Assembly (NCBI GenBank): GCA_003223295.1
Contig: QHYM01000106.1
Span: 1 to 63,865 of the forward strand
Source: Acidobacteriota bacterium
GTDB lineage: Bacteria; Acidobacteriota; Terriglobia; Acidiferrales; UBA7541
DNA length: 63,865 bases
Direction: 5' to 3'
Part shown: one piece after another, positions 1-63,865 of the stretch
How the letters are laid out: the number at the start of each line of letters is the position of its first letter
How positions within the stretch are numbered: position 1 is the first letter of the stretch
Program-made: the position numbers and the translations under genes
The notes under the pieces: model-generated
The model's database searches: none
Seen by the model: the letters and a program-made list of their open reading frames with translations, nothing else
What the model was told of the DNA's origin: nothing

Positions 1-742
1 TCGGGTTTTTTGCCAGGCAGCGTTCTATGACACGATCGATCTCCCGCGGTACCGCAGGATTGCGCTTTGAAGGCGGCAGCGGCTCGGCATAGAGGATTTC
101 CGAGCACACTGCGCCGACGGAGTTTCCGTCAAACGGGCGCGCGCCGGTCAGCAATTGATAAAACACAATTCCGAAGGAAAACTGGTCCGAACGCTGATCC
201 TGCGTAGCGCCCAAAATCTGCTCGGGAGCCAGGTAGGCAGGCGTGCCCTTTAGGCGATCGGAGTGTGAAACTTGCGTGGCCAGGCGCGCGATGCCAAAGT
301 CCCCCAGCTTCACCTTTTCTTCTGGTGTCACAAAAATGTTTCCGGTCTTAATGTCCCCGTGAATGATTCCGGCGCGGTGCGCCAGCGCCAGCGCGCGGGC
401 CAAGTCCGCGGCCCAGGCGCAGGCCCGCTGCACGGTTAGCGAAGAAGACTCCAGGCGTTCTTCCAACGTCTTCCCAGCGATGTATTCCATCACCAGGAAC
501 GGCGTGCCTTCCTCGTTGATGCCCACGTCGTAGAGCTGCACGATGGCCGGGTGAGAAAGCTGGCCAACCAGTTGCGCCTCGCGCAGAAACTGTTCTTCCA
601 GGTCTTCGCCGAAGCTGTGGATGAAAGTCTTCAGGGCCACGGTCCGGCCGATAACGTTATCTCGCGCCCGCTCCACACGGCTCGTGGTTCCAGACCCGAT
701 GCACTCCAGGGCTTCGTAACGGCTTTTTTGCAGTGTAAGCAT
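1..742 (-). CDS. Serine/threonine protein kinase (C-terminus beyond window)
   Basis: Hanks-type protein kinase, about 247 residues visible; the C-terminus lies outside the window. It starts at ATG 742, one base after the stop of the kinase upstream, so the two are translationally coupled. Visible motifs are a glycine-rich loop (IGSGTTSRV), the ATP-binding lysine in VALKTF, the catalytic loop HGDIKTGN, the DFG metal site and the GTPAYLAPEQ activation/P+1 segment. The catalytic loop has HGD instead of HRD, so this is a non-RD kinase, which normally does not depend on activation-loop phosphorylation. It closely resembles its neighbour and probably arose by tandem duplication. Substrate unknown. 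Whether a membrane or sensor domain follows cannot be seen. Confidence 0.9.
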   Translation of the reverse strand, partial: MLTLQKSRYEALECIGSGTTSRVERARDNVIGRTVALKTFIHSFGEDLEEQFLREAQLVGQLSHPAIVQLYDVGINEEGTPFLVMEYIAGKTLEERLESSSLTVQRACAWAADLARALALAHRAGIIHGDIKTGNIFVTPEEKVKLGDFGIARLATQVSHSDRLKGTPAYLAPEQILGATQDQRSDQFSFGIVFYQLLTGARPFDGNSVGAVCSEILYAEPLPPSKRNPAVPREIDRVIERCLAKNP

Positions 743-743
743 T

Positions 744-1634
744 TTAGGCTGAGCGCAAGAGCCGCCCTGCGCGGTCGCGTAAGCCGTTCCCATGGCCATT
801 GCCGGCGTGTTGCGCCGCAGGGCCCGGAATCGGCGTGTGCCGCGCAAGAGGAAAGAGGTCGTGCGCAAGAGTATCGGCGTTGGCGTAGCGGTTGGCAGGA
901 TCCTTCGCGAGGCAGCGCGCCACGATATCGTCGAACGCCGCCGAGAGCGAACGATTCGCGTGCGACGGCGGAAGGGGGGTCGAAGAAAGAACGCGCGTGC
1001 AGATTCCCTGCAGCGAGTCCGCGTCAAAGGGCCGCTGCCTGGTCACCATTTCATAGAGAACAATGCCTAAGGAAAACAGGTCCGAGCGCGCGTCCTGCGG
1101 TTTGCCGACAATTTGTTCGGGGCACCAGTAGGCAGGCGTGCCCGCCAGCGGCGTGGCTTTGGCATCGAGGCTGGCAAGCCGCGCCATGCCAAAGTCCATC
1201 AGCTTCACCTGACCTTCTTCGGTAACCAGCATGTTCGCGGGCTTGACGTCACCGTGAATCACGCCCTTGCGGTGTGCAACCGCCAGGGCGCTGGCGACGT
1301 TCCCGCCCCAGGCGCACGCGCGTTGGAACGGAATGCTGCCCTTTTCCAGAATTCGGTCGAGTGGCTGGCCCTCAAGATACTCCATCACGAGATAGGGGGT
1401 ATGACTGGCCTCGTCAATTCCCATATCATGCAGCGTGATAATGGCAGGATGAGAAAGCTGGCCCACTACGCGCGCTTCCTGAAGGAAGCGCTGCCGGGCC
1501 TCGCCATGCGCCAGTTCCTTGGGAAAAAGCTTAATGGCTACCAGGCGGCCGATGAGTGGATCGTGGGCCCGCGCCACGCGGCCGTGGGCTCCTGAACCGA
1601 TAATTTCGAGAATCTCGTATCTTCCGACTTGCAT
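744..1634 (-). CDS. Serine/threonine protein kinase
   Basis: Complete 296-residue kinase with little beyond the catalytic domain. The glycine loop is near residues 12-20, the ATP lysine at 35 (VAIKLF), the catalytic loop HGDVKPAN at 127-134 and DFG at 147-149, followed by GTPAYWCPEQ. HGD replaces HRD, as in the following kinase. The last 30 or so residues are rich in Gly, Ala, His and Arg, with no transmembrane segment, so a cytosolic enzyme is expected. ATG 1634 is preceded by a good Shine-Dalgarno (GGGAGAG, about 6 nt away). The next kinase starts one base after its stop, giving a two-kinase operon. Phosphorylation of unknown targets is inferred from the family. Confidence 0.93.
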   Translation of the reverse strand: MQVGRYEILEIIGSGAHGRVARAHDPLIGRLVAIKLFPKELAHGEARQRFLQEARVVGQLSHPAIITLHDMGIDEASHTPYLVMEYLEGQPLDRILEKGSIPFQRACAWGGNVASALAVAHRKGVIHGDVKPANMLVTEEGQVKLMDFGMARLASLDAKATPLAGTPAYWCPEQIVGKPQDARSDLFSLGIVLYEMVTRQRPFDADSLQGICTRVLSSTPLPPSHANRSLSAAFDDIVARCLAKDPANRYANADTLAHDLFPLARHTPIPGPAAQHAGNGHGNGLRDRAGRLLRSA

Positions 1635-1762
1635 CGTTGCCTCTCCCTCAGAAAGACCTTCTGCAATCGAGGCTTCAAGAGTAACAAGGCTGGGCGGCGA
1701 CCGGAATGAAGCGAGGGTAACGTTTTGGTGGGGTACGGTAGTACTAGGAGAAAATGCAAAGT

Positions 1763-1778
1763 ACAGGTTTTAACCTGT
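1763..1778. promoter_or_regulatory. 16-bp inverted repeat upstream of the kinase operon
   Basis: Perfect dyad ACAGGTT-TT-AACCTGT in the 219-bp gap upstream of the first kinase, about 130 bp before its start. Size and symmetry suit a dimeric repressor site. No regulator gene is adjacent, so its role is a guess. Confidence 0.35.
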
Positions 1779-1853
1779 TCATAGTAAACCGCTTACGAGA
1801 GCGAGACGAGGAAGTACAGGTAGCCTTGCCTTTCGATGACAGGTCCAGTTCCT

Positions 1854-2483
1854 TCAACGTGAAGGCGCTTGGACCACCGGCGCAAGCACTGACGCGGAAC
1901 GCAGGTGGGCTGGGAATTCGCGGATGAATTTCTTCATCGAGGGATGCCAGAATCCGTTGAAACCGAAGAAGTACATTTCTCCCATCGCTCGCTCCGGCGA
2001 CCATTTCTCCAAGGCCATGCGGTAGGTGGCCACAAACACCCCAGTGCGGTCGTCCCCAAACCGGCAATGCACAAAAACTCTTTGGTGCGGATCATCGCGG
2101 AACAACCCAAGGAATTGCGCCACCTGTTCATCGCTCGGAGGCGACCACCCGCTCACCGGGAGGTGCACGAAGCGCATTCCCAGAGCCTCCGCCGCGCCGC
2201 GTTCCCAATCCAATTTCTCACGGTCTTCGCCCCGAAGATCCACAATCGTCGTTACGCCTAACTTCTTCAGTTCGGCCAGCCCGTTTTCCTTAGGCTGCGC
2301 GCCGCGGTAAAGAACGTCGTTGATTTTTCCTGCGTTGTGAATTCCCGTGAGGTGCAATTTTTCTCCGTAAGCCGGCTGCACTACTGCGGGAGCCGCGGTC
2401 TGTGCTACCCCTTTTTCCTGCGCAAGTAGTTGCGAAGAAAGAAGTCCGAGGAGAATCAGAAAGAAAGAAGTTCGCTTCATCAT
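1854..2483 (-). CDS. Exported dual-specificity/tyrosine phosphatase-like protein
   Basis: About 210 residues. An N-terminal signal peptide (MKRTSFFLILLGLLSSQLLAQ) is followed by a cysteine-phosphatase domain. The P-loop VHCRFGDDRTG carries the C-x5-R signature (Cys about 140, Arg about 146), and an upstream VDLRGE strand is typical of DSP-like families. The enzyme should hydrolyse phosphomonoesters through a phosphocysteine intermediate in the periplasm or at the cell surface. I chose the paired ATGs at 2480/2483 because they place the signal peptide at the N-terminus; a longer reading frame to 2600 adds unlikely sequence. It lies downstream of no kinase promoter and has its own leader. Substrate (phosphoprotein, inositol phosphate or other) cannot be told from sequence. 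Confidence 0.85.
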   Translation of the reverse strand: MMKRTSFFLILLGLLSSQLLAQEKGVAQTAAPAVVQPAYGEKLHLTGIHNAGKINDVLYRGAQPKENGLAELKKLGVTTIVDLRGEDREKLDWERGAAEALGMRFVHLPVSGWSPPSDEQVAQFLGLFRDDPHQRVFVHCRFGDDRTGVFVATYRMALEKWSPERAMGEMYFFGFNGFWHPSMKKFIREFPAHLRSASVLAPVVQAPSR

Positions 2484-2616
2484 CGATTTGATGCAACCAG
2501 TGTAGCGCGAGGAGAAACTGTGCAAAAGGTGTTGAAGTCGAAGGAGTTGTCTGGGAAAGGCACCACTACAAATAGACGCAGCAGGTAAGTGTTTGACCAC
2601 ATTTTGCGTTTTTCAC

Positions 2617-2645
2617 TTGACAGGATTTTCGCATCCGTTGATACT
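2617..2645 (+). promoter_or_regulatory. Sigma70-type promoter for a structured RNA
   Basis: TTGACA at 2617-2622 is a perfect -35, and GATACT at 2640-2645 matches TATAAT at 4 of 6 after a 17-bp spacer. Predicted transcription start is near 2652. It points away from the phosphatase gene and toward the terminator at 2860, with no credible coding sequence between. Confidence 0.6.
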
Positions 2646-2651
2646 GCATTT

Positions 2652-2886
2652 CCAGATTCGGGGGACGTGCAAGCGCCAGGCGTCCGAGTCAAGAACGCTT
2701 GGAAGGTCCCGGCGCACACGGGGAACAGCCCGGTTCTTAGCGAAAAAATGGAGCGCGAAGTATCTGCTCCGCGCCCGTAGGTGGCGGAGTACCTGCCGTG
2801 AGGCTGCGTGCGGATTCCCAGCCGACGGCGGGGCATTGGCGTTTGACGCTCTGGGACTTACGACTGCTCGGCAGTCGTCTTTTTTT
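2652..2886 (+). ncRNA. ssrS: Structured non-coding RNA, possibly 6S RNA
   Basis: The interval between a consensus-like promoter and a strong intrinsic terminator holds no convincing protein. The ends can pair: CCAGA (2652-2656) with TCTGG (2850-2854), and AAGCGCC (2671-2677) with GGCGTTT (2838-2844, one G-U). Inside are hairpins such as GGAGC/GCTCC, GTAGGT/ACCTGC and GGCTG/CAGCC. The 3' strand CAGCCGACGGCGGGGCAT resembles the conserved CAGCC..CGGCGG.CAT stretch of proteobacterial 6S RNA, and the 5' GCAAGCG also recalls 6S. About 205 nt without the terminator fits 6S, which binds the RNA polymerase housekeeping holoenzyme. Alternatives are an Acidobacteria-specific RNA, or an nrdJ leader with an attenuator. 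The ncRNA is well supported; the 6S identity is only moderately supported. Confidence 0.55.
2860..2886 (+). terminator. Rho-independent terminator
   Basis: Perfect 8-bp stem ACGACTGC/GCAGTCGT with a TCG loop, followed by C and seven T. It ends the RNA starting near 2652 and insulates, or conditionally attenuates, nrdJ 148 bp downstream. Confidence 0.85.
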
Positions 2887-3033
2887 CGCTGGCGCCTTTC
2901 ACGAAGCCCGGAATCGAGTTGCGCTAGCTTTAGCCCAGACCCTGAAGCGAAGCGTGGCGCCCTGCTGCTGGCAGGGGAGTAAAATAGGAGGGTCCCCCGC
3001 ACGGTGGCGGGATCCAAGGCGCGGGAGGGACAA

Positions 3034-5832
3034 ATGGCAACCGTGAAGCATGCATTGAGCGGAAACTCGCAAACGACGGATGCGGCAGCGGAGAAAACCG
3101 CACGCACAGGGAAAGGTCTGGCCTTTTCGCGGTACTTTACCGACGGAAAGAAGTCCCCCTTTGACGCCGTCGAATGGGAAAAGCGCGTTGCGCTGATCGG
3201 AAACGAAAAAGGCGTGACCATCTTCCGCCAGGAAGATGTGGAAGCTCCCAAGACCTGGTCGCAAACGGCGACCAACATCGTCGCCAGCAAGTATTTCCAC
3301 GGCAAGCCGGGAACGGATCAACGGGAACGCTCGGTGCGCCAATTGATTGCCCGCGTGTCCAATACCATCGTCCACTGGGGCGAACAAGGCGGATATTTCG
3401 CCGATGCGGCATCCCGCGATGCTTTCAAGGACGAACTGACGCACCTGCTGGTCGAGCAGAAAATGGCTTTCAATTCCCCCGTATGGTTCAACGTCGGCGT
3501 ACAGGCGAAGCCGCAGTGCTCCGCATGCTTCATCAATTCCGTGCGGGATGACATGGGCTCCATCATGGATTTGGCGAAGACCGAGGGCATGTTGTTCAAG
3601 TGGGGCTCCGGCACGGGTACGAATTTCTCCACGTTGCGCGGAAGCAAGGAGACACTTTCCGGCGGCGGCATTGCCTCTGGTCCCGTGAGCTTCATGAAGG
3701 GCTTTGACGCCTTTGCGGGCGTCATCAAGAGTGGCGGAAAAACCCGGCGCGCGGCCAAGATGGTCATCCTGAACATCGACCATCCGGACATCGTCGAATT
3801 CATCGAATGCAAAATGAAGGAAGAGCGCAAGGCCCATGTCCTGATCGAGCAGGGTTACGACAGCTCGATTGACGGGGACGCCTACGCCTCCATCTTCTTT
3901 CAGAATGCCAATCACTCCGTGCGCGTCACCGACGACTTTATGCGCGCCGTGGTTGAAGACAAAGACTGGTGGACAAAGAACGTCGCGGACGGCCAGCCCG
4001 TCGAAAAACTGCGCGCGCGCGACCTGATGATGAAGATCTCGGATTCCACCTGGCGCTGCGGCGACCCGGGCATGCAGTACGACACGACCGTGAACCGCTG
4101 GCACACTTGCAAAAGCTCTGCGCGCATCAATGCCAGCAACCCCTGCTCGGAATACATGTTCCTGGACGACACCGCGTGCAACCTCGCGTCGCTCAACCTC
4201 GTGAAGTTCGTCACCACCGGCGGCCAATTCGACGTGCCGGCGTTCAAGCACGCCGTGGACCTGACCATCACCGCCCAGGAAATCCTGGTGGACAACGCGA
4301 GCTACCCGACAGACAGGATCAAGGCGAATTCGCATGATTTTCGTCCGCTCGGGCTGGGTTATGCCAATCTTGGCGCGCTGCTCATGTCCATGGCGTTGCC
4401 CTATGACTCGGCCGAAGGGCGCGACATGGCCGGTGCCGTCACTGCTCTGATGTGCGGCGAGGCTTATGCGCAGTCGGCGCGCATTGCCGAGCGCATGGGT
4501 GTATTCCCCGGCTACGAAGTCAATCGCGAACCGATGCTGGACGTCATCCGCATGCATCGCGAAGCCATGCGCGGCATTCAGCCGGATCATGTACAGGCGG
4601 AATTGTTCCTGGCGGCGCAGGAATCCTGGGACACGGCACTCCAACACGGCGAAAAATTCGGTTTCAAGAACTCCCAGGTCAGCGTGCTCGCGCCCACCGG
4701 CACCATCGGCTTCATGATGGATTGCGACACCACGGGCATCGAGCCGGACCTGGCGTTGGTGAAATACAAGAAACTCGTGGGCGGCGGACTCATCAAGATC
4801 GTCAACAACACCGTGCCCCAGGCGCTCATGAAGCTCGACTACACGCCGGAGCAATCCAGCGAAATCGTTTCCTACATCGACAAGAACGGAAAAATCGAAG
4901 GCGCGCCGTACCTGAAGCAAGAGCATTTGCCGGTGTTCGATTGCTCGCTCGCGCCACAAGGCGGCGGGCGCTCCATCAGTTGGACTGGCCACGTGAAGAT
5001 GATGGCGGCGGCGCAGCCGTTCCTCTCCGGCGCCATCTCGAAAACCATCAACATGCCTGAGGAATCGACTGTCGCAGACATCAGCAATGCCTATGTCGAG
5101 TCGTGGAAGCTGGGGCTGAAGTCCGTGGCTATTTACCGCGACAATTCCAAGCGTTCGCAGCCCCTCAGCGCAGCCAAGAAGGAAGACAAGAAACCGGAAG
5201 CAGCGCCCGCGCCAACGTCGGGAGCGGTGGAACCGATGCAGCGCGAACTCTTTGCGCGCGCCCAGCGCGAAAAAATGCCCTACGAGCGTGCTTCGGTGAC
5301 CCACAAGTTCAGCGTGAGCGGCCACGAAGGCTACATCACCGTGGGCATGTACGACGACCGGCGTCCTGGCGAAGTGTTCATCAAAATGGCCAAGGAAGGC
5401 TCAACCCTCTCCGGGGTGATGGACGGCTTGGCGCTCACCATCTCCGTGGGCTTGCAGTACGGTGTGCCGCTGAAGGTCTTTGTAGACAAGCTGCTGAATA
5501 CGCGCTTCGAGCCTTCCGGCATCACCGCGAATCCCAACATCCGCTTCGCTTCGTCGGTGCTGGATTACATCGCACGGTGGCTTGGCGGGCGATTTATCTC
5601 GTCGGACTATTTGAAGTTGAATGGTGGGACGCACACGGAAAGCGCTGGCCCTGCGGTTCCTGCTCCGGCGATTCTTTCGGCGCTGGCTTCTCTTCCCAGT
5701 GCGGCGACCACCATGAAGCCGACCAACGCGCATGAAGGCGCGCCGACTTGCAGTGAGTGCGGCATGCTGATGGTGCCCAATGGCGCTTGCTACAAGTGCG
5801 AGAACTGCGGCAGCACCAGCGGTTGCAGCTGA
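3034..5832 (+). CDS. nrdJ: Adenosylcobalamin-dependent ribonucleotide reductase (class II)
   Basis: 932-residue class II ribonucleotide reductase that makes deoxyribonucleotides using a B12-derived thiyl radical, with no oxygen requirement. Visible signatures include NSPVWFNVG and CSACFINSV near the N-terminus, the active-site finger-loop NPCSEYM (Asn 369, Cys 371, Glu 373), the APTGTIGFMMDCDTTGIEPD phosphate-binding region, and a C-terminal CSECGMLM..CYKCENCG zinc-ribbon-like tail from about residue 906. Its length matches the NrdJ/TSCPD-type family. I start at ATG 3034, which has GGGAGGG 4 nt upstream, rather than GTG 3004. It stands alone behind a structured RNA and terminator. No NrdR-type box was recognised. 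Confidence 0.97.
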   Translation: MATVKHALSGNSQTTDAAAEKTARTGKGLAFSRYFTDGKKSPFDAVEWEKRVALIGNEKGVTIFRQEDVEAPKTWSQTATNIVASKYFHGKPGTDQRERSVRQLIARVSNTIVHWGEQGGYFADAASRDAFKDELTHLLVEQKMAFNSPVWFNVGVQAKPQCSACFINSVRDDMGSIMDLAKTEGMLFKWGSGTGTNFSTLRGSKETLSGGGIASGPVSFMKGFDAFAGVIKSGGKTRRAAKMVILNIDHPDIVEFIECKMKEERKAHVLIEQGYDSSIDGDAYASIFFQNANHSVRVTDDFMRAVVEDKDWWTKNVADGQPVEKLRARDLMMKISDSTWRCGDPGMQYDTTVNRWHTCKSSARINASNPCSEYMFLDDTACNLASLNLVKFVTTGGQFDVPAFKHAVDLTITAQEILVDNASYPTDRIKANSHDFRPLGLGYANLGALLMSMALPYDSAEGRDMAGAVTALMCGEAYAQSARIAERMGVFPGYEVNREPMLDVIRMHREAMRGIQPDHVQAELFLAAQESWDTALQHGEKFGFKNSQVSVLAPTGTIGFMMDCDTTGIEPDLALVKYKKLVGGGLIKIVNNTVPQALMKLDYTPEQSSEIVSYIDKNGKIEGAPYLKQEHLPVFDCSLAPQGGGRSISWTGHVKMMAAAQPFLSGAISKTINMPEESTVADISNAYVESWKLGLKSVAIYRDNSKRSQPLSAAKKEDKKPEAAPAPTSGAVEPMQRELFARAQREKMPYERASVTHKFSVSGHEGYITVGMYDDRRPGEVFIKMAKEGSTLSGVMDGLALTISVGLQYGVPLKVFVDKLLNTRFEPSGITANPNIRFASSVLDYIARWLGGRFISSDYLKLNGGTHTESAGPAVPAPAILSALASLPSAATTMKPTNAHEGAPTCSECGMLMVPNGACYKCENCGSTSGCS

Positions 5833-5892
5833 GGTTTAATGCGGGCCAGCAGCAGCGGCCTGCCTGCAAGGAGACACGAAGACCCAAACCCG

Positions 5893-6231
5893 ATGAGCGC
5901 ACACCCTTCCGGTTCAGGTGTAGCAGCCCGGCTCGCCCCGGCCCAGCCCAAAGCCCGGGGCTTCCTTCACATCGACCGGCATGGAGGCGGTCCCCAGGCC
6001 ATTTATGTCGTCACCTACCATCAGCTGAACAACAACGGCATTCGTCCGAAGCCCGTCGAGGCCGTGGGCGCCCAGGCGCTCATCGAATTGCTCGAGCGTA
6101 TCGGCGTGGATTTCCATCTCCGCGAAGTGCGCGGCGCCCTCAAAGACATCCTCCGCCTCGGCTCCGCTAATATCCCCGGCCTGTGGCTCACCGACGAGGA
6201 AATCCTCGAAAAAGGCCTCGTCGAAAGCTAG
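5893..6231 (+). CDS. Hypothetical protein, 112 aa
   Basis: Small soluble protein 60 bp after nrdJ on the same strand, probably co-transcribed. The core reads GFLHIDRHGGGPQAIYVVTYHQLNNNG, then a helical stretch ALIELLERIGVDFHLREVRGALKDILRLG and an acidic end. No transmembrane segment, signal peptide or cysteine motif is visible, and I do not recognise the family. The start is uncertain: ATG 5893 has an AAGGAG about 20 nt upstream, and an earlier ATG at 5839 would add 18 residues. Its steady hydrophobic/charged pattern and position support a real gene. Confidence 0.6.
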   Translation: MSAHPSGSGVAARLAPAQPKARGFLHIDRHGGGPQAIYVVTYHQLNNNGIRPKPVEAVGAQALIELLERIGVDFHLREVRGALKDILRLGSANIPGLWLTDEEILEKGLVES

Positions 6232-6338
6232 CGGAATTCCCACTTGGCAATTGGGATGATCGGCTGGCTGGCAAAACTCCTCCCACGCATTTGCCAAGAC
6301 ACACGTATTCAGGAATGCAATTAAAGCTTGCCGAACGA

Positions 6339-6557
6339 TCAGCGAGGGCGCGGACGCAGCGGGGGCCGCGCCGTGAGCGAACGTGGGCGGATCCGGAGGC
6401 GGCCGAGCGGCGGCGGAACATTACGTAGAAAGTCTCCGCAACAAGGGCAGTGGCCGTCGTTTACGAGGGGACTGGTGACGTCTGCACGCAGCCAGTGACC
6501 GCGGGCCTCGCAGAGCGGGTTGATGCATTGCACGGTCAAGCCGGGCAGGTATTGCAT
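6339..6557 (-). CDS. Small zinc-ribbon-like protein, 72 aa
   Basis: Short cysteine-rich protein with a CINPLC pair and a CPCC pair about 26 residues apart (C-x4-C and C-x2-C), a plausible zinc ribbon, followed by a proline- and arginine-rich tail that could contact nucleic acid. ATG 6557 is preceded by TGAGGTG with a 6-nt gap, a strong ribosome-binding site, which is the main reason to accept so short a gene. It is a single gene between two plus-strand genes. Function unknown. Confidence 0.6.
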   Translation of the reverse strand: MQYLPGLTVQCINPLCEARGHWLRADVTSPLVNDGHCPCCGDFLRNVPPPLGRLRIRPRSLTARPPLRPRPR

Positions 6558-6994
6558 CGTTTCACCTCAGTGGCCGCAAAGCCCGTCCAATCGCGCGGCG
6601 CCAGGTAACAACTGCGACGCAAAATGGGCGGAGCCCCCTGGCGCCCTGCTGTCCCCCGCGATCCCCAGTAGCAGAACGCTTGGCCCGAAATCCGCAGCTG
6701 GGCTGCGGACAGGAGACCCGCGGGAACAGCGACGTTGATGGCGCGCATTCTGCCCTGAGCACTCTTTGGTGTCAAGGGGAAAACACCACAAGATATTGTG
6801 GTAAGGTTGCAGCTGTGAAAATCGGGATTGGTGCCCTGGAAATGCCGCAGGACTAAGTCACGGAGACCCTGGGCACTTGAAATTAGTGTCGCGAAGCGGG
6901 GAGCCAGGAAATTGGGCAACCTGTTTCTACGTATGAACAGTGAAGGTGGTGCGGCTCAACGGGTCTGCGGACGAGCCGAAAGACGGAGGAAGAA
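6558..6994. other. Intergenic region, 437 bp
   Basis: Divergent gap between the zinc-ribbon gene (minus) and the SPFH gene (plus). Apart from the dyad at 6785-6802 I see no gene, RNA or clear promoter. The left half is GC-rich with only short, unconvincing reading frames. Confidence 0.5.
6785..6802. promoter_or_regulatory. Inverted repeat upstream of the SPFH gene
   Basis: Dyad ACCACAA-GATA-TTGTGGT, 7-bp arms with a 4-nt centre, about 190 bp before the SPFH start. It has no T-tract, so an operator is likelier than a terminator. Confidence 0.35.
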
Positions 6995-7849
6995 ATGCCA
7001 AATCCAACAAGGTTTGAACTCGGTGGTGCTTTGCCGCCCATGCCGAATCTAAGCGGCGCTGGAAAAAGGATCTTGCAGCTTGCGGTCCTGGTGCTGGCGA
7101 TTATTTTGCTCCTCTCCAGCATAACTTCGATCCCTACGGGCAATGTGGGAGTGCTCACTCTGTTTGGCAAAGTGACAGGAGAAACTCTTCCGGAAGGAAT
7201 TCACCTGGTCAACCCGCTGAAGTCCGTGCAAAAGCTTTCGATTCAAACGCAGTCGCTGAAAGAGAGCGCGAACGTGCCGTCTAACGAGGGACTGATCCTG
7301 GCCCTCGACACTTCATTGTTGTTTCGCCTGGACAAAGCGCAAGCGGCATTCGTGTACCAAACCGTAGGCGAGGCTTACGTTGAAAAGGTCGTGGAGCCCA
7401 CGCTGCGCGCGGCGATTCGCGCGTCCACATCCGCGCATACGGCCAACGCGCTGTACACCAACGCGCGCGAGCTGGTACAGCAACAGATTCAGGACGAGCT
7501 GACCAAGCAACTCGCTCCGCGCGGCGTGATCGTGGAGAACGTCCTGCTGCGCGACGTGCAATTGCCGGCCATGCTGAAAGGCTCGATCGAAGCGAAACAG
7601 CAAGCCGAGCAGGACGCTTTGCGAATGAGCTTTATCCTTCAGAAAGAAAAACAGGAAGCCGAGCGCAAGCGCATCGAGGCCCAGGGCATTGCGGATTTCC
7701 AGAGGATTGTCGCGACCGGAATCAGCACGCAATTGCTTGAATGGAAAGGCATCGAAGCCACCGAGAAGTTGGCGACCAGCGCGAATGCCAAGGTGGTGAT
7801 TATCGGGAATCCGAAAAACGGGCTCCCCCTCGTTCTGGAGCCGAAGTAA
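6995..7849 (+). CDS. SPFH/prohibitin-family membrane protein
   Basis: 284-residue band-7/prohibitin-like protein. A hydrophobic N-terminal anchor (about residues 26-44, ILQLAVLVLAIILLLSSI) is followed by the SPFH domain (IPTGNVGVLTLFGKVTGETLPEGIHLVNPL..) and a charged Ala/Glu/Gln-rich coiled coil (about 195-235, KQQAEQDALR..EKQEAERKRIEAQG) typical of ring-forming prohibitins. Such proteins form membrane microdomain scaffolds, often with FtsH-like proteases or NfeD; neither is adjacent here. The start is clear, with CGGAGGA 4 nt before ATG 6995. It probably faces the periplasm, as in the HflK/prohibitin topology. Confidence 0.9.
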   Translation: MPNPTRFELGGALPPMPNLSGAGKRILQLAVLVLAIILLLSSITSIPTGNVGVLTLFGKVTGETLPEGIHLVNPLKSVQKLSIQTQSLKESANVPSNEGLILALDTSLLFRLDKAQAAFVYQTVGEAYVEKVVEPTLRAAIRASTSAHTANALYTNARELVQQQIQDELTKQLAPRGVIVENVLLRDVQLPAMLKGSIEAKQQAEQDALRMSFILQKEKQEAERKRIEAQGIADFQRIVATGISTQLLEWKGIEATEKLATSANAKVVIIGNPKNGLPLVLEPK

Positions 7850-7906
7850 GCGCGAAGGATGTCGTAGGCCGCAGTTCGGAAAAAAGACCAAGGCCGCCAA
7901 TTTCAG

Positions 7907-7949
7907 TACTACGAAGATTTTCGTTGACAATACGAAACTCTTCGTAGTA
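7907..7949 (+). promoter_or_regulatory. Paired BlaI-type operators over the blaI promoter
   Basis: Outer 11-bp arms TACTACGAAGA (7907-7917) and TCTTCGTAGTA (7939-7949) form a perfect inverted repeat. Each arm also belongs to its own inner dyad: ACGAA-GATT-TTCGT (7911-7924) and TACGAA-ACTC-TTCGTA (7931-7946). The -35 TTGACA (7924-7929) lies between them, and a poor -10 (TAGTAG or TAGGCT, 7945-7953) overlaps the second site. Two repressor dimers would cover the whole promoter, as expected for autoregulation by BlaI. Confidence 0.75.
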
Positions 7950-7959
7950 GGCTCCGTTC

Positions 7960-8349
7960 ATGTTTAAAGAACCCTTGCAAAAGCCAACCGCTTCCGAGCT
8001 GGAAATCCTTCGCGTGCTGTGGTCGCGCGGACCTTCGACGGTTCGCGAAGTCCACGAAGCGCTGAGCGAAAAGAAGGATCTAGGCTACACCACGGTCCTG
8101 AAACTCCTTCAGATTATGACCGCGAAAGGCACCGTGCGACGAGACGAAGGCCAGCGCGCGCACGTCTATGAAGCTTGTCAGCCCGCCACGGAAACCAAGC
8201 GGCAACTTGTGGGTGACGTTCTGCAACGCGTATTTGAAGGTTCGGCCAGCGAATTGATGATTCATGCTCTCGAGGGCCGGCGGACCTCCAAGAAAGAGCT
8301 AGAGGAGTTACGTTGCCTGCTCGACGAGTATGAGAGGAGAACCCGATGA
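7960..8349 (+). CDS. BlaI/MecI/CopY-family transcriptional repressor
   Basis: 129-residue penicillinase-repressor family protein. The winged helix-turn-helix occupies about residues 8-75 (ASELEILRVLWSRGPSTVREVHEAL then GYTTVLKLLQIMTAKGTVRR), followed by a helical dimerisation tail. Members bind dyads as dimers and are inactivated by proteolysis triggered by a cognate M56 protease. Here that protease begins within this gene's stop (ATGA overlap at 8346), and paired dyads cover the promoter, so the pair is a signalling unit. ATG 7960 lies only about 7-10 nt after the likely -10 with no Shine-Dalgarno, suggesting a leaderless mRNA. Confidence 0.93.
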   Translation: MFKEPLQKPTASELEILRVLWSRGPSTVREVHEALSEKKDLGYTTVLKLLQIMTAKGTVRRDEGQRAHVYEACQPATETKRQLVGDVLQRVFEGSASELMIHALEGRRTSKKELEELRCLLDEYERRTR

Positions 8350-10268
8350 GAACGTTGGCGCACGGAATCTCTCCCGAACTGTTGCAAGCGCTTGGCTGGA
8401 CGCTGCTTCACTTCGTGTGGCAAGGTGCAGCACTCGCCGCGCTGTTCGCCGTGGCGAACTCCATGTGCCGCCGCACGGCGACGCGCTACGCTCTCGCGGT
8501 GATTACGCTGACGCTCATGACGGCGGCGCCGGTGGTCACGTTCACGGGACTGTCGAGGCAAAAGGGTCCGGCCGTTAGGTACGGGGCGCAGGGGGCTTCC
8601 GCCAGCGCGGTGAAACCGGTGCAAGGCGTATCCGCCACGGCACGTCCCAGCGCCCCGAAGCCGGAAACTCCGGCGAGCCAGGCCGCGGGAATCCTGTGGT
8701 TCGTGGAAGCGTGGTTCCTGGGAGTGGTGCTGCTGAGTTTGCGGACCGCCGGGGGCCTGTTTGTGATTGAAAAGATGCGGCGCAAAGAAATCAAGCCGGT
8801 GGTCAGGGAACTTTTCGAAAAATGTCTGGTATTACAAAAGAAGATGGGACTCGAACGAGTAATCCGGTATTGCGAATGTTTGCGGCTGGATGCGCCCGCG
8901 GTTCTGGGATGGTTTCGCCCGGTGGTGCTGCTGCCCGCGAGAGCGCTTGCCGGATTAAGCGAAGAACAGATTGCAATGATCATCGCGCACGAGCTTGCGC
9001 ACATTCGAAGGCTGGACTGCTTCGTGAATCTCTTTCAGATCGGTGTAGAGACACTGTTGTTTTACCACCCGGCGGTTTGGTGGGTGAGCCAGCGGATTCG
9101 AACGGAGCGCGAGCATTGCTGTGACGATGAAGCCGTTGCGCTTTGCGGCGACGCCGTGAAGTACGCGCGCGCGCTCACAATCATGGAGGAATGGCGCGCC
9201 GCGCCTTCTCTCCTGATGGCGGCGAATCGCAGCCCGCTTTCGCGGCGCGTGGTCCGGCTGCTTGGTTTGGATGGAACCGCGGGAAGATTCCGCGTGGCGG
9301 GTCTGGCGGTCGGAATTGCGTGCCTGGCCGGAGCCATGCTGGCGGGCAACGCTTTCCTCGGCGTGGCACATGCAGCGCTGGGTGGTAAAGCAAGCGCCAG
9401 TCAGGCGCAAGCGAGCAGCAGAGCGGTTGTGACCCAAGAACAAGGAAGCAGCAGCGTGATCGTAGTGCGGCCCGCCAAAGCTTCAACGTACACCAAGAGT
9501 TTTGCGTCAACAGAGCAGGCAGGCAAAGACAAGGACAAAAGCAAAGAGACTGGGCAGAGCGCCAGCAGCGAAGCAAATAAGAAAGAATCGTACCTGGATG
9601 CGATGGAGGCGGCGGGATTCAAGAATCTCTCGGCCGACGAACTGATCGCCATGAAGATCCAGGGCGTCACGCCTGCCTACGTGAAAGAAATCCACGACTT
9701 GGGAATGAAGCCCAGCGCGGAGGAGTTCATCGGGATGCGCGTGCAGGGAATCACATCCGAATACATTCGCGACATGCGCAGCATTGCTCCGACCCTTGGC
9801 GTCGACGAACTGATTGGGATGAAGGTGCAGGGGATCACTCCGCAATATGCAAACGAAATGCGCGGATTGGGCCTCAAGGCCGATCCCGACGACCTCATTG
9901 GAATGAAAGTGCAAGGCATTACGCCGGAATACGTTCGGGGGATGCAGGCCATCGGCTTCAAGCCTGATACCGATGAACTGATCGGCATGAAAGTGCAAGG
10001 GATCACGCCCGAGTACGTCCGGGAAATGCAAGCCACCGGCCTGAAACCGGATATCGATAGTCTGATTGGCATGAAGGTGCAGGGCATCACTCCGGAATAC
10101 GTGAAGTCCATGCAAGCGGCGGGATTCAAGGACCTGGACGCTGATGAACTGATCGGCGCAAAAGTGCAGGGGATTACGCCCGAGTTTATCGAGAAAGCGC
10201 GCAAGCACGGCTTCCAGAACTTGACGCTGGACAAATTGATGGCCCTGAAGCAGGCGGAAGTTTTCTAA
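8346..10268 (+). CDS. BlaR1-like M56 metallopeptidase with C-terminal repeat array
   Basis: 640-residue integral membrane zinc protease. N-terminal transmembrane segments (LLHFVWQGAALAALFAVA; ALAVITLTLMTAAPVV; ILWFVEAWFLGVVLL) precede the M56 domain with HELAH (residues 215-219) and the downstream EREHCCDDEA. One more membrane segment (about 320-350) leads to an outside region. In classic BlaR1 this part is a penicillin-binding sensor; here it is a Lys/Ser-rich linker and, from about residue 431, eight near-identical 28-residue units of the form DELIGMKVQGITPEYVREMQ. It overlaps blaI by 4 bp and has a strong GAGGAG site. Zinc proteolysis of BlaI is inferred from the family; the signal is unknown, and a beta-lactam is unlikely. 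Confidence 0.92.
   Translation: MRTLAHGISPELLQALGWTLLHFVWQGAALAALFAVANSMCRRTATRYALAVITLTLMTAAPVVTFTGLSRQKGPAVRYGAQGASASAVKPVQGVSATARPSAPKPETPASQAAGILWFVEAWFLGVVLLSLRTAGGLFVIEKMRRKEIKPVVRELFEKCLVLQKKMGLERVIRYCECLRLDAPAVLGWFRPVVLLPARALAGLSEEQIAMIIAHELAHIRRLDCFVNLFQIGVETLLFYHPAVWWVSQRIRTEREHCCDDEAVALCGDAVKYARALTIMEEWRAAPSLLMAANRSPLSRRVVRLLGLDGTAGRFRVAGLAVGIACLAGAMLAGNAFLGVAHAALGGKASASQAQASSRAVVTQEQGSSSVIVVRPAKASTYTKSFASTEQAGKDKDKSKETGQSASSEANKKESYLDAMEAAGFKNLSADELIAMKIQGVTPAYVKEIHDLGMKPSAEEFIGMRVQGITSEYIRDMRSIAPTLGVDELIGMKVQGITPQYANEMRGLGLKADPDDLIGMKVQGITPEYVRGMQAIGFKPDTDELIGMKVQGITPEYVREMQATGLKPDIDSLIGMKVQGITPEYVKSMQAAGFKDLDADELIGAKVQGITPEFIEKARKHGFQNLTLDKLMALKQAEVF
9636..10244 (+). repeat. Coding tandem repeat, 84-bp period
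   Basis: About eight tandem in-frame copies encoding the 28-residue unit in the M56 protease. Positions Leu3-Ile4, Met6-Lys7, Gln9-Gly10, Thr12-Pro13 and the Tyr/Met helix are strongly conserved, while wobble bases differ between copies. This argues for protein-level selection rather than recent expansion. Confidence 0.9.
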
Positions 10269-10305
10269 GGGCTAGGAAAACGGAAATAGAAACAGGAGAA
10301 GCACC

Positions 10306-11337
10306 ATGAATTTCAATCGAGTGATGGGACTGATTTTTGTCGCTGCCGGCGCGGCATTCGGTCTGGCTACGGCTCTCCGCGGCCAGACGCAGAGTGGCGA
10401 TTGGACCATTCGCAAGTCCGACGAACCGGGAAAAGTGGAAGTGTCGATCATGGATGCGCGCGGCGGCCATCACTTTCACTCGAGCTCGGATTGGGAAGTG
10501 AAGGAGCTGACCGGCCTGGACCTTTCGAAACCAGGCCGCCAAGACGTGCATTTTACGATCACGCGGGACGCCGGCAAGTTCGAATGCGAAGGCTACGTGA
10601 AAGACGGCGAAGGGGCGGGGTTCTTCCATTTCATTCCCGATACAAAATACGCTCAAGAGATGAAGGCTCTGGGTTTCGGCGGAATCGATGGGGACAAGCA
10701 GTGGGCCATGGCCATTCACGACGTCAGCCTGAAGTTTGCGCGGGAAATCAAAGCGAAAAACTTGCAGGGGCTGGATACCGACAAGCTGATCGCTTTCAAG
10801 ATTCACGGCGTGACGCCAGAGTTCATCGACCAGATGCGGTCTTCCGGCGTGAATCTTTCCGACAGCGACAAGTTCATCGCCTTCCGGATTCACGGAGTGT
10901 CCCCACAGTTCGTTTCCGATCTTCGTTCCGCGGGCCTCACGGTAACGGACAGCGACAAACTCATCGCGTTTCGCATTCACGGCGTTTCGCCGGAGATGGT
11001 ACGGAGCGTCCGTCAGGCCGGTTATGACGCCGAGCCGGACAAACTCGTCGCCATGCGCATCCACGGAGCGTCACCGGAATGGATGGCTGAGTTGAAGAAA
11101 TGCGGTTACGACCACGTGGAGCTAGACAAGCTGATTGCCTTCCGGATTCATGGAGTATCCCCGGACTTCATCAGCGGAGTGCAAAAGCTGGGTTACTCGC
11201 ACCCGGAGCCGGACCAGCTCATCGCCATGCGCATCCATGGAGTGACGCCGGAATTCATTAGCAAGCTGCAGTCCCGCGGCATGAAGGATCTGAGCATCGA
11301 TAAGCTGGTCAGCCTCCGCATTCACGGAATCGACTAG
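10306..11337 (+). CDS. Secreted repeat protein of the BlaI/M56 locus
   Basis: 343-residue exported protein 37 bp after the M56 gene, with an AGGAG ribosome site, so probably in the same operon. A signal peptide (MNFNRVMGLIFVAAGAAFGLATA..) leads to a beta-rich N-terminal domain (about 30-120) and a degenerate repeat. From residue 159 come about six and a half copies of a 29-residue unit, DKLIAFRIHGVSPEF.., clearly related to the repeats in the neighbouring protease (GMKVQGITPEY). The repeats probably form a helical solenoid. A role as ligand, co-sensor or sequestering partner of the protease is inferred only from shared repeats and linkage. No catalytic motif is seen. Confidence 0.85.
   Translation: MNFNRVMGLIFVAAGAAFGLATALRGQTQSGDWTIRKSDEPGKVEVSIMDARGGHHFHSSSDWEVKELTGLDLSKPGRQDVHFTITRDAGKFECEGYVKDGEGAGFFHFIPDTKYAQEMKALGFGGIDGDKQWAMAIHDVSLKFAREIKAKNLQGLDTDKLIAFKIHGVTPEFIDQMRSSGVNLSDSDKFIAFRIHGVSPQFVSDLRSAGLTVTDSDKLIAFRIHGVSPEMVRSVRQAGYDAEPDKLVAMRIHGASPEWMAELKKCGYDHVELDKLIAFRIHGVSPDFISGVQKLGYSHPEPDQLIAMRIHGVTPEFISKLQSRGMKDLSIDKLVSLRIHGID
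10780..11337 (+). repeat. Coding tandem repeat, 87-bp period
   Basis: About 6.5 in-frame copies of the 29-residue unit DKLIAFRIHGVSPEF.., one codon longer than the related unit in the preceding gene. It is coding and not a CRISPR array. Confidence 0.88.
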
Positions 11338-11500
11338 AGACCGACGGATTGTCGGATCGCTCGATCATCGTCAAACGGAAACGCTTTTGCCGCGTCTTAT
11401 CTCGGCACGTCATAGTGTCGGCATGTTGACAACGGCCCGTCAACAGTCCGCGGCGCAGTTCCGGGACCCACATGGCTCTCGGAAAGACAAGTTCATTCCC

Positions 11501-12004
11501 CTATTCGCCGGGGCGGGCTCTGTGGGCCACGGAAGGGCCAGCTGCATCGGCAGCGGTGCTCGTGAACGTGCCAGCGAGAGCGCTGGTTTTGGACTCGCAG
11601 GTCCAGTCGAAGGTGCCTTCCGTCTTGCGCTCAGTGCCTTCTTCAACGAAGGTCGCCGTGATTTTCTTTCCGTTGATGGAACCGGTGATGTTGATGTGGC
11701 TGTGAGCGCCAGCCGGAAGGTCCCTTCCATTTTCGGATTCTTTCTCACCAGTCCCCGTAATGTCCGTGCCATGCTGCGTGAGGAAAACGGTGTAACCCAA
11801 TTTGAGGCCTTGATAGGGATGAAAAGACGTGGATTGGATGGTGTTGGTGACAATCCATTTTCCAGAGAGATTGTAGCGCGAGTAGTTCTGCATGAAACTA
11901 TGAATGCCAAGGAAACCGCCGATGACCGCGAGACCTGTAACGGTGGAGCCGACGATGGACTTCCAGAGCTTTTTTGCGCTTTCAGGTGATTCCTGGATGC
12001 TCAT
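11501..12004 (-). CDS. Hypothetical membrane-anchored protein, 167 aa
   Basis: One N-terminal hydrophobic segment (about residues 17-38, VGSTVTGLAVIGGFLGIHSFM) anchors a domain of about 125 residues with beta-strand character (SGKWIVTNTI.., INITGSINGKKITATFVEEG..). That pattern resembles lipocalin- or META-like small barrels, but I do not recognise the family. ATG 12004 has GAGGTG 8 nt upstream. It converges with the repeat-protein gene and stands alone. The extracytoplasmic orientation of the barrel is inferred. Confidence 0.65.
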   Translation of the reverse strand: MSIQESPESAKKLWKSIVGSTVTGLAVIGGFLGIHSFMQNYSRYNLSGKWIVTNTIQSTSFHPYQGLKLGYTVFLTQHGTDITGTGEKESENGRDLPAGAHSHINITGSINGKKITATFVEEGTERKTEGTFDWTCESKTSALAGTFTSTAADAAGPSVAHRARPGE

Positions 12005-12119
12005 GGTTTACACCTCGGGACCGGCAGAATTGCTCGGATGATAATACCGAGGTATGGTAACGCGAAGTAAGAGAGGTTTTGTGAAATAGCCGACTAGCTA
12101 GATTGGAGGCGGAGGAGAA

Positions 12120-12665
12120 TTAGCTCAGCGACTTTTGCAGTTCCGCGAGCTTCGATTTCAGGCGTTCGACTTCCTGCCGCTTGTTGCTAATCTGCTGTTG
12201 TTCGTCGTCGAGCTTCTGTTTTCCGGCGGTATCGCTTGCAAAGTTCGGCTTCGAATAATATTCATCCTGATCGAGCCGGTTTTCGCGCTGAAGCAGGTCC
12301 AGATCGCCCAAGGCCTCCTTGAGCTGCTGCTTCACGGCGTCCACTTCCTTCTTTAGTTTTTCGTCCCTGGAGGCGTGCGTTGAGGCATTTGCGGCAGGCC
12401 CGGCGGGGGTTTGAGCCTTGGTGTCCGGCGCCCCGGCAATTTTGGGCTCTTCGGCAACGGCGCTTTGCACATCTCCCTTTTTTACATCCAAGTTTTCATC
12501 GGTGATTACTTTTGCGGTCTTGGCAGCGTCCTTTTTCTTTTCGCGCGCGCGGCGCGCGGCTTCGGCGACCGATTGGGGATCCTGGGATTGAGAGAAAGCA
12601 ACCGGGACAAACGCGGCGGCCAGGATGGCTGCGAGGACGATTCGAAATCGTATGGAGCGCGGCAT
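12120..12665 (-). CDS. Exported coiled-coil protein, 181 aa
   Basis: A signal peptide (MPRSIRFRIVLAAILAAAFVPVAFSQ) is followed by an Ala/Lys-rich, highly charged protein. An early AEAARRAREKKKDAAKTAKVI segment and a C-terminal coiled coil (about 100-181, LKKEVDAVKQQLKEALGDLDLLQRENR.. and QQISNKRQEVERLKSKLAELQ) dominate. There are no catalytic motifs. It may be a periplasmic or envelope structural protein. Secreted proteins of this composition are common in Acidobacteria and usually unannotated. It is divergent from the gene at 12848. Confidence 0.75.
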   Translation of the reverse strand: MPRSIRFRIVLAAILAAAFVPVAFSQSQDPQSVAEAARRAREKKKDAAKTAKVITDENLDVKKGDVQSAVAEEPKIAGAPDTKAQTPAGPAANASTHASRDEKLKKEVDAVKQQLKEALGDLDLLQRENRLDQDEYYSKPNFASDTAGKQKLDDEQQQISNKRQEVERLKSKLAELQKSLS

Positions 12666-12847
12666 GGACTACTCCTTCGGCATGATGCCTGGGTCAATTT
12701 TCAAGATACCGCCGTGGAAATGGAATGACAATGCCTGGAAGAACCGCGTTGCGAATACGGCAACAGGGCCGCAGGCGTTTTGCGGGAGAAAAAGGCGTGC
12801 ACCTGCGATAATGCGTCAGGCCAAGAAGGAAAGTCTCGCGGGAGCGT

Positions 12848-13330
12848 ATGAACTTGCAGGAACTCAGAGTGCTCAGCTTGCTGCTTCTCATAGCGTGCGT
12901 AGCGGTGCAAGCAGCTCCCGCACAAGAATTGGCGAAACCGGAGCCTCCGAACGCCTCAGGAGGTAGGTCCACAACGGGAAGACAAAAAGAACCCATCAGG
13001 GAGCGGCATCGCTTCTGGGACAGAGAAAACGGATGGTTATTCGCGGGGGTCGGAGCCGCGCGCACGCTGGATTATTTTTCCACCTTGAATATGCGCCAGC
13101 GGGGCAGACAAGAGATTTTCCTTTCCAATGATGTGGTGGACAATCATCTGGCCTTCGCCACCATCGAAGCGGCGGCCACCGGAGCTTCCATTGGCGCATC
13201 CTTTCTTTTTCACCGCTACGGTCATCACAAGTTGGAACGCTGGACATCGTTCGTGCATTTTGGACTCGCGACCACCGGCGCGGTGCGCAATTACTGCCTC
13301 AAGACGGCGCATCCGAAAACATTGCCGTAA
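12848..13330 (+). CDS. Hypothetical exported protein, 160 aa
   Basis: The N-terminal signal sequence (MNLQELRVLSLLLLIACVAVQAAPAQ) is followed by a polar linker and a domain rich in aromatics and His, with two weakly hydrophobic stretches (about 62-75 and 100-125, ATIEAAATGASIGASFLFHRYGHHKLER). This could be a small membrane or periplasmic protein. I do not recognise the family. The start lies within GC-rich sequence with GGGAGCGT upstream as a partial ribosome site. It is probably monocistronic. Confidence 0.65.
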   Translation: MNLQELRVLSLLLLIACVAVQAAPAQELAKPEPPNASGGRSTTGRQKEPIRERHRFWDRENGWLFAGVGAARTLDYFSTLNMRQRGRQEIFLSNDVVDNHLAFATIEAAATGASIGASFLFHRYGHHKLERWTSFVHFGLATTGAVRNYCLKTAHPKTLP

Positions 13331-13507
13331 CTTCCTTTGTCCTTAACTGCGTTTAAGAGATAGAAACGTTCTCTCGCGCTGCTCCGTCCAATCCTAGGGA
13401 TGAAATCTTGCACTTGGAAAGGCTGTGCTGCATACTCGCGGCGCGTTTTGGCTCCAGCAAATTTATATGCGCGGAAACTTGATTCACATAAAGTTCAGGG
13501 CGTCTTT

Positions 13508-14890
13508 ATGAAACGGTGGAAATTCCGGCACCGTTTTACACTGCTTCTGTGCGCCCTCATATTCTTTCTTTTGGCACCGGATGGGTCTGCGAATCCGCAG
13601 CAATTATCGCAGGACAACACACCGCAGCCTTCCGCACAGCTTCCTCCTCGCCACGAGATTCCGCCGCTTGTCACTGGCACTCCCGAGCAAACAAGAACCG
13701 AGCAGTACACTCTCTCTCATGAGCGATACGAAAAAGCGGTGGCGTACTCTCGCGCGGGCTACACGCTCTATTTTCTCTCGTACATTCTAGGCGGCATTTT
13801 CCTTTTTTTGATCTTGCGGCTAGGGATCGCGGCGCGCCTTCGAGACATCGCCGAAGGCGCCAGCCAAAAGCGCTGGATGCAAGGATTGGTCTTTGTTCCT
13901 TTGTTTCTATTGCTGGTCGACGTGCTGGATCTTCCCGTGCGGTTGTATTGGCACCGGCTTTCGCTGCATTACGAGCAGTCCGTGCAGGGATGGGGCTCCT
14001 GGTTCTGGGATTGGACCAAGGGAGAGTTGGTGAGCATGGTTATCGGAATCGTTTTCGTGCTGATCTTGTTCGCGGTTATGCGGTTCAGCCCGCGAAGGTG
14101 GTGGCTCCTTTTCTGGTTTCCCGCGGTCCTGATATTGCTCGTCCTCGTTGTGATAATGCCCCTGGTGATTGATCCGCTGTTTAACAAATTCGAGCCGCTC
14201 AGCAGTCAGCATCCCGATTTAGTCGCCTCGATTGGGAAACTAACTCAGCGTGCGGGAGTCCCGATTCCCCCGGAACGCATGTTCCTTGAGCTGGCCAGCA
14301 AGAAAACGAATGCCATCAACGCCTACGTGACCGGCTTGGGCGCCTCGAAGCGCGTAGTGATTTGGGATACGCTGATTCAAAAGACCTCCAATGACGAAAC
14401 ACTCTTCGTAGTCGGGCATGAACTCGGCCACTATGTCTTGGGGCATGTGGTGAAGGGCTTCCTGGCGGGAGCGGCAGCACTCCTGGTGGCGCTCTATCTA
14501 CTGTTTCGCGGATTGCATTGGGCGCTCGACCGGTGGGGCCGCGAGTGGAAAATTCTTGGCGCAGAGGACTGGGCGTCTCTTGCCGTGCTTCTGTTGCTCC
14601 TGCAGGTCTTGCTGTTTTTCTCTTCGCCGGCGATTAATTGGTTTACCCGCACGCAGGAACACGCCGCCGACGTGTACGGATTGGAGATTACTCACGGCTT
14701 GATCCCGAATTCGTCGGAAGTGGCCGCTCACGCCTTTCAGGCGCTCGGCGAGTTGGACTTGTCCGATCCGAATCCGCCGCAGTTCATTACCTTCTGGCTG
14801 TACTCGCATCCGCCGGTGGCCGAGCGCCTGGTGTTTGCCCATACCTACGACCCGTGGTCCAAGGGAGAGAAGCCCAAGTACGTCAAGTGA
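13508..14890 (+). CDS. M48-family membrane metallopeptidase (Ste24/HtpX-like)
   Basis: About 460 residues. A signal-like first hydrophobic segment (FTLLLCALIFFLLAPDG) is followed by several transmembrane helices, the zinc site VVGHELGHYVLGH (HELGH His near residue 304) and the downstream third ligand region EHAADVYGLE. The layout, with paired membrane segments before HExxH, fits the Ste24-type CAAX protease/M48 family, which degrades or trims membrane proteins. I chose ATG 13508 so the hydrophobic segment is N-terminal; an in-frame ATG at 13400 would add 36 atypical residues. It stands alone. Substrate unknown. Confidence 0.9.
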   Translation: MKRWKFRHRFTLLLCALIFFLLAPDGSANPQQLSQDNTPQPSAQLPPRHEIPPLVTGTPEQTRTEQYTLSHERYEKAVAYSRAGYTLYFLSYILGGIFLFLILRLGIAARLRDIAEGASQKRWMQGLVFVPLFLLLVDVLDLPVRLYWHRLSLHYEQSVQGWGSWFWDWTKGELVSMVIGIVFVLILFAVMRFSPRRWWLLFWFPAVLILLVLVVIMPLVIDPLFNKFEPLSSQHPDLVASIGKLTQRAGVPIPPERMFLELASKKTNAINAYVTGLGASKRVVIWDTLIQKTSNDETLFVVGHELGHYVLGHVVKGFLAGAAALLVALYLLFRGLHWALDRWGREWKILGAEDWASLAVLLLLLQVLLFFSSPAINWFTRTQEHAADVYGLEITHGLIPNSSEVAAHAFQALGELDLSDPNPPQFITFWLYSHPPVAERLVFAHTYDPWSKGEKPKYVK

Positions 14891-14911
14891 CAGGCGCAGT
14901 GACTGGGTTTC

Positions 14912-15514
14912 TCACGCTTTGGAATGGTGGGCGGAAGCGTGTCGGCGAGCAAACGCTGCGACTTTACTTCGGTTGCCACAGAGCGTCATGGAGCACCAGC
15001 GGCGGCGATGCGTGCGGGAAGTGTCGTAGAAAAAAAGCCCGCAGTGCGGATTGGCACATAGACGCAACCGGGCGCGAGTTCCTTCGGCGATGATTTCCGC
15101 TCCCGAGCGCGCCACCGCTGCAAGCAACCACTCCAACCCGCCCTCTCGGGCGACGAACTCGATCTCCAAATCATGGTCTGTAAAGACAAGTTCATCGTGC
15201 CCTTCGGTGATGCGTAGGATTTCATTCACCGGCTCTATCCACTCCCGGAGCATTCTTTGCCGGTGCAGCAGAGCATCGAATGCCATACGCAGGGCGGAGC
15301 CAAGCCGCTGGGCCTTGCGCAAAAGCATTTCTGCGGCTTGCGGATCGGAATGGCTCAGCGCACGCAGTTCGCCGCCGCGTTCCGGTGTTACGATTCGCGC
15401 CGACTCCAGGAAAACAATGAGCTGGTCCCAAGACAGGTCCGCGTTTATCGGAAAGATGTTGACGAAATCAAGGGCCAAGCGGCCACCGACAAACCGAAGG
15501 GCAGACCAGGACAT
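14912..15514 (-). CDS. ABATE/CGNR zinc-finger transcriptional regulator
   Basis: 200 residues. The N-terminal ABATE-type domain (FVGGRLALDFVNIFPINAD..) is joined to a C-terminal CGNR zinc finger: CANPHCGLFFYD..RRRWCSMTLCGNRSKVAAFARRH, with four cysteines and the eponymous CGNR. The family is thought to be stress- or ligand-responsive DNA-binding regulators; the bound ligand is not known. No Shine-Dalgarno is evident before ATG 15514. It is divergently placed to the DUF1223 gene, which it might regulate. Confidence 0.9.
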   Translation of the reverse strand: MSWSALRFVGGRLALDFVNIFPINADLSWDQLIVFLESARIVTPERGGELRALSHSDPQAAEMLLRKAQRLGSALRMAFDALLHRQRMLREWIEPVNEILRITEGHDELVFTDHDLEIEFVAREGGLEWLLAAVARSGAEIIAEGTRARLRLCANPHCGLFFYDTSRTHRRRWCSMTLCGNRSKVAAFARRHASAHHSKA

Positions 15515-15620
15515 AACTCGTTTACTCTAGCATAGCGGTTAGATCGGCGAGAGCGATTCTCATTCGTGGCTTGAAGGAGTAACCTTTATCGTCAGGGCGG
15601 TATCGTATACCTCGGCATAG

Positions 15621-16364
15621 TTGGTGCGCTGCGGAGGAATTACGGCTCCCGCGTCCAATAACTCGCTAGTCGTAGTGGAGCTGTTCACTTCGGAAGGCTG
15701 CTCGAGCTGCCCTCCCGCAGACGCCCTCCTGGCGAAGTTTGCTGAGCATAGCCCCGTCGGCAATGCCCAGGTGGTCGCACTGGAGGAGCACGTCGACTAT
15801 TGGGACGAGCAGGGCTGGAAGGATCCCTTTTCCTCACACAACTGGACGGCCCGGCAATACGCGTACGCAGGCGTGCTCGGGAACGGCAACCCCTATACGC
15901 CGCAAATGGTCGTGGATGGGAGCGTGGAGTTTTCCGGCGGCCGGGCACAACAGGCACTACAGTCGATTACCCAGGCGGCGACACGGGCAAAGGCGCTAGT
16001 GACCTTGACACAAGAAGCCCCAGGCAAGCCTGGCACGGAGAACTTCTCGGTGCAGGTCGACCAACTCACTCCGTCCGGAAAAGGCGGCGCTGCTGAAGTG
16101 TGGCTGGCCATCACGGAAACGGGATTGCATTCCTCGGTGACGCGCGGCGAAAACGCCGGGCATGAATTGCGCCACGCAGCCATCGTTCGTTCCATGCGCA
16201 AGATTGGCGAAGCCAAACCCGGTCGTGACATCTCCTTTACTGCGGAGACGGCCATGCCTCTCAAGAGTGATTGGAAACGAGAGAATTTGAAGGCCGTTGC
16301 CTTTGTTCAAGAGAAAAACAGCCTGCGGATTCTCGGAGCAGCAGAAATCTCGCTTCATCCGTAG
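15621..16364 (+). CDS. DUF1223 thioredoxin-like protein
   Basis: About 247 residues with the DUF1223 hallmark VVVELFTSEGCSSCPPADALLAKF, a CSSC redox-type motif on a thioredoxin-like fold, and YAYAGVLGNGNPYTPQMVVDG downstream. Family members are usually exported, but here a stop (TAG 15618) lies immediately upstream and only TTG/GTG starts are available. No signal peptide is seen, so the N-terminus may be lost, frameshifted or use a non-standard start near the GGAGGA at 15632. The role (redox or metal-related) is not established for the family. Confidence 0.8.
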   Translation: MVRCGGITAPASNNSLVVVELFTSEGCSSCPPADALLAKFAEHSPVGNAQVVALEEHVDYWDEQGWKDPFSSHNWTARQYAYAGVLGNGNPYTPQMVVDGSVEFSGGRAQQALQSITQAATRAKALVTLTQEAPGKPGTENFSVQVDQLTPSGKGGAAEVWLAITETGLHSSVTRGENAGHELRHAAIVRSMRKIGEAKPGRDISFTAETAMPLKSDWKRENLKAVAFVQEKNSLRILGAAEISLHP

Positions 16365-16522
16365 TCCGACGAGAAAGGACTTCCTTCTTGCAAGAAATCG
16401 GTCAGGAATCTCGCGCCTAAGATAGAATCGGACTGCGCTTGAGCGTGACGCGGCTCCAGGTGTGTTGCTTGCTGCCGAAATCGCAGCGCACACCGGTTAG
16501 CAATCAGGTCCGAGGTTCCCCT

Positions 16523-17464
16523 TTGGCGACTGAATCGTCTTCCGAAGCCTCTTCGAGTCCTGCCTTTCAAGCCCCGCCGCCCGAGGGGCTGGCAACCAGG
16601 ATTTTCCTTGGCCCCGACGGATTGCGTGCCGGCTGGAGCCTGCTGCTTTACACCGCTTTCTGGTTGATGCTCGATATTGCCTTGCAGCTTTTTGCCGGGA
16701 AAGTCTTCGGGGTCGAGGAAGAGCCATATTGGCCCCAGTATGTCGCTCCCTCTGCTCTAATTGAATTTGCCTCGGCGTACGCTGCCGCCGTCATGATGGC
16801 ATACCTCGAGCGACGTTCCGTTAACGTTTATGGGCTACCGGCGCGCCAAGCCTTCGGGAAATCCTTCTGGCGGGGCATGCTTCTCGGCATCGGAGAGGTA
16901 AGCTTGCTGGTCGGGTTGATTGCGGCGTTTGGCGGATATTCTTTCGGAAAGTTAGACCTACACGGCGGCAGCCTTCTAAGTTGGGGGATATATTGGGTCG
17001 TGGCCTTCGCGTTTGTCGGGCTGTCTGAGGAATTCCTGTTTCGTGGATACGCACAATACACCTTGGCGCGGGGCATTGGATTCTGGCCTGCCGCCGTATG
17101 TCTCTCTCTCGTATTTGGGGCCGGTCACCTTGCAAACCACGGCGAAAGCATGGTCGGAGCGGCCAACGTAACAGTTACCGGGCTGGTCTTTGCCTTTGCC
17201 CTCAAGCGAACTGGAAACCTCTGGCTGGCCGTGGGGTGGCACGCCAGCTTTGACTTCGGCGAAACCTTCCTTTTTTCCGTTCCCGACAGCGGCCTTGTGT
17301 TTGACCGCCATCTCTCGAGCGCTGCTTTGCACGGGCCGAATTGGTTGACGGGCGGAACGGTTGGGCCGGAAGGAAGCGTATTCAGTTTCTTGACCATGGG
17401 AATCTCCGCCCTGGTGATTCATTTTCTTTTCCCCGCGAAGAAGAGAGGCGACCTGGCAGGCTAG
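16523..17464 (+). CDS. CPBP-family intramembrane metalloprotease
   Basis: Multi-pass membrane protein of about 313 residues with the CPBP/Abi (type II CAAX prenyl protease-like) signatures: SEEFLFRGY (the E-E-x3-R motif), VFGAGH and GWHASFDFGE. In this family glutamates and histidines bind the catalytic metal within the membrane. The start is uncertain: TTG 16523 has GAGG about 7 nt upstream, while TTG 16439 would add 28 residues with no ribosome site. The N-terminus before the first helix is Ser/Pro-rich. The gene's 3' end overlaps the convergent deacetylase by 4 bp. Substrate unknown. Confidence 0.87.
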   Translation: MATESSSEASSSPAFQAPPPEGLATRIFLGPDGLRAGWSLLLYTAFWLMLDIALQLFAGKVFGVEEEPYWPQYVAPSALIEFASAYAAAVMMAYLERRSVNVYGLPARQAFGKSFWRGMLLGIGEVSLLVGLIAAFGGYSFGKLDLHGGSLLSWGIYWVVAFAFVGLSEEFLFRGYAQYTLARGIGFWPAAVCLSLVFGAGHLANHGESMVGAANVTVTGLVFAFALKRTGNLWLAVGWHASFDFGETFLFSVPDSGLVFDRHLSSAALHGPNWLTGGTVGPEGSVFSFLTMGISALVIHFLFPAKKRGDLAG

Positions 17465-18615
17465 TGGACGAGTTCCGAAGCAAATGTCAGCCGCACTCCT
17501 TCAGACTGCGCCTGGGGAAGGACCTCGCGCAACGCCTGAAGGGTAGCCGGATGCGGATGGCCGATGGCCACGGCTTCCCCTTTTTCGCGCGCACCGCGCA
17601 AGGCCAATTCGAGCTGCTTGCGCACCGCGCCAACCTCCGCGACGTCATCGAGAAAAGGAACATTGCGAAACGCCGAGGGAACGCGCGCAGTTTGAGCCGT
17701 TTCGTAGGCCACAGTCGCCGCCGTTGTGCGGCTGTCAATGTAAAAGAGATGATGGTGGCGCAGCACCGGCATCAACTCCTGCATCAAAGCCGGATCGGAA
17801 GTGGCTTCCGAGCCCTGATGATTGTTGACGCCCACAGCGCCGGGAATGTCCGCCAGAAAATGATTCACGAGTTTTGACACCTCCGCCGCAGGCATGCCGG
17901 CACGCAATTCCTGAGCCTCCGGTTTTTCCGTGGACACAGCCTGCATGGGAAGATGCAGCATGACCTGGTAGCCGCGGCGCTGCGCTTCCTGGGCAATCTC
18001 ATCGGAGTGTTCATGATTTGGCAAAACGGAAATGGTGAGCGGATACGGCAGGTCGAAGATCTGATCTGCGGCGTGGCGGTCACTGCCGAGATCGTCCAAG
18101 ATAATGGCGAGTCTCGCTCCATTCTGTTGAAGGGCGGTGTTTCCAGTTTCCGCCGCGCCTATGTGCATGCGCACCGCGTGCGTGCGCGTGCCAGCCTTCA
18201 AATAAAAAAAGAGAATGCCTTCACGGCCCTCCGAGGACTCTTCAGTGAGTCCGTGCCGTGTAGCCACGCCCGCCAAAGCTCGCTGGATTTTCGCGGCTTC
18301 AGATTTCGCCGCGGCATCGGGCTGGGTCTTTGGCAGCGTAATATCGAGACTGTCCATGGCCCCGGGGTTTTTATCCGCTGCTTGCAGGCCGATGTGGATT
18401 TGCGTCCCCGCTGGAGCTGCGGCATGAGCTGCCCCGGCTAGTTCTCTCGTGACGGCATGAACCATTGCAGGAGTTAGATGTCCTGATTCTGTTTTCTTGC
18501 AACCGGCTGCCGTCCAAAACAATGCGCTCAGAAGAATAGGGAGAACGAGACGGAACGCGCCGCGATTCCGGCCAGACGGGAACGCTCGCTTCGCAGCGGC
18601 TTGAGGCTGGCTCAC
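17461..18615 (-). CDS. Divergent polysaccharide deacetylase lipoprotein (YibQ-like)
   Basis: 384 residues starting at GTG 18615, 7 bp after the S41 gene, so in one operon. An N-terminal hydrophobic segment ends in a lipobox-like TAAGC (Cys about 39), suggesting a lipoprotein. The C-terminal half (about 165-380) is the divergent polysaccharide deacetylase domain: RLAIILDDLGSDRHAADQI, YPLTISVLPNHEHS, GYQVMLHLPMQA, GVNNHQGSEATSD and VAIGHPHPATLQAL. The family has the polysaccharide-deacetylase barrel fold with altered metal ligands, and its exact reaction is unsettled. The ctpA-yibQ neighbourhood recurs in other bacteria and suggests an envelope function. Confidence 0.88.
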   Translation of the reverse strand: MSQPQAAAKRAFPSGRNRGAFRLVLPILLSALFWTAAGCKKTESGHLTPAMVHAVTRELAGAAHAAAPAGTQIHIGLQAADKNPGAMDSLDITLPKTQPDAAAKSEAAKIQRALAGVATRHGLTEESSEGREGILFFYLKAGTRTHAVRMHIGAAETGNTALQQNGARLAIILDDLGSDRHAADQIFDLPYPLTISVLPNHEHSDEIAQEAQRRGYQVMLHLPMQAVSTEKPEAQELRAGMPAAEVSKLVNHFLADIPGAVGVNNHQGSEATSDPALMQELMPVLRHHHLFYIDSRTTAATVAYETAQTARVPSAFRNVPFLDDVAEVGAVRKQLELALRGAREKGEAVAIGHPHPATLQALREVLPQAQSEGVRLTFASELVH

Positions 18616-18622
18616 CCTGATC

Positions 18623-19861
18623 CTAAGCAGCCTTTTTCGCGGGGGTTTTCAGCAGGTCGAGCGCGCGGTGGAAGATCGGATCTTCCGGAGAGAGCGGGCG
18701 TGGTCCCTGCCCGGGTTCCTTCCGTGCTTCCGGTGCGGGGGCCGCGTCGTCCCCCGAGTCCGAGTCGTCCTGGGCGTCGGCGCGCACAATCTCCGTGGGC
18801 GTAACGCCTTCTTCCAGGATGGGTTTTCCGTTTGCGTTGTAATAATTCGCGACGGTGAGGATCAGCGCCGCGCCATCATCCAGAGTAATCAGCTTCTGCT
18901 CGGAAGCCAGGCCAAAGGTGCGCTCGCCAACCACATCGCCGCGGTGATTGGCTTCCATCGCAGCCGCGAGAACTTCCGCCGCGCCCGAAGTCGTGGTGTC
19001 CACAAGCACGGAGACGGGGTTTTTCCAGATGACCTGCTTGGGCTCAGCGGAGATGACTTGCGCCGAGACGCTTTGCCCCCGCAAAGTGGTCAGTGTTCCC
19101 GTCGGAATGAAAAAGCGCGCGAGGGAAATCGCCTCGGAAACCGGTCCACGGCCACATTGGCGGAAGTCCAAAATCACCTTGTGAATCCCCTGTTTTTCCG
19201 CATCCACCAGGCGATTGCGCACTTCCTCGGCGCGCCCGGCGTCCAGCGACGGGAAGCGCAGCACGAGAATATCCGGGTCGGCTTTCTGAACGATCAATTT
19301 CGGGGTGGTGAGTTTATCGCGGACAATATCCACTTCTTCGGGCGTGGCCTTGCCGCGGCGAATCACGGAGACCTTGATTCCTGTGCCGGGCTGGCCGTTC
19401 AAAAGATTCAGAGCCTGGCCCACGGACATGTCGCGCGTGGTGAATCCGCCAATCGATTCCAATAGGTCGCCACTGCGAATCCCGGCTTTGGTACCGGGGC
19501 TATCCGGCAGGACCGACAAAACGATAATGTAGCCGTAGCGCTTGCTGAGTGTGAGGCCGGCATCCCCGGTGCCCGGATTGCCGATCTTCTTTTTGTATTC
19601 CTCGTACTCGCGCGGCGTCAGGTAGCTGGACTGCGGATCAAGCGACTCGAGCAGTCCGTGGAGCGCGCCCGCAGTCACCGTACGCATGTTCGGGTCGTCC
19701 ACATAATCCTGCTGAATCTTCTGCAACACTTCCCCGTAGACGGTCAGCGACTTGTAGGCCTTATCGTCCGCACCCCTGCCGAGGAGGACATGGCCTATCC
19801 CCGCAAAACAAAAGATCAATACCGATACGGAAAAAATGCCGACGCGTGACGCTCGATTCAT
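18623..19861 (-). CDS. S41-family C-terminal processing protease homologue, catalytic residues missing
   Basis: 412 residues: N-terminal signal anchor (about 8-28), short helical region, PDZ domain (about 100-170, LPDSPGTKAGIRSGDLLESIGG) and S41 core (about 195-345). In active CtpA/Prc proteins the nucleophilic Ser sits in S-A-S-E and the Lys, 25 residues on, in FGKG. Here the aligned motifs read SGAAE (Gly 293 at the Ser position, Ser 292 next to it) and TFGLAS (Leu 318 at the Lys position). DFRQCGRGP likewise replaces the usual DLRxNPGG. Fold and PDZ seem intact, so a non-proteolytic scaffold is likely. It heads a two-gene operon with the deacetylase. Confidence 0.88.
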   Translation of the reverse strand: MNRASRVGIFSVSVLIFCFAGIGHVLLGRGADDKAYKSLTVYGEVLQKIQQDYVDDPNMRTVTAGALHGLLESLDPQSSYLTPREYEEYKKKIGNPGTGDAGLTLSKRYGYIIVLSVLPDSPGTKAGIRSGDLLESIGGFTTRDMSVGQALNLLNGQPGTGIKVSVIRRGKATPEEVDIVRDKLTTPKLIVQKADPDILVLRFPSLDAGRAEEVRNRLVDAEKQGIHKVILDFRQCGRGPVSEAISLARFFIPTGTLTTLRGQSVSAQVISAEPKQVIWKNPVSVLVDTTTSGAAEVLAAAMEANHRGDVVGERTFGLASEQKLITLDDGAALILTVANYYNANGKPILEEGVTPTEIVRADAQDDSDSGDDAAPAPEARKEPGQGPRPLSPEDPIFHRALDLLKTPAKKAA

Positions 19862-20102
19862 GCCCCACCCTTGATGATGCGAGTACCAACTCTAAGTATA
19901 GCACTGCAAAAGGTTGGGACGCGCCAGCAAACAAAAAGGAAGCCCGAGAAAACGGTGTTCGCTTGAAGCGTTTTGGTAAACCGACACGGGGCAGGGGCCG
20001 GTTTGTTGCTTAATTACCACAGTGGATGATTCCCGACCCGGGAATCCAATCGTAAGCCGTTGATAATAAAGGCACAACGTTGGTACAAGCTGGCCGACAA
20101 AA

Positions 20103-20111
20103 TGCTACAAT
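20103..20111 (+). promoter_or_regulatory. Extended -10 promoter element of lpxC
   Basis: TG-C-TACAAT (TG at 20103, TACAAT 20106-20111) is a good extended -10 with no clear -35. It would start transcription about 6-8 nt before the lpxC ATG, making a very short leader that includes GGAGG. Confidence 0.45.
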
Positions 20112-20123
20112 CAATGGAGGGGA

Positions 20124-21041
20124 ATGTTCCAAACAACGATAACCAGAGAGTCGTGCGCGGAGGGTGTGGGTCTGCACACCGGCGTGCACGGCTGTGTGCG
20201 CCTGGTTCCCGCTCCGGCCGAAACCGGCATTGTTTTTCGTCGCGTAGATCTGGACAACTTCCCGATTGAAGCTCAGGGCCACAACGTCGCCCGCGTCAGC
20301 TATGCCACCAGCCTGATGAAGCAGGGCGTTCTGCTGTCAACCACGGAGCATCTCCTCGCAGCGATCTATTCCTGCGGCATCGACAACATCTACATCGACA
20401 TCAACTCCATCGAAGTGCCCATCCTGGATGGCTCCGCCGAACCGTTCATGCAGATGCTGGAGCACTCCGGCGTGCGCAAGCTGCGCCGCAAGCGCCGTTA
20501 TCTGAAGGTGCTCAAGCCGCTGGAGGTCAGCGAAGGCGATCGCCGCATCGGCATCTATCCCGCGGACGAGTTTCGCGTCCGCTGCTACGTGGATTTCCCA
20601 CATCCCCTGGTTGGGCAGCAGGAAGTGGAAATGGCAGTCGGACCGGACACTTTCCGCCATCTGCTGGCGCGCGCCCGCACCTTTTGCTTTGACCGCGACA
20701 TTACGCCTCTCCGCGCTATGGGCCTGATCCGCGGTGGGTCGCTCGAAAACGCTATCGTCCTCACCCAGGACGGCATCATGAACGGCCCCCTGCGCTTCCC
20801 AGACGAGTTTGGCCGCCACAAAGCCTTGGACCTGATTGGCGACCTGGCCCTGGCGGGCCTGCCGCTGCTGGCGCGTGTCGAGGCACATAAGGCAGGCCAT
20901 TCCCTGCATACGCAACTCGTCAGCCAACTGCTCGCCGACCCCTCCCTTTGGACCATCACCACAGGCGAAGCCATCCACGCCAAGGAAGAAGAGGCCTACC
21001 AGAGCGTCCTCTCCCCTGTTCCGGCCGCCCCCGGCGATTAG
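20124..21041 (+). CDS. lpxC: UDP-3-O-acyl-N-acetylglucosamine deacetylase
   Basis: 305-residue zinc amidase for the committed step of lipid A synthesis, removing acetate from UDP-3-O-acyl-GlcNAc in the cytosol. Visible motifs are GVGLHTG, STTEHLLAA (zinc His 76), GRHKALDLIGDLAL (zinc His 232 and Asp 236) and HKAGHSLH (catalytic His about 259). Length is usual for the family and the protein is complete. ATG 20124 follows GGAGGGG. glmU lies 70 bp downstream, so lipid A and peptidoglycan/UDP-GlcNAc precursors are made from the same locus. It indicates an LPS-bearing outer membrane. Confidence 0.97.
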   Translation: MFQTTITRESCAEGVGLHTGVHGCVRLVPAPAETGIVFRRVDLDNFPIEAQGHNVARVSYATSLMKQGVLLSTTEHLLAAIYSCGIDNIYIDINSIEVPILDGSAEPFMQMLEHSGVRKLRRKRRYLKVLKPLEVSEGDRRIGIYPADEFRVRCYVDFPHPLVGQQEVEMAVGPDTFRHLLARARTFCFDRDITPLRAMGLIRGGSLENAIVLTQDGIMNGPLRFPDEFGRHKALDLIGDLALAGLPLLARVEAHKAGHSLHTQLVSQLLADPSLWTITTGEAIHAKEEEAYQSVLSPVPAAPGD

Positions 21042-21111
21042 CCTTTAGCTGCGGTCCGGCCATCCCCTGATTGCCAAAAACTTCAGGCTCCCGCAGAATG
21101 GGCAGCAACTT

Positions 21112-22572
21112 ATGTCCAACAATGACCTAGCCATTGTCGTCCTCGCCGCCGGAAAGGGCACGCGCCTTAAGTCCAGTCTCGCCAAAGTTTTGCACCGTGC
21201 CGGCGGGCGCACGTTGGTCGAACATATCGTCCGCGCGGGTGAGCCTCTCAAGGCGCGCGAGACCGTAGTTGTCGTGGGACATCAGGCGGAGCAAGTGGCC
21301 GCCGTCATCGAGCCGCTCGGGGCTGCCACTGTCTTGCAGCACCCTCAAAACGGCACGGGGCACGCCGTGCAAGTCGCGAAGCGTGCGCTGGGCCGCGCGA
21401 GAATCGCGCTCGTGCTCCCAGGCGACGCTCCGCTCGTTCGAGCGGAAACTCTGAAAGCCCTGGTCGCGACGCATCGCAATGGCAACGCGTCGGCAACCAT
21501 TCTTTCGGCCGTCGTCGCCGACCCATCGGGTTATGGGCGCATCGTTCGCAAATCGGAAACTGCCGTTTCCGCCATTGTCGAAGAGTCCCGACTCACCGAC
21601 GAGCAGCGCGAAATCAACGAAATCAATTCCGCGATTTATTGCTTCACGCTGGAGAAACTTTGGCCCGCTCTGACCCAGGTGAAACCTAACAACAAGCATC
21701 GCGAACTCTATCTGACCGATGCCATTGCCGTCATGAGCGGCAAGGGCGAAACCGTGCTCGCCCAACTCGCCGGTGATTCGCGCGAAGTTCTGGGCTGCAA
21801 CACGCGCGCCGATCTCGCCGAAGTGGACCGCATCTTCCGCGAATGGAAGCGCAGCGCGCTGATGGACGCGGGTGCGACCATTCAGTTGCCGGAAACCGTG
21901 CTGATCGATCCGGACGTGACCGCCGGTGAAGATACGGTGATTGAGGCGGGCGTGCAGTTGCTTGGGAAGACCAAGCTGGGCGCGCGTTGCACGGTGAAAA
22001 CGGGGAGCGTCGTCATGGACTCCGTGGTTGGCGACGACGTGAAGGTCGAGGCGCATTCCCTGGTCGTAGAGAGCCGCCTGGAAGATGGAGTGACTGTCGG
22101 GCCGTTTGCGCGCTTGCGCACGGGTACGCACGTAAAGAGCGGCGGGCGCATCGGCAATTTTGTGGAGACGAAGAAAGCCATCATTGGCGAAGGCGCGAAA
22201 GTGCCGCATCTCACTTATGTTGGCGATGCCAAGATTGGCGCGAAGACCAACATTGGAGCGGGCACCATCACCTGTAACTACGACGGCTTCCAAAAACATC
22301 CCACGACGATTGGCAAAGGCGTCTTCATTGGCAGCGATTCGGTCCTTGTCGCTCCGTTGCGCATCGGTGATCATGCGTACATTGCCGCCGGCTCGACCAT
22401 CACCCAAAACGTGCCTGCCGACAGCCTGGGAATCGCCCGCGGCCGCCAGGTCAACAAGCCCGGTTGGGCGGCAAAGAAGCGACGTGAGTTGGCTGCCGCG
22501 CAGCAGCCAAAGAAATCAGCGCGACGAGGCAACCGAAAAAAATCCAACCGCAAATCAAAGAAGCGCAGGTAG
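21112..22572 (+). CDS. glmU: Bifunctional GlmU uridyltransferase/acetyltransferase
   Basis: 486 residues. The N-terminal Rossmann uridyltransferase (VVLAAGKGTRLKSSLAKVLHRAGGR; GDAPLV) and the C-terminal left-handed beta-helix acetyltransferase (hexapeptide repeats about 260-440, VGDAKIGAKTNIGAGTITCNYDGFQKHPT, GSDSVLVAP) make UDP-GlcNAc from GlcN-1-P. The product feeds peptidoglycan and LpxA/LpxC. The protein ends in an unusual basic tail (about 455-486, KKSARRGNRKKSNRKSKKRR), beyond the usual end of the acetyltransferase. Its ribosome site is weak. It probably reads from the lpxC promoter. Confidence 0.97.
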   Translation: MSNNDLAIVVLAAGKGTRLKSSLAKVLHRAGGRTLVEHIVRAGEPLKARETVVVVGHQAEQVAAVIEPLGAATVLQHPQNGTGHAVQVAKRALGRARIALVLPGDAPLVRAETLKALVATHRNGNASATILSAVVADPSGYGRIVRKSETAVSAIVEESRLTDEQREINEINSAIYCFTLEKLWPALTQVKPNNKHRELYLTDAIAVMSGKGETVLAQLAGDSREVLGCNTRADLAEVDRIFREWKRSALMDAGATIQLPETVLIDPDVTAGEDTVIEAGVQLLGKTKLGARCTVKTGSVVMDSVVGDDVKVEAHSLVVESRLEDGVTVGPFARLRTGTHVKSGGRIGNFVETKKAIIGEGAKVPHLTYVGDAKIGAKTNIGAGTITCNYDGFQKHPTTIGKGVFIGSDSVLVAPLRIGDHAYIAAGSTITQNVPADSLGIARGRQVNKPGWAAKKRRELAAAQQPKKSARRGNRKKSNRKSKKRR

Positions 22573-22699
22573 ACGTTCTACTGTCGAGCCCTTTCGTTGC
22601 CTCTCAAACATCCACACAACACAGTTCTCGCCGCTGCGTCACGCCTTGAAATCTCGACAGGCTGGATGTCCAGGCCGAGGTATGTCCGGCCGAGAGGTG

Positions 22700-22708
22700 T
22701 GCTAAAAT
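22700..22708 (+). promoter_or_regulatory. Extended -10 element upstream of purQ
   Basis: TG-C-TAAAAT with TAAAAT at 22703-22708, 37 bp before the purQ ATG. It is a plausible promoter start for the purine operon. No good -35 and no PurR-like box was recognised. Confidence 0.4.
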
Positions 22709-22744
22709 AGGAGTTCCCGCAAGCAACAGGGGGCTGCCACCGCA

Positions 22745-23455
22745 ATGAAATTTGGAGTTGTCGTTTTTCCTGGGTCCAATTGCGATCACGACGCGTATTA
22801 CGCCATCGGAAACGTCCTCAAGAAGCCCGTCGAATTCATCTGGCACCAATCGGAAGATCTGGCGAACTGCGACGCCATTATCCTGCCCGGCGGGTTCTCC
22901 TACGGCGACTATCTGCGCACCGGCGCCATCGCCCGCTTCTCGCCGGTGATGAAATCGGTCGAGGAATTTGCCGCGAGTGGCGGGCTCGTGCTGGGCATTT
23001 GCAACGGCTTCCAGATTTTGTGCGAGGCGGGCCTGCTTCCCGGCGCGATGATACGCAATAGCGGCCTGCGCTTTATCTGCCGTCACGTGTACATCCGCGT
23101 CGAGCAAACCGACACGCCTTTCACCAACGCTGCGTCGAAAGGCCAGATTCTCAAGATTCCTATCGCGCACTCCGACGGCAACTGGACGGTGGACGACGGC
23201 ACGCTCGCGGAACTGGAAAAGAACCGCCAGGTGATTCTCCGCTACACGACGCCTGATGGCTCGAACGATGATGCCGGCAATCCCAACGGCGCGGTTCACA
23301 ACATCGCGGGCATCTGCAACCACGAGCGCAATGTTGCCGGCTTGATGCCGCATCCGGAGCGCGCCTCGGAAGCGGCCCTCGGCTCCGCTGACGGCTTAGT
23401 GATTTTCCGCTCAATGGTGGAAGCGCTCGTTGGCGCGGCAAAGGCCACGGCGTAA
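22745..23455 (+). CDS. purQ: Phosphoribosylformylglycinamidine synthase subunit PurQ
   Basis: 236-residue class I glutamine amidotransferase that supplies ammonia to PurL in the fourth step of purine synthesis. It has the nucleophile motif [12 protein letters not shown] (Cys 86), [12 protein letters not shown], and GLMPHPERA holding the catalytic His and Glu. purL follows after 6 bp, and the two act as a complex with PurS. No purS gene (about 80 codons) is visible next to it, though purS often precedes purQ. ATG 22745 is preceded by a GGGGG run about 9 nt away. Confidence 0.96.
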
Positions 23456-23461
23456 AACGAA

Positions 23462-25840
23462 ATGGCCACGGCACCCACCGAAATCCGCGTCACTCCTGAA
23501 ATCGCCGCCGAACACGGCCTGACCGCCGAAGAATATGCGCGTGTGAAGCAAATTCTCGGGCGAGAGCCGAACATCACCGAACTCGGCATCTTCAGCGTGA
23601 TGTGGAGCGAGCACTGCTCCTACAAGTCGAGCAAAGTGCACCTGAAGCGGTTGCCCACACGCGGCAAGCTGGTCGTGCAGGGGCCAGGCGAAAACGCCGG
23701 CGTCGTAGACATCGGCGACGACCTCGTAGCCGCGTTCAAGATCGAGTCGCACAATCATCCGAGCTACGTGGAGCCGTTTCAGGGCGCGACCACCGGCGTG
23801 GGCGGGATCCTGCGCGACATTTTTACCATGGGCGCGCGGCCGATCGCCGTGCTGGATTCGTTGCGCTTCGGCGAGATTGTGCCCGGCAAAGGCACGTCGG
23901 AAAACGAGGCGGCAAAAAATCGCCGCATCCTCGACGGAGTGATTCGGGGCATCGGAAGCTACGGCAACTGTTTTGGTGTCCCCACGGTCGGAGGAGAAGT
24001 CGCTTTCGAGCCATGCTACTCGCAGAATCCGCTGGTCAACGCGCTGGCTCTCGGCATCGCGCGCAAAGAGGATTTGTTTTTCGCCAAAGCCAAAGGCGCG
24101 GGCAATCCCGTGATTTATGTCGGCGCAAAAACCGGCCGCGACGGCATTCATGGCGCATCACTGCTCGCTTCCGCCGAGTTCACCGAAGAGTCCCAGCAGA
24201 AGCGCCCCAACGTGCAGGTCGGCGACCCCTTCATGGAAAAGCTGCTGCTCGAAGCCTGTCTCGAAGCGATGCAGACCGGCGCGGTGGTGGCGATTCAGGA
24301 CATGGGCGCCGCCGGACTCACCTGCTCGACCGTCGAAATGGCGTCGCGCGGCGGCACGGGGATCGAAATCGATCTCGCCAAAGTTCCACAGCGCGAAACC
24401 GGCATGACGCCCTACGAAATCATGCTCAGCGAGTCGCAGGAGCGCATGCTGCTGGTCTCCGAAAAAGGCCGCGAAGCGGAAGTCCTTGGGGTCTTCAAAA
24501 AGTGGGGACTCGACGCCGTGGTGGTCGGGCGAGTTACCGAAGGCGGCACGGCGCGCATCAAGAATAACGGAAGTGTGGCCGCGGAAATTCCCGCGCATCC
24601 CCTCGCCGAAGAGGGGCCGGTTTACCATCGCCCCATCGTGGCGCCCAAGCCGCGCGTTGAATCCAAAAAAGACTGGTTCTCTTTCGCGCCCGAAGGCACG
24701 GCCCTCACGCAGAATTTCCTGAAACTGCTGGCTTCGCCCGCGATTGCTTCCAAGCGCTGGATCACCGAGCAATACGACACTTCTGTTCGCACAAACACGC
24801 TCGCCGGGCCCGGCGCCAGCGATGCCGCCGTGGTGCGCATCAAGGATCCGAAGACCAACGAGGTGAAGCGCGCGCTCGCGCTCTCGACCGATGGCAACGG
24901 CCGCTGGTGCTCTCTCAATCCGCGCGTTGGCGCGATGCACGCCGTCGCCGAGGCCGCGCGCAACGTCGCCGCCAGCGGCGCCCGCCCTATCGCCGCCACG
25001 AACTGCCTCAACTTCGGCAGCCCGGAAAAGCCCGAAGTGATGTGGCAGTTTTCTGAGGTGATCGACGGTGTCGCGGAAGCGTGCAACGTTCTTGGCACGC
25101 CCATCACCGGCGGCAACGTCAGCTTTTACAACGAAACCCTCGGCAAGTCGATCTACCCGACGCCCGTAATCGGAGTACTCGGCATCCTTGACAATGTTTC
25201 GCGCGTGCTGAAGATAGCCTTCCGCAACGAAGGCGATGTGATTCTTCTGCTCGACGGTCTGGCTGCCACCGGTCATTCCGAACGGAGTCCCCGGAGTGAG
25301 GAAGCTCTCCTCTCCTCGTTCGCTCGCGAATTCTCGTCGAGCGAATACTCCAAAACAGTCGCCGACATCGTCGCCAGCGAGGCCCCCCCGATCGACCTTG
25401 CCGCGGAAAAGCGGCTCATTGATTGCCTTGTCGCTCTTGCGTCCGAGGGCGCCGTGGAGTCCGCGCACGACATTTCCGACGGCGGCCTAGCCGTCACCCT
25501 CGCCGAATCGTGTTTTGCCTCCGCTCCTTCCACTGTAGGGGCACGGCATGCCGGGCCCGTCTTGGGCGCGAGCGTGAAGGTGGATGCCGATGGTCCAGCC
25601 GAACATGCCCTTTTCGGTGAACGCGGCGCCCGCGCCATCGTTTCTGTTTTCCCCGAAAACCTTGCCGCCGTTCCCGCAATTGCGAGACAATACAACGTGG
25701 CGGCGCGCGAAATCGGCAACGTCATCCGTGGCGATGCCTTCCGCATCGAATATAAGGGGCGCGCGGTGATCGAGTCCGCAGTCGAATCGTTGCGCAAGGC
25801 TTGGGCCAACTCGCTCGAGCGCGTTCTGAAAGCTCAATGA
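23462..25840 (+). CDS. purL: Phosphoribosylformylglycinamidine synthase subunit PurL
   Basis: 792-residue small-type PurL, lacking the fused glutaminase domain, so it needs PurQ and PurS. It converts FGAR to FGAM using ATP and ammonia. Motifs include [58 protein letters not shown] and [13 protein letters not shown]. Its start is 6 bp after purQ and its stop overlaps the purF start (ATGA at 25837), so translation is coupled. A small insert near residues 600-640 ([16 protein letters not shown]..) has low-complexity character. Confidence 0.97.
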
Positions 25841-27345
25841 CCATTACACGCACATTCGCGGACGATCACTTCCATGACGAGTGTGGCGTCTTCGGCGTAT
25901 TCGGCCATCCTGAAGCCGCGAACCTCGCCTATCTCGGCCTGTACGCCTTGCAGCATCGCGGGCAGGAATCCGCCGGCATCGTCTCAAGCGACGGCAAGGA
26001 ATTGCTAACGCATCGCGCCATGGGCGAAGTCGAAGAGATTTTCCAGCCAAGCGTTCTCGCCAAACTTCCCGGCAGCCTGGCCATCGGTCACACGCGCTAT
26101 TCCACTGCGGGCGATAAGGCGCTACTCAACGCCCAGCCCATGGTGATCGATTGCAACAAGGGCAAAGTCGCGCTCGGCCACAACGGCAATCTCACCAACG
26201 CCGCCGAGTGGCGCCGCAAGCTCGAGCATCGCGGCTCGATTTTCCAGAGCAACAGCGACACCGAAGTTATCGTGCATCTCCTCGCGCGCTCGCAGGCCCG
26301 CAACCTTTCCGGCGCGCTTGGCGACGCGCTGAATCAAGTCGAAGGCGCGTATTCGCTTCTCGTGCTCACCACCGACGAACTGTACGCCGTGCGCGATCCC
26401 CGCGGCTTTCGTCCGCTCGTTCTCGGCAAACTCACCACGCCTGGAGGCTACGTTGCCTGGCTCGTAGCTTCAGAAACCTGCGCGTTCGACTTGCTCAACG
26501 CGCAATACATCCGTGAAATCGAGCCCGGCGAGATGGTGCGCATCTCCAAATGCGGTATTGAGTCCATTCACTTCGCACCTGAAAAGCAGCATCAACAATG
26601 CATTTTCGAGCACGTCTACTTCTCGCGCCCGGACAGCACTATTTTTGGCCGCTCCGTCAACCAGAGCCGTGAAATGCTCGGGCGTCTGCTTGCGCGCGAG
26701 CATCCCGTCGAGGCGGACATTGTTGTTCCCGTGCCCGATTCCGGCGTCCCTGCGGCCGTGGGCTACGCGCTCGAATCCAAGATTCCTTTCCGCATGGGGC
26801 TGATTCGCAATCATTACATCGGCCGCACATTCATCGAGCCGTCGCAAGCGATTCGCAATTTCGGCGTCAAGCTCAAACTCAATCCTGTGCGCAGCCTCAT
26901 TGAAGGCAAGCGCATCGTTCTGGTGGACGACTCCATCGTCCGCGGCACCACCAGCCGCAAAATCGTGCGCATGGTTCGCGAAGTCGGTGCCAAAGAAGTC
27001 CACGTTCGCATCAGTTGCCCGCCGACGATTTCGCCCTGCTACTACGGCGTGGACACTCCCACGCGCGAGGAATTAATCGCCTCCGCGAACTCGCCCGAAG
27101 AAATCTGCAAATTCCTTGGCGCGGATTCGCTTGGCTACCTCTCACTTCCGGCGCTTAAAGAAGCCGTCGCGGACACCGAAGGCAGGTTTTGCACGTCTTG
27201 TTATACGGGTGTTTACCCGACGGATCTTGTTCAACTGGAAGTCCGCCAGCCGACTTCCAACGGAAAACAAGCTGGTCCTTCGGTTACAATAGATGGGGGA
27301 CCCGCGCCCGCAGAGCGGCCGGTGGTGGTGAATCGTGAAAGCTGA
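25837..27345 (+). CDS. purF: Amidophosphoribosyltransferase
   Basis: 502 residues, first committed enzyme of purine synthesis (PRPP + Gln to phosphoribosylamine). The N-terminal glutaminase begins after a short propeptide, [15 protein letters not shown], cleaved before the Cys of [22 protein letters not shown] and the GHNGNLTN loop follow. The C-terminal phosphoribosyltransferase domain carries [19 protein letters not shown], the PRPP loop. A CxxC end region ([11 protein letters not shown]) could bind an Fe-S cluster, as in the Bacillus-type enzymes. The ATG overlaps the purL stop. A longer reading to 25801 is rejected because it lies inside purL. Confidence 0.97.
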
Positions 27346-28036
27346 CAACGTGAAAACTGAAAAGACAAAAAAAGCAGAAGCCAACGTTCCTATGGGCACG
27401 AAAATCCAGCGCGAAGTCATCGCGTGGTTTTGGGTGGGCCTCGTTTTCCTGCTCATTAACGGAGCTATTGGGCAGGCGCGCGTGATCCCGTCCGGCTCGA
27501 TGGAAAAGACGCTGCTCATTGGCGACCACCTGATCATGAGCCGTATCGGCTATGACGCTGGCGTTCCTTTCACCAACTGGCACGTTCCCCTGTGGCGCAA
27601 TCCCAAGCGCCAGCAGGTCATCATTTTCAAGCCGCCTTTCGCCCCGGACACGCCCGACTACGTGAAGCGCGTCATCGGGCTTCCCGGCGACACCATTGAT
27701 ATTCATGACGGTTCGGTATGGGTCAACGGCCAGCGCCTGGCCGAGAAATACACCACCGGTACCACGGAGCCTTACGAATTGCGCATGCCCTACAAGGTCC
27801 CCGCCGAATGTTATTTCGTCATGGGAGACAATCGCGCCAATTCCTACGACAGCCGCTTTTGGGGGTGCGTCCCGCGCAACGACATCATCGGCACGCCCGT
27901 GATGATCTACATGTCCCTCGACGTTTCGCCCGAAGCCTGGGAGCCGGGCCAGTTTCGCGAGCGCTTCTTCGCCTATGCGAACGCCATCTTGCATCCCGGC
28001 GAGGTGCGCTGGCGGCGGATTTTCCGCACTTTTTGA
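27335..28036 (+). CDS. lepB: Signal peptidase I
   Basis: 233-residue membrane-anchored serine protease that cleaves signal peptides of exported proteins. A basic Lys-rich N-terminus and one transmembrane segment (about 29-47) precede the catalytic Ser in PSGSME (Ser 55) and the Lys in YVKRVIGLPGD (Lys 111). MGDNRANSYDSRFWG is box E. GTG 27335 overlaps the purF end by 11 bp; GTG 27350 is an alternative. Its place in the purine operon is odd functionally, but the coupling is clear. Given the many exported proteins here, it should be a main processing enzyme. Confidence 0.95.
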   Translation: MKADNVKTEKTKKAEANVPMGTKIQREVIAWFWVGLVFLLINGAIGQARVIPSGSMEKTLLIGDHLIMSRIGYDAGVPFTNWHVPLWRNPKRQQVIIFKPPFAPDTPDYVKRVIGLPGDTIDIHDGSVWVNGQRLAEKYTTGTTEPYELRMPYKVPAECYFVMGDNRANSYDSRFWGCVPRNDIIGTPVMIYMSLDVSPEAWEPGQFRERFFAYANAILHPGEVRWRRIFRTF

Positions 28037-28163
28037 GTTTAGCCGATTCGCCGATTTTTGTGAGTGAGCGCCGCGACCCGCCGCGGCGTTTCGGGTTCAT
28101 CCCTCAGACGGAACGGTGGACGCTAAGGCGCGTCCTCATCCAGGTTGAACGCGGACAGGTCCC

Positions 28164-29210
28164 ATGAGATACGCCGATGCCGGTGTAAATATTGCCGTCG
28201 CCGATGAAGCCAAGCAGCGCATCCGGCATCACGCCAGCCGCACGTTTACTCCCGGCGTGCTCGGAGGGATTGGCAGTTTCGGTGCGCTCTTCGCGCTCGA
28301 CTACAAAAAATGGAAAGAGCCCGTCCTGGTCTCCAGCGCCGATGGCGTCGGCACGAAGCTGAAAGTAGCCATGGCCACGGGCGTGCACTCCACTGTCGGC
28401 GGCGACCTCGTCAATCACTGCATCAACGACATTCTGGTCCAGGGCGCCGAGCCGCTCTTTTTCCTCGACTACCTCGCGATGGGCAAGCTCGAGCCGCAGG
28501 TGGTCGAGCAGCTCGTCGAAGGCATGAGCCGCTCATGCCGCAAAGCAGGCTGCGCCCTCATCGGTGGTGAAACTGCCGAGATGCCCGGCTTTTATCCGCC
28601 CGGCGAATATGATCTCGCGGGCTTCATCGTCGGCATCGTCGATCGCAAAAAATTGCTTACCGGGAAAAGTGTCCAACCCGGTGACGCGTTGATCGCCATG
28701 CCTTCTTCCGGTTTGCACACCAACGGCTATTCGCTCGCGCGCAAACTCGTCTTCGACGTCGCGAAGCTAAGGCCGGAAACGTATGTCGCGGAAGTGAACA
28801 ATAAAATCGGCGCGGAACTTCTCAAGCCTCATCTTTGCTACGCGCCGGCGCTCAAGGGCATCCTCGCAAAAGGCTGGGTTTCCGCGCTCGCGCACATCAC
28901 CGGCGGCGGCATCCCTGGCAACTTGCCGCGCGTGCTGCCCAGCGGGACCAAAGCGGAGATCGATCTCGCTTCCTGGCCGGTACCCGCGATCTTCAAATAT
29001 CTCGCCAAGCTCGGGCGCATTGATACCGACGAGCTCCTGCAGTCCTTCAATATGGGAGTGGGAATGATTTTGGTCGTGCCGCCAAAGTTCGTGAAGCCCG
29101 TCGAGGCTGACCTTAAGAAGCGCCGCGAGAAATTCTTCCGTATCGGCCGCATCGAACGCGCCGAATCCGGCAAGTCGCGCGTCTCCTTCACCGGGTCCCT
29201 TAACCTCTAG
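28164..29210 (+). CDS. purM: Phosphoribosylformylglycinamidine cyclo-ligase
   Basis: 348 residues, ATP-dependent closure of FGAM to AIR, the step after PurL/PurQ. It has the AIR-synthase hallmarks YADAGVNIAVADEA, SSADGVGTKLKVA, INDILVQGAEPLFFLDYLA, LIGGETAEMPGFY and ITGGGIPGNLPRVL. It is 127 bp after lepB, so a separate promoter or a run-through transcript is possible. ATG 28164 has GGACAGG about 4 nt upstream. With purQ, purL and purF it covers the early part of the pathway; purN is at 43550. Confidence 0.97.
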   Translation: MRYADAGVNIAVADEAKQRIRHHASRTFTPGVLGGIGSFGALFALDYKKWKEPVLVSSADGVGTKLKVAMATGVHSTVGGDLVNHCINDILVQGAEPLFFLDYLAMGKLEPQVVEQLVEGMSRSCRKAGCALIGGETAEMPGFYPPGEYDLAGFIVGIVDRKKLLTGKSVQPGDALIAMPSSGLHTNGYSLARKLVFDVAKLRPETYVAEVNNKIGAELLKPHLCYAPALKGILAKGWVSALAHITGGGIPGNLPRVLPSGTKAEIDLASWPVPAIFKYLAKLGRIDTDELLQSFNMGVGMILVVPPKFVKPVEADLKKRREKFFRIGRIERAESGKSRVSFTGSLNL

Positions 29211-29216
29211 GCAAGC

Positions 29217-29672
29217 CTAACGGAGCACATCTTTCATCACGTCCACAATCACGTTCGTGTTCCTGTTGAAGATGACGATGTGCGCCCCGATCACCGCGCG
29301 TCGGTATTCTGTGGGAAGTGGCGGCAGTTGCCGCTCCAGTTCCACGGGGCAGGGCTGGATGCGTTTCTGCAAACCTGGGGGTAGCGTGCCATTGCGCTCC
29401 AATTGTTTTTCAAGCCCTGGCGGCAAATTCCCTCCGCGCTTGGCCAGCCCGGGCGGCAGATTTGAGCCACGGTTCGAATAGTAGTGCGTGATCACTTCGC
29501 GCTGATGCGCGCTGAAAACGTACTTACCGCCGGTTCCCTGGTCATCGGAGTCTTCGTGCTTGTTGTGCCCTTTTCCTTTGCCATGGCCATTGCCTTGCGA
29601 AAAAGCGGGGCTGCAGAACAGCGCCGCTGACAAAACTCCGGTAATGCCAAGCCGCAAAAAACGTGAAAGCAT
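29217..29672 (-). CDS. Exported protein with LPPGL repeats, 151 aa
   Basis: A signal peptide (MLSRFLRLGITGVLSAALFCSPAFSQ) is followed by a Gly/His/Lys-rich stretch, then FSAHQREVITHYY, then three short repeats containing LPPGL (about 75-110) and a C-terminal beta segment with AHIVIFNRNTNVIVDVMKDVL. The layout resembles small periplasmic RcnB-like or DUF1236-like proteins, but I cannot assign a family. ATG 29672 has GGAGGAAAC directly upstream, which settles the start. It converges with purM, separated by 6 bp. Confidence 0.75.
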   Translation of the reverse strand: MLSRFLRLGITGVLSAALFCSPAFSQGNGHGKGKGHNKHEDSDDQGTGGKYVFSAHQREVITHYYSNRGSNLPPGLAKRGGNLPPGLEKQLERNGTLPPGLQKRIQPCPVELERQLPPLPTEYRRAVIGAHIVIFNRNTNVIVDVMKDVLR

Positions 29673-29832
29673 GTTTCCTCCATAAGGGGGCTTGAGAGCT
29701 ACGAGGGATACAATTAGCATAGGCTTTGTGGATGAAGTTTGCGAGCGCCAGCCCATGGCCTGTGCTCACCATGAAACCGGCACCGTCGTCCAAATCCACA
29801 GAGACTGCACCGCCCATCTCCAGGAGGTACCC

Positions 29833-30255
29833 ATGAATTCTTCACAGACAGATGTTCAAACTTTGGCTGCCCGCGTTGAAAAGCTTGAATCCTCCAATCG
29901 CCGCTGGAAGTCCGCCAGCGCGATCGCACTGCTGTTCGTTATTTGCATGTTGCTCCTGAGCACCAGGCACGCGGAGCGCGTCGCCGCGGCCGCAAAGACC
30001 GATCGCATCGAACGGGACGTACTGCAAGTCCACACCGTCGAGGCGCAGGATTTCGTTTTGAAAGATGACGACGGCCACGTCCTCGCGCGCCTCAGCCTCT
30101 CCCCGCGAGTCGACGTGAAAAAGAAAGGCGGCGCATACCTGCTCCCGCGTGACGGAGCGATGCCCGGCCAAGCGGCCTTGCAATTCTACGACGACAAGGG
30201 CGGCGTGCTTTGGACCGCTCCTTCTGGTGCGGCACAGCTCCTTCCGGCAAGGTAA
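29833..30255 (+). CDS. Membrane-anchored hypothetical protein, 140 aa
   Basis: A short cytosolic helix (TLAARVEKLESSNRRWK) and one transmembrane segment (about 32-47, IALLFVICMLLLS) lead to an outer domain of about 85 residues with beta character (FVLKDDDGHVLARLSLSP..). Domains like this often recur in Acidobacteria with the phrase 'lkDddGk.rArL'. Function unknown. AGGAGG 4 nt before ATG 29833 sets the start. Divergent from the LPPGL protein. Confidence 0.7.
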   Translation: MNSSQTDVQTLAARVEKLESSNRRWKSASAIALLFVICMLLLSTRHAERVAAAAKTDRIERDVLQVHTVEAQDFVLKDDDGHVLARLSLSPRVDVKKKGGAYLLPRDGAMPGQAALQFYDDKGGVLWTAPSGAAQLLPAR

Positions 30256-30351
30256 ACGGAAAGTCGGGCAACTTTTGAAAGCGTCCACGGTTATCTTGAG
30301 TAGCCGTCGAGCGTCGGCCGTCAACGGTAGAGCACTCAAGGGCGCTCTTCA

Positions 30352-31002
30352 TCACGCGTAGCTGGGATGCTGCGCCCTTGCGCGCCGCGGCAATTCCCGC
30401 TTCAGTTTGCGCAGCCAGCGCAATTCCAGCGTGAACTGCTCGATCACAAAGCTCACCATCCACACCGCCTCGTGATAAGGATGCCCCACCTCTTCCAGGA
30501 TGGAGCGAAGCACTTCTTTCTCGCGCTCGAGTTCGTGCTCCAGGAATGTTCGCCGCCGCTCGATTTGTTTTTCAAAGACGCCCGGCCGCGCCTGCCAGGA
30601 GAGTGCGATCCAGGTCTGAAACGGTGGCCGTTCCCTCTGTGTGGTCCACTCCTCGCGCTCCAGCGCGTCGGCCAAGGCAGCGCGGCCTCTTGCCGTGGTT
30701 TCAAACGTGCTGCGCTCCGGCCCCGCGGCCGGCTCATCCGTTTCCAGAGTGCGGATCATTCCCGCGCGCGCCAGCTTCTCCAGCGAGTAATAGACCTGTG
30801 GCCGCGAAATTCCCGCCCAGTCCCGGATCTCGCGTCTTTCCAACTCCAGGTTTGCCTGATAGCCGTGCATCGGTCGCTCGGCGAGCAGGCTGAGCAGCAC
30901 TAAATCTGGCGTCGTCAGCGCCAGACCTCTCCTCGCGCGTTTCCTCGGCCTCTCCGCGTGCCTCTGCACACTCACCGCCTCCGCGTTGTGGTTCTTCCTC
31001 AT
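30352..31002 (-). CDS. PadR-family transcriptional regulator
   Basis: 216 residues. The PadR winged helix (about 28-100) contains LLSLLAERPMHGYQANLELERREIRDWAGISRPQVYYSLEKLARAGMI, and a long C-terminal coiled-coil dimerisation region (about 140-210) follows, as in subfamily-2 PadR proteins. The N-terminal 25 residues are Arg/Glu-rich and come from a low-complexity dispersed-type repeat, so the true start may be further in. An inverted repeat at 31406-31430 lies upstream of the next gene and could be its operator. Effector unknown. Confidence 0.85.
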   Translation of the reverse strand: MRKNHNAEAVSVQRHAERPRKRARRGLALTTPDLVLLSLLAERPMHGYQANLELERREIRDWAGISRPQVYYSLEKLARAGMIRTLETDEPAAGPERSTFETTARGRAALADALEREEWTTQRERPPFQTWIALSWQARPGVFEKQIERRRTFLEHELEREKEVLRSILEEVGHPYHEAVWMVSFVIEQFTLELRWLRKLKRELPRRARAQHPSYA

Positions 31003-31087
31003 TGGCTCAAGTTCCTGCGCCCCGGCCCTGCGCGCCCTTCTTTTCCTCGCCTCTGTGGCCTCTGTTCTCTCCGCGTTCGCGGTGTTA
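30950..31087. repeat. Low-complexity dispersed-type repeat
   Basis: A cluster of short motifs built on cctctg.gtg and ctccgcgt..gcggtg (plus strand) runs through the PadR start region and ends at the Cdd1-like stop codon. It has the look of the ctctgcg/tctgcggtg-type dispersed repeats seen in many bacterial genomes. It probably carries no gene itself. Confidence 0.5.
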
Positions 31088-31366
31088 AATCTTTTGCCCG
31101 TTCCTTCTTTTCCTGCTCCAGTACCACCACTCGCACTGTTCCGCCGGCAATCGCGGATTCCGCGCTTGTGCCACCGCCGCGCAGAACGTGTCCAGCACGC
31201 ATGGGTCTTGCCGCTGTCCGGTCTTCCGGTTTAGCTTTTCATACATCCGGCGCGGCTCTTGCCTCGCTAATTGCCCCATGCTGCGAATCCCCAGCATCTC
31301 GAAATCTCGCAGCATGGCCGGCCCGATCGAGATCAGGTCCGCAAGCTGCCTTGTGGTATTGGCCAT
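31085..31366 (-). CDS. Helix-hairpin-helix (Cdd1/pathogenicity-locus-like) protein, 93 aa
   Basis: Small protein with one HhH-type region: LADLISIGPAMLRDFEMLGIRSMGQLARQEP, then RMYEKLNRKTGQRQDPCVLDTFCAAV. This pattern matches the Cdd1 family (PF11731), a mitomycin-resistance/pathogenicity-locus relative of DNA-binding HhH domains. The biological role is not known. ATG 31366 follows AAGGAG with a suitable gap. It reads toward PadR with 82 bp between, so the two are probably co-transcribed from the promoter near 31434. Confidence 0.8.
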   Translation of the reverse strand: MANTTRQLADLISIGPAMLRDFEMLGIRSMGQLARQEPRRMYEKLNRKTGQRQDPCVLDTFCAAVAQARNPRLPAEQCEWWYWSRKRRNGQKI

Positions 31367-31405
31367 AAAAATCTCCTTGACTGGAATTTTTGTGTCCGCT
31401 ATCCT

Positions 31406-31439
31406 CACCTAGTCTAAATAAGACTAGGTGTTGGGTCAA
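31406..31439 (-). promoter_or_regulatory. Operator over the promoter of the Cdd1/PadR unit
   Basis: Perfect 10-bp arms CACCTAGTCT (31406-31415) and AGACTAGGTG (31421-31430) around AAATA. On the minus strand TTGACC (31434-31439) is a -35 and TAGACT within the repeat is a -10 at a 17-bp gap. A repressor here would block the minus-strand promoter and affect the divergent VOC gene. Confidence 0.6.
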
Positions 31440-31453
31440 GGAGAAAATCGGCC

Positions 31454-31945
31454 ATGCGCACCATTCTTCTCACGCTCGCCGCTCTCGCCCTGCTCTTCGG
31501 TTTTGTTGTCTCGAATGCTCATCCCGCTCAGGAGAAATCGCCCATGAACGTCAAACGCATCACCCCGGTCCTGCTGGTCAAGGAAATCGAGCCGCTCCTC
31601 CCGTTCTGGGTTGACCGTCTCGGGTTCGCCAAAACGATCGAAGTTCCCGAGGGGAACAAACTCGGTTTCGCAACTTTTCAGAAGGGATCGGTCGAGGTGA
31701 TGTACCAGACCTATTCGAGCGTGGAGAAGGACGCGCCCGCCGGTATGTCTGCGGAAGCGCGCAAAGGCCCCACCTATCTGTACATGGAAGTCGACAATCT
31801 CGACGCCGTGCTTGCCGCTATGAAGGACGCAAAGATGGTCATGCCCCTGCGCACCGCGTTTTATGGCATGAAGGAGTTCGCCGTCCAGGATCCGGGCGGC
31901 CACTTCATCACCTTTGCCCAGCCCGTTGCTGCAGCCCAGCACTAG
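31454..31945 (+). CDS. Glyoxalase/VOC-superfamily protein, exported form
   Basis: 163 residues with an N-terminal signal peptide (RTILLTLAALALLFGFVVSNAHPAQ) before a VOC domain (about 31-155): RITPVLLVKEIEPLLPFWVDRLGFAKT..., then VEVDNLDAV and FAVQDPGGHFITFAQP. VOC proteins are usually cytosolic metal-dependent enzymes or drug-binding proteins. A second start at ATG 31544 (MNVKRITP) has CAGGAG upstream and would give the usual cytosolic form, so localisation is open. It is divergent from the Cdd1-like gene across the operator. Confidence 0.8.
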   Translation: MRTILLTLAALALLFGFVVSNAHPAQEKSPMNVKRITPVLLVKEIEPLLPFWVDRLGFAKTIEVPEGNKLGFATFQKGSVEVMYQTYSSVEKDAPAGMSAEARKGPTYLYMEVDNLDAVLAAMKDAKMVMPLRTAFYGMKEFAVQDPGGHFITFAQPVAAAQH

Positions 31946-32054
31946 TACCGACGAGGCACTACCAGGTCATTGTTGGGGCGGGCTTGCCCCGCCCGCCGCG
32001 GCTTGGCACTCACCGCGTAATGGGCTACCCACTCAGCAGGGCGATTTTGAAGAT

Positions 32055-33260
32055 TCAATTCCGGCTCCGCACTTGCATCGCCTGCGCGGAGTAAACCGCA
32101 TTCAGATATTCGGTGAGTTTCGCGATTCGCGAGCGATCCGGCTGTTTCGCCATCATCGTTTGCAGGATGGGCTCCAGGAACCGTCCATATTGTTCCAATG
32201 TCGCTTTATCGTGCGCTGCAAACGCGCTCTCCACCGCCTTTTCCGTCGCCGGTGTGACCAGCTCCAGCCTTCCGACAAATGCCCGTGCGATTTGCGCCGG
32301 GGCCGGTTTGATCGAAAGCGGCAAAATCTTATTTACAAATCCCGCAGGCACGACATAAATCAGCCGGCTTCCTTCTTCAAACCACGAACCGCGCCACGTC
32401 TCCACCATTGCTTGCGCTTCATCTTGATACAGCCCTCGCGCCACCAGCATTCCTTCCAGTTCTCTTCCTAGGTCCGCAGCCTTCCCGGTCAGCTGGGGCG
32501 GCTCCAGCACCGCCTCTTTGGGTAGCGCCCCGCCAATCCGGTAGCCCATTTTCTCCGCGCGCCGCTCGAAGAGAATCGTATTGGGTATCTCTTCCTCCCC
32601 GCCATTCTCGATCTGCACTTTGCCGTCCGCCGTCAGCTTTGCGGAAATCGGCGCGCGAAACGTGGACACGCCGCGGTAAAAAAGAAACTTCTCCTGCTGC
32701 TCGCCCGTCGGCGTCTTCACGCGAAGCGGCGTCGCCGAAGTCATGCGCGCCGCGTAATAATGGCTATCCTGTCGCTGGCGAGGAAATTCCGCCCGCATAC
32801 TTGGCGAGACCGTAACTGCATCCCAGGCTATGCTTCCGTCTGGATGCGCCTGGTACAGGCTCCCATCGAAAAGGTTTGCCGCCGGCTCCACGTGGCTGGC
32901 GCGCGGATACCATTCGGTGATCACGCCCTTCGAGAAGCTCACCTTCACCGATACGTTTTCTTCGCGCGAATCATAGAAATACAGCACCGGCGTTTCCATG
33001 CGCACCGTGCCGCGGAGCCCCAGCTTGAATCCGTCGCCGCGGAAGTGCTCCACGAAACCGGGCAAATCCGTCGAGCCGTTCAGTGCCGACCACTCCACCG
33101 CTTGCCCGTCTCGCCCGGCAATCGAGGTAAACGTGCCCCACTCATGCACCGTCAGCCCGGCATACACCGGCCGCGCATTTCGCGCGGGCAAAACACTCGC
33201 AATCGTGAAGCCGGCAACCAACAGCACAAAAGGGATCAATCTAGGCAGTTTCGAGGGCAT
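32055..33260 (-). CDS. Exported HEWGTF-family hypothetical protein
   Basis: About 401 residues. A signal segment (RLIPFVLLVAGFTIASVLPA) is followed by VHEWGTFTSIAGRDGQAVEWSALNG, a conserved N-terminal motif I have seen in uncharacterised exported proteins of Planctomycetes and Acidobacteria. Beta-rich middle domains (about 80-260) come next, then a C-terminal helical region. No catalytic triad is recognised. ATG 33260 follows CAGGAG with 7 nt spacing; upstream in-frame ATGs at 33281 and 33323 are less likely. Function unknown. It is separated from neighbours by gaps and probably forms its own transcript. Confidence 0.75.
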   Translation of the reverse strand: MPSKLPRLIPFVLLVAGFTIASVLPARNARPVYAGLTVHEWGTFTSIAGRDGQAVEWSALNGSTDLPGFVEHFRGDGFKLGLRGTVRMETPVLYFYDSREENVSVKVSFSKGVITEWYPRASHVEPAANLFDGSLYQAHPDGSIAWDAVTVSPSMRAEFPRQRQDSHYYAARMTSATPLRVKTPTGEQQEKFLFYRGVSTFRAPISAKLTADGKVQIENGGEEEIPNTILFERRAEKMGYRIGGALPKEAVLEPPQLTGKAADLGRELEGMLVARGLYQDEAQAMVETWRGSWFEEGSRLIYVVPAGFVNKILPLSIKPAPAQIARAFVGRLELVTPATEKAVESAFAAHDKATLEQYGRFLEPILQTMMAKQPDRSRIAKLTEYLNAVYSAQAMQVRSRN

Positions 33261-33357
33261 GGCGGTCTCCTGATGGGGCATATCTCTTGAGGCTCCATCT
33301 GCGGGCTTTTCGCGCATCCCCAATCCAGACGCCCCGACGCCGTCAACTGTTAACCGC

Positions 33358-33492
33358 TCATTGTTTTCGCTGCCTTCGGTCGAGCAGCCATCCCAAGAAG
33401 TAGTACCAAGTAAAAAGGAGAATTGGTGTGGAGACCATGAAGGTCAGAACTTGACTGACGCCGAGACGACTCAACGCGGTTGTGAGTAACAT
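33358..33492 (-). CDS. Possible small membrane protein, 44 aa
   Basis: Reading MLLTTALSRLGVSQVLTF then MVSTPILLFTWYYFLGWLLD and a basic tail RRQRKQ. The single hydrophobic helix with aromatic belt residues and positive-inside tail resembles a small inner-membrane protein. There is no clear ribosome-binding site. It may be a fragment of a larger lost gene. Confidence 0.35.
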   Translation of the reverse strand: MLLTTALSRLGVSQVLTFMVSTPILLFTWYYFLGWLLDRRQRKQ

Positions 33493-33697
33493 GCTCGCAA
33501 GCAATGCGGGTAGACCCTGAGAGGATGGACGAAATCGCGATCAATCTAGGTTCAGCAATTTCATGGATTTCTCATAATCTGCGCTGTTTGCAACTACCGA
33601 CACTGCAAAAAGTCATTCTGAGGGCATCCGATGAGGATGCCCGAAGAATCTCCGTCGATCGGAAGGTACAAATTCTGCGTTGGTGGCGCAAATCGCC

Positions 33698-33737
33698 TTG
33701 ACAGTTTACATTTAGCTTCTAGTATACTACCTAGGAA
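33698..33737 (+). promoter_or_regulatory. Orphan promoter with palindromes
   Basis: TTGACA (33698-33703) and TAGTAT (33720-33725, 16-bp spacer) form a good promoter. The -10 lies in the perfect 10-bp palindrome TAGTATACTA (33720-33729), followed by the near-perfect dyad ACT-A-CCTAGG-A-AGT. It fires into the 3' end of the convergent S10 peptidase gene, with no plus-strand gene behind it. Confidence 0.5.
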
Positions 33738-33763
33738 GTACTGCGAACTCTGCTCCAAACTCC

Positions 33764-35332
33764 CTACGGCTGCGTCGCGCGGTCGATCAAATTCGCGATG
33801 TGGTTGTGCAGGTTCACGCGATCCTCATCATGGAGGTACATCATGTGTCCCGCGGTGTAGTAATCCAGTTTAATGTTCTTTTGCAGCGCCTCGGGCAGCC
33901 CTAGGTGCTCCATGGTGTGTTCCGTCGCGAAGAACGGCGTCGCCAGGTCGTAGTATCCGTTCTCCACCTGCACCAGCAGCTTGGGATTCATGATCATCGC
34001 TTGCGCTAGGTCAGTGTCCACGTTCGGTGCCCCCGGAAATCCGAATCGTCTTTGCTCTCTGCGCACCCAGTTCCAGGCTCCAAAAGCGTTTGCCGTGTTG
34101 TGGTACACCTTGTCCTTCCCGAATTTCAGCTCGTCGTGATTGTAGGAGTTGATCAGCGCGGTGAACGCTCCGCCCACCGCCGGACCCTCGGGGTCGCCCT
34201 GCGCGTTCTCTTCCAGCAAGTCGTAGGTGTAGCCGGTGAACCGCGCATCGATGCGTCCCGTCGTCAGCCCTTCTTTCCGCTGCAGTTCCGCCCGGAACTG
34301 GCTGAGCGTCACGCGCAAATCTGCCTTCATCAGGTAGTCTTCGGACAGACCGGTAAAATACGAAACTCGTTTCGCCACCGCCGCTTTGTCGCTGGAGGAA
34401 AGAGCCGCGCCTTTGTACAAGGCCGCAGCGTACTCTCCTTGCGCATACTTCCGCGCTTCTTCGATGAACGCCGCCACGTCCGCCGGCCGGTCCTTCAACA
34501 CCTTGTGATACCAAGCGACTGCCGCGTAACTCGGCAGGTAGAACACGCACGGCCGGTCGTCTCCCGGCGTAAACGTAAGCGATGATAAATCAAGCACCGA
34601 CGAAATCAGCACGATCCCATTCAAGTGCACGGTGTCGCGCGATTGCAGGTAGTTTCCCAGCGCAGCCGAGCGAAACGTCCCGTAGCTTTCTCCAATCAGA
34701 AACTTCGGCGAATTCCACCGGTCGTTCCGGCTCAGGTACGTCACAATGAATTGCCCGAAGGCCTCGATGTCCTCGTCGATCCCAAAGAAATCCTTTTCCT
34801 GCGCTTTGCACACCGCGTGGCTGTAGCCCGTTCCCATCGCGTCGATGAATACCAAGTCTGTCTTGTCCAGCAGAGTCTCGCCGTTGTCCACCAGCTTATA
34901 AGGTGCCGGCGGCGTGAATGTTCCATTCACTGTGTACGCTCGCCGCGGCCCGAACGCCCCCATGTGCAGCCACATAGTTGCCGAGCCCGGCCCGCCGTTA
35001 TACAAAAACGACACCGGCCGCGTGCTCAGGTCCTTCACGTCATTCTTTGTGTACGCCACTGAATACAGCAGGCCGGTCGCCTCGCCCTTGTCGTTCTTCA
35101 ACAGCGTGGTGCTCGCCGTCGCTTTATAAGAAATCGTCTGGCCGCCGACGCGAATCGAGTGATCCGTCACCGACGATTCCTCCTTCGTCGCCGCCGCGTC
35201 GCACTTCTCATCGGTCTTGGCGTCGGGCGTTCTAACGCCCCTCTCCGCCGCCGGCGCCTGTGCCACCGCGCGCCCTGCGAGCCACAGACTGAAAACCAGC
35301 GCGAACACGCACAGACTCAGAGTTTTCCGCAT
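33764..35332 (-). CDS. S10-family serine carboxypeptidase
   Basis: 522 residues, exported (signal MRKTLSLCVFALVFSLWLAGRAVAQ). The S10 alpha/beta-hydrolase shows the oxyanion region FLYNGGPGSATMW, the nucleophile elbow IGESYGTF (Ser 216), and the later NGYYDLATPF Asp and YYTAGHMMY His of the triad. The family removes C-terminal residues from peptides, often at acidic pH. ATG 35332 follows GGAGGAG. It sits 36 bp after an M28 exopeptidase gene on the same strand, so the two form a secreted peptide-degradation unit. Confidence 0.93.
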   Translation of the reverse strand: MRKTLSLCVFALVFSLWLAGRAVAQAPAAERGVRTPDAKTDEKCDAAATKEESSVTDHSIRVGGQTISYKATASTTLLKNDKGEATGLLYSVAYTKNDVKDLSTRPVSFLYNGGPGSATMWLHMGAFGPRRAYTVNGTFTPPAPYKLVDNGETLLDKTDLVFIDAMGTGYSHAVCKAQEKDFFGIDEDIEAFGQFIVTYLSRNDRWNSPKFLIGESYGTFRSAALGNYLQSRDTVHLNGIVLISSVLDLSSLTFTPGDDRPCVFYLPSYAAVAWYHKVLKDRPADVAAFIEEARKYAQGEYAAALYKGAALSSSDKAAVAKRVSYFTGLSEDYLMKADLRVTLSQFRAELQRKEGLTTGRIDARFTGYTYDLLEENAQGDPEGPAVGGAFTALINSYNHDELKFGKDKVYHNTANAFGAWNWVRREQRRFGFPGAPNVDTDLAQAMIMNPKLLVQVENGYYDLATPFFATEHTMEHLGLPEALQKNIKLDYYTAGHMMYLHDEDRVNLHNHIANLIDRATQP

Positions 35333-35368
35333 TCTAGTCTCCTCCTCGACAATTTCGATGAATTCTGC

Positions 35369-36799
35369 CTATTGCTTTGGTTGCGACGGCAATGGCGGCA
35401 CGCGGCGCTCCATCTCCGTCGGCACGGCAATCGACCGCGCGCCGTTCTTGCCGACAGAGCGCACCGCAAAGAAGTGATTGTCCGTGGACACACCCTTCAA
35501 AACAGCTTCGCCGGATTCCGCCGCAAAGTCATAGACGTGCCAGCGCGGGTCGGTCGTTTCACGCCACAGGATTTCGAAGCCTGCGCGCTCCGCATCCTCC
35601 TCTGCTTCCCACGAAACCTTCGCGTCCGGCGTGACCGCGCCTTTCAGTCGAGCATTCGTCGGAGACGCCGGAGCCATCGCCAATTGCCGCAGCACCTCTG
35701 CATTGTCGCGAGCCACATTGCCCATAAAGATAGAATTCAAGTATTTTTCGAAATCCCCGTACTCGATGCCGTTTTCCGTGCGCGGTGTCTGGTGCTGATG
35801 GTTGTAGTCTTCCAGCGGCTCCGTGAAGCGCACCGCGGGCAGGCCCGCTTTATAAAACGGGTAGTGATCCCCGCCGCGCCCGTAACGGTCTTGGCGAAAT
35901 ACCATTCGAATAGCGCTCTGGCCATCAATTTCTTCTACAGCGCGCGCCAATTCCCGTGACGGCGAATCCGCATCATCAATCTCGCCGTTCCCGGAGAAAA
36001 GCCGCACGCGATGCGGTCCACCTGGCGCGGGATCTGCTCCAACAATGTCGTCATCCAACATTCCGCCGACGGTATAGCCTTGCTGCTTCACCCACTCGAG
36101 CAAATGCGTGCTGCCCAGCAGTCCTTGCTCTTCTCCGGAAACCGCAGCAAACAGAATCGTGGCGCGGTAGTTCCCGAACTTCCCGTGCCCGTTCGCTTCC
36201 GGCCTACTCAACAGCCGGGCGCATTCGACGCTCACGGCCGTCCCGGAGGCGTCGTCATCCGCGCCCGGAGCATCCGCGGCCGGATCCATCACGTTCGAAG
36301 GCCGCGAATCAAAGTGCCCCGAGACGATGAAAATAGTCTTCGTGAGCTTGGGATCCGAGCCCGGCAGAATTGCATACACGTTTTCCAGCGGAATCGGTTT
36401 CCCGGAAGTGCGCTCCGAGGTCGATTCGAATTTGTCTACCACCACCTGCAGCTTTCCGCCGGAATCTTTCGCAATCTCATTCAATTGCGCGGCAATCGCA
36501 TCACGAGCGCAGCCAATCCCACGCTTCGGGTCCGTCCAAGAAGAGAGCGTCAGCCGCGTTCCGCAGCCCACCAAGTTGTGGATCAGCCCGCGCATCGACT
36601 TTTCATCAATGCTCTGCCGCGCGATTGCTCCCAAAGGTCTCGGCCGCAATTTCACTTGCGGCTTCCCTTGCGGCGGTTCCGCGGGATCGCGCGCGGTCTG
36701 CTGCGCCAAAGCGGGCGCTGTCGCCGCGAGCAACAGCATCAGCGCAGACCCACTTACTTTTCGTGCGAGTCCAACAATCGTGCTCCTTCGATTCCTCAT
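35369..36799 (-). CDS. M28-family zinc exopeptidase
   Basis: 476 residues, exported (hydrophobic signal about 10-32 ending ALAQ). Zinc ligands appear as VSGHFDSRP, PGADDDASGT, SGEEQGLLGS and GRGGDHYPF, the M28 (aminopeptidase Y/PSMA-like) order. The C-terminal 90 residues are a beta domain with VTPDAKVSWEAEEDAERAGFEIL, fibronectin-III-like. ATG 36799 follows AGGAGAAC. It lies upstream of the S10 carboxypeptidase and is likely co-transcribed, so N- and C-terminal trimming of peptides would be combined. Confidence 0.92.
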   Translation of the reverse strand: MRNRRSTIVGLARKVSGSALMLLLAATAPALAQQTARDPAEPPQGKPQVKLRPRPLGAIARQSIDEKSMRGLIHNLVGCGTRLTLSSWTDPKRGIGCARDAIAAQLNEIAKDSGGKLQVVVDKFESTSERTSGKPIPLENVYAILPGSDPKLTKTIFIVSGHFDSRPSNVMDPAADAPGADDDASGTAVSVECARLLSRPEANGHGKFGNYRATILFAAVSGEEQGLLGSTHLLEWVKQQGYTVGGMLDDDIVGADPAPGGPHRVRLFSGNGEIDDADSPSRELARAVEEIDGQSAIRMVFRQDRYGRGGDHYPFYKAGLPAVRFTEPLEDYNHQHQTPRTENGIEYGDFEKYLNSIFMGNVARDNAEVLRQLAMAPASPTNARLKGAVTPDAKVSWEAEEDAERAGFEILWRETTDPRWHVYDFAAESGEAVLKGVSTDNHFFAVRSVGKNGARSIAVPTEMERRVPPLPSQPKQ

Positions 36800-36907
36800 G
36801 TGTTCTCCTACGGCGGATTTGCATCAAAAAGGAATAGGCATTCTAGCGCGAACCCGCCGGGATAGGCATCGGGCAAACCCTTTTCCCCCCGTTCCGCACC
36901 TAAATGC

Positions 36908-36935
36908 TTGTGAATCTCCACAAATAATTTAGAAT
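36908..36935 (+). promoter_or_regulatory. Promoter for the beta-propeller gene
   Basis: TTGTGA (36908-36913), 16-bp spacer and TAGAAT (36930-36935, 5 of 6). The -35 begins a dyad TTGTG-AATCTC-CACAA (36908-36923), a possible regulator site. Confidence 0.5.
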
Positions 36936-37030
36936 CTCCGCTGGCCAAACATGGCGAACGCAGCATGCCAACAAAGGGCAGGAGTCCTTGGCTGGGCATC
37001 GTTGCTGCGAGCCCGAAACAGGAGGAACCC

Positions 37031-38233
37031 ATGAAACGCAACTTCTACATCGGAGCCATTTTTCTCGCGCTTCTCGCCGCACTCGCGGCCGGATCAGTCA
37101 TGCTCGAGAAAAAAGCCAAGGCGGAGGCCGCGGGAATCCAGGCGCCGCGCTTCGAAGTGGATCCTCTCTGGCCCAAGCCGCTTCCGAACCATTGGGTCCA
37201 AGGCATGTCGGTTGGCGTCTCCGTGGATTCGCAGGACCACATTTGGATTGTTCATCGCACGAATACCTTCGAACCGATGGAAATTTACGCTACCGCGAAG
37301 CCGCCCGCCGCGGAGTGCTGCATTCCCGCGCCTGCAGTTCTCGAGTTCGACGAAGAAGGCAACCTCATCGGGCACTGGGGCGGACCCGGCGAAGGATACG
37401 ACTGGCCTGATTCGAACCACGGCATCACCGTCGATTACAAAGGTAACGTATGGATTGGCGGCAACAGCCGCGGCAAAGACAAAACCTTCTATCATGACAA
37501 TCAAATTCTGAGATTCACGCAGGACGGCAAGTTCCTGATGCAAATCGGCCATCCCAACAAGAGCGAAGGCAGCAACGATCCTGACAACCTCAAGGGCCCG
37601 GCAAAAATGTTTGTGGATAAAGCCACCAACGAACTGTACGTCGCCGACGGTTACGGCAACCATCGCGTGGTTGTGTACGACGCCGAGACCGGAAAGTACA
37701 AGCGGCACTGGGGTGCCTACGGCCACAAACCCGACGACACCGACCTCGGCCCGTACAATCCGGATGCGCCGCCGGCGCAACAGTTCCGCAATCCGGTGCA
37801 CTGCGCCGAGCTCGCCAACGATGGCCTGCTCTATGTTTGCGACCGCCCCAACGATCGCATCCAGGTGTTCAAAAAGGATGGCACCTTCGTGAAGGAAGCT
37901 TTCATCGCGAAGCGAACTTTGGGTGACGGCTCCGCCTGGGACATTGCGTTCTCGAAGGATCCGCAACAGAAATACATTTTTCTTGCGGACGGTTCGAACG
38001 AAAAAATCTACATCCTGCTCCGTGACACGCTCGAAATCCTGACCGCCTTCGGCGATGGCGGACGCCAGCCGGGGCAGTTCTACGCCGTGCACAGCATCGC
38101 CGCGGATTCGAAAGGCAACATCTTCACCACAGAAACTTATCGCGGCCAGCGCGTCCAGAAATTTGTTTACAAGGGAATGGCGCCGGTCACCAAAAAAGAG
38201 CAAGGCGTCGTCTGGCCCTCCGCGAGCAAATAG
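37031..38233 (+). CDS. Exported NHL-repeat beta-propeller protein
   Basis: 400 residues starting at ATG 37031, with AGGAGGAACCC upstream. An N-terminal signal/anchor (about 5-27) is followed by NHL/peptidyl-glycine lyase-like propeller blades: VQGMSVGVSVDSQDHIWIVHR, DWPDSNHGITVDYKGNVWIGG, LYVADGYGNHRVVVYD, GLLYVCDRPNDRIQVFK and HSIAADSKGNIFTTETYRGQRVQKF. Four or more blades are evident, and six are expected. A CC pair (AECCIPAP, about residue 98) could bind a metal or form a disulfide. Such proteins often bind ligands or act as lyases/lactonases; no catalytic residues are certain. First gene of a likely three-gene run. Confidence 0.85.
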   Translation: MKRNFYIGAIFLALLAALAAGSVMLEKKAKAEAAGIQAPRFEVDPLWPKPLPNHWVQGMSVGVSVDSQDHIWIVHRTNTFEPMEIYATAKPPAAECCIPAPAVLEFDEEGNLIGHWGGPGEGYDWPDSNHGITVDYKGNVWIGGNSRGKDKTFYHDNQILRFTQDGKFLMQIGHPNKSEGSNDPDNLKGPAKMFVDKATNELYVADGYGNHRVVVYDAETGKYKRHWGAYGHKPDDTDLGPYNPDAPPAQQFRNPVHCAELANDGLLYVCDRPNDRIQVFKKDGTFVKEAFIAKRTLGDGSAWDIAFSKDPQQKYIFLADGSNEKIYILLRDTLEILTAFGDGGRQPGQFYAVHSIAADSKGNIFTTETYRGQRVQKFVYKGMAPVTKKEQGVVWPSASK

Positions 38234-38267
38234 CGAACGAGCCGGATTCATTCTCATAGGAGCGGCC

Positions 38268-38861
38268 ATGCACAAATCGATTTTCACTCTTCTCGCAATT
38301 GTTTTTGCACTGTCCATTACGAATAAATTCCCCGCGCAAAGGCAGAGCACGCAAAGCCTCGCGCCGCACCAGCCTCGGGGAACGGCTACCGATGTCAGCA
38401 GCGCCGAGATTCAGTCCTTGGTGCAAAAGACCGCGGCGGATCGAATCAGCGATCAAGCCATCCGCGTGGTGAGCATCAATGGGGAATACAACCTGGGCGT
38501 CGGCGTGGTGCATCGCGCCAAAACCTCCGGTGCGCAAGCGGGCGGCGGCATCGAACACAGCCAGATCACAGAGATTTATCACGTCATGGAGGGCAACGCG
38601 ACGCTGGTTACAGGTGGCTCCATGGACAACCTCTCAGAGTTCCCTGCCGACCATCCCGTCGTTACTGTTCTCAACGGCCCCAGCACACGGGGGGGCCCCA
38701 TCCAGAATGGCGTCAGCCGCAAAATCGGCCCGGGCGATGTCGTCATCATTCCCCCGAACACCCCGCACTGGTTCAGCGAAATCACTTCGGACCAGATCGT
38801 GTATTTGGTTGTGCGCGTCGATCCGCACAAAATCTTGCCGGCGGGCTACGTGGCCAAGTAA
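38268..38861 (+). CDS. Exported cupin-domain protein
   Basis: 197 residues: a signal peptide (MHKSIFTLLAIVFALSITNKFPAQ) and one cupin barrel. Motif 1 resembles GGGIEHSQITEIYHVMEGNATLVTGG, and motif 2 reads GDVVIIPPNTPHWFSEI. Only some of the usual metal-binding His/Glu residues are clear (His in IEHSQ, Glu in TEIYH and His in TPHW), so metal binding is likely but not certain. The reaction is unknown; small exported cupins can be isomerases or dioxygenase-like. Start ATG 38268 has TAGGAGCGG. It sits 34 bp after the propeller gene. Confidence 0.85.
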   Translation: MHKSIFTLLAIVFALSITNKFPAQRQSTQSLAPHQPRGTATDVSSAEIQSLVQKTAADRISDQAIRVVSINGEYNLGVGVVHRAKTSGAQAGGGIEHSQITEIYHVMEGNATLVTGGSMDNLSEFPADHPVVTVLNGPSTRGGPIQNGVSRKIGPGDVVIIPPNTPHWFSEITSDQIVYLVVRVDPHKILPAGYVAK

Positions 38862-38873
38862 AGAAAAACAACC

Positions 38874-40283
38874 ATGTTTCGAATTCATCGCCTCCTTGTC
38901 GCCGCGTTGTTTCTCTTTCTGCCCTTCTTTGCTCGTGCCCACGACATTCCCAACGATGTGACGGTACAGATGTTCGTCAAGCCGGAGGGGACACATCTCC
39001 ATCTGCTGGTTCGCGTGCCGCTCAAGGCCATGCGCGACATCAGCTTTCCCCAGCGCGGCCCTGGCTATCTTGATATAGAGCGCGCCGCCGTTCTGCTTCC
39101 GGGCGCGGCCAGGTTGTGGATCGCGGGATTCTTCGAAACCTACGAAGGCGGCGCGCTTCTGCCTAATCCCCAAGTAGTCTCCACGCGCATTTCACTTCCC
39201 TCCGATTTTTCCTTCGCCTCTTATGAACAGGCCCTGGCCCACGTCACGGGTCCGCCGCTTCCCCATTCCACGGATGTGGCTTGGGACCAAACCATGCTGG
39301 ACGTTCTGTTTGACACTCCCATTCAGTCGGATCGCTCGCGTTTTTCCATCCAGCCGAGATTTGCGCGCCTGGGTCTGCGCGTCATCACTGTTCTTCGGTT
39401 CCTTCCTCCCGGCGGCGCGGTCCGTGCTTTCGAATTCGACGGCGACCCGGGCCTCGTCCGGCTCGATCCTCGATGGCACCAGGCGGCTTTGCGCTTTGTG
39501 GATCTGGGTTTTCTTCACATCCTCGACGGCACTGACCATCTCCTTTTCCTCTTCTGCCTGGTCATCCCGTTCCGCCGGCTTCGCGCGCTCATCCCTGTTG
39601 TCACCGCGTTTACCGTGGCGCATTCCCTCACCTTGATCGCTTCTGCTTACAATCTCGCTCCGGATTTTCTCTGGTTTCCGCCGCTCATCGAAACGCTCAT
39701 CGCCGCCTCCATCGTTTATATGGCGCTCGAAAACATCGCTGGAGCCAGCTCCCTCGGACGCCGCTGGATGATTGCATTCGGCTTCGGCCTGGTGCACGGA
39801 TTTGGTTTCTCGTTCGCGTTGCGGCAGTCGCTCCAGTTTGCCGGGTCGCATCTCCTTACGTCCTTGCTGTCGTTCAACATCGGCGTCGAGCTGGGCCAGC
39901 TTCTCGTCCTCATTCTGTTGATTCCGTTGTTGCAACTCTTCTTCCGCTACGCCGTTGCCGAACGCATGGGCACCATCATCGTTTCGGCTCTGGTGGCGCA
40001 TACGGGCTGGCATTGGATGCTCGACCGAGGGTCGCGCCTGCGCCAGTTTTCCTTCGAGTGGCCAGCCCTGAATGCCGCGTTGCTGGCTTTGGCCGCGCGC
40101 TGGCTGCTGTTGTTCATGATCCTGGCCGGGCTGCTCTGGCTCTTTCGAATGGCGGTCCGCAGGTGGGCCGCACGCCCTGTTGCCGTCCCTGAATCTGCTG
40201 AGCCGGTCATGCACCCGATTCTCACTCCGGTGAAACCGGCGGCCTCCATCGAGCCCGGTGCCTCTCGCGATCGCCCCAACTGA
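38874..40283 (+). CDS. HupE/UreJ-family membrane protein
   Basis: 469 residues. A signal peptide (FRIHRLLVAALFLFLPFFARAHD, with His/Asp just after) and an outer domain of about 170 residues lead to a C-terminal multi-pass domain from about 200 with HupE/UreJ-like signatures: HILDGTDHLLFLFCLVIPF, VAHSLTLI, ENIAGASSLGRRW and FGLVHGFGFSF. This family is thought to carry Ni/Co or other metals, but its substrate is unproven here. It is 12 bp after the cupin gene. A C-terminal Ala/Pro-rich tail follows. Metal transport is inferred. Confidence 0.82.
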   Translation: MFRIHRLLVAALFLFLPFFARAHDIPNDVTVQMFVKPEGTHLHLLVRVPLKAMRDISFPQRGPGYLDIERAAVLLPGAARLWIAGFFETYEGGALLPNPQVVSTRISLPSDFSFASYEQALAHVTGPPLPHSTDVAWDQTMLDVLFDTPIQSDRSRFSIQPRFARLGLRVITVLRFLPPGGAVRAFEFDGDPGLVRLDPRWHQAALRFVDLGFLHILDGTDHLLFLFCLVIPFRRLRALIPVVTAFTVAHSLTLIASAYNLAPDFLWFPPLIETLIAASIVYMALENIAGASSLGRRWMIAFGFGLVHGFGFSFALRQSLQFAGSHLLTSLLSFNIGVELGQLLVLILLIPLLQLFFRYAVAERMGTIIVSALVAHTGWHWMLDRGSRLRQFSFEWPALNAALLALAARWLLLFMILAGLLWLFRMAVRRWAARPVAVPESAEPVMHPILTPVKPAASIEPGASRDRPN

Positions 40284-40463
40284 GCTGTCTTGCGCTGATC
40301 CCCGATTTCACGGAACCATTCCTCTTGTCCAGTAAGCGCGTTGTGCGCAAATGGACGGCTCTCCCGATGGCCGTTGGCGCTTTGTAATCGACCGCTCCTG
40401 TTCCGGATGGCGAAGAGAAGGCGCGCGGTCTATTCTGAGTTATCCAGACGGGAGCAAAGACCT

Positions 40464-42683
40464 ATGAGATGCCTGCGACTTCTCCAGCAAGCGCGGCGGA
40501 ATGGGATCAAATACGCGGCCGCCATTGCCGCGATCTTTCTCGTTGCCACCACTTGTCCAGCCCAGTCAAAACCGGAAAAAGCGGCAACGCCCGCAGAGCA
40601 GCAGCCCGGCTTGGCCTTGACTCAGGAACTCAATAAGTATCCGGGTTTGCTTCCCGAGTTCGGTCAATTGCTCGCCAAGCTGCAGAACAACGTACAGTTT
40701 CCGGCTCCGCGATCCGAAAGCCGTCTCCTGCCCCTCTTACCTGCATCCACGATGTCCTATATCGCCTTTCCGAACTATGGTGACGCGGCAAACCAGGCGC
40801 TCCAGGTTTTGCGGCAAGAGCTGCAAGATAGCGCAGTACTCCGCGATTGGTGGCACCATGGCGACATGGCCACCGGTGGTGCCAAGATTGAAGAAACTCT
40901 GGAAAAGTTCTATCAACTCCACCAATACCTGGGTGACGAAATTGTGGTCTCCGGCGCAATGGAAGGCCAAAATGCAAAATTCCTGGCCGTTGCGGAAATC
41001 CGCAAGCCTGGCCTGAAGAAATTTCTTGAGCAACTCGTTACCGAATACGGTGGCGAATCCAAGGCCGGAGTGCGCGTGCTGGATTTGCAGGAACTTGCCA
41101 CGGCCAAGGACAAAAACCCGGAGGAACTCACCTTAGTGGTCCGCCCTGATTTTATCCTGGTAGCGGAGAATGTGGCTGCACTTCGGAGCTTTAGCACCGC
41201 GCTGGACGTGAGGAGCCAGGAGTTTGCCTCCATCGCCTTCGGGCGGCGCGTCGCCCAGGAGTATCAAGGCGGCGTGACCGTACTAGGGGGAGCCGATCTC
41301 CAGAAAATCATGAATCAAACTTCACCCGGCTCAAAGCAGAGTGCGGAGTTTCAGCGCAGCGGATTTGCCGACATGAAGTATTTGATTTGGGAGCACAAGG
41401 GCGAGGGCACTCAGTCCTTCAGCCAGGGCGAATTGAGCTTCACGGGTCCGCGGCGCGGGTCGGCATCCTGGTTGGCGAAGCCGGCGCCGTTGGGCAGTTT
41501 GGATTTTGTTTCACCCGACGCCATGATGGCAGGTGCCGTGGTGCTCACCAGCCTGTCTCAGATTTTTGACGATGTGAAGGAACTCGGCGGCCCTTCGAGT
41601 GCTGACCCATTCGCGGCGATCGCGGGCGGGGAAAAGGCTCTCAATCTCAGTGTGAAGGACGATCTGCTCAACCAACTCGGCGGCGAACTCACCATAGAGC
41701 TCGACACTATCACGCCGCGGCAACCCGCGTGGAAGGCTATGTTCAGCGTGCGCGACACCGCCCGCTTGCAGAAAACGCTCAATACTTTGCTGGCCGTGAC
41801 GCAGATTCAGACAGAACACGTCGATGATCCAGGAGGCGCGTACTCAACCGTCCGCATCCCTTCGCAAAATCCTGTCGAACTTGCTTATACGTTTGTGGAT
41901 GGCTATCTGATCATCGCTTCCAGCCGCGACGGTCTTGCGGAAGCGGTTCGGCTGCATCGGTCCGGCGGATCGCTGGCAAAGTCACCGAAGTTTCTGGCGG
42001 CACGCCCGCCCGGCCATTCTCCGGATGCTTCCGCATTGTTCTATGAAGATCCGCTCAGAATGGTGGCGCTCCAGATGCAGCGGCTCGCGCCGGACCTGGC
42101 GCAATCTTTGGCGCAGGCTTCGAGTGTGGCTTCGCCGGCCGTTGTCTATCTTTATGGCGACGAAACCGCGATTCGCGAAGCCAGCAGTAGCGGCGCTTTC
42201 GACGTCGGCGGGATTTTGGTGGTGGCGGCCATTGCCATTCCCAACCTGTTGCGGTCGAGAATGGCTGCCAATGAGGCGTCTGCCGTGGGCAGCCTGCGTT
42301 CCCTAAATACGGCCCAGATTACCTACGAAGCGACGTATCCCAAGAAAGGCTTCACTCCCAATCTGGCCACGCTCGGGCAAGATTCCCGGGGGGCTAATTT
42401 CCAATCGCCAGACCACGCGAGTTTTCTCGACGACACTCTGGTGAATCAAACCTGCGCGGGAGACGCTTGGTGTACGAGGTCCGGATACCACTTCCGCGTT
42501 ACAGCGTCTTGCAAACAGCACGTGTGCACCGAATACATCGTGGTTGCCACGCCCGTCGACAACAACACGGGCACGCGGAGCTTCTGCTCTACCTCGGAAG
42601 GGGTCGTTCGCTGGAAAAAGAGCGCTCCTCTGACGTCGCCGCCCACCGTCGCGGAATGTAAGAGCTGGCAGGTCCTGCAATAG
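40464..42683 (+). CDS. DUF3352-like protein fused to a pseudopilin-like domain
   Basis: 739 residues. A signal segment (about 15-33) and an exported region of about 540 residues resemble DUF3352 (LPASTMSYIAFPNYGDAANQAL.., FLAVAEIRKPGLKKFLEQL, DGYLIIASSRDGLAEAV). From about residue 580 a type IV pilin/pseudopilin-like domain begins: GGILVVAAIAIPNLLRSRMAANEASAVGSLRSLNTAQITYEATYP, then four C-terminal cysteines and a GVVRWKK strand as in acidobacterial pilins. The usual prepilin cleavage motif (GFTLIE) is absent, so it cannot be processed as a pilin. ATG 40464 follows GGAGC; ATG 40407 is possible. Role unknown. Confidence 0.8.
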   Translation: MRCLRLLQQARRNGIKYAAAIAAIFLVATTCPAQSKPEKAATPAEQQPGLALTQELNKYPGLLPEFGQLLAKLQNNVQFPAPRSESRLLPLLPASTMSYIAFPNYGDAANQALQVLRQELQDSAVLRDWWHHGDMATGGAKIEETLEKFYQLHQYLGDEIVVSGAMEGQNAKFLAVAEIRKPGLKKFLEQLVTEYGGESKAGVRVLDLQELATAKDKNPEELTLVVRPDFILVAENVAALRSFSTALDVRSQEFASIAFGRRVAQEYQGGVTVLGGADLQKIMNQTSPGSKQSAEFQRSGFADMKYLIWEHKGEGTQSFSQGELSFTGPRRGSASWLAKPAPLGSLDFVSPDAMMAGAVVLTSLSQIFDDVKELGGPSSADPFAAIAGGEKALNLSVKDDLLNQLGGELTIELDTITPRQPAWKAMFSVRDTARLQKTLNTLLAVTQIQTEHVDDPGGAYSTVRIPSQNPVELAYTFVDGYLIIASSRDGLAEAVRLHRSGGSLAKSPKFLAARPPGHSPDASALFYEDPLRMVALQMQRLAPDLAQSLAQASSVASPAVVYLYGDETAIREASSSGAFDVGGILVVAAIAIPNLLRSRMAANEASAVGSLRSLNTAQITYEATYPKKGFTPNLATLGQDSRGANFQSPDHASFLDDTLVNQTCAGDAWCTRSGYHFRVTASCKQHVCTEYIVVATPVDNNTGTRSFCSTSEGVVRWKKSAPLTSPPTVAECKSWQVLQ

Positions 42684-42760
42684 CAGTCAACTTTTCCCTT
42701 TTTGTACCAACTCTGCCCGTTAGAGCATCTTCAGAGAATCCTCAGCAACGGGGGAATTCG

Positions 42761-43153
42761 GTGAAATTTGCGAAGATTGTGTTTTGGGTCGCGGCCATTT
42801 GGGGATTCCTGGTCGTCACGCCGCTGTACTTCATGTTCGACCGGATCGGCCGCGATGATCCGCCGCCCATCACGCATCCGGGGTTTTTCTATGGATTCGT
42901 GGGCGTCACGCTGGCGTGGCAAATCGCGTTTGTGTTCATCGCCAGGGACCCCTTGCGCTTTCATCCCTTGATGATCCCTTCCGTTTTCGAGAAGTTCAGC
43001 TTCGGCATTGCCGTGCTTGTCCTCTTCTCGCAGGGGCGAATGCACGCACCTGATCTGTTGTTCGCTGGTGTGGATCTCGTGCTCGGGATCCTTTTTGTGA
43101 CCTCTCATTTCAAAACATCTCCTAGCACACAGCCTAGCGCTGTTGGTCGTTAG
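42761..43153 (+). CDS. Hypothetical membrane protein, 130 aa
   Basis: Four predicted membrane segments (about 5-25, 42-62, 77-92 and 98-113): IVFWVAAIWGFLVVTPLYF, FFYGFVGVTLAWQIAFVFI, FGIAVLVLFSQG and LLFAGVDLVLGILFV. GTG 42761 follows a GGGGG run. I know uncharacterised 130-residue four-helix proteins like this in Acidobacteria and related phyla but no function. It sits between the pilin-fusion and a zinc-ribbon gene. Confidence 0.75.
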   Translation: MKFAKIVFWVAAIWGFLVVTPLYFMFDRIGRDDPPPITHPGFFYGFVGVTLAWQIAFVFIARDPLRFHPLMIPSVFEKFSFGIAVLVLFSQGRMHAPDLLFAGVDLVLGILFVTSHFKTSPSTQPSAVGR

Positions 43154-43235
43154 CGGCCTTCGCAAGTTCTACGGCAAAGCCGTAAGCTAGTGCTAACCCA
43201 GCTTGCATGGGCGAACAGCTAGGGAGGAAAAAACC

Positions 43236-43481
43236 ATGGTCATTTGCGATCTCTGCGGCCAAGCAAAGGGCTGTCAGCAGAAAGAGATTGATGGGAAGGA
43301 ATACGACATCTGCTCTGAATGCTGGGACCCAATTGCGCAAAAGTTAAAGGGAAAAGGGAGAGAGAAACATCGGGAAACGGTATTTCTGCCACGCACCCGC
43401 ATCAAAGAAAGTGAAGAGGATGAGCCGCTGCCGCTACCGGGAGAGCCGCCGGTAATCCAAGGCGCGGCGCCTGTTTGCTGA
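43236..43481 (+). CDS. Small zinc-ribbon-like protein, 81 aa
   Basis: CDLCGQAKGCQQKEIDGKEYDICSECWDPIA gives C-x2-C then C-x2-C, 20 residues apart, a zinc-ribbon-like knuckle. A charged C-terminal tail is rich in Lys, Arg, Pro and Glu. ATG 43236 follows GGGAGGAAAAAA. It could be a nucleic-acid-binding or protein-interaction module. Function unknown. It lies 69 bp before purN. Confidence 0.75.
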   Translation: MVICDLCGQAKGCQQKEIDGKEYDICSECWDPIAQKLKGKGREKHRETVFLPRTRIKESEEDEPLPLPGEPPVIQGAAPVC

Positions 43482-43549
43482 TCTCCGTTATCCAATCACT
43501 TTTCCCTAATTTTTGTGCTTATCTGGGGGTATGCTAACGTTTCCCTTTT

Positions 43550-44155
43550 ATGAAGAAGCGCATTGGCGTGCTCTTGAGTGGCCGCGGCTCGAACTTCGAG
43601 GCCTTGGCGGAATCCGTCGCGGCGGGGCGTATTCCTAACGCGGAAATCGCCATGGTCATCAGTAACCGCGAAGGCGCGCCGGGAATCGATCGCGCGAAGG
43701 CGCGCGGTATGGCCACGCGGGTGATTCCTTCGAAGGGCCTGGAGCGCGAGGCTTACGACCGGCAAGTTGCTGCGGTTCTCGACGAACACAAAGTGGATTT
43801 GATTTGCCTTGCCGGCTACATGCGCTTGCTGTCTCCGTATTTCGTCGCTAAATTTCCCAATCGCATCCTGAATATTCATCCTTCACTGCTGCCGTCGTTT
43901 CCGGGGCTCGAATCGCAGCGGCAGGCGCTTGAATACGGCGTGAAATTCGCCGGTTGCACCGTGCATTTTGTGGACGAGAATCTCGACGCCGGCCCGATTA
44001 TCGTGCAGGCCGTCGTTCCGGTGAAAGATGACGACACGGAGGCTTCGCTCTCCGAGAGAATCCTGAAAGAAGAGCATCGCATTTATTCCGAAGCCGTTCG
44101 CATTGTTCTTGAGGGAAAATATAAGATTGCAGGCCGGCGCGTCTTGCAGTTGTAA
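43550..44155 (+). CDS. purN: Phosphoribosylglycinamide formyltransferase
   Basis: 201 residues, the folate-dependent GAR transformylase of purine synthesis. KRIGVLLSGRGSNFEAL, VISNREGAPGIDRA, LICLAGYMRLLS, ILNIHPSLLPSFPG (catalytic Asn-His) and LDAGPIIVQA (Asp) are intact. It uses 10-formyl-tetrahydrofolate. It is separate from the purQLFM cluster at 22745. tyrS follows after 10 bp. Confidence 0.96.
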   Translation: MKKRIGVLLSGRGSNFEALAESVAAGRIPNAEIAMVISNREGAPGIDRAKARGMATRVIPSKGLEREAYDRQVAAVLDEHKVDLICLAGYMRLLSPYFVAKFPNRILNIHPSLLPSFPGLESQRQALEYGVKFAGCTVHFVDENLDAGPIIVQAVVPVKDDDTEASLSERILKEEHRIYSEAVRIVLEGKYKIAGRRVLQL

Positions 44156-44165
44156 AGTAGGAACC

Positions 44166-45596
44166 ATGACCCATGGTGCAAAACAAAGACTCGAGATGAC
44201 TGAACACAAATTCATATCCGTGGAAGAGCAGCTCAGCTACATCAAAAAAGGCGTGGCCGAAATCATTCCGGAACCGGAGCTGGCCGTGAAGCTCGAAGCT
44301 TCGCGGAAAACTGGAAAGCCACTGCGCGTCTATCTCGGTGTGGATCCCACGGCGCCCGATCTTCACCTGGGGCACACTGTGGTGCTGCGCAAGCTGAAGC
44401 ATTTTCAGGACCTGGGCCACACCGCCGTTTTCCTGATTGGCGATTTCTCCGCGATGATTGGCGACCCCACCGGCGTATCCGAAACACGCCCGCCGTTAAC
44501 GCGCGAGCAAGTGGACGCCAATGCCAAGACTTATCTCGAGCAGGTTTACAAAATCCTCGACCGCGAAAAGACCGAGGTCCGCTACAACAGTGAGTGGCTC
44601 GACAAACTGCCTAGCTACGACATCGTCCGCCTCTGCGGCCACTATCAGCTGTCTCGTCTGCTTGAGCGAGAAGACTTTCGTAAGCGCCTCGAATCGGGGC
44701 AAGCGTGGGAATTAAGAAGGCAACGGAGGGAGGCTCTGAAGTCGTATGCCGAGGGGTTAGAAGTAAAGAATCCTCCAGCGATCCCCGATTTGGAAGCAAG
44801 AAAAACTCTTGCTCCTATAGAACCCGCAAAGACCACAGATTTGGCACAGCCGATTTCTGTCCACGAACTGCTTTATCCCCTGCTGACCGCCTACGACGCC
44901 GTGATGCTCAGATCCGACGTTGAACTCGGTGCCACCGAGCAAAAATTCAACCTTCTGGTGCACCGCGAAATCCAGCCCGAGTACGGCTTGCCCGGGCAAG
45001 CGATCCTGACCATGCCGATCCTCGTGGGTCTCGACGGCCAGCGCAAAATGTCCAAGAGTCTCGGCAACTACGTCGGCATCACCGAACCACCGTCGGAAAT
45101 GTTCGAGAAAATCATGTCGATCTCAGACTCTTTGATATGGCCGTATCTGGAACTACTCACGGATAGACCGGCAGACGTTATTAAGAACCTCCAGAAAAAC
45201 GTCCTGGCAGGCACGACTCACCCCAAACAAGTCAAACTATCCCTAGCGAGTGAGATCGTGAGAGGCCTCTACGGCGAAGATGCCGCGCTGAAGGCTGCGG
45301 CAACATGGGACATCAAGTTCTCTAAGCGAGAAGTGCCCGAGGATACGCCGGTGAAGCATTTGCTGAAGGACAATTACATTGGCTCCAAGCCCGGCAAGAT
45401 GAGACTGTCTCGGGCATTGTTGAGTCTCGATGCCGCCCCTTCTCGTGCAGAGGCTGAACGCTTGATTAAGCAGGGCGCAGTCGAACTAGATGGTGCCGTG
45501 ATCACCGACCCTACCTGTGAAATCGACCTCGATACCCCCCAAAAACACCTGCTGAGGATTGGCAAAAAGCAACTCTTCTATTTCATAGTTCAGTGA
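44166..45596 (+). CDS. tyrS: Tyrosyl-tRNA synthetase with an extra 49-codon segment
   Basis: 476 residues. The class I core has HLGH (DLHLGHTVV), KMSKS (GQRKMSKSLGN) and a C-terminal S4 RNA-binding domain. Start ATG 44166 follows TAGGAACC; ATG 44196 is an alternative. Normally SGQ is followed directly by PISVHE; here about 49 residues intervene (positions 44703-44849, AWELRRQRREALKSYAEG.. to DLAQ). The extra segment and the region around 45120-45260 use rare codons (AGA, TTA, ATA, CTA) unlike nearby genes, which suggests a mosaic origin. The catalytic motifs are intact, so it is presumed active. Confidence 0.92.
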   Translation: MTHGAKQRLEMTEHKFISVEEQLSYIKKGVAEIIPEPELAVKLEASRKTGKPLRVYLGVDPTAPDLHLGHTVVLRKLKHFQDLGHTAVFLIGDFSAMIGDPTGVSETRPPLTREQVDANAKTYLEQVYKILDREKTEVRYNSEWLDKLPSYDIVRLCGHYQLSRLLEREDFRKRLESGQAWELRRQRREALKSYAEGLEVKNPPAIPDLEARKTLAPIEPAKTTDLAQPISVHELLYPLLTAYDAVMLRSDVELGATEQKFNLLVHREIQPEYGLPGQAILTMPILVGLDGQRKMSKSLGNYVGITEPPSEMFEKIMSISDSLIWPYLELLTDRPADVIKNLQKNVLAGTTHPKQVKLSLASEIVRGLYGEDAALKAAATWDIKFSKREVPEDTPVKHLLKDNYIGSKPGKMRLSRALLSLDAAPSRAEAERLIKQGAVELDGAVITDPTCEIDLDTPQKHLLRIGKKQLFYFIVQ

Positions 45597-45611
45597 ACTC
45601 GTGGGTGTGCG

Positions 45612-46739
45612 TTATGCGAGGATCTCGGCGACGAGCTGCGTTGTGTGCTCGGCGATGGCGGGCGCGGCGGTAAGGCCGGGGGACTCCATGCCCACGAGGT
45701 GGATCGCTTGCGGCACCTTGGGGTCGCGCGTGATCACAAAATCCACGATGCCTTTGTGACTGGGGGGCGCGAGCTTCGGGCGAAGGCCCGTGTAGCCAAG
45801 CTGTAAATCGCGCTCTTCGATTTCCGGTAACAGCGTTTTCGCGCTGTGCGCAAAGTCCGCAATGGGCAAGCGGTTCTTTTCGTAGTTGTCTTTTCCTTCC
45901 ACGTACGTCGCCGTCGGGCCAAGAAGAAAGGTTCCCCACAACGTTTTGGTGAAATGCACGCCCAGGCTCAGGCCGTCCGAATGCGGCAGCGGATAAACGA
46001 GGTTATTGATGAGCGAAGAGCGCGGGCCGCGCACTTCGCAGTATTCGCCGCGCACGGGATAAATTTTCCACGAGTGATTGCCGAGCATCGCCGCGACTTC
46101 ATCGGCGTAAAGTCCCGCGGCGTTGATGACGCAGCGCGCTTCGATGGTCTCCGCCTGGGAATCCTCTTCGTCGCCGATGCGCAGCCCGACGCGGATCGCG
46201 TCGCCGGAAGGTTCGAGCGAAACTACTTGCGCGCGCGTGACGATGTTCGCACTTTGATTCGTGGCCACTCGCGCGTAGGCGTGAACGAGTTCTTCGGCGG
46301 AGACAATACCGGTGGAGGGCACTTCGAGCGCCGCCACGCCCTGGATATGCGGCTCGCGCTTGCGGATGTCGTCCGCGCCAATCAGCCGCAAGCCTTCCAC
46401 GCCGTTGTCTTCACCGCGCTTCTTTAGCGCGAGCAGTTCTGGTTCTTCGTGGGCATCGGCGGCGACCACCAGCTTGCCGCAGTGGCGGAAAGGAACGTTG
46501 TGCTTGGCGCAGAATTCGTAAGTGAGGCGATTGCCTTCGACGCACAGGCGCGCCTTGAGCGAATTCTTCGGATAATAAATTCCCGAGTGGTTGACGCCGC
46601 TGTTACGCGTGCTGGTGGCCATGCCCAGCTTGGGAAATTGTTCGACAAGAAAAACGTCCTGCCAACGCGAAGAAATGGCGCGAGCGATGGCGCAGCCGAT
46701 CACGCCGCCACCGATGATTAGGATGTTCGCTTGATCCAT
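45612..46739 (-). CDS. FAD-dependent oxidoreductase (L-2-hydroxyglutarate oxidase-like)
   Basis: 375 residues, DAO-superfamily flavoprotein. The N-terminal Rossmann motif ILIIGGGVIGCAIARAIS (GxGxxG) binds FAD; MATSTRNSGVNHSGIYY and KARLCVEGN are characteristic of LhgO/L2HGDH-type enzymes. The C-terminal GYTGLRPKLAPP and GMESPGLTAAPAIAEH complete the family pattern. It probably oxidises L-2-hydroxyglutarate or a related 2-hydroxy acid. ATG 46739 has no strong ribosome site. It is followed (116 bp upstream on the map) by the asparaginase gene on the same strand. Confidence 0.9.
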   Translation of the reverse strand: MDQANILIIGGGVIGCAIARAISSRWQDVFLVEQFPKLGMATSTRNSGVNHSGIYYPKNSLKARLCVEGNRLTYEFCAKHNVPFRHCGKLVVAADAHEEPELLALKKRGEDNGVEGLRLIGADDIRKREPHIQGVAALEVPSTGIVSAEELVHAYARVATNQSANIVTRAQVVSLEPSGDAIRVGLRIGDEEDSQAETIEARCVINAAGLYADEVAAMLGNHSWKIYPVRGEYCEVRGPRSSLINNLVYPLPHSDGLSLGVHFTKTLWGTFLLGPTATYVEGKDNYEKNRLPIADFAHSAKTLLPEIEERDLQLGYTGLRPKLAPPSHKGIVDFVITRDPKVPQAIHLVGMESPGLTAAPAIAEHTTQLVAEILA

Positions 46740-46773
46740 GTGTGCGAAGATTCGAAATTAGAAAATTGAAATG

Positions 46774-46845
46774 GGAAAATAGAAACTCCGCCTTTCTATA
46801 ACTCCGCTATGGTTGCTGGTTCCCATTTTCACTTTTCTATTTTCC
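46774..46845. repeat. Inverted repeat in an A/T-rich gap
   Basis: GGAAAATAGAAA (46774-46785) and TTTCTATTTTCC (46834-46845) are exact reverse complements, separated by 48 bp. They lie in unusually A/T-rich sequence between the oxidase start and the asparaginase stop. They may fold as a transcript stem or be a dispersed repeat. Confidence 0.55.
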
Positions 46846-46854
46846 GATTTCCAG

Positions 46855-48003
46855 CTATTGGTCGCCGCCGACTTCGTCGAAGAAGGGCTTGCACGGGACG
46901 AGCCGCGCCTCCGTGCCGTCATGCACGGCGTAGGAAGCTTGTTTGCTCGCCTCGTAGCCGTTGCGCCAGAGCGAAGCGGCGCCGTGTGCGCCGTCTTTGT
47001 TGATGGCGTAAAAGTAAATGTGGAAGGTGCCGAGCTTTTTCTTGTCGTTTTTGTAGTTGCGAGCAACGCGGGCCATGGCTTCGAGGCACGCATCCGTGGG
47101 TGATTTTCCCTGACGCATCATTTCAATGATGGTGTGCCCGCCGCTGATTTTGATGTTTTCCTCGCCCTTACCCGTCGAGCCCGCAGCACCGACTTCGTTG
47201 TCCACGCAGCAGCCCGCGCCGATGATGGGGGAATCGCCGACGCGCCCGGGAATTTTCCAGGAGAGCCCGGAAGTCGTGGTGGTTGCGGAGATGTCGCCCT
47301 TGGCGTCCACCGCCATGCAGGGAATCGTTCCGGTGGGCGGATGCGCGATGACGCGTTCGGCGTAGGCGATTTTTTCCTGGTCGCCATCAAAAAGCGTGGC
47401 CATGTGCTCTTTCCATTCGGGTGAATCGATTCCGGGCCGCCAATTCAACGAAGATTTGGCTTTCCACGCGAGCCAGATTTTCCGCGAGTGCTCCGTCAGC
47501 AGATTCATTTCCTCGAAGCCCTCTGCCACCGCGAAGCGGCGCGCGCCATCGCCCACAATCATGATGTGATTGGTATTTTCCATCACGGTTTTCGCGAGAC
47601 GCGCGACGTTTTTGATGCGGCGCACGGAAGCAACGGAGCCTGCCCGGTGTGTGGGACCATGCATGACGCTGGCGTCGAGTTCGACTTCGCCCTCTTCATT
47701 GGGCAAGCCGCCGTACCCGACGGAATCGTCGTTGGGATCATCTTCGACGACCGTGACGACAGACACGACGGCGTCGAGCGTGTCACCGTTTTTCTTGAGA
47801 ATGTCCATGCCCTTGTCGAGGGCGTGGAGGCCATTGGCGCTGGAGATAATGAGTGGGCGCTTGCTTTGGGCGGGAAGGGCGAGGTTCGCAAGCGAAAGCG
47901 CGTCCCCATTCGGTGGCGTGCGGCCAAAGAGCTTATTCGCGCCGGCAAGGGCGCTGCCAGCCAGCGAAGTGAGAAAGAATTTGCGGCGTGACCACAGTTC
48001 CAT
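46855..48003 (-). CDS. N4-(beta-N-acetylglucosaminyl)-L-asparaginase-like hydrolase
   Basis: About 382 residues of the Ntn-hydrolase isoaspartyl peptidase/glycosylasparaginase family. The N-terminus is TAT-like: SRRKFFLTSLAGSALAG. Motifs include DGARRFAVAEGFEEMNLLTEHS and HPPTGTIPCMAVDAKGDISATTTTSG, where the Thr of GTI becomes the nucleophile after autocleavage. GDSPIIGAGCCVDNEVGAAGSTGKGE follows. ATG 48003 is chosen because GGAGG lies 8 nt upstream; ATG 48009 is too close. It would be exported by Tat and act on glycoprotein or asparagine derivatives. Confidence 0.88.
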   Translation of the reverse strand: MELWSRRKFFLTSLAGSALAGANKLFGRTPPNGDALSLANLALPAQSKRPLIISSANGLHALDKGMDILKKNGDTLDAVVSVVTVVEDDPNDDSVGYGGLPNEEGEVELDASVMHGPTHRAGSVASVRRIKNVARLAKTVMENTNHIMIVGDGARRFAVAEGFEEMNLLTEHSRKIWLAWKAKSSLNWRPGIDSPEWKEHMATLFDGDQEKIAYAERVIAHPPTGTIPCMAVDAKGDISATTTTSGLSWKIPGRVGDSPIIGAGCCVDNEVGAAGSTGKGEENIKISGGHTIIEMMRQGKSPTDACLEAMARVARNYKNDKKKLGTFHIYFYAINKDGAHGAASLWRNGYEASKQASYAVHDGTEARLVPCKPFFDEVGGDQ

Positions 48004-48128
48004 GTTCATTTCCTCCTGAAAGCCCGGAGGCAATATACAACAGCCGAGGTTAGAAGCTAGAGGCCCAGGGTTGGCGTCCGTCCCGCACGGGGGCAATTCA
48101 GGCCAGGCAAATCAAACGGCTTTGGCCT

Positions 48129-48227
48129 TCACATTCGAGGGATTCCGACACGGCGAACGAGATCCTGAAACCTGGGATCGCTGCGGAGCGGGTTCATTCG
48201 GGGATCCACCCCGATCCAAGGTATTCA
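48129..48227 (-). pseudogene. Severed C-terminus of the winged-helix/TPR protein
   Basis: After the TGA at 48225-48227 the same frame stays open for 31 codons: IPWIGVDPRMNPLRSDPRF then QDLVRRVGIPRM, ending at TGA 48129. VDPR..PLRSDPRFQDL is the conserved end of this family, so the stop is recent, read through, or an assembly error. Confidence 0.8.
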
Positions 48228-50024
48228 AGTCGACCGCTGAAGGAAAGCCTGATCGAGGGACTCGAAGGCCTTTTCGTTTTCACGTAGCTCGGCATAAGCA
48301 GACGCCACAATGAACCGGCAGACATAACGTTCCTTGGCCATGGCTAGCGCTTTGCCCAAGACTTCCCTGGCCTGGCTGTTTTGGCCCACATGCGCGAGTG
48401 CTGCTGCCGCGGAGCTGATTACTGTGGGGCTGTCCGCAAACCGAACAGCGTTCTCTGCGGCCCGGAGCGTTTCGGGACGGCGCCCCATTTGAGCGTTGGC
48501 GAGCGCGAGCATCGCATAAGGAAGGCCCGCCGCAGGTTCGAGCTCAGTCGTTTTCTGGGCTTGCTCGATAGTCTCGGACATTCGTCCAGAGAAGTAGTAG
48601 ATCCACAGCGCTTCGTTGCGGCTTTCGAGGGCGAGCGGATCGAAGAGGTAGGCCTGCTGCACGCGAGAGATCGCTTCGTCAAAGTGCCCCAGAGTCGCCA
48701 GGTAAGTGGCATAACCCAATTGCGCTTCAGGCAAATTGGGGTTGATCTCCAGTGCACGGCGATACTCCTTTTCCGCCGCGGCCCAGTCCCAATCGAAAAG
48801 CAAGCGTACATCGCCAAGCTTGACGCGCGCGGCAGCAAGGTTGGGATCAAGCTGCAAGGCTCGCAGCGCGGCTTCCTTTGCCCGTGGCATCACCTCAGTC
48901 GGAGAACTGTAATACGTGTTCATCCTGGTGTAGGCTTCGGCTAGAGCTGCATGGATGCGCGCGTCGTTTGGGTCCTTGGCTAAGCCTTCTTGAAAGTACT
49001 GAATTGCTCTGGTCTCGCTCTCGCGCGTACCTTCCCCGAGCGCGTGCAGGCCCAACAGATACTTGTCGTGACTCTCCAGATTCACTTGCGAGTTTGCCGA
49101 GATGCTTGTAGCCGCGGGCAACAATTGGATGGAAAGAGAATGGGTAATCTTCTCCGCGATTTCCCGTTGGATGGTCAAGACGTCCGTAAGCGGGCGCTCA
49201 TAGGTTTCGGCCCATAGATGCGTTTGTTCCCCTGCCTGAATGAGCTGGGCGGTGACTCGCACGCGGTCTCCGCCGCGCCGAACGCTTCCTTCCAGCAAAT
49301 AGCCAACACCCAGCTCCTGGCCAATTTGGGCAATGGTTTCCTTGGTATGTTTGTACCGGACAATTGAGGTTCGAGCGATAACGCCGAGCCTGACGGGTTG
49401 GAGCTGGCCCAGCTGGGCAATCATCTCCTCCGTGAGACCGTCGGCAAAATAGTCTTCACGCGGGTCCCCGCTCAGATTCTCAAAGGGGAGCACTGCCAGC
49501 ATGGCCCTTTGCGAAGAGGAGTTCCGTGCCGGCCAGAAATGCCGCCCTATCAAAATCCCCGTTATGGCTAGCACTGATAAAGTCAGGGGCCACAACCATA
49601 GGCTTCTCTTTTGGCCGAGCGGCACCGCTGCCGCAGTTGGAGTTGGCTCAGAAGTCTGTGGGGCCGCTGGAAGAGCCGCAGCCGGTTCTCCGTCCTCCTT
49701 CACAGCTGCAACGAAGCGATAGCCTCGCCGGGGGATGGTCTCGATGTATTTGCGCCCGTCTTCGCTATCGCCCAGCACCTGGCGCAGATTGAAGATGCGC
49801 CGTGCCAGATTGCCTTCCTCGATGAAGACACCCGGCCAGACTTTTTCCAGAAGCTCTTCCTTTTCGACGATGTGCCCGGCCTTCTCGACCAACACGAGAA
49901 GGGTCTCCAGGTCCTTTGGCGGGAGTATGACGGGCTGGCCATAGCGTCGCAAAACCCGCTCCACGGCGTCGAGTCGGTAAGAACCGAATTCGTATAAGTG
50001 CTTTGCTTTCAACGGCACACCCAA
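48225..50024 (-). CDS. Winged-helix DNA-binding/TPR sensor protein, truncated by an in-frame TGA
   Basis: 599 residues. The OmpR/CadC-type winged helix (about 10-105, LYEFGSYRLDAVERVLRRYGQPVIL.. YIETIPRRGYRFVA), an Ala/Pro linker, a transmembrane helix (about 142-162), a FlgO-like domain (ENLSGDPREDYFADGLTEEMI.. GVGYLLEGSVRR), and TPR repeats (about 330-595) give the usual acidobacterial CadC-like sensor. After QRST, TGA stops the frame, but the same frame continues to 48129 with IPWIGVDPRMNPLRSDPRF, the conserved family C-terminus. A Trp codon expected there appears as TGA. Start TTG 50024; GTG 50018 is possible. Confidence 0.88.
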   Translation of the reverse strand: MGVPLKAKHLYEFGSYRLDAVERVLRRYGQPVILPPKDLETLLVLVEKAGHIVEKEELLEKVWPGVFIEEGNLARRIFNLRQVLGDSEDGRKYIETIPRRGYRFVAAVKEDGEPAAALPAAPQTSEPTPTAAAVPLGQKRSLWLWPLTLSVLAITGILIGRHFWPARNSSSQRAMLAVLPFENLSGDPREDYFADGLTEEMIAQLGQLQPVRLGVIARTSIVRYKHTKETIAQIGQELGVGYLLEGSVRRGGDRVRVTAQLIQAGEQTHLWAETYERPLTDVLTIQREIAEKITHSLSIQLLPAATSISANSQVNLESHDKYLLGLHALGEGTRESETRAIQYFQEGLAKDPNDARIHAALAEAYTRMNTYYSSPTEVMPRAKEAALRALQLDPNLAAARVKLGDVRLLFDWDWAAAEKEYRRALEINPNLPEAQLGYATYLATLGHFDEAISRVQQAYLFDPLALESRNEALWIYYFSGRMSETIEQAQKTTELEPAAGLPYAMLALANAQMGRRPETLRAAENAVRFADSPTVISSAAAALAHVGQNSQAREVLGKALAMAKERYVCRFIVASAYAELRENEKAFESLDQAFLQRST

Positions 50025-50225
50025 CGGAAGAACTTCGCAAGAAATCTTTCAGAACTCCTCAAAGACATTCAAAACCTTTGGTGGCAGCATCCCGAAACGC
50101 AGGCAGTTTGGGTGCCTCATTTCAGTTCCTGAGAATGCCCGCGATTCTAGCGCATCCGGGGCCGCTTTAGGAATGAAACGCCGTGGATGGGCTGGTCACA
50201 TTTGTCACCAAAGGAGGTTTCTAAC

Positions 50226-50819
50226 ATGAAAATTGGACGACTCGCGACACAATTTCAACATTCGATGTTGGCTTTCGTTCTGGTGGGCGTTTGTCCCCCA
50301 GGCGCGCTGGCGCAGAACGGACACCTGCATGAGACGACAGCGCAGCCTCAACAATTGACATCGGCACAGAGCGCACTTCTAAAAGTCGTTCGGGATAACA
50401 CCGAGCGCTTCAAAGATGTATCGGTGGCCGAGCGGGAGGGGTACTCGCTTCTATTCGGCTGCGTGAGCGGACCAGACTCGGGGGCAATGGGACTCCATTA
50501 CGTAAACTTGCCGCTCGTAGCCGCCGGCGTTGTCGACGCCACACGTCCTCAGATCGTAATCTATGAGCCGATGCCAGACGGCCGCCTGCAACTCATCGGC
50601 GCCGACTTTCTGGTGATTGCAAGTGATTGGGACAAAGCTCACCCGGGACAAGGGGCGCCACAGCTCATGGGACAGCTCTTTCATTATTTTGAGAGCCCCA
50701 ATCGCTTCGGGCTTCCCGCGTTCTACACGCTTCATGTGTGGGCGTGGAAAGAAAATCCCAACGGCGCGTTCGTGAATTGGCATCCCAACGTTTCATGCCA
50801 ATCCTTTGCCGGTCAGTAG
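50226..50819 (+). CDS. Hypothetical exported protein, 197 aa
   Basis: Signal peptide (HSMLAFVLVGVCPPGALAQ) followed by a compact domain with YSLLFGCVSGPDSGAMGLHYVN, PQIVIYEP and FYTLHVWAWKENPNGAFVNWHPNVSC. Conserved His, Trp and Cys residues suggest a metal or heme contact, but I do not recognise a characterised family; similar proteins are annotated as hypothetical. ATG 50226 follows AAAGGAGGTTTC. The next gene starts 70 bp later, probably in the same operon. Confidence 0.75.
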   Translation: MKIGRLATQFQHSMLAFVLVGVCPPGALAQNGHLHETTAQPQQLTSAQSALLKVVRDNTERFKDVSVAEREGYSLLFGCVSGPDSGAMGLHYVNLPLVAAGVVDATRPQIVIYEPMPDGRLQLIGADFLVIASDWDKAHPGQGAPQLMGQLFHYFESPNRFGLPAFYTLHVWAWKENPNGAFVNWHPNVSCQSFAGQ

Positions 50820-50889
50820 CTTGAGCAAAGGCAAGCTCGTCGAATGCCAACTTTTTGTTTAACACATCTTGTTTGGAAAAGGAGAAGAC

Positions 50890-51555
50890 ATGAAAGCATT
50901 ACCATTGATTGGGTTGGTTCTGGTGCTGGCGGTGTCACTGGCCGCGGCGCCGGGCGAATCATGGCGGATGAAAGCCGATTATGTAGAAGCCTGCAGTTGC
51001 CACTTGTTCTGTCAATGTTATTTCAACAAACAAGCGGAACATCCCATGTGCGAGTTCAACATGGCGGTGACCGTCCGCGAGGGGCATTCCGGGAGCGTGA
51101 ATCTGGCCAATGCCAAATATTGGTTGACAGGTGATCTCGGCGAAAAGTGGGGAACAGAGAAGAAAGGATCGTGGGTGACAGTCTCCTTTGATCCCAAGAC
51201 GACTCAGGCGCAGCGCGATGCCCTGGCCCCTATCATTCTCAAGACCTATGGTTTGGAATGGCCCGAGCTAAAAGTGCAGGAAGCGCCCATCGAAGTCCGT
51301 CAGTCCGGAGACATTGTTGAGGCCAAGCTGGCTGACGGAAAGCAGGCTTATCTGAAACTCAAGCGCGAGCCGGGCGTCGACGGGAAAGGGGTTGTGCTCA
51401 AGAACGTCAACTACTTTAATGCGGTGCAGAATGATGGTTTTCAGTTGTACAAGTCCATCGAGCACCGTGCCGATCTGAGCGGACATCAGTTCTCCTACTC
51501 CGATCGCAATGCGTTTCTCATCACCATCGTGTCCCAGGAGCCGAAAGAAAAGTAA
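50890..51555 (+). CDS. DUF1326-domain exported protein
   Basis: 221 residues. Signal peptide (ALPLIGLVLVLAVSLAAAPG) and a DUF1326 domain: ADYVEACSCHLFCQCYFN with three cysteines (CSC..CQC), then GHSGSVNLANAKYW and WVTVSFDPKTTQAQRDAL. The N-terminal Cys cluster looks metal-binding. The function of DUF1326 is not established. ATG 50890 follows AAAGGAGAAG. A symmetric terminator-like hairpin at 51653 follows. Confidence 0.85.
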   Translation: MKALPLIGLVLVLAVSLAAAPGESWRMKADYVEACSCHLFCQCYFNKQAEHPMCEFNMAVTVREGHSGSVNLANAKYWLTGDLGEKWGTEKKGSWVTVSFDPKTTQAQRDALAPIILKTYGLEWPELKVQEAPIEVRQSGDIVEAKLADGKQAYLKLKREPGVDGKGVVLKNVNYFNAVQNDGFQLYKSIEHRADLSGHQFSYSDRNAFLITIVSQEPKEK

Positions 51556-51652
51556 GGACGAACTAAGCCCGTTGCCCGATAGCAGCGCCGGACAACATGT
51601 AAGACGAGTGCACGAGACTGTTCATAAACACGAGTCCCTGGGAGTAAAGAGG

Positions 51653-51681
51653 ACCCGCCTCGGATTTCGGCAGGCGGGTCT
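51653..51681. terminator. Bidirectional-type terminator hairpin
   Basis: Perfect 9-bp stem GACCCGCCT (51653-51661) and AGGCGGGTC (51673-51681). It sits between two convergent genes (stops at 51555 and 51699). T-tracts are weak on either side, so efficiency is uncertain. Confidence 0.55.
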
Positions 51682-51698
51682 TCCCTGTCCCTAAGCAG

Positions 51699-52748
51699 TC
51701 AGTTTTGTGCCGAGGATTCAGCGATGCGCCGCTGGGCCGCTTCGCGCACCCGCCGGACTTGGTCAATTCCGGGCGCCGAGGGGGCAAGTTTTAGGTAGAT
51801 ATCCAGATCCTGAACTTGCGACGAATAATCCCTTCTTCTTGCGTGAAGGTCCGCGAACACCAGATAGACATCCGCGTATTGCGGTCTGCGGAGGAGGGCC
51901 TCTCGCAAACTTTTCTCCACCTCGTCCTGCCGGTTCTGGGCGAGCAGCGCAATACCTAGGAAGAGATGTCCTTCAGCCGAGTTGGCGTCCGTTTCCAGGC
52001 CGCGGCGGATCAGGCGCTCCGCCTCTTCCGGCTTTCCCTGGTTGCAGAGCAGCAGGCCATAAGCAAATTGCGGACGGGCATAGCGACCCCCACTCAGATC
52101 GATGGCTTTTTGGAACGCCTCCATGGCCCTGTCATGATGGTTTAAGCGCAGCTCCGCAACACCAATCTGATAGACCGCCTCGTAATAATCGGGGTAAGCA
52201 GCCGCTGCCTTGTTAAAGTGTGCGAGACTGTCGGCGAAATCGCTTTTGGCCATGAGTGCGAGCCCGCGATTGTATTCGTCTTGCGCTTTTGCAGGGATTT
52301 TCAACTCACGCGCGGATACCGTATAAGGATTCCCACCGCGCAGCGGTGTACCGCTGCCATTGAGGTAGAGAGTGACTTCCGTGGGGAATATATTGACCTC
52401 AGCGATAGAGCTCGCAAATCCGTAGCCGCGCTCTCCCGCGGTGACCTCGTACGCACCTTGCGGAACCTCACGAAGCTCGAAGTGGCCAGCGAAATCGGTG
52501 AGCACTGTTTGGCTCATTCCCGACGAAAGCGACCGGATGCTGACGAGGACCTGCGACGCCGGCTGTGCGCCCCGGCTCAGATACACCGTTCCCTGGATTT
52601 GTCCGTTGCGGCCCCCGAAGGACTGGTTGGAAGGAACATCAAATGCGGAACCTTGTGCGTGCGCGGAAGGAGTTTGTGTGAGCAAAGCAATCATCAAAAG
52701 AGAAAGCGATCCAATGTGGAGTTTCGACATCCAGGCCTGCAGAATCAT
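51699..52748 (-). CDS. Secreted TPR protein with a carboxypeptidase-regulatory-like domain
   Basis: 349 residues. Signal segment (LHIGSLSLLMIALLTQTPSAHAQ), then an Ig-like carboxypeptidase-regulatory domain (about 45-125, IQGTVYLSRGAQPASQVLVSI.. FAGHFELREVPQGAYEVTAGE) and TPR repeats (about 150-310, AQDEYNRGLALMAKSDFADSLAHFNKA.. AMEAFQKAIDL.. EEAERLIRRGLETD). ATG 52748 follows GAGGTG with 6 nt spacing; GTG 52757 is less likely. It is probably a periplasmic or surface scaffold. Its neighbour across the hairpin is convergent. Confidence 0.85.
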   Translation of the reverse strand: MILQAWMSKLHIGSLSLLMIALLTQTPSAHAQGSAFDVPSNQSFGGRNGQIQGTVYLSRGAQPASQVLVSIRSLSSGMSQTVLTDFAGHFELREVPQGAYEVTAGERGYGFASSIAEVNIFPTEVTLYLNGSGTPLRGGNPYTVSARELKIPAKAQDEYNRGLALMAKSDFADSLAHFNKAAAAYPDYYEAVYQIGVAELRLNHHDRAMEAFQKAIDLSGGRYARPQFAYGLLLCNQGKPEEAERLIRRGLETDANSAEGHLFLGIALLAQNRQDEVEKSLREALLRRPQYADVYLVFADLHARRRDYSSQVQDLDIYLKLAPSAPGIDQVRRVREAAQRRIAESSAQN

Positions 52749-53551
52749 TTCAGACACCTCGACTTGGTCTAGGCTGGAGAAAAAAGCCTTTTCGACGGGG
52801 TGCTGAAAAACGCGAACGCTTTCGCGCGCTGGGACTTCAGAGTATGCGGGGAATCGCTTTGTTCGCCGAACGAATGAACTGGGCGGGCGAACTCCGCAGC
52901 TCTACCAATGGGGCGTACAATCCGCAAAGCTCAGGGAATTTGTTTCCCCAAGCAATGGTTCTTCAGCATCCTGCCGGGGACCGGGGCGACTGGTGGGAGG
53001 GAGGAAATCCGCGGAGCGCTTGACGCCACTGCCTCGGTACTACGCCTGCCGAAGTAATGGTTTCACCTGCGCCGCCGTTGCACCGTTTTCTCCCGAACTG
53101 CCAGCCGTCGCGTGCGCGGACTGCCTAAGAGAAAGGCAAGAACCATGCCAAAGAAGCAGCGAATCGTTTTAACGGCTTAAGTTCCTGCCCGCGAACTGGA
53201 TGCAGAGGTTGCATCGAAAAACGCGCTGGCCCAAGCGGTGAGTTGCGAAAAAAGACGGCATGTAAATTTGTCTGCCGACTCGCCGATTCTCTGCGGCAAA
53301 ATTACCATCGCCGGGGACATACCCGAGGAAATCTCAAGGATTCACCCTCAAGAAAAATCCAAGATTCTTCTCGCCCTCAATGCACCAATCGCCCGATCAG
53401 TTGGACTTTTTCCCCCGCGTGAGTCTCTGGCCCGCCGCCGAGAGGATCGGCTGAAGCACACGCATACGGAACAATTCAGCAAGGGCAGGCGTCTATTGTA
53501 CTGAGGGCATTGACGGCGCAGGCCACCCGGGGGAAAATCGCGCCACTCGCG
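52749..53551. other. Gap of about 800 bp without a convincing gene
   Basis: Divergent space between the TPR protein (minus) and the ABC exporter (plus). A plus-strand frame at 53238-53504 has no ribosome site and atypical composition. The right half (53100-53500) shows broken, gene-like stretches such as GAACTGGATGCAGAGGTTGC and is probably decayed coding DNA. No RNA or clear promoter was seen. Confidence 0.5.
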
Positions 53552-54499
53552 ATGATCCATCTCGAAAATGTTACGAAAGAATATGACCTGCCCACGGGAA
53601 AAGCGGGGCAGCTCGTGGCGGCCGACCGCTTGACGCTGGAAGTGCCGGCTGGCGAGGTGTTTGGCCTGGTGGGCCCGAACGGCGCGGGGAAAACGACGAC
53701 ATTGAAGATGGTTTGCGGTTTGATGCTGCCGACGGCCGGGCGCATCACAGTAAACAACATCGACGTGGAGCACAACGCGGAAGAGGCTCAGCAATACATT
53801 GGCTACCTGGCGGATTTTTTCTCCGTGTACGACGACCTGAAAGCTTGGGAGTACGTCGAGTATTTCGCACTGGCGTATAAGCTGGAGCCCGCGAACGTCC
53901 GCGATCGCGTGCGTGAAGTGATTGGGCTGATGGGACTCGAGACGAAATTTGACGCCATGGTCGGCAGCCTTTCGCGCGGAATGAAGCAGCGGCTGGGCAT
54001 CGCGCGAGCCATCGTGCACGATCCGCCACTGCTGGTGCTCGACGAGCCCGCGTCGGGACTCGATCCCAAGGCGCGCCTGGAGTTGAAAGAGTTGCTCCGC
54101 CGGCTGAACCGCGAAGGCAAAACGGTCTTCATCACCTCGCACGTGCTCTCCGATCTGGAAGAAATCTGCACATCGCTGGCGATCATGGAAAAAGGGAAAT
54201 TGTTGCGTGTCGGCAAGATCGGAGACGTGATGCGCGGAGCCGGGCGAACTAGGCGCGTGCGCATCAAGCTGGCGGCTGCGGGATTTGCGTTGGGAGCGTG
54301 GCTTGCGGGACGGCCCGGCGTGAGTGAAGTGAAAGAAGCAGGTTTGGAAGCGGAAATGGTTTTTCCGGGAACCGATTCGGAACTGGCGGCGCTCGTGCGA
54401 GACGCGGTGAACGTTGGAGCGCCGGTTTGCGGCGTGGAAGAAAAAGTGGAGACGCTGGAGGCGCTGTTCTCGAGGCTTTCGAGTGGAGAAGTCATGTGA
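53552..54499 (+). CDS. ABC-2 type exporter ATP-binding protein
   Basis: About 315 residues. Walker A GPNGAGKTTTL, the Q-loop area, signature LSRGMKQRL, Walker B LLVLDEP and the switch SHVLSDLEE are all intact. A C-terminal extension (about 230-315) is typical of export-type NatA/CcmA-like ATPases. ATG 53552 fits the domain start; an earlier TTG at 53510 adds 14 residues. Its stop overlaps the permease GTG by 4 bp, so ATPase and permease are translated together. Substrate (lipid, antibiotic or protein-related) unknown. Confidence 0.92.
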   Translation: MIHLENVTKEYDLPTGKAGQLVAADRLTLEVPAGEVFGLVGPNGAGKTTTLKMVCGLMLPTAGRITVNNIDVEHNAEEAQQYIGYLADFFSVYDDLKAWEYVEYFALAYKLEPANVRDRVREVIGLMGLETKFDAMVGSLSRGMKQRLGIARAIVHDPPLLVLDEPASGLDPKARLELKELLRRLNREGKTVFITSHVLSDLEEICTSLAIMEKGKLLRVGKIGDVMRGAGRTRRVRIKLAAAGFALGAWLAGRPGVSEVKEAGLEAEMVFPGTDSELAALVRDAVNVGAPVCGVEEKVETLEALFSRLSSGEVM

Positions 54500-56043
54500 C
54501 GGCGCTGTGGTCCAATCCGGAATTCCTCCGCAACGTCCGGGCGCAATTGCGGCTGGGGAAAGTAGCGGCCACGGCGTGCATTTGTGCGGCGCTGTCCATC
54601 GTGATTGGCTATGCCGTGTCTCACCAGCAGGCAGGTCACCGGCTGGCGACGGGTCCGTATCTGGGGCATTCAACTCCTGGAAATCACCTTCTGGCTGCAA
54701 GCGTTGATGCTCGCGGCGGGCGGCGGAATTGCCTGTATCAACAGCATCCATCGGGAGAAAGAACAGAATACCTTTGACTACCAGCGCGTGACGCGGATGA
54801 CGCCGCTGGAGCTGGCGCTGGGGAAGCTGTTTGGAGCGCCGGTCTTCACCTATTTCGTTTTTCTGTGCCTGATGCCACTGGCGCTCTTCGGAGCGGTGAT
54901 GGGCAAGCGGCCCGCTTTGACCGTGGCGGCCGCCTACGCGGTGTTGCTGGTGGCTTCACTGGCGGTGCACACGCTGGCGCTGCTGATTTCGCTGTTGACC
55001 GTGCGCGGCTCACACACGGCGGCGATTTTGGTGTTAGTCGCGCTCTTGGCTGGCAGCGCGTCAGGCGGGACGTCTTATCAATCCTTCGCGGTGCATGCGT
55101 TTGGGCCTTTCTATGCCGGGCAAGTCATGCAATGGGGAGAGTGGGAACCGGCAGGAACGGTAGCGCTCGCAGGACGATGGGAGGAGTCGTGGGATGTGGA
55201 CGTTTTCTTCGGACAGAAAGTGCATCACCTGCCCTTGCTGCTGGTGATTGACCTGATGTTTGCAGGGTGGTTTCTGCTGGCGCTGGTGAGAAACATCAAG
55301 CGCGACCCGAATTACTATGAGATTTACTCCCCCGTGCAAGCCTTGGGCTTCGCGATATTTCTGAGTGTATTGTTTGTCGCGTTCTTCTCGTGGCGTGGTC
55401 AAACACCCATCGACAGCCAGGCGATCCTGCTGACGCTCAACATCTTCGTTTTCTTCTTCCTATAATAGGGCTTGGAGCGATTCGAAACCGGGAGCGCGTG
55501 CGAAGGATTTTGCGCAGCCAGGAAGGCGCGCCAAGCTGGCTGAATCTGGCGTGGCCTGCGCCGCTGATCCTCGCGGGGACAGTCGCTGCCGGGCTCATAA
55601 TTGTTCTTGGCGTGGCGCAGGGACGCGATCCGCAGGTGGAATGGGGAGCGAATTTTGCGCTATTCAGAACGCTGTTCTTTGCGGCCTGGTTCACCCGCGA
55701 CATGCAATTCTTGCAATGGATGAACCTTCGGCGCGGCAAGCATCCCCTGGTGATGGGTGTGCTCTTCCTGACTATTGTTTACGTTTGCGCCGTGATTCTG
55801 ATGGCTCCCCTGCGCGTTTTCTCACTGCCGGAACGAGCATCGTTTTCTGCATTCTTATTACCTTCCGCGGCGTATTTGCTGGACCACTCCGCGTGGGTTC
55901 TGCGGCCCGCGATTTGGACCGCAGCCTTCGTGGCGCAGTGGTTTTTTATTGCTCTGTTCGTTGGCCTGCAGAAGAAGACGATCGACGAGTTGAATTCGCC
56001 GGCATCGGCGCCCGCAGCCGCACCAATCCCGGCTCAGACCTAG
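54496..56043 (+). pseudogene. ABC-2 type permease with two frameshifts
   Basis: The reading begins at GTG 54496 overlapping the ATPase stop (VTALWSNPEFLRNVRAQLRLGK, then a membrane segment). Around 54620-54665 it moves by +1 to a frame running to the TAA at 55463 (LQALMLAAGGG, INSIHREKEQNTFDYQRVTRMTPLELALGKLFGAP, several helices). Near 55440-55475 it moves back by -1 to the frame that ends at 56043 (LGAIRNRERVRRILRS.., three more helices). Joined, the parts give a normal permease of about 515 residues. Either the gene is decayed or the sequence has two indel errors. The compensating shifts favour a still recent event. Confidence 0.75.
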
Positions 56044-56551
56044 ATAATTCCCGAAATTTAGCTCATCACTATAGTTTGTCTACGTGCCGTGAATAGAAAC
56101 AGTTGTTAGCGGCGCGAATTCCGGTTGATGGCGAGTGGCAGATCCACGCCTTCAGGCGGCCGCTCGAGAATGATCTAGACCCGGTGCAGAGCTTGGCCGC
56201 GGCCAAAGCCTGGCTTAGTCGAGCCGGTCGCAATCACTCTAAGCTGTTAAACAATAAACGGTTACCATCATCTTCGGATCCGCGTCAGAGAAATGACCAC
56301 CGGTCCTCTCTCCTTTGACTTACTTTTGTCTGGCTCTGGCGTCAGAGTAAACAGCGGAGTGGGGGAAGTCCTGGGGGGCCAAATCTTGCGGATGAGATTT
56401 TCCCGTTGACTTGACCCTTGTTTTTTGCAACATACGTTGCCAGCGATGAGAGCGCTTGCAGAGTGAGCCAGGCCCAACGGCGGGAAGGCTTTTTCGTCGG
56501 CAGGTTGAGCGTGGCTGGGGAGTTGCCATCTGGGGCTGTTGAGGAGGGGAT
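56044..56551. other. Intergenic region, about 500 bp, leader of the TonB receptor gene
   Basis: No gene is seen. The right half holds the dyad at 56427-56440 and weak promoter-like TTGACC/TACGTT elements; a long leader of about 110 bp precedes the ATG. The left part has no recognised features. Confidence 0.45.
56427..56440. promoter_or_regulatory. Dyad upstream of the TonB-dependent receptor
   Basis: GCAAC-ATAC-GTTGC, next to TTGACC (16 bp upstream) and about 110 bp before the receptor start. It resembles LacI-type operators (TTGCAAC), a possible site for a carbohydrate-responsive repressor. Confidence 0.35.
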
Positions 56552-59452
56552 ATGAGAAAGCTGAGATTCTGGGTGTTGGTTCTAGTCATTCTCATGGCGG
56601 GGCTCATGCCCGGATTGACCTTGGGGCAAGTTGCAACCACAGGAAAGATCGCGGGAGTAGTGACCGATTCTTCAGGAGCCGCCGTGCCGAGTGCTACGGT
56701 GACGGTTAAGAGCACCGCGCTGATGGCGGAACGCACCACAACTACGGGTGCCGATGGCGCGTACCTTTTTGATCTCCTGCCTCTTGGCACGTATGAGGTC
56801 ACCGTTACCTCCAAGGGCTTCAAGGGTTATGCCGAAACGGGCGTCGTTCTTACCGCCGGTTTCACCGCAACGGTCAACGCGAAACTGCAAGTCGGAGAAG
56901 TAACCGAGGTCGTGAAGGTTGAGGGAGTCCCTGTTGTCGATTTGCAGAACAATCAAACCTCGACCACCTTCGACCAGAATCTTTTGCAGGATATTCCTAG
57001 CGGGCGCGACCCTTGGTCCACGGTTGCGCAAATGCCGGGAGCCACGCTGGACCGAGTTGACGTTGGCGGCAATCAAAGCATGCAACAGTCCACCATGCAG
57101 GTGCATGGCAGCACTCCGGGTGAGCAGGTGTTCAGCTTCAACGGGCTGGATTTGAATTGGCCAGGAGCCAACGGGGGTTACACACAGTTCTACACCAATC
57201 ATGACTCCTTCCAGGAATTCCAGGTGGTGTCCGACAGCACACCCGGGTCAGTTTCCATCAGCGGAATCTACATGAACATGGTGACCAAGTCTGGCTCCAA
57301 CGACTTGCACGGAAACCTGGCTGCCTACTACAGCACTCTTGCCGTAGAAGCCGGCACGAAGTTTCCGACCTACCAGGGTGTGCCGGTCCGGGCTGGGTCC
57401 CCAACGGTAATGCTGCGTGACACGACCGCAAGCGCTGGTGGACCGCTGATAAGGGACAGGTGGTGGCTCTTCGGATCCTATCGGCGTTACGACCTGCGCT
57501 CGATCTTTCTTGCCGTTACAGATAAGAACGGCAACCCAATCGCCGACCCGAACCACCAAACCAATACGGATTTGCGCAGCGATTGGCAGCTAAATCCCAA
57601 GAACAAGCTGAGCTTCGTCTGGCTGTACAACGAGCAGAACAGGTTCTTCCGCCGGGATTCCGCCTTGGTGAGCCCGGAAGCTTCCTGGCGCCAGATCGAG
57701 CCTGCGTATATTCTGCAAGCGCTGTGGACCAGTCAACTCACGAACAACCTGCTGCTCGATGTGCGCGCGGGATACAACAAGGAAGTATTTCCGCTCGGTC
57801 CGCAACCCGGAGTCCAGCCCACGGACTTCAACCGCACGGACCGCGTTACGGGAACGCAGACAGGAGCTGCGCAGAGTTATTTCTCTAATCCCGCCTGGCT
57901 GTTCAAAATCGCCGCAGGCGCTTCCTGGTATAAAGGCTCCCTTAACGGCACGCATAACTTCAAATTTGGCTTCGAATGGGGTGACAACTACAACCCGTAC
58001 ATCCAGACGGTGAACCAAGGAATCAACGCGTTTTACGACAACGGAGTTCCTGTTCAGGTCACCGCATTCAACACTCCTTTCACCGCAAAATCCTACTTCC
58101 ACGACAGCAGCTTCTATGCGCAAGACACGTGGACTCTTCGTCGGCGGTTTACAGTCAACTTGGGCCTGAGGTTCGACCGCTTCATCGGTTTCTACCCCAA
58201 AGAAACGAGCGACCCGAATCTGACCTTCCCCGACCTTTTCCCTCCGACAACTTTTGCAGCATCGGGGAATATCGTCACGTGGAACAACGTCTCCCCACGA
58301 CTGGGCTTGGCAGTGGACGTAACTGGTCGCGGTACTTCCGTTCTGCGATTCAGCTACGGGCGCTTCTATAAAATGGAAGGCACCGGCCTGATCGAGACCG
58401 TGAATCCCATAGGATTTAGCAGCAAGACATTTACCTGGAACGACGGCAATGGAGATAAGATCCCGCAAGTCAACGAGTGGAAAGACCCGGCTAATCTAAT
58501 TGGCCAATCTGGTGGTGCGGTAGGCACCCACATCGATCCTAATTTAAGCCGGCCTTATTCCGACTCCTTCAACGTCAACTATGAACAACAGGTCTGGCAG
58601 GACCTGCGGCTTGGTGTAGGCTACTACTTCCGCAAGAAGAAGAATCTCTTCGGAACCACAAACCTGGCTGCACTCCCGGCAGATTACACGGCTGTCACGA
58701 AATATAACGACGGTACACCGATCGTTAACCCTCTCAACGACCAGCCATTAACACTTTTCAATCTCAACCAAAACCTGGTCGGAGCGGCTGACTTCGTGGT
58801 AACGAACATTCCCGCTCTCGATGACAATTCCTATCACGGCGTGGAGTTCACGGCAGTTAAGCGCATGTCTCGCCGCTGGCAAGTCCTGGCCGGCTTTACG
58901 ATGCAACGCCAAAAGGGCGCCTTCGGCCGCGGCTATGCGGATGACGCCTACTTCGACAACTTCAACGACCCAAATAACGGCATCAATCGCCGCGATAACT
59001 ACCTGAATTTCGACTCCACCTATGTTTTTAAGGTGGACAGTACGTACGACCTGCCTTGGAAGTTCAGCACCAGCGTGAACTTCCAGCACCTCACGGGATA
59101 TCCCATCCAGCCGGTTGCTTTTCTGGGTGGGGACACCTTTGTGGACTCGAATGGAATCACCCAAACCAAGCTAAACCAGGGTTCTGAGCAGATCATCCTC
59201 CAGCCCGCCGGTGGCGTGAGGCTTCCAGGCATAAACCTGCTTAATCTCCGCATTGCCCGTGATTTCAAGGTGCGAGATCGCTTCACCATCAAGCCGTTAA
59301 TTGATTTGTTCAATCTAACTAACAGGCAGACGGTAGTATCTTTGAACCCGACCCTGCCTTCGACGTTCAACGATCCAGATTCAACGTATCTGTTGCCCAA
59401 CAACACCATCAATCCCTTCATTGCCCGATTTGGATTGAAGGTTGACTTCTAG
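56552..59452 (+). CDS. TonB-dependent receptor with N-terminal carboxypeptidase-regulatory domain (Oar-like)
   Basis: 966 residues. Signal peptide (LRFWVLVLVILMAGLMPGLTLGQ), CarboxypepD_reg-like domain (about 28-112, GKIAGVVTDSSGAAVPSATV.. LPLGTYEVTVTSKGF), plug domain (about 120-260) and a beta-barrel to a terminal Phe (IARFGLKVDF), the usual outer-membrane targeting residue. The acidobacterial Oar-like family is thought to take up polymers or complex ligands with TonB energy; the substrate is unknown. GAGGAGGGG precedes ATG 56552. A terminator at 59481 ends the transcript, and an S9 peptidase follows, a natural partner for peptide use. Confidence 0.93.
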   Translation: MRKLRFWVLVLVILMAGLMPGLTLGQVATTGKIAGVVTDSSGAAVPSATVTVKSTALMAERTTTTGADGAYLFDLLPLGTYEVTVTSKGFKGYAETGVVLTAGFTATVNAKLQVGEVTEVVKVEGVPVVDLQNNQTSTTFDQNLLQDIPSGRDPWSTVAQMPGATLDRVDVGGNQSMQQSTMQVHGSTPGEQVFSFNGLDLNWPGANGGYTQFYTNHDSFQEFQVVSDSTPGSVSISGIYMNMVTKSGSNDLHGNLAAYYSTLAVEAGTKFPTYQGVPVRAGSPTVMLRDTTASAGGPLIRDRWWLFGSYRRYDLRSIFLAVTDKNGNPIADPNHQTNTDLRSDWQLNPKNKLSFVWLYNEQNRFFRRDSALVSPEASWRQIEPAYILQALWTSQLTNNLLLDVRAGYNKEVFPLGPQPGVQPTDFNRTDRVTGTQTGAAQSYFSNPAWLFKIAAGASWYKGSLNGTHNFKFGFEWGDNYNPYIQTVNQGINAFYDNGVPVQVTAFNTPFTAKSYFHDSSFYAQDTWTLRRRFTVNLGLRFDRFIGFYPKETSDPNLTFPDLFPPTTFAASGNIVTWNNVSPRLGLAVDVTGRGTSVLRFSYGRFYKMEGTGLIETVNPIGFSSKTFTWNDGNGDKIPQVNEWKDPANLIGQSGGAVGTHIDPNLSRPYSDSFNVNYEQQVWQDLRLGVGYYFRKKKNLFGTTNLAALPADYTAVTKYNDGTPIVNPLNDQPLTLFNLNQNLVGAADFVVTNIPALDDNSYHGVEFTAVKRMSRRWQVLAGFTMQRQKGAFGRGYADDAYFDNFNDPNNGINRRDNYLNFDSTYVFKVDSTYDLPWKFSTSVNFQHLTGYPIQPVAFLGGDTFVDSNGITQTKLNQGSEQIILQPAGGVRLPGINLLNLRIARDFKVRDRFTIKPLIDLFNLTNRQTVVSLNPTLPSTFNDPDSTYLLPNNTINPFIARFGLKVDF

Positions 59453-59480
59453 AGAACCTTGGCTTCGCAGCGGTGATAGG

Positions 59481-59511
59481 AAGGGCGGATGTAGAATGCA
59501 TCCGCCCTTTT
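59481..59511 (+). terminator. Rho-independent terminator of the TonB receptor gene
   Basis: Perfect 11-bp stem AAGGGCGGATG (59481-59491) and CATCCGCCCTT (59499-59509), loop of 7 nt, then TTTCT. It lies 28 bp after the receptor stop and just before the ribosome site of the next gene. Confidence 0.85.
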
Positions 59512-59525
59512 CTGCTGGAGGATCT

Positions 59526-61715
59526 ATGTTCGGATGGAAGCTATGGCTTGGAATCGCGTCGCGGCTTGCAGTCACCGCGTGTATTGGAATCGCTTGTTCT
59601 GCGCAAACCAAAACTGCGTCCCGGCTGACGATTGAACAGCTCATCGGGATCAAGCATCCGTCGGATCCCATTTGGTCTCCGGACGGCAAGCGTGTGGCGT
59701 TTATTTGGGATCGCGCGGACATAAAGAATCTGTATGTCGCGAACGCGGACGGCAGCGGCCAGCCGGTCGCGCTCACGTCGTTCCCCGAAGGCGGAGTCGC
59801 CGATGCCTTCTGGAGCGAAGACGGCGACAGCGTTTGTTTTGTGCACCAAGGAGATTTGTGGAAGGTCCCAGCATCAGGGGGCGCGCCCCAGCCCGCGTGG
59901 AGCAAGCCGGATCCCGGCGGCGGTTTCGTCCCGTCGCCTGACGGTCGGCGCGTCGCGTTCGTGCGCAGCAATCGCGCTGAAAATCAAAGCACGCGAAAAG
60001 GAAGCGATCTCATCGTCCGCTGGCTCTCCGACGGAACGGAGTCCACCATCACCCACGACGATGTAAGTATCCGCGGACCAATCTGGTCGCCGGACGGAAA
60101 ATCGATCGCCTATACCGGAGGCTCCAAGATCATCCATCACGATGAATCACCGGCATATTCTGGCGCAAAACTCATTTATCGCGTTTCGGAATACGTGCCC
60201 GGACAGATTTACGCCCTGAAACTGGACAGCGGAAAACCCGTTGCGATAAGCACGCCCGGCGAGTACGGCGGATTAGCCTGGGTGGATTCGAATCGTTTGG
60301 TTTTCGATGGCCAGTCAAAAGACTTCAAAAAATATTTCATCTACATTGCGGACGCGACAACCGGCACCGTGAAAACCATTCATGAAGTCACCGAAGACAA
60401 ATTTTGGAGCATTCCCGACTGGGGCGAAGCCGGAGCGCAGCCCTGGCCTTCTCCGAACGGCAAGTGGATCGCTTTCCTCAGCGATCAGGATGGCTGGGAT
60501 CACCTCTACGTGATGCCCTCTTCCGGAGGCGATGCGGTACAAATCACCAAGGGCCGCTTCGAAGCGTGGCGTCCCGCGTGGTCGCACGACGGCACGCGCA
60601 TCGCCTTCGATGCGAATGTGGAAGATCATCCCGGCGACCGCCGCATTGGCATTGCCACCATCGGGGACGATCCCGCCAATGCAAAAATCGCCTACATCAC
60701 CCAGGACGTGGGAACAAACATCGAACCCCACTGGTCTGACGGCGATGCCCGTTTGGTCTATCAACACACGGACACGCACAACAGCGCCGATCTCTATACC
60801 ATCGCCTCACACGAGGGCGCGCCGCCGGTCCGCTTGACGGACTCCATGCCCGCGGACATCGATCACACGCGCTTCGTCGAGCCGCAATTCGTCCACTACC
60901 CCGGCCCCGACGGCCAGCAGGTTCCCGCGTGGCTTTTTGTGCCAAAGAATCTAGACAAAACAAAAAAGCATCCCGCGATTCTCTGGATTCACGGCGACGG
61001 CGTGAATCAGAATTACGACGGCTGGCACGTGCAGCGCAACTATGCGGTGTACTACAGCATTCATCAGTATTTTCTGCAGAAGGGGTACGTGGTCCTCGCG
61101 CCCGATTATCGCGGAAGTATCGGCTACGGGCGGGATTGGCGCACCGGTGTGCACATGGACGTGGGCGGCAAAGACGCAAAGGACGCGTGGATGGGCGGGA
61201 ACTATCTAAAAACTCTTCCCTACGTGGACGCGAACCGCATCGGCGTGTGGGGCCTGAGCTACGGTGGATTTTTCACGCTCATCGCGATGACCGATCAGCC
61301 GAAACTTTTTCGCGCCGGCGTGGACGTCGCGGGCGTCGTCGATTACGTGATGTATTACTCCGATCCGTACCACGGCGACTGGACGGCGAGCCGCATCGGA
61401 ACTCCCGAGGAGCATCCGGACGTTTACGCGAACGCTTCACCCATCTCGCATATTGACCGCCTGGAGCGCCCGTTGCTGGTGCTACACGGCACGGCCGATG
61501 TGAACGTGCCGTTCCTTGAGTCCGTCTGGCTGATCGACGAAGCGCTCAAGAAACACAAGGGCGACCTGGTTTCGTTCATGATTTATCCGGGCGAATTCCA
61601 TTATTTCAGCCGCGAGCACGTCCTCCGCGACGCATGGCACCGTGTCGACCAATTCTTCGACGCGTATCTGAAGGCGCCCGCCACCACGAGTGCGGGTGCT
61701 ACAAAACCACGTTGA
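59526..61715 (+). CDS. S9-family prolyl oligopeptidase-like peptidase
   Basis: 729 residues. Signal segment (about 10-28), WD40-like/TolB beta-propeller repeats (SPDGKRVAFIWDR, SPDGRRVAFVRSN, SPDGKSIAYTGGS, SPNGKWIAFLSDQ, SHDGTRIAFDAN), and the C-terminal alpha/beta-hydrolase with GLSYGGF (Ser 578), HGTADVNVP (Asp) and GEFHYFSRE (His). This is DPP-IV/acylaminoacyl-peptidase-like, cleaving small peptides. ATG 59526 follows GGAGGATCT. It lies directly after the TonB receptor and terminator, and probably has its own promoter or reads through. Confidence 0.92.
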   Translation: MFGWKLWLGIASRLAVTACIGIACSAQTKTASRLTIEQLIGIKHPSDPIWSPDGKRVAFIWDRADIKNLYVANADGSGQPVALTSFPEGGVADAFWSEDGDSVCFVHQGDLWKVPASGGAPQPAWSKPDPGGGFVPSPDGRRVAFVRSNRAENQSTRKGSDLIVRWLSDGTESTITHDDVSIRGPIWSPDGKSIAYTGGSKIIHHDESPAYSGAKLIYRVSEYVPGQIYALKLDSGKPVAISTPGEYGGLAWVDSNRLVFDGQSKDFKKYFIYIADATTGTVKTIHEVTEDKFWSIPDWGEAGAQPWPSPNGKWIAFLSDQDGWDHLYVMPSSGGDAVQITKGRFEAWRPAWSHDGTRIAFDANVEDHPGDRRIGIATIGDDPANAKIAYITQDVGTNIEPHWSDGDARLVYQHTDTHNSADLYTIASHEGAPPVRLTDSMPADIDHTRFVEPQFVHYPGPDGQQVPAWLFVPKNLDKTKKHPAILWIHGDGVNQNYDGWHVQRNYAVYYSIHQYFLQKGYVVLAPDYRGSIGYGRDWRTGVHMDVGGKDAKDAWMGGNYLKTLPYVDANRIGVWGLSYGGFFTLIAMTDQPKLFRAGVDVAGVVDYVMYYSDPYHGDWTASRIGTPEEHPDVYANASPISHIDRLERPLLVLHGTADVNVPFLESVWLIDEALKKHKGDLVSFMIYPGEFHYFSREHVLRDAWHRVDQFFDAYLKAPATTSAGATKPR

Positions 61716-61941
61716 GTGGAAGAAGTCCGAACAAAGAAAATCTTGAGGACACATCCCTTGCCGGCCACGTTCCTGAAGGCGACAAAGAAGCTCCGGCACG
61801 CAGGACCAGCAATCCTTCGAGGATGACCGCAGTTTATCCCCGCCAGGCGCGGCGCAAAACTGGACGGAAGACGCGAATCCGGCCGGCTGGCGCGGCGGCG
61901 CAGACTCCTGTCCGACGGTCCAGCCTCGACGATTTGAGAAA

Positions 61942-63309
61942 TCAGCCGGTGGCCTCTCTCGAACCATGAGGGGACGCAGGCAATTCGCCTTCCCAGCGCG
62001 CGATCACCACGCACGCAACGCAGTTCCCCAGTACCGTGACGGCGGTGCGCCCCATATCCATCAATTGATCGATGGCGAAGAGCAGGAAGAGCGGCTCCAT
62101 CGGCAGGTGGAAGGAAGTGGCGGCGGCAAAGACGATCAAGAAAGAAGCGCGCGCTACCCCGGCGGTTCCTTTGCTGCTGAGCAGAAGCGTCAAAATCATC
62201 ACCGTCTGCTGCCCGAACGTGAGATGCATGCCGGCGGCCTGCGCCACAAAAATGAGCGCCAGCGATTGATACAGACTGGCGCCGTCCATGTTGAAGCTGT
62301 AGCCGGTGGGGAGAACGAAAGCGACAATCTGCCGCGGCACGCCGAAGCCCTCCAGCTTTTCCATGGCGATGGGCAAAGTTGCTTCCGAGCTGGCCGTCGC
62401 AAAGCCGAGTGTGACCGGCTCGGCGGCCGCGCGAACAAACGGCTTCAGTGGAATCCCCGCCAGGAGCAGGATCGGCACCAGCACGAAAACGATGAAGAAC
62501 ACGAGCGCGATATACATCGTGGCGAGCAACTTCAGCAGAGGAAGAAGGACGGTTAGGCCCATTTGTCCGACCGTGTAAGCCACCGCGCCAAAGACGCCGA
62601 TGGGCGCCACGTACATGACAATGTTGGTGAACTTGAACATGGTTTCCGAGAGGCTTTCGGCGAAAGCCAGCACGGGACGGCGCTTGGGCTCGGGAACGAG
62701 CGCGAGAGCCATGGCAAACAGGATGCTGAAGACTACGATCTGCAGGACTTGGCCTTCGGCAACGGATTTGGCGATGTTCTCGGGAAAAATATCAGTGATG
62801 AGCTGCGACGCGGTATGCGGCGAAAGATTCAGCGGCTGGCTGGCGGCCGCCGCTGGCAGGCGGACGCCTTCGCCCGCGCGACTGAGGTTGATGGCCGCCA
62901 AGCCAATGAGCATAGCGATGGTGGAGACGACTTCGAAGTAGATGAGCGACTTGATGCCCAGGCGGCCGACTTTCTTCAGGTCGGCGTGGCCAGCGATGCC
63001 CACCACCAGAACGGCGAAAAGCAACGGAGCGATGATGACGCGAATCAAGCGCAGGAAGATGGTGCCGAGTAGCTGGAGCTTGACGGCAACAGAGGGCGCG
63101 TCGTGGCCCAGTTCCGCGCCCGCCAGCAAGCCGACAAGGATCCATCCCGTCAGCGAGCGCCGCGAAGTGGCATACGCCGCGATAAGCGCGATTGCCAGCC
63201 AGCGCAGAAGAGTTGGCAAAAGGGATGAAACGTGACCGCCGGCGAGAAGCGACGCGGCAATGGCAATCGTCGCGGCGGCGACGGCCGCCAGCAGAAGCCG
63301 GTTTTTCAT
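61942..63309 (-). CDS. Dicarboxylate/amino acid:cation symporter
   Basis: 455 residues, DAACS (GltP/DctA-like) transporter. Eight or so hydrophobic helices are visible; the family hallmark SSEATLPIAMEKLEGFGVPRQ (re-entrant loop HP1), GYSFNMDGASLYQSLALIFVAQ, and LLSSKGTAGV with a following DRTAV-like GRTAVTVLGN are intact. It takes up glutamate/aspartate or C4-dicarboxylates with Na+ or H+. The first helices (1-60) show an extra N-terminal pair compared with E. coli DctA. ATG 63309 has no obvious ribosome site. Convergent with the S9 peptidase. Confidence 0.93.
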   Translation of the reverse strand: MKNRLLLAAVAAATIAIAASLLAGGHVSSLLPTLLRWLAIALIAAYATSRRSLTGWILVGLLAGAELGHDAPSVAVKLQLLGTIFLRLIRVIIAPLLFAVLVVGIAGHADLKKVGRLGIKSLIYFEVVSTIAMLIGLAAINLSRAGEGVRLPAAAASQPLNLSPHTASQLITDIFPENIAKSVAEGQVLQIVVFSILFAMALALVPEPKRRPVLAFAESLSETMFKFTNIVMYVAPIGVFGAVAYTVGQMGLTVLLPLLKLLATMYIALVFFIVFVLVPILLLAGIPLKPFVRAAAEPVTLGFATASSEATLPIAMEKLEGFGVPRQIVAFVLPTGYSFNMDGASLYQSLALIFVAQAAGMHLTFGQQTVMILTLLLSSKGTAGVARASFLIVFAAATSFHLPMEPLFLLFAIDQLMDMGRTAVTVLGNCVACVVIARWEGELPASPHGSREATG

Positions 63310-63496
63310 GAAAGCTTGGTCCGCGAGCGCATTGGTGCCGAAAGGTATGCTGCTTCGCCCAATGTGTCAATGGGAGGGCGCGATTCCCGTCGTGGCGCCG
63401 CTGTAGCCCGGAACGTGAAGCGCTGGACACGCCTGGAAAATCCGCCGGGGGATTGTTCTTCCCTGTCGTGTAAAATCATGGTCCGGGAGACGGCCC

Positions 63497-63865
63497 ATGA
63501 GGGATGAAAGCACCAAGCAAGCCGCGCAGGAATACCTGGCGACAAAGCTTACCGAAGAGCAGCAGCGCTACGAAGATGAGCAAAACCACGCAACGGCGGT
63601 CGCGCGCTCCATCGTCGTTTGGAGGCGCCTGCGGGATTCCCTTGTTGCGCAATGCAAGGAGTGGAACGCGGTTGTGGGGGAGGGGACTCTCACCTGCAAG
63701 GAAACTCCCCTCGGCGATCTGCGCGTTTGGTGCGCCGCGCTCTCCAAACAAATGACCGTGCATTTCGATTCCCGGAGGCTATTGATCACCATCAAGAACG
63801 CGGGGCGGCTCGAAAACGAGAAAGACGTCATCATGCGCATCGAAGGCTACCGCACCGGCCCTGCG
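63497..63865 (+). CDS. Hypothetical protein (cut by the window end)
   Basis: At least 123 residues, open to the window end. The N-terminus is helical and polar (STKQAAQEYLATKLTEEQQRYEDEQNHATAVARSIVVWRRLRDSLVAQCKEWNAV), followed by an Asp/Arg-rich beta stretch (DLRVWCAALSKQMTVHFDSRRLLITIKN). ATG 63497 is preceded by GGGAGA 6 nt away. No family recognised. It is divergent from the symporter. Confidence 0.65.
   Translation, partial: MRDESTKQAAQEYLATKLTEEQQRYEDEQNHATAVARSIVVWRRLRDSLVAQCKEWNAVVGEGTLTCKETPLGDLRVWCAALSKQMTVHFDSRRLLITIKNAGRLENEKDVIMRIEGYRTGPA

Follow-up and report, generated by a model that had tools for sequence, protein, structure and literature searches.

The CTP fold, the envC-ctpA-yibQ operon type and the idea of a pseudoprotease are already known, and the literature that we searched treats CtpA of the envC-ctpA-yibQ context only as a protease. 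H. pylori CtpA (HpCtpA) uses an S300/K325/Q329 triad, as implied by the PDB title of a triple mutant, and excerpts of PMC12749690 and PMC3808539 describe a PDZ arginine (HpCtpA Arg162, B. subtilis CtpB Arg168) that senses the substrate C-terminus. The excerpt of PMC3808539 adds that the PDZ domain of CtpB binds C-termini with Ala or Val as the last residue. In the dimer of P. aeruginosa CtpA (PaCtpA) only one subunit is activated (PMC11021448, in excerpt), and SddA deacetylates denuded glycan and is a substrate of Prc (PMC11870482, in excerpt). BipP, a predicted inactive M16 homologue, is cited as a negative regulator of Prc via NlpI in the excerpt of PMC12569750.

Here, a soil bacterium of the Acidobacteriota is the source of an envelope-type S41/CtpA homologue without the cutting residues. 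The gene lies in a stretch of 63,865 nucleotides, referred to as the window, and has the following parts (residue numbers are those of the encoded protein).

18623 to 19861, minus strand: S41/CtpA-type pseudoprotease gene, 412 aa, stop codon included (open reading frame and Pfam)
19784 to 19855, minus strand: N-terminal hydrophobic helix, residues 3–26 (model helix and hydrophobic sequence)
19304 to 19570, minus strand: PDZ domain, residues 98–186 (Pfam PDZ_6/PDZ_2; structural match to CTP PDZ domains)
19397 to 19399, minus strand: Asn155 codon, at the substrate-sensor Arg of many catalytic CTPs (alignment)
18791 to 19294, minus strand: S41 core domain, residues 190–357 (PF03572 at 198–357; start set by eye)
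19148 to 19150, minus strand: Arg238 codon, at the first Gly of the GG motif of catalytic CTPs (alignment)
18983 to 18985, minus strand: Gly293 codon (GGC), in place of the nucleophile Ser (alignments)
18908 to 18910, minus strand: Leu318 codon (CTG), in place of the general-base Lys (alignments)
18896 to 18898, minus strand: Gln322 codon, third residue of the Ser-Lys-Gln triad, kept (alignments)

The 412-residue protein matches Pfam Peptidase_S41 (E 3e-31), and the PDZ domain claimed in the initial annotation is present, both by Pfam and by structural match to CTP PDZ domains. Its best NCBIfam score is to 'prc' (TIGR00225), at 201.7 bits, under the model cut-off of 218.6. The initial annotation had described an S41 homologue without either catalytic residue; alignment to the H. 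pylori and P. aeruginosa CtpA structures confirms this: Gly293 takes the place of the nucleophile and Leu318, 25 residues further on, that of the Lys. The triad Gln is retained, and Arg238 occupies the first Gly of the GG motif, which we take to be the oxyanion side. Our reading of the alignment puts Asn155 in the sensor Arg column of HpCtpA and CtpB, and the sequence GTGDAG stands at the hinge site of HpCtpA (Phe105), so that the hinge Phe is absent. Of the features of catalytic S41A CTPs, the window protein thus has the Gln and lacks Ser and Lys, the first GG Gly and the PDZ sensor, and its residues predict that it is unable to cleave peptides via the CTP mechanism. The N-terminal helix is probably a membrane anchor or signal anchor.

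The Gly/Leu pair (positions 293/318, a notation used throughout) is present in 31 of 31 readable same-genus orthologues, the window included, with one further row truncated. An orthologue match was obtained in 33 of 36 genus genomes, some as fragments only, and none in the other 3. One window-genus genome holds a second, distant family copy (locus L053, G035:C3; G/D, 39–41% identity), which may represent transfer or MAG contamination.

An AlphaFold2 model of the window protein (mean pLDDT 81.7, pTM 0.74) finds its closest structure in HpCtpA (9ku0_D; Z 35.2, RMSD 4.2, 329 residues), with PaCtpA at Z 33.7 (8sxe_B; RMSD 8.6, 344 residues); chains of HpCtpA, PaCtpA, CtpB and D1 protease all score Z 30.5 or more. 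The ranges aligned to HpCtpA and PaCtpA extend to the C-terminus of the model, and the counterpart of the trans-interacting loop falls within its low-confidence residues 352–384. As modelled, the CTP fold is kept, with N-terminal helices, PDZ domain, S41 core and C-terminal helix, which places the protein in the S41/CtpA fold family. Median dN/dS across 15 genus sequences came to 0.063 over the full length (104 of 105 pairs), with 0.058 in the PDZ domain (103 pairs) and 0.059 in the S41 core (104 pairs). The lowest value among the stretches tested, 0.029, belongs to residues 285–330 (78 of 105 pairs), compared with 0.088 for residues 358–404 (83 pairs) and 0.040 for residues 398–412 (80 pairs). 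These figures are rough, since the median dS of 1.44 approaches saturation and only pairs with a defined dS were used; to that accuracy they point to strong purifying selection on the pseudoprotease gene. Loss of catalytic residues together with purifying selection and retention across species, as expected of a conserved pseudoprotease, is found here.

The initial annotation had asked how widely the substitution occurs in Acidobacteria. We aligned 235 rows, outgroups included, of which the family rows comprise 208 without the dyad, 8 with Ser and Lys (S/K) and 1 unreadable. The dyad is accordingly missing from 208 of the 216 readable family rows, a biased census, because rows were gathered by searches seeded with mostly dead sequences; only exact duplicates were dropped, in the first batch only, and some genomes are counted twice. 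Gly stands at position 293 in 189 of the 217 family rows, and position 318 is variable, with Leu, Asp, Glu, Arg, Val and other residues. Of the dyad-less rows, 29 of 208 have the first GG-motif Gly, against 8 of 8 dyad-keeping and 18 of 18 CTP rows (L068, L270 and L287 being scored with the 18 CTP rows), and the triad Gln persists in 182 of the 208 dyad-less rows. Only 12 of the 18 CTP rows have the sensor Arg, which makes it a softer CTP criterion; among family rows it occurs in 38 of the 208 without the dyad and in 1 of the 8 with it. At the hinge (five columns around HpCtpA Phe105), Phe or Tyr occurs in 17 of 18 CTP rows, 4 of 208 dyad-less rows and none of the 8 dyad-keeping rows. With sensor Arg and hinge aromatic mostly gone, the whole family, its S/K members included, departs from the known CTP activation switch.

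Dyad loss was seen in relatives from most of the sampled branches of Acidobacteriota. By name, the close relatives of the window are Acidobacteria 'gp2' and Candidatus Acidiferrum MAGs, judged from the 80 kept out of 531 confirmed relatives. A record titled Betaproteobacteria (L137, CAJCHZ010000021.1), with 70% identity to the window protein and lpxC-S41-yibQ order, is probably a mislabelled MAG. A 28-row profile matches 250 of 250 class genomes, 240 of them at the level of the short family (E 1.5e-95 or better, read from the match table); frames over 500 aa match it at about 1e-84 and weaker. The profile search gave no strong family match in 10 of the 250, among which G044 is rated 100% complete and G102 has a copy interrupted by a masked stretch. 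In a phylum-wide draw, 297 of 297 genomes match, with best matches that run from short-family members through to long paralogues.

The Acidobacteriota CtpA homologues of about 400 aa form a single clade (support 100/100, IQ-TREE, dyad columns removed), separate from the long paralogues and from the CTPs of Alphaproteobacteria, P. aeruginosa, H. pylori and Firmicutes. This clade comprises 65 rows in one tree and 57 in another with more early-branching members; in the latter a short Acidobacteriota S41 protein with S/K (L287) falls outside the family, with Firmicutes CTPs. A first quick tree had placed the long-branch L068 inside the family, and later trees exclude L068 and L270. The 65-row-clade tree also excluded L269, L288–L292, L294–L298 and rows sharing more than 56% identity with a retained row; the 57-row-clade tree restored L269, L287–L292 and L294–L296 (L288, L290 and L295 being long branches) and dropped 16 others.

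Two lineages within the family retain the complete catalytic set, and both nest inside it: f9 in the window's class and f35 among other classes. The f9 rows (L059, L060, L096, L098 and L103) keep S/K/Q and the first GG Gly, with the PDZ sensor pair absent. In f35, three rows are S/K (L253, L271 and L272), one is G/K (L273) and one G/R (L293), forming a natural series for testing catalysis loss, with the dyad intact, half lost and fully lost. All five f35 rows end in KKAA or KAAA and have an envC-like gene upstream; a yibQ-like gene lies downstream in 4 of 5 and was not found in the L253 locus. Three f10 rows (L050, L052 and L297) keep the Ser (SAS) and the PDZ Arg with Lys changed to Ile; going by these residues, they appear to be an intermediate state.

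A single loss of the dyad, in which all dyad-less rows form one clade, is rejected by the AU test (log-likelihood 269.96 lower, p-AU 4.8e-57), for a grouping chosen after viewing the tree. Since these rows do not form one clade, either catalysis disappeared on several occasions or it disappeared and later returned. The fewest changes on the tree are 3 for the dyad, 5 for Ser and 3 for Lys; counted as losses only, and depending on how weak branches are collapsed, they become 4 to 8, 9 to 15 and 4 to 7. We prefer retention in f9 and f35 with putative parallel loss elsewhere, because Ser, Lys, Gln and the first GG Gly are kept together in these rows and f35 has G/K and G/R neighbours. Codon usage counts against parallel loss: Ser is TCN in the 8 f9, f10 and f35 rows with codons printed, and Gly is GGN, so that each such Ser-to-Gly change takes two steps and would need to recur frequently. 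Catalysis may instead have been regained in the dyad-keeping rows. Recombination of the catalytic segment from the long paralogue into f9 was considered by eye only, and the flanks look like those of dead relatives.

The gene is flanked in the window by two others of note.

17461 to 18615, minus strand: yibQ/sddA-like divergent polysaccharide deacetylase gene (PF04748, E 3.5e-71)
20124 to 21041, plus strand: lpxC, divergent neighbour on the upstream side (Pfam; conserved in genus loci)

The yibQ-like reading frame starts 7 bp past the S41 stop codon, and the two genes are probably co-transcribed. The coupling to a deacetylase-like gene and the likeness to ctpA-yibQ neighbourhoods proposed in the initial annotation hold on both counts, as in early-branching lineages the gene sits between envC-like and yibQ/sddA-like genes, in the manner of envC-ctpA-yibQ operons. 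Metal ligands D174, D175, H221 and H266 of the window deacetylase are intact, and the four SddA ligands (DDHH) are kept in 104 of 105 YibQ rows, the exception being a partial match at outgroup locus L264; to judge by these residues the partner deacetylase looks intact and the protease looks dead. Genus loci repeat the order lpxC (divergent), S41, yibQ, Rce1-like. Genes for CAAX-type membrane proteases, M48 and Rce1-like, lie near the S41-yibQ pair (window 13400–14890 and 16439–17464), the Rce1-like gene repeatedly adjoining yibQ in genus loci, and a DUF1223 protein gene is at 15621–16364.

A same-strand yibQ gene lies within 1.5 kb downstream in 101 of 273 family loci, a count that includes many genus members and some loci repeating a genome. 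The linkage extends to f1, f2, f6, f10, f35 and a number of early-branching lineages, but the retrieved loci of the class families f3, f4, f5, f7, f8, f9, f11, f12 and f13, and those of some f1 genomes, showed no yibQ next to the gene. Strict partnership with SddA is therefore not universal. On the other side, no envC-type M23 gene was met directly upstream in the window, where the divergent lpxC sits, and a search of the same genome for EnvC gave M23-domain matches only and no full-length match. A profile of seven M23 genes that immediately precede the S41 gene in f35 and in early-branching lineages (all seven with a Pfam M23 match) matches the same-strand upstream gene in 27 family loci, and also matches upstream of alphaproteobacterial and Firmicutes CTPs (5 plasmid-record loci). 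The name EnvC-like refers to the M23 match and to a long N-terminal part that looks coiled coil by eye. Given the linkage to envC and yibQ, the family is most simply the Acidobacteriota copy of the envC-ctpA-yibQ protease.

The protein ends in a short motif that follows a variable linker in the family.

18626 to 18637, minus strand: codons of the C-terminal KKAA (read from the open reading frame)

In a diverse set of 65 family rows, less than 56% identical to one another apart from rows kept deliberately, 40 end in AA and 33 in [K/R]AA; the figures for 192 family rows are 107 and 93. The background, 462 other frames of at least 300 codons picked mechanically in the same loci, gives 3 and 1, and no CTP row ends in AA among 15 with a real C-terminus. 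All 8 dyad-keeping family rows end in AA. Given the Ala- or Val-ended C-termini bound by the CtpB PDZ domain, the family tail is a candidate CTP ligand.

The initial annotation had put forward a scaffold role in envelope maintenance as possible. With purifying selection, phylum-wide retention and, in early-branching relatives, the order envC-S41-yibQ, the most likely reading is that the protein has an envelope role other than catalysis. As a specific form of this, at roughly even probability, we propose from sequence and gene order a membrane-anchored periplasmic pseudoprotease acting as a non-catalytic scaffold or regulator in septal peptidoglycan remodelling with an SddA-like deacetylase. 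The protein would correspond in Acidobacteriota to the CtpA whose gene lies between envC and yibQ/sddA, would oligomerize as CtpA does, and could serve the septal peptidoglycan machinery as a scaffold or regulatory subunit that positions or controls the denuded-glycan deacetylase and, where linked, the EnvC-type amidase activator. Its Ala-Ala tail may be bound or trimmed by a catalytic CTP, for example the paralogues of about 540 aa in the same genome. The inactive PaCtpA subunit and BipP are precedents for such a way of working and not evidence of membership. A bolder version, speculative and rather improbable in our estimation, makes the dead CtpA of the envC-ctpA-sddA operon an AA-tailed bait for CTPs that sets the turnover of deacetylase and amidase activator, its active-site loop kept as an interaction surface while catalysis was lost independently in many lineages.

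Different roles can be drawn from the same observations. The protein might be a decoy or regulatory subunit of the catalytic CtpA paralogues for all envelope substrates, with the yibQ linkage a leftover, a reading that we consider unlikely though a serious contender. The two best-scoring S41 matches of its own genome, both frames of about 540 aa, keep S/K (five further S41 matches, L004–L008, gave no match to the family profile), the [K/R]AA tail is far above background, and both C-terminus binding by the CtpB PDZ domain and BipP offer parallels; against this, identity to the long paralogues is about 26–28%, which leaves mixed oligomers unsure, and the AA ends of the 8 dyad-keeping rows mean that the tail is not specific to dead members. 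It seems less probable still, a minor possibility, that the protein is a general periplasmic PDZ holdase or chaperone unlinked to the cell-separation machinery. The gene does stay in many class families where linkage to yibQ or envC was not found, but the PDZ residues that grip substrate are mostly lost (the sensor Arg and hinge aromatic counts given above), and the early-branching gene order points to a division module.

That cleavage persists through other residues, such as Thr291 or Ser292 with Lys323, is very improbable. Position 291 is Ser or Thr in 207 of 208 dyad-less rows and Lys323 is present in 155, but 291 is Ser or Thr in 18 of 18 CTP rows as well, so it is probably structural and not a new nucleophile; Ser292, with a second Lys the alternative named in the initial annotation, occurs in 65 of 208 rows, Lys323 is absent in 53, and the first GG Gly is lost in 179. 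No alternative Ser-Lys dyad is conserved among the 208 rows, and on these counts a Ser292/Thr291 plus Lys323 pair was rejected. A decaying gene or an assembly artefact can be practically dismissed: the window does come from a draft genome of 481 contigs, but this explanation is refuted by G/L in every readable genus orthologue, by the dN/dS of about 0.06 and by the phylum-wide clade. The scaffold or regulator role thus remains our preferred reading. Fold, often gene order, and the deacetylase metal site are kept and the protease site is lost, which suggests that the CtpA scaffold does something separable from cleavage; f35, with S/K, G/K and G/R together, and f9, with S/K, would permit a direct comparison of catalysis and scaffold.

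No catalytically dead CtpA family in Acidobacteriota was recognized in the titles and abstract starts of the open PMC papers that our searches listed; the excerpt of PMC6411480 gives S41 and Acidobacteria counts and nothing on inactivity. Nor did the literature searched show a phylum-wide, polyphyletic loss of catalysis in an envC-operon CtpA whose tail is often [K/R]AA. S41 annotations may overcount proteases in Acidobacteriota.

Among described proteins, IRBP/RBP3 has an S41-like core without protease function and turned up in our structure comparisons, but is eukaryotic, retinoid-binding and without the PDZ-CTP architecture. BipP, a predicted inactive protease homologue that acts as regulator of a periplasmic CTP system, is a precedent for how the window protein may work, but belongs to an unrelated family and acts through NlpI (PMC12569750, in excerpt). 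B. subtilis CtpB has a like fold and domain order, with the Arg168 sensor and the triad Ser and Lys absent in the window protein. H. pylori CtpA, the best structural match, aligns in its triad columns, of which the Gln is kept and Ser and Lys are replaced, and the equivalents of Phe105 and Arg162 are lost. Compared with P. aeruginosa CtpA (envC-ctpA-PA5135 operon, partner LbcA), the window protein lacks the Ser, the Lys, the first GG Gly, the sensor Arg and the hinge Phe, and envC is not adjacent; the two have the fold and PDZ-S41 order in common, and a yibQ/sddA-type deacetylase gene follows both.
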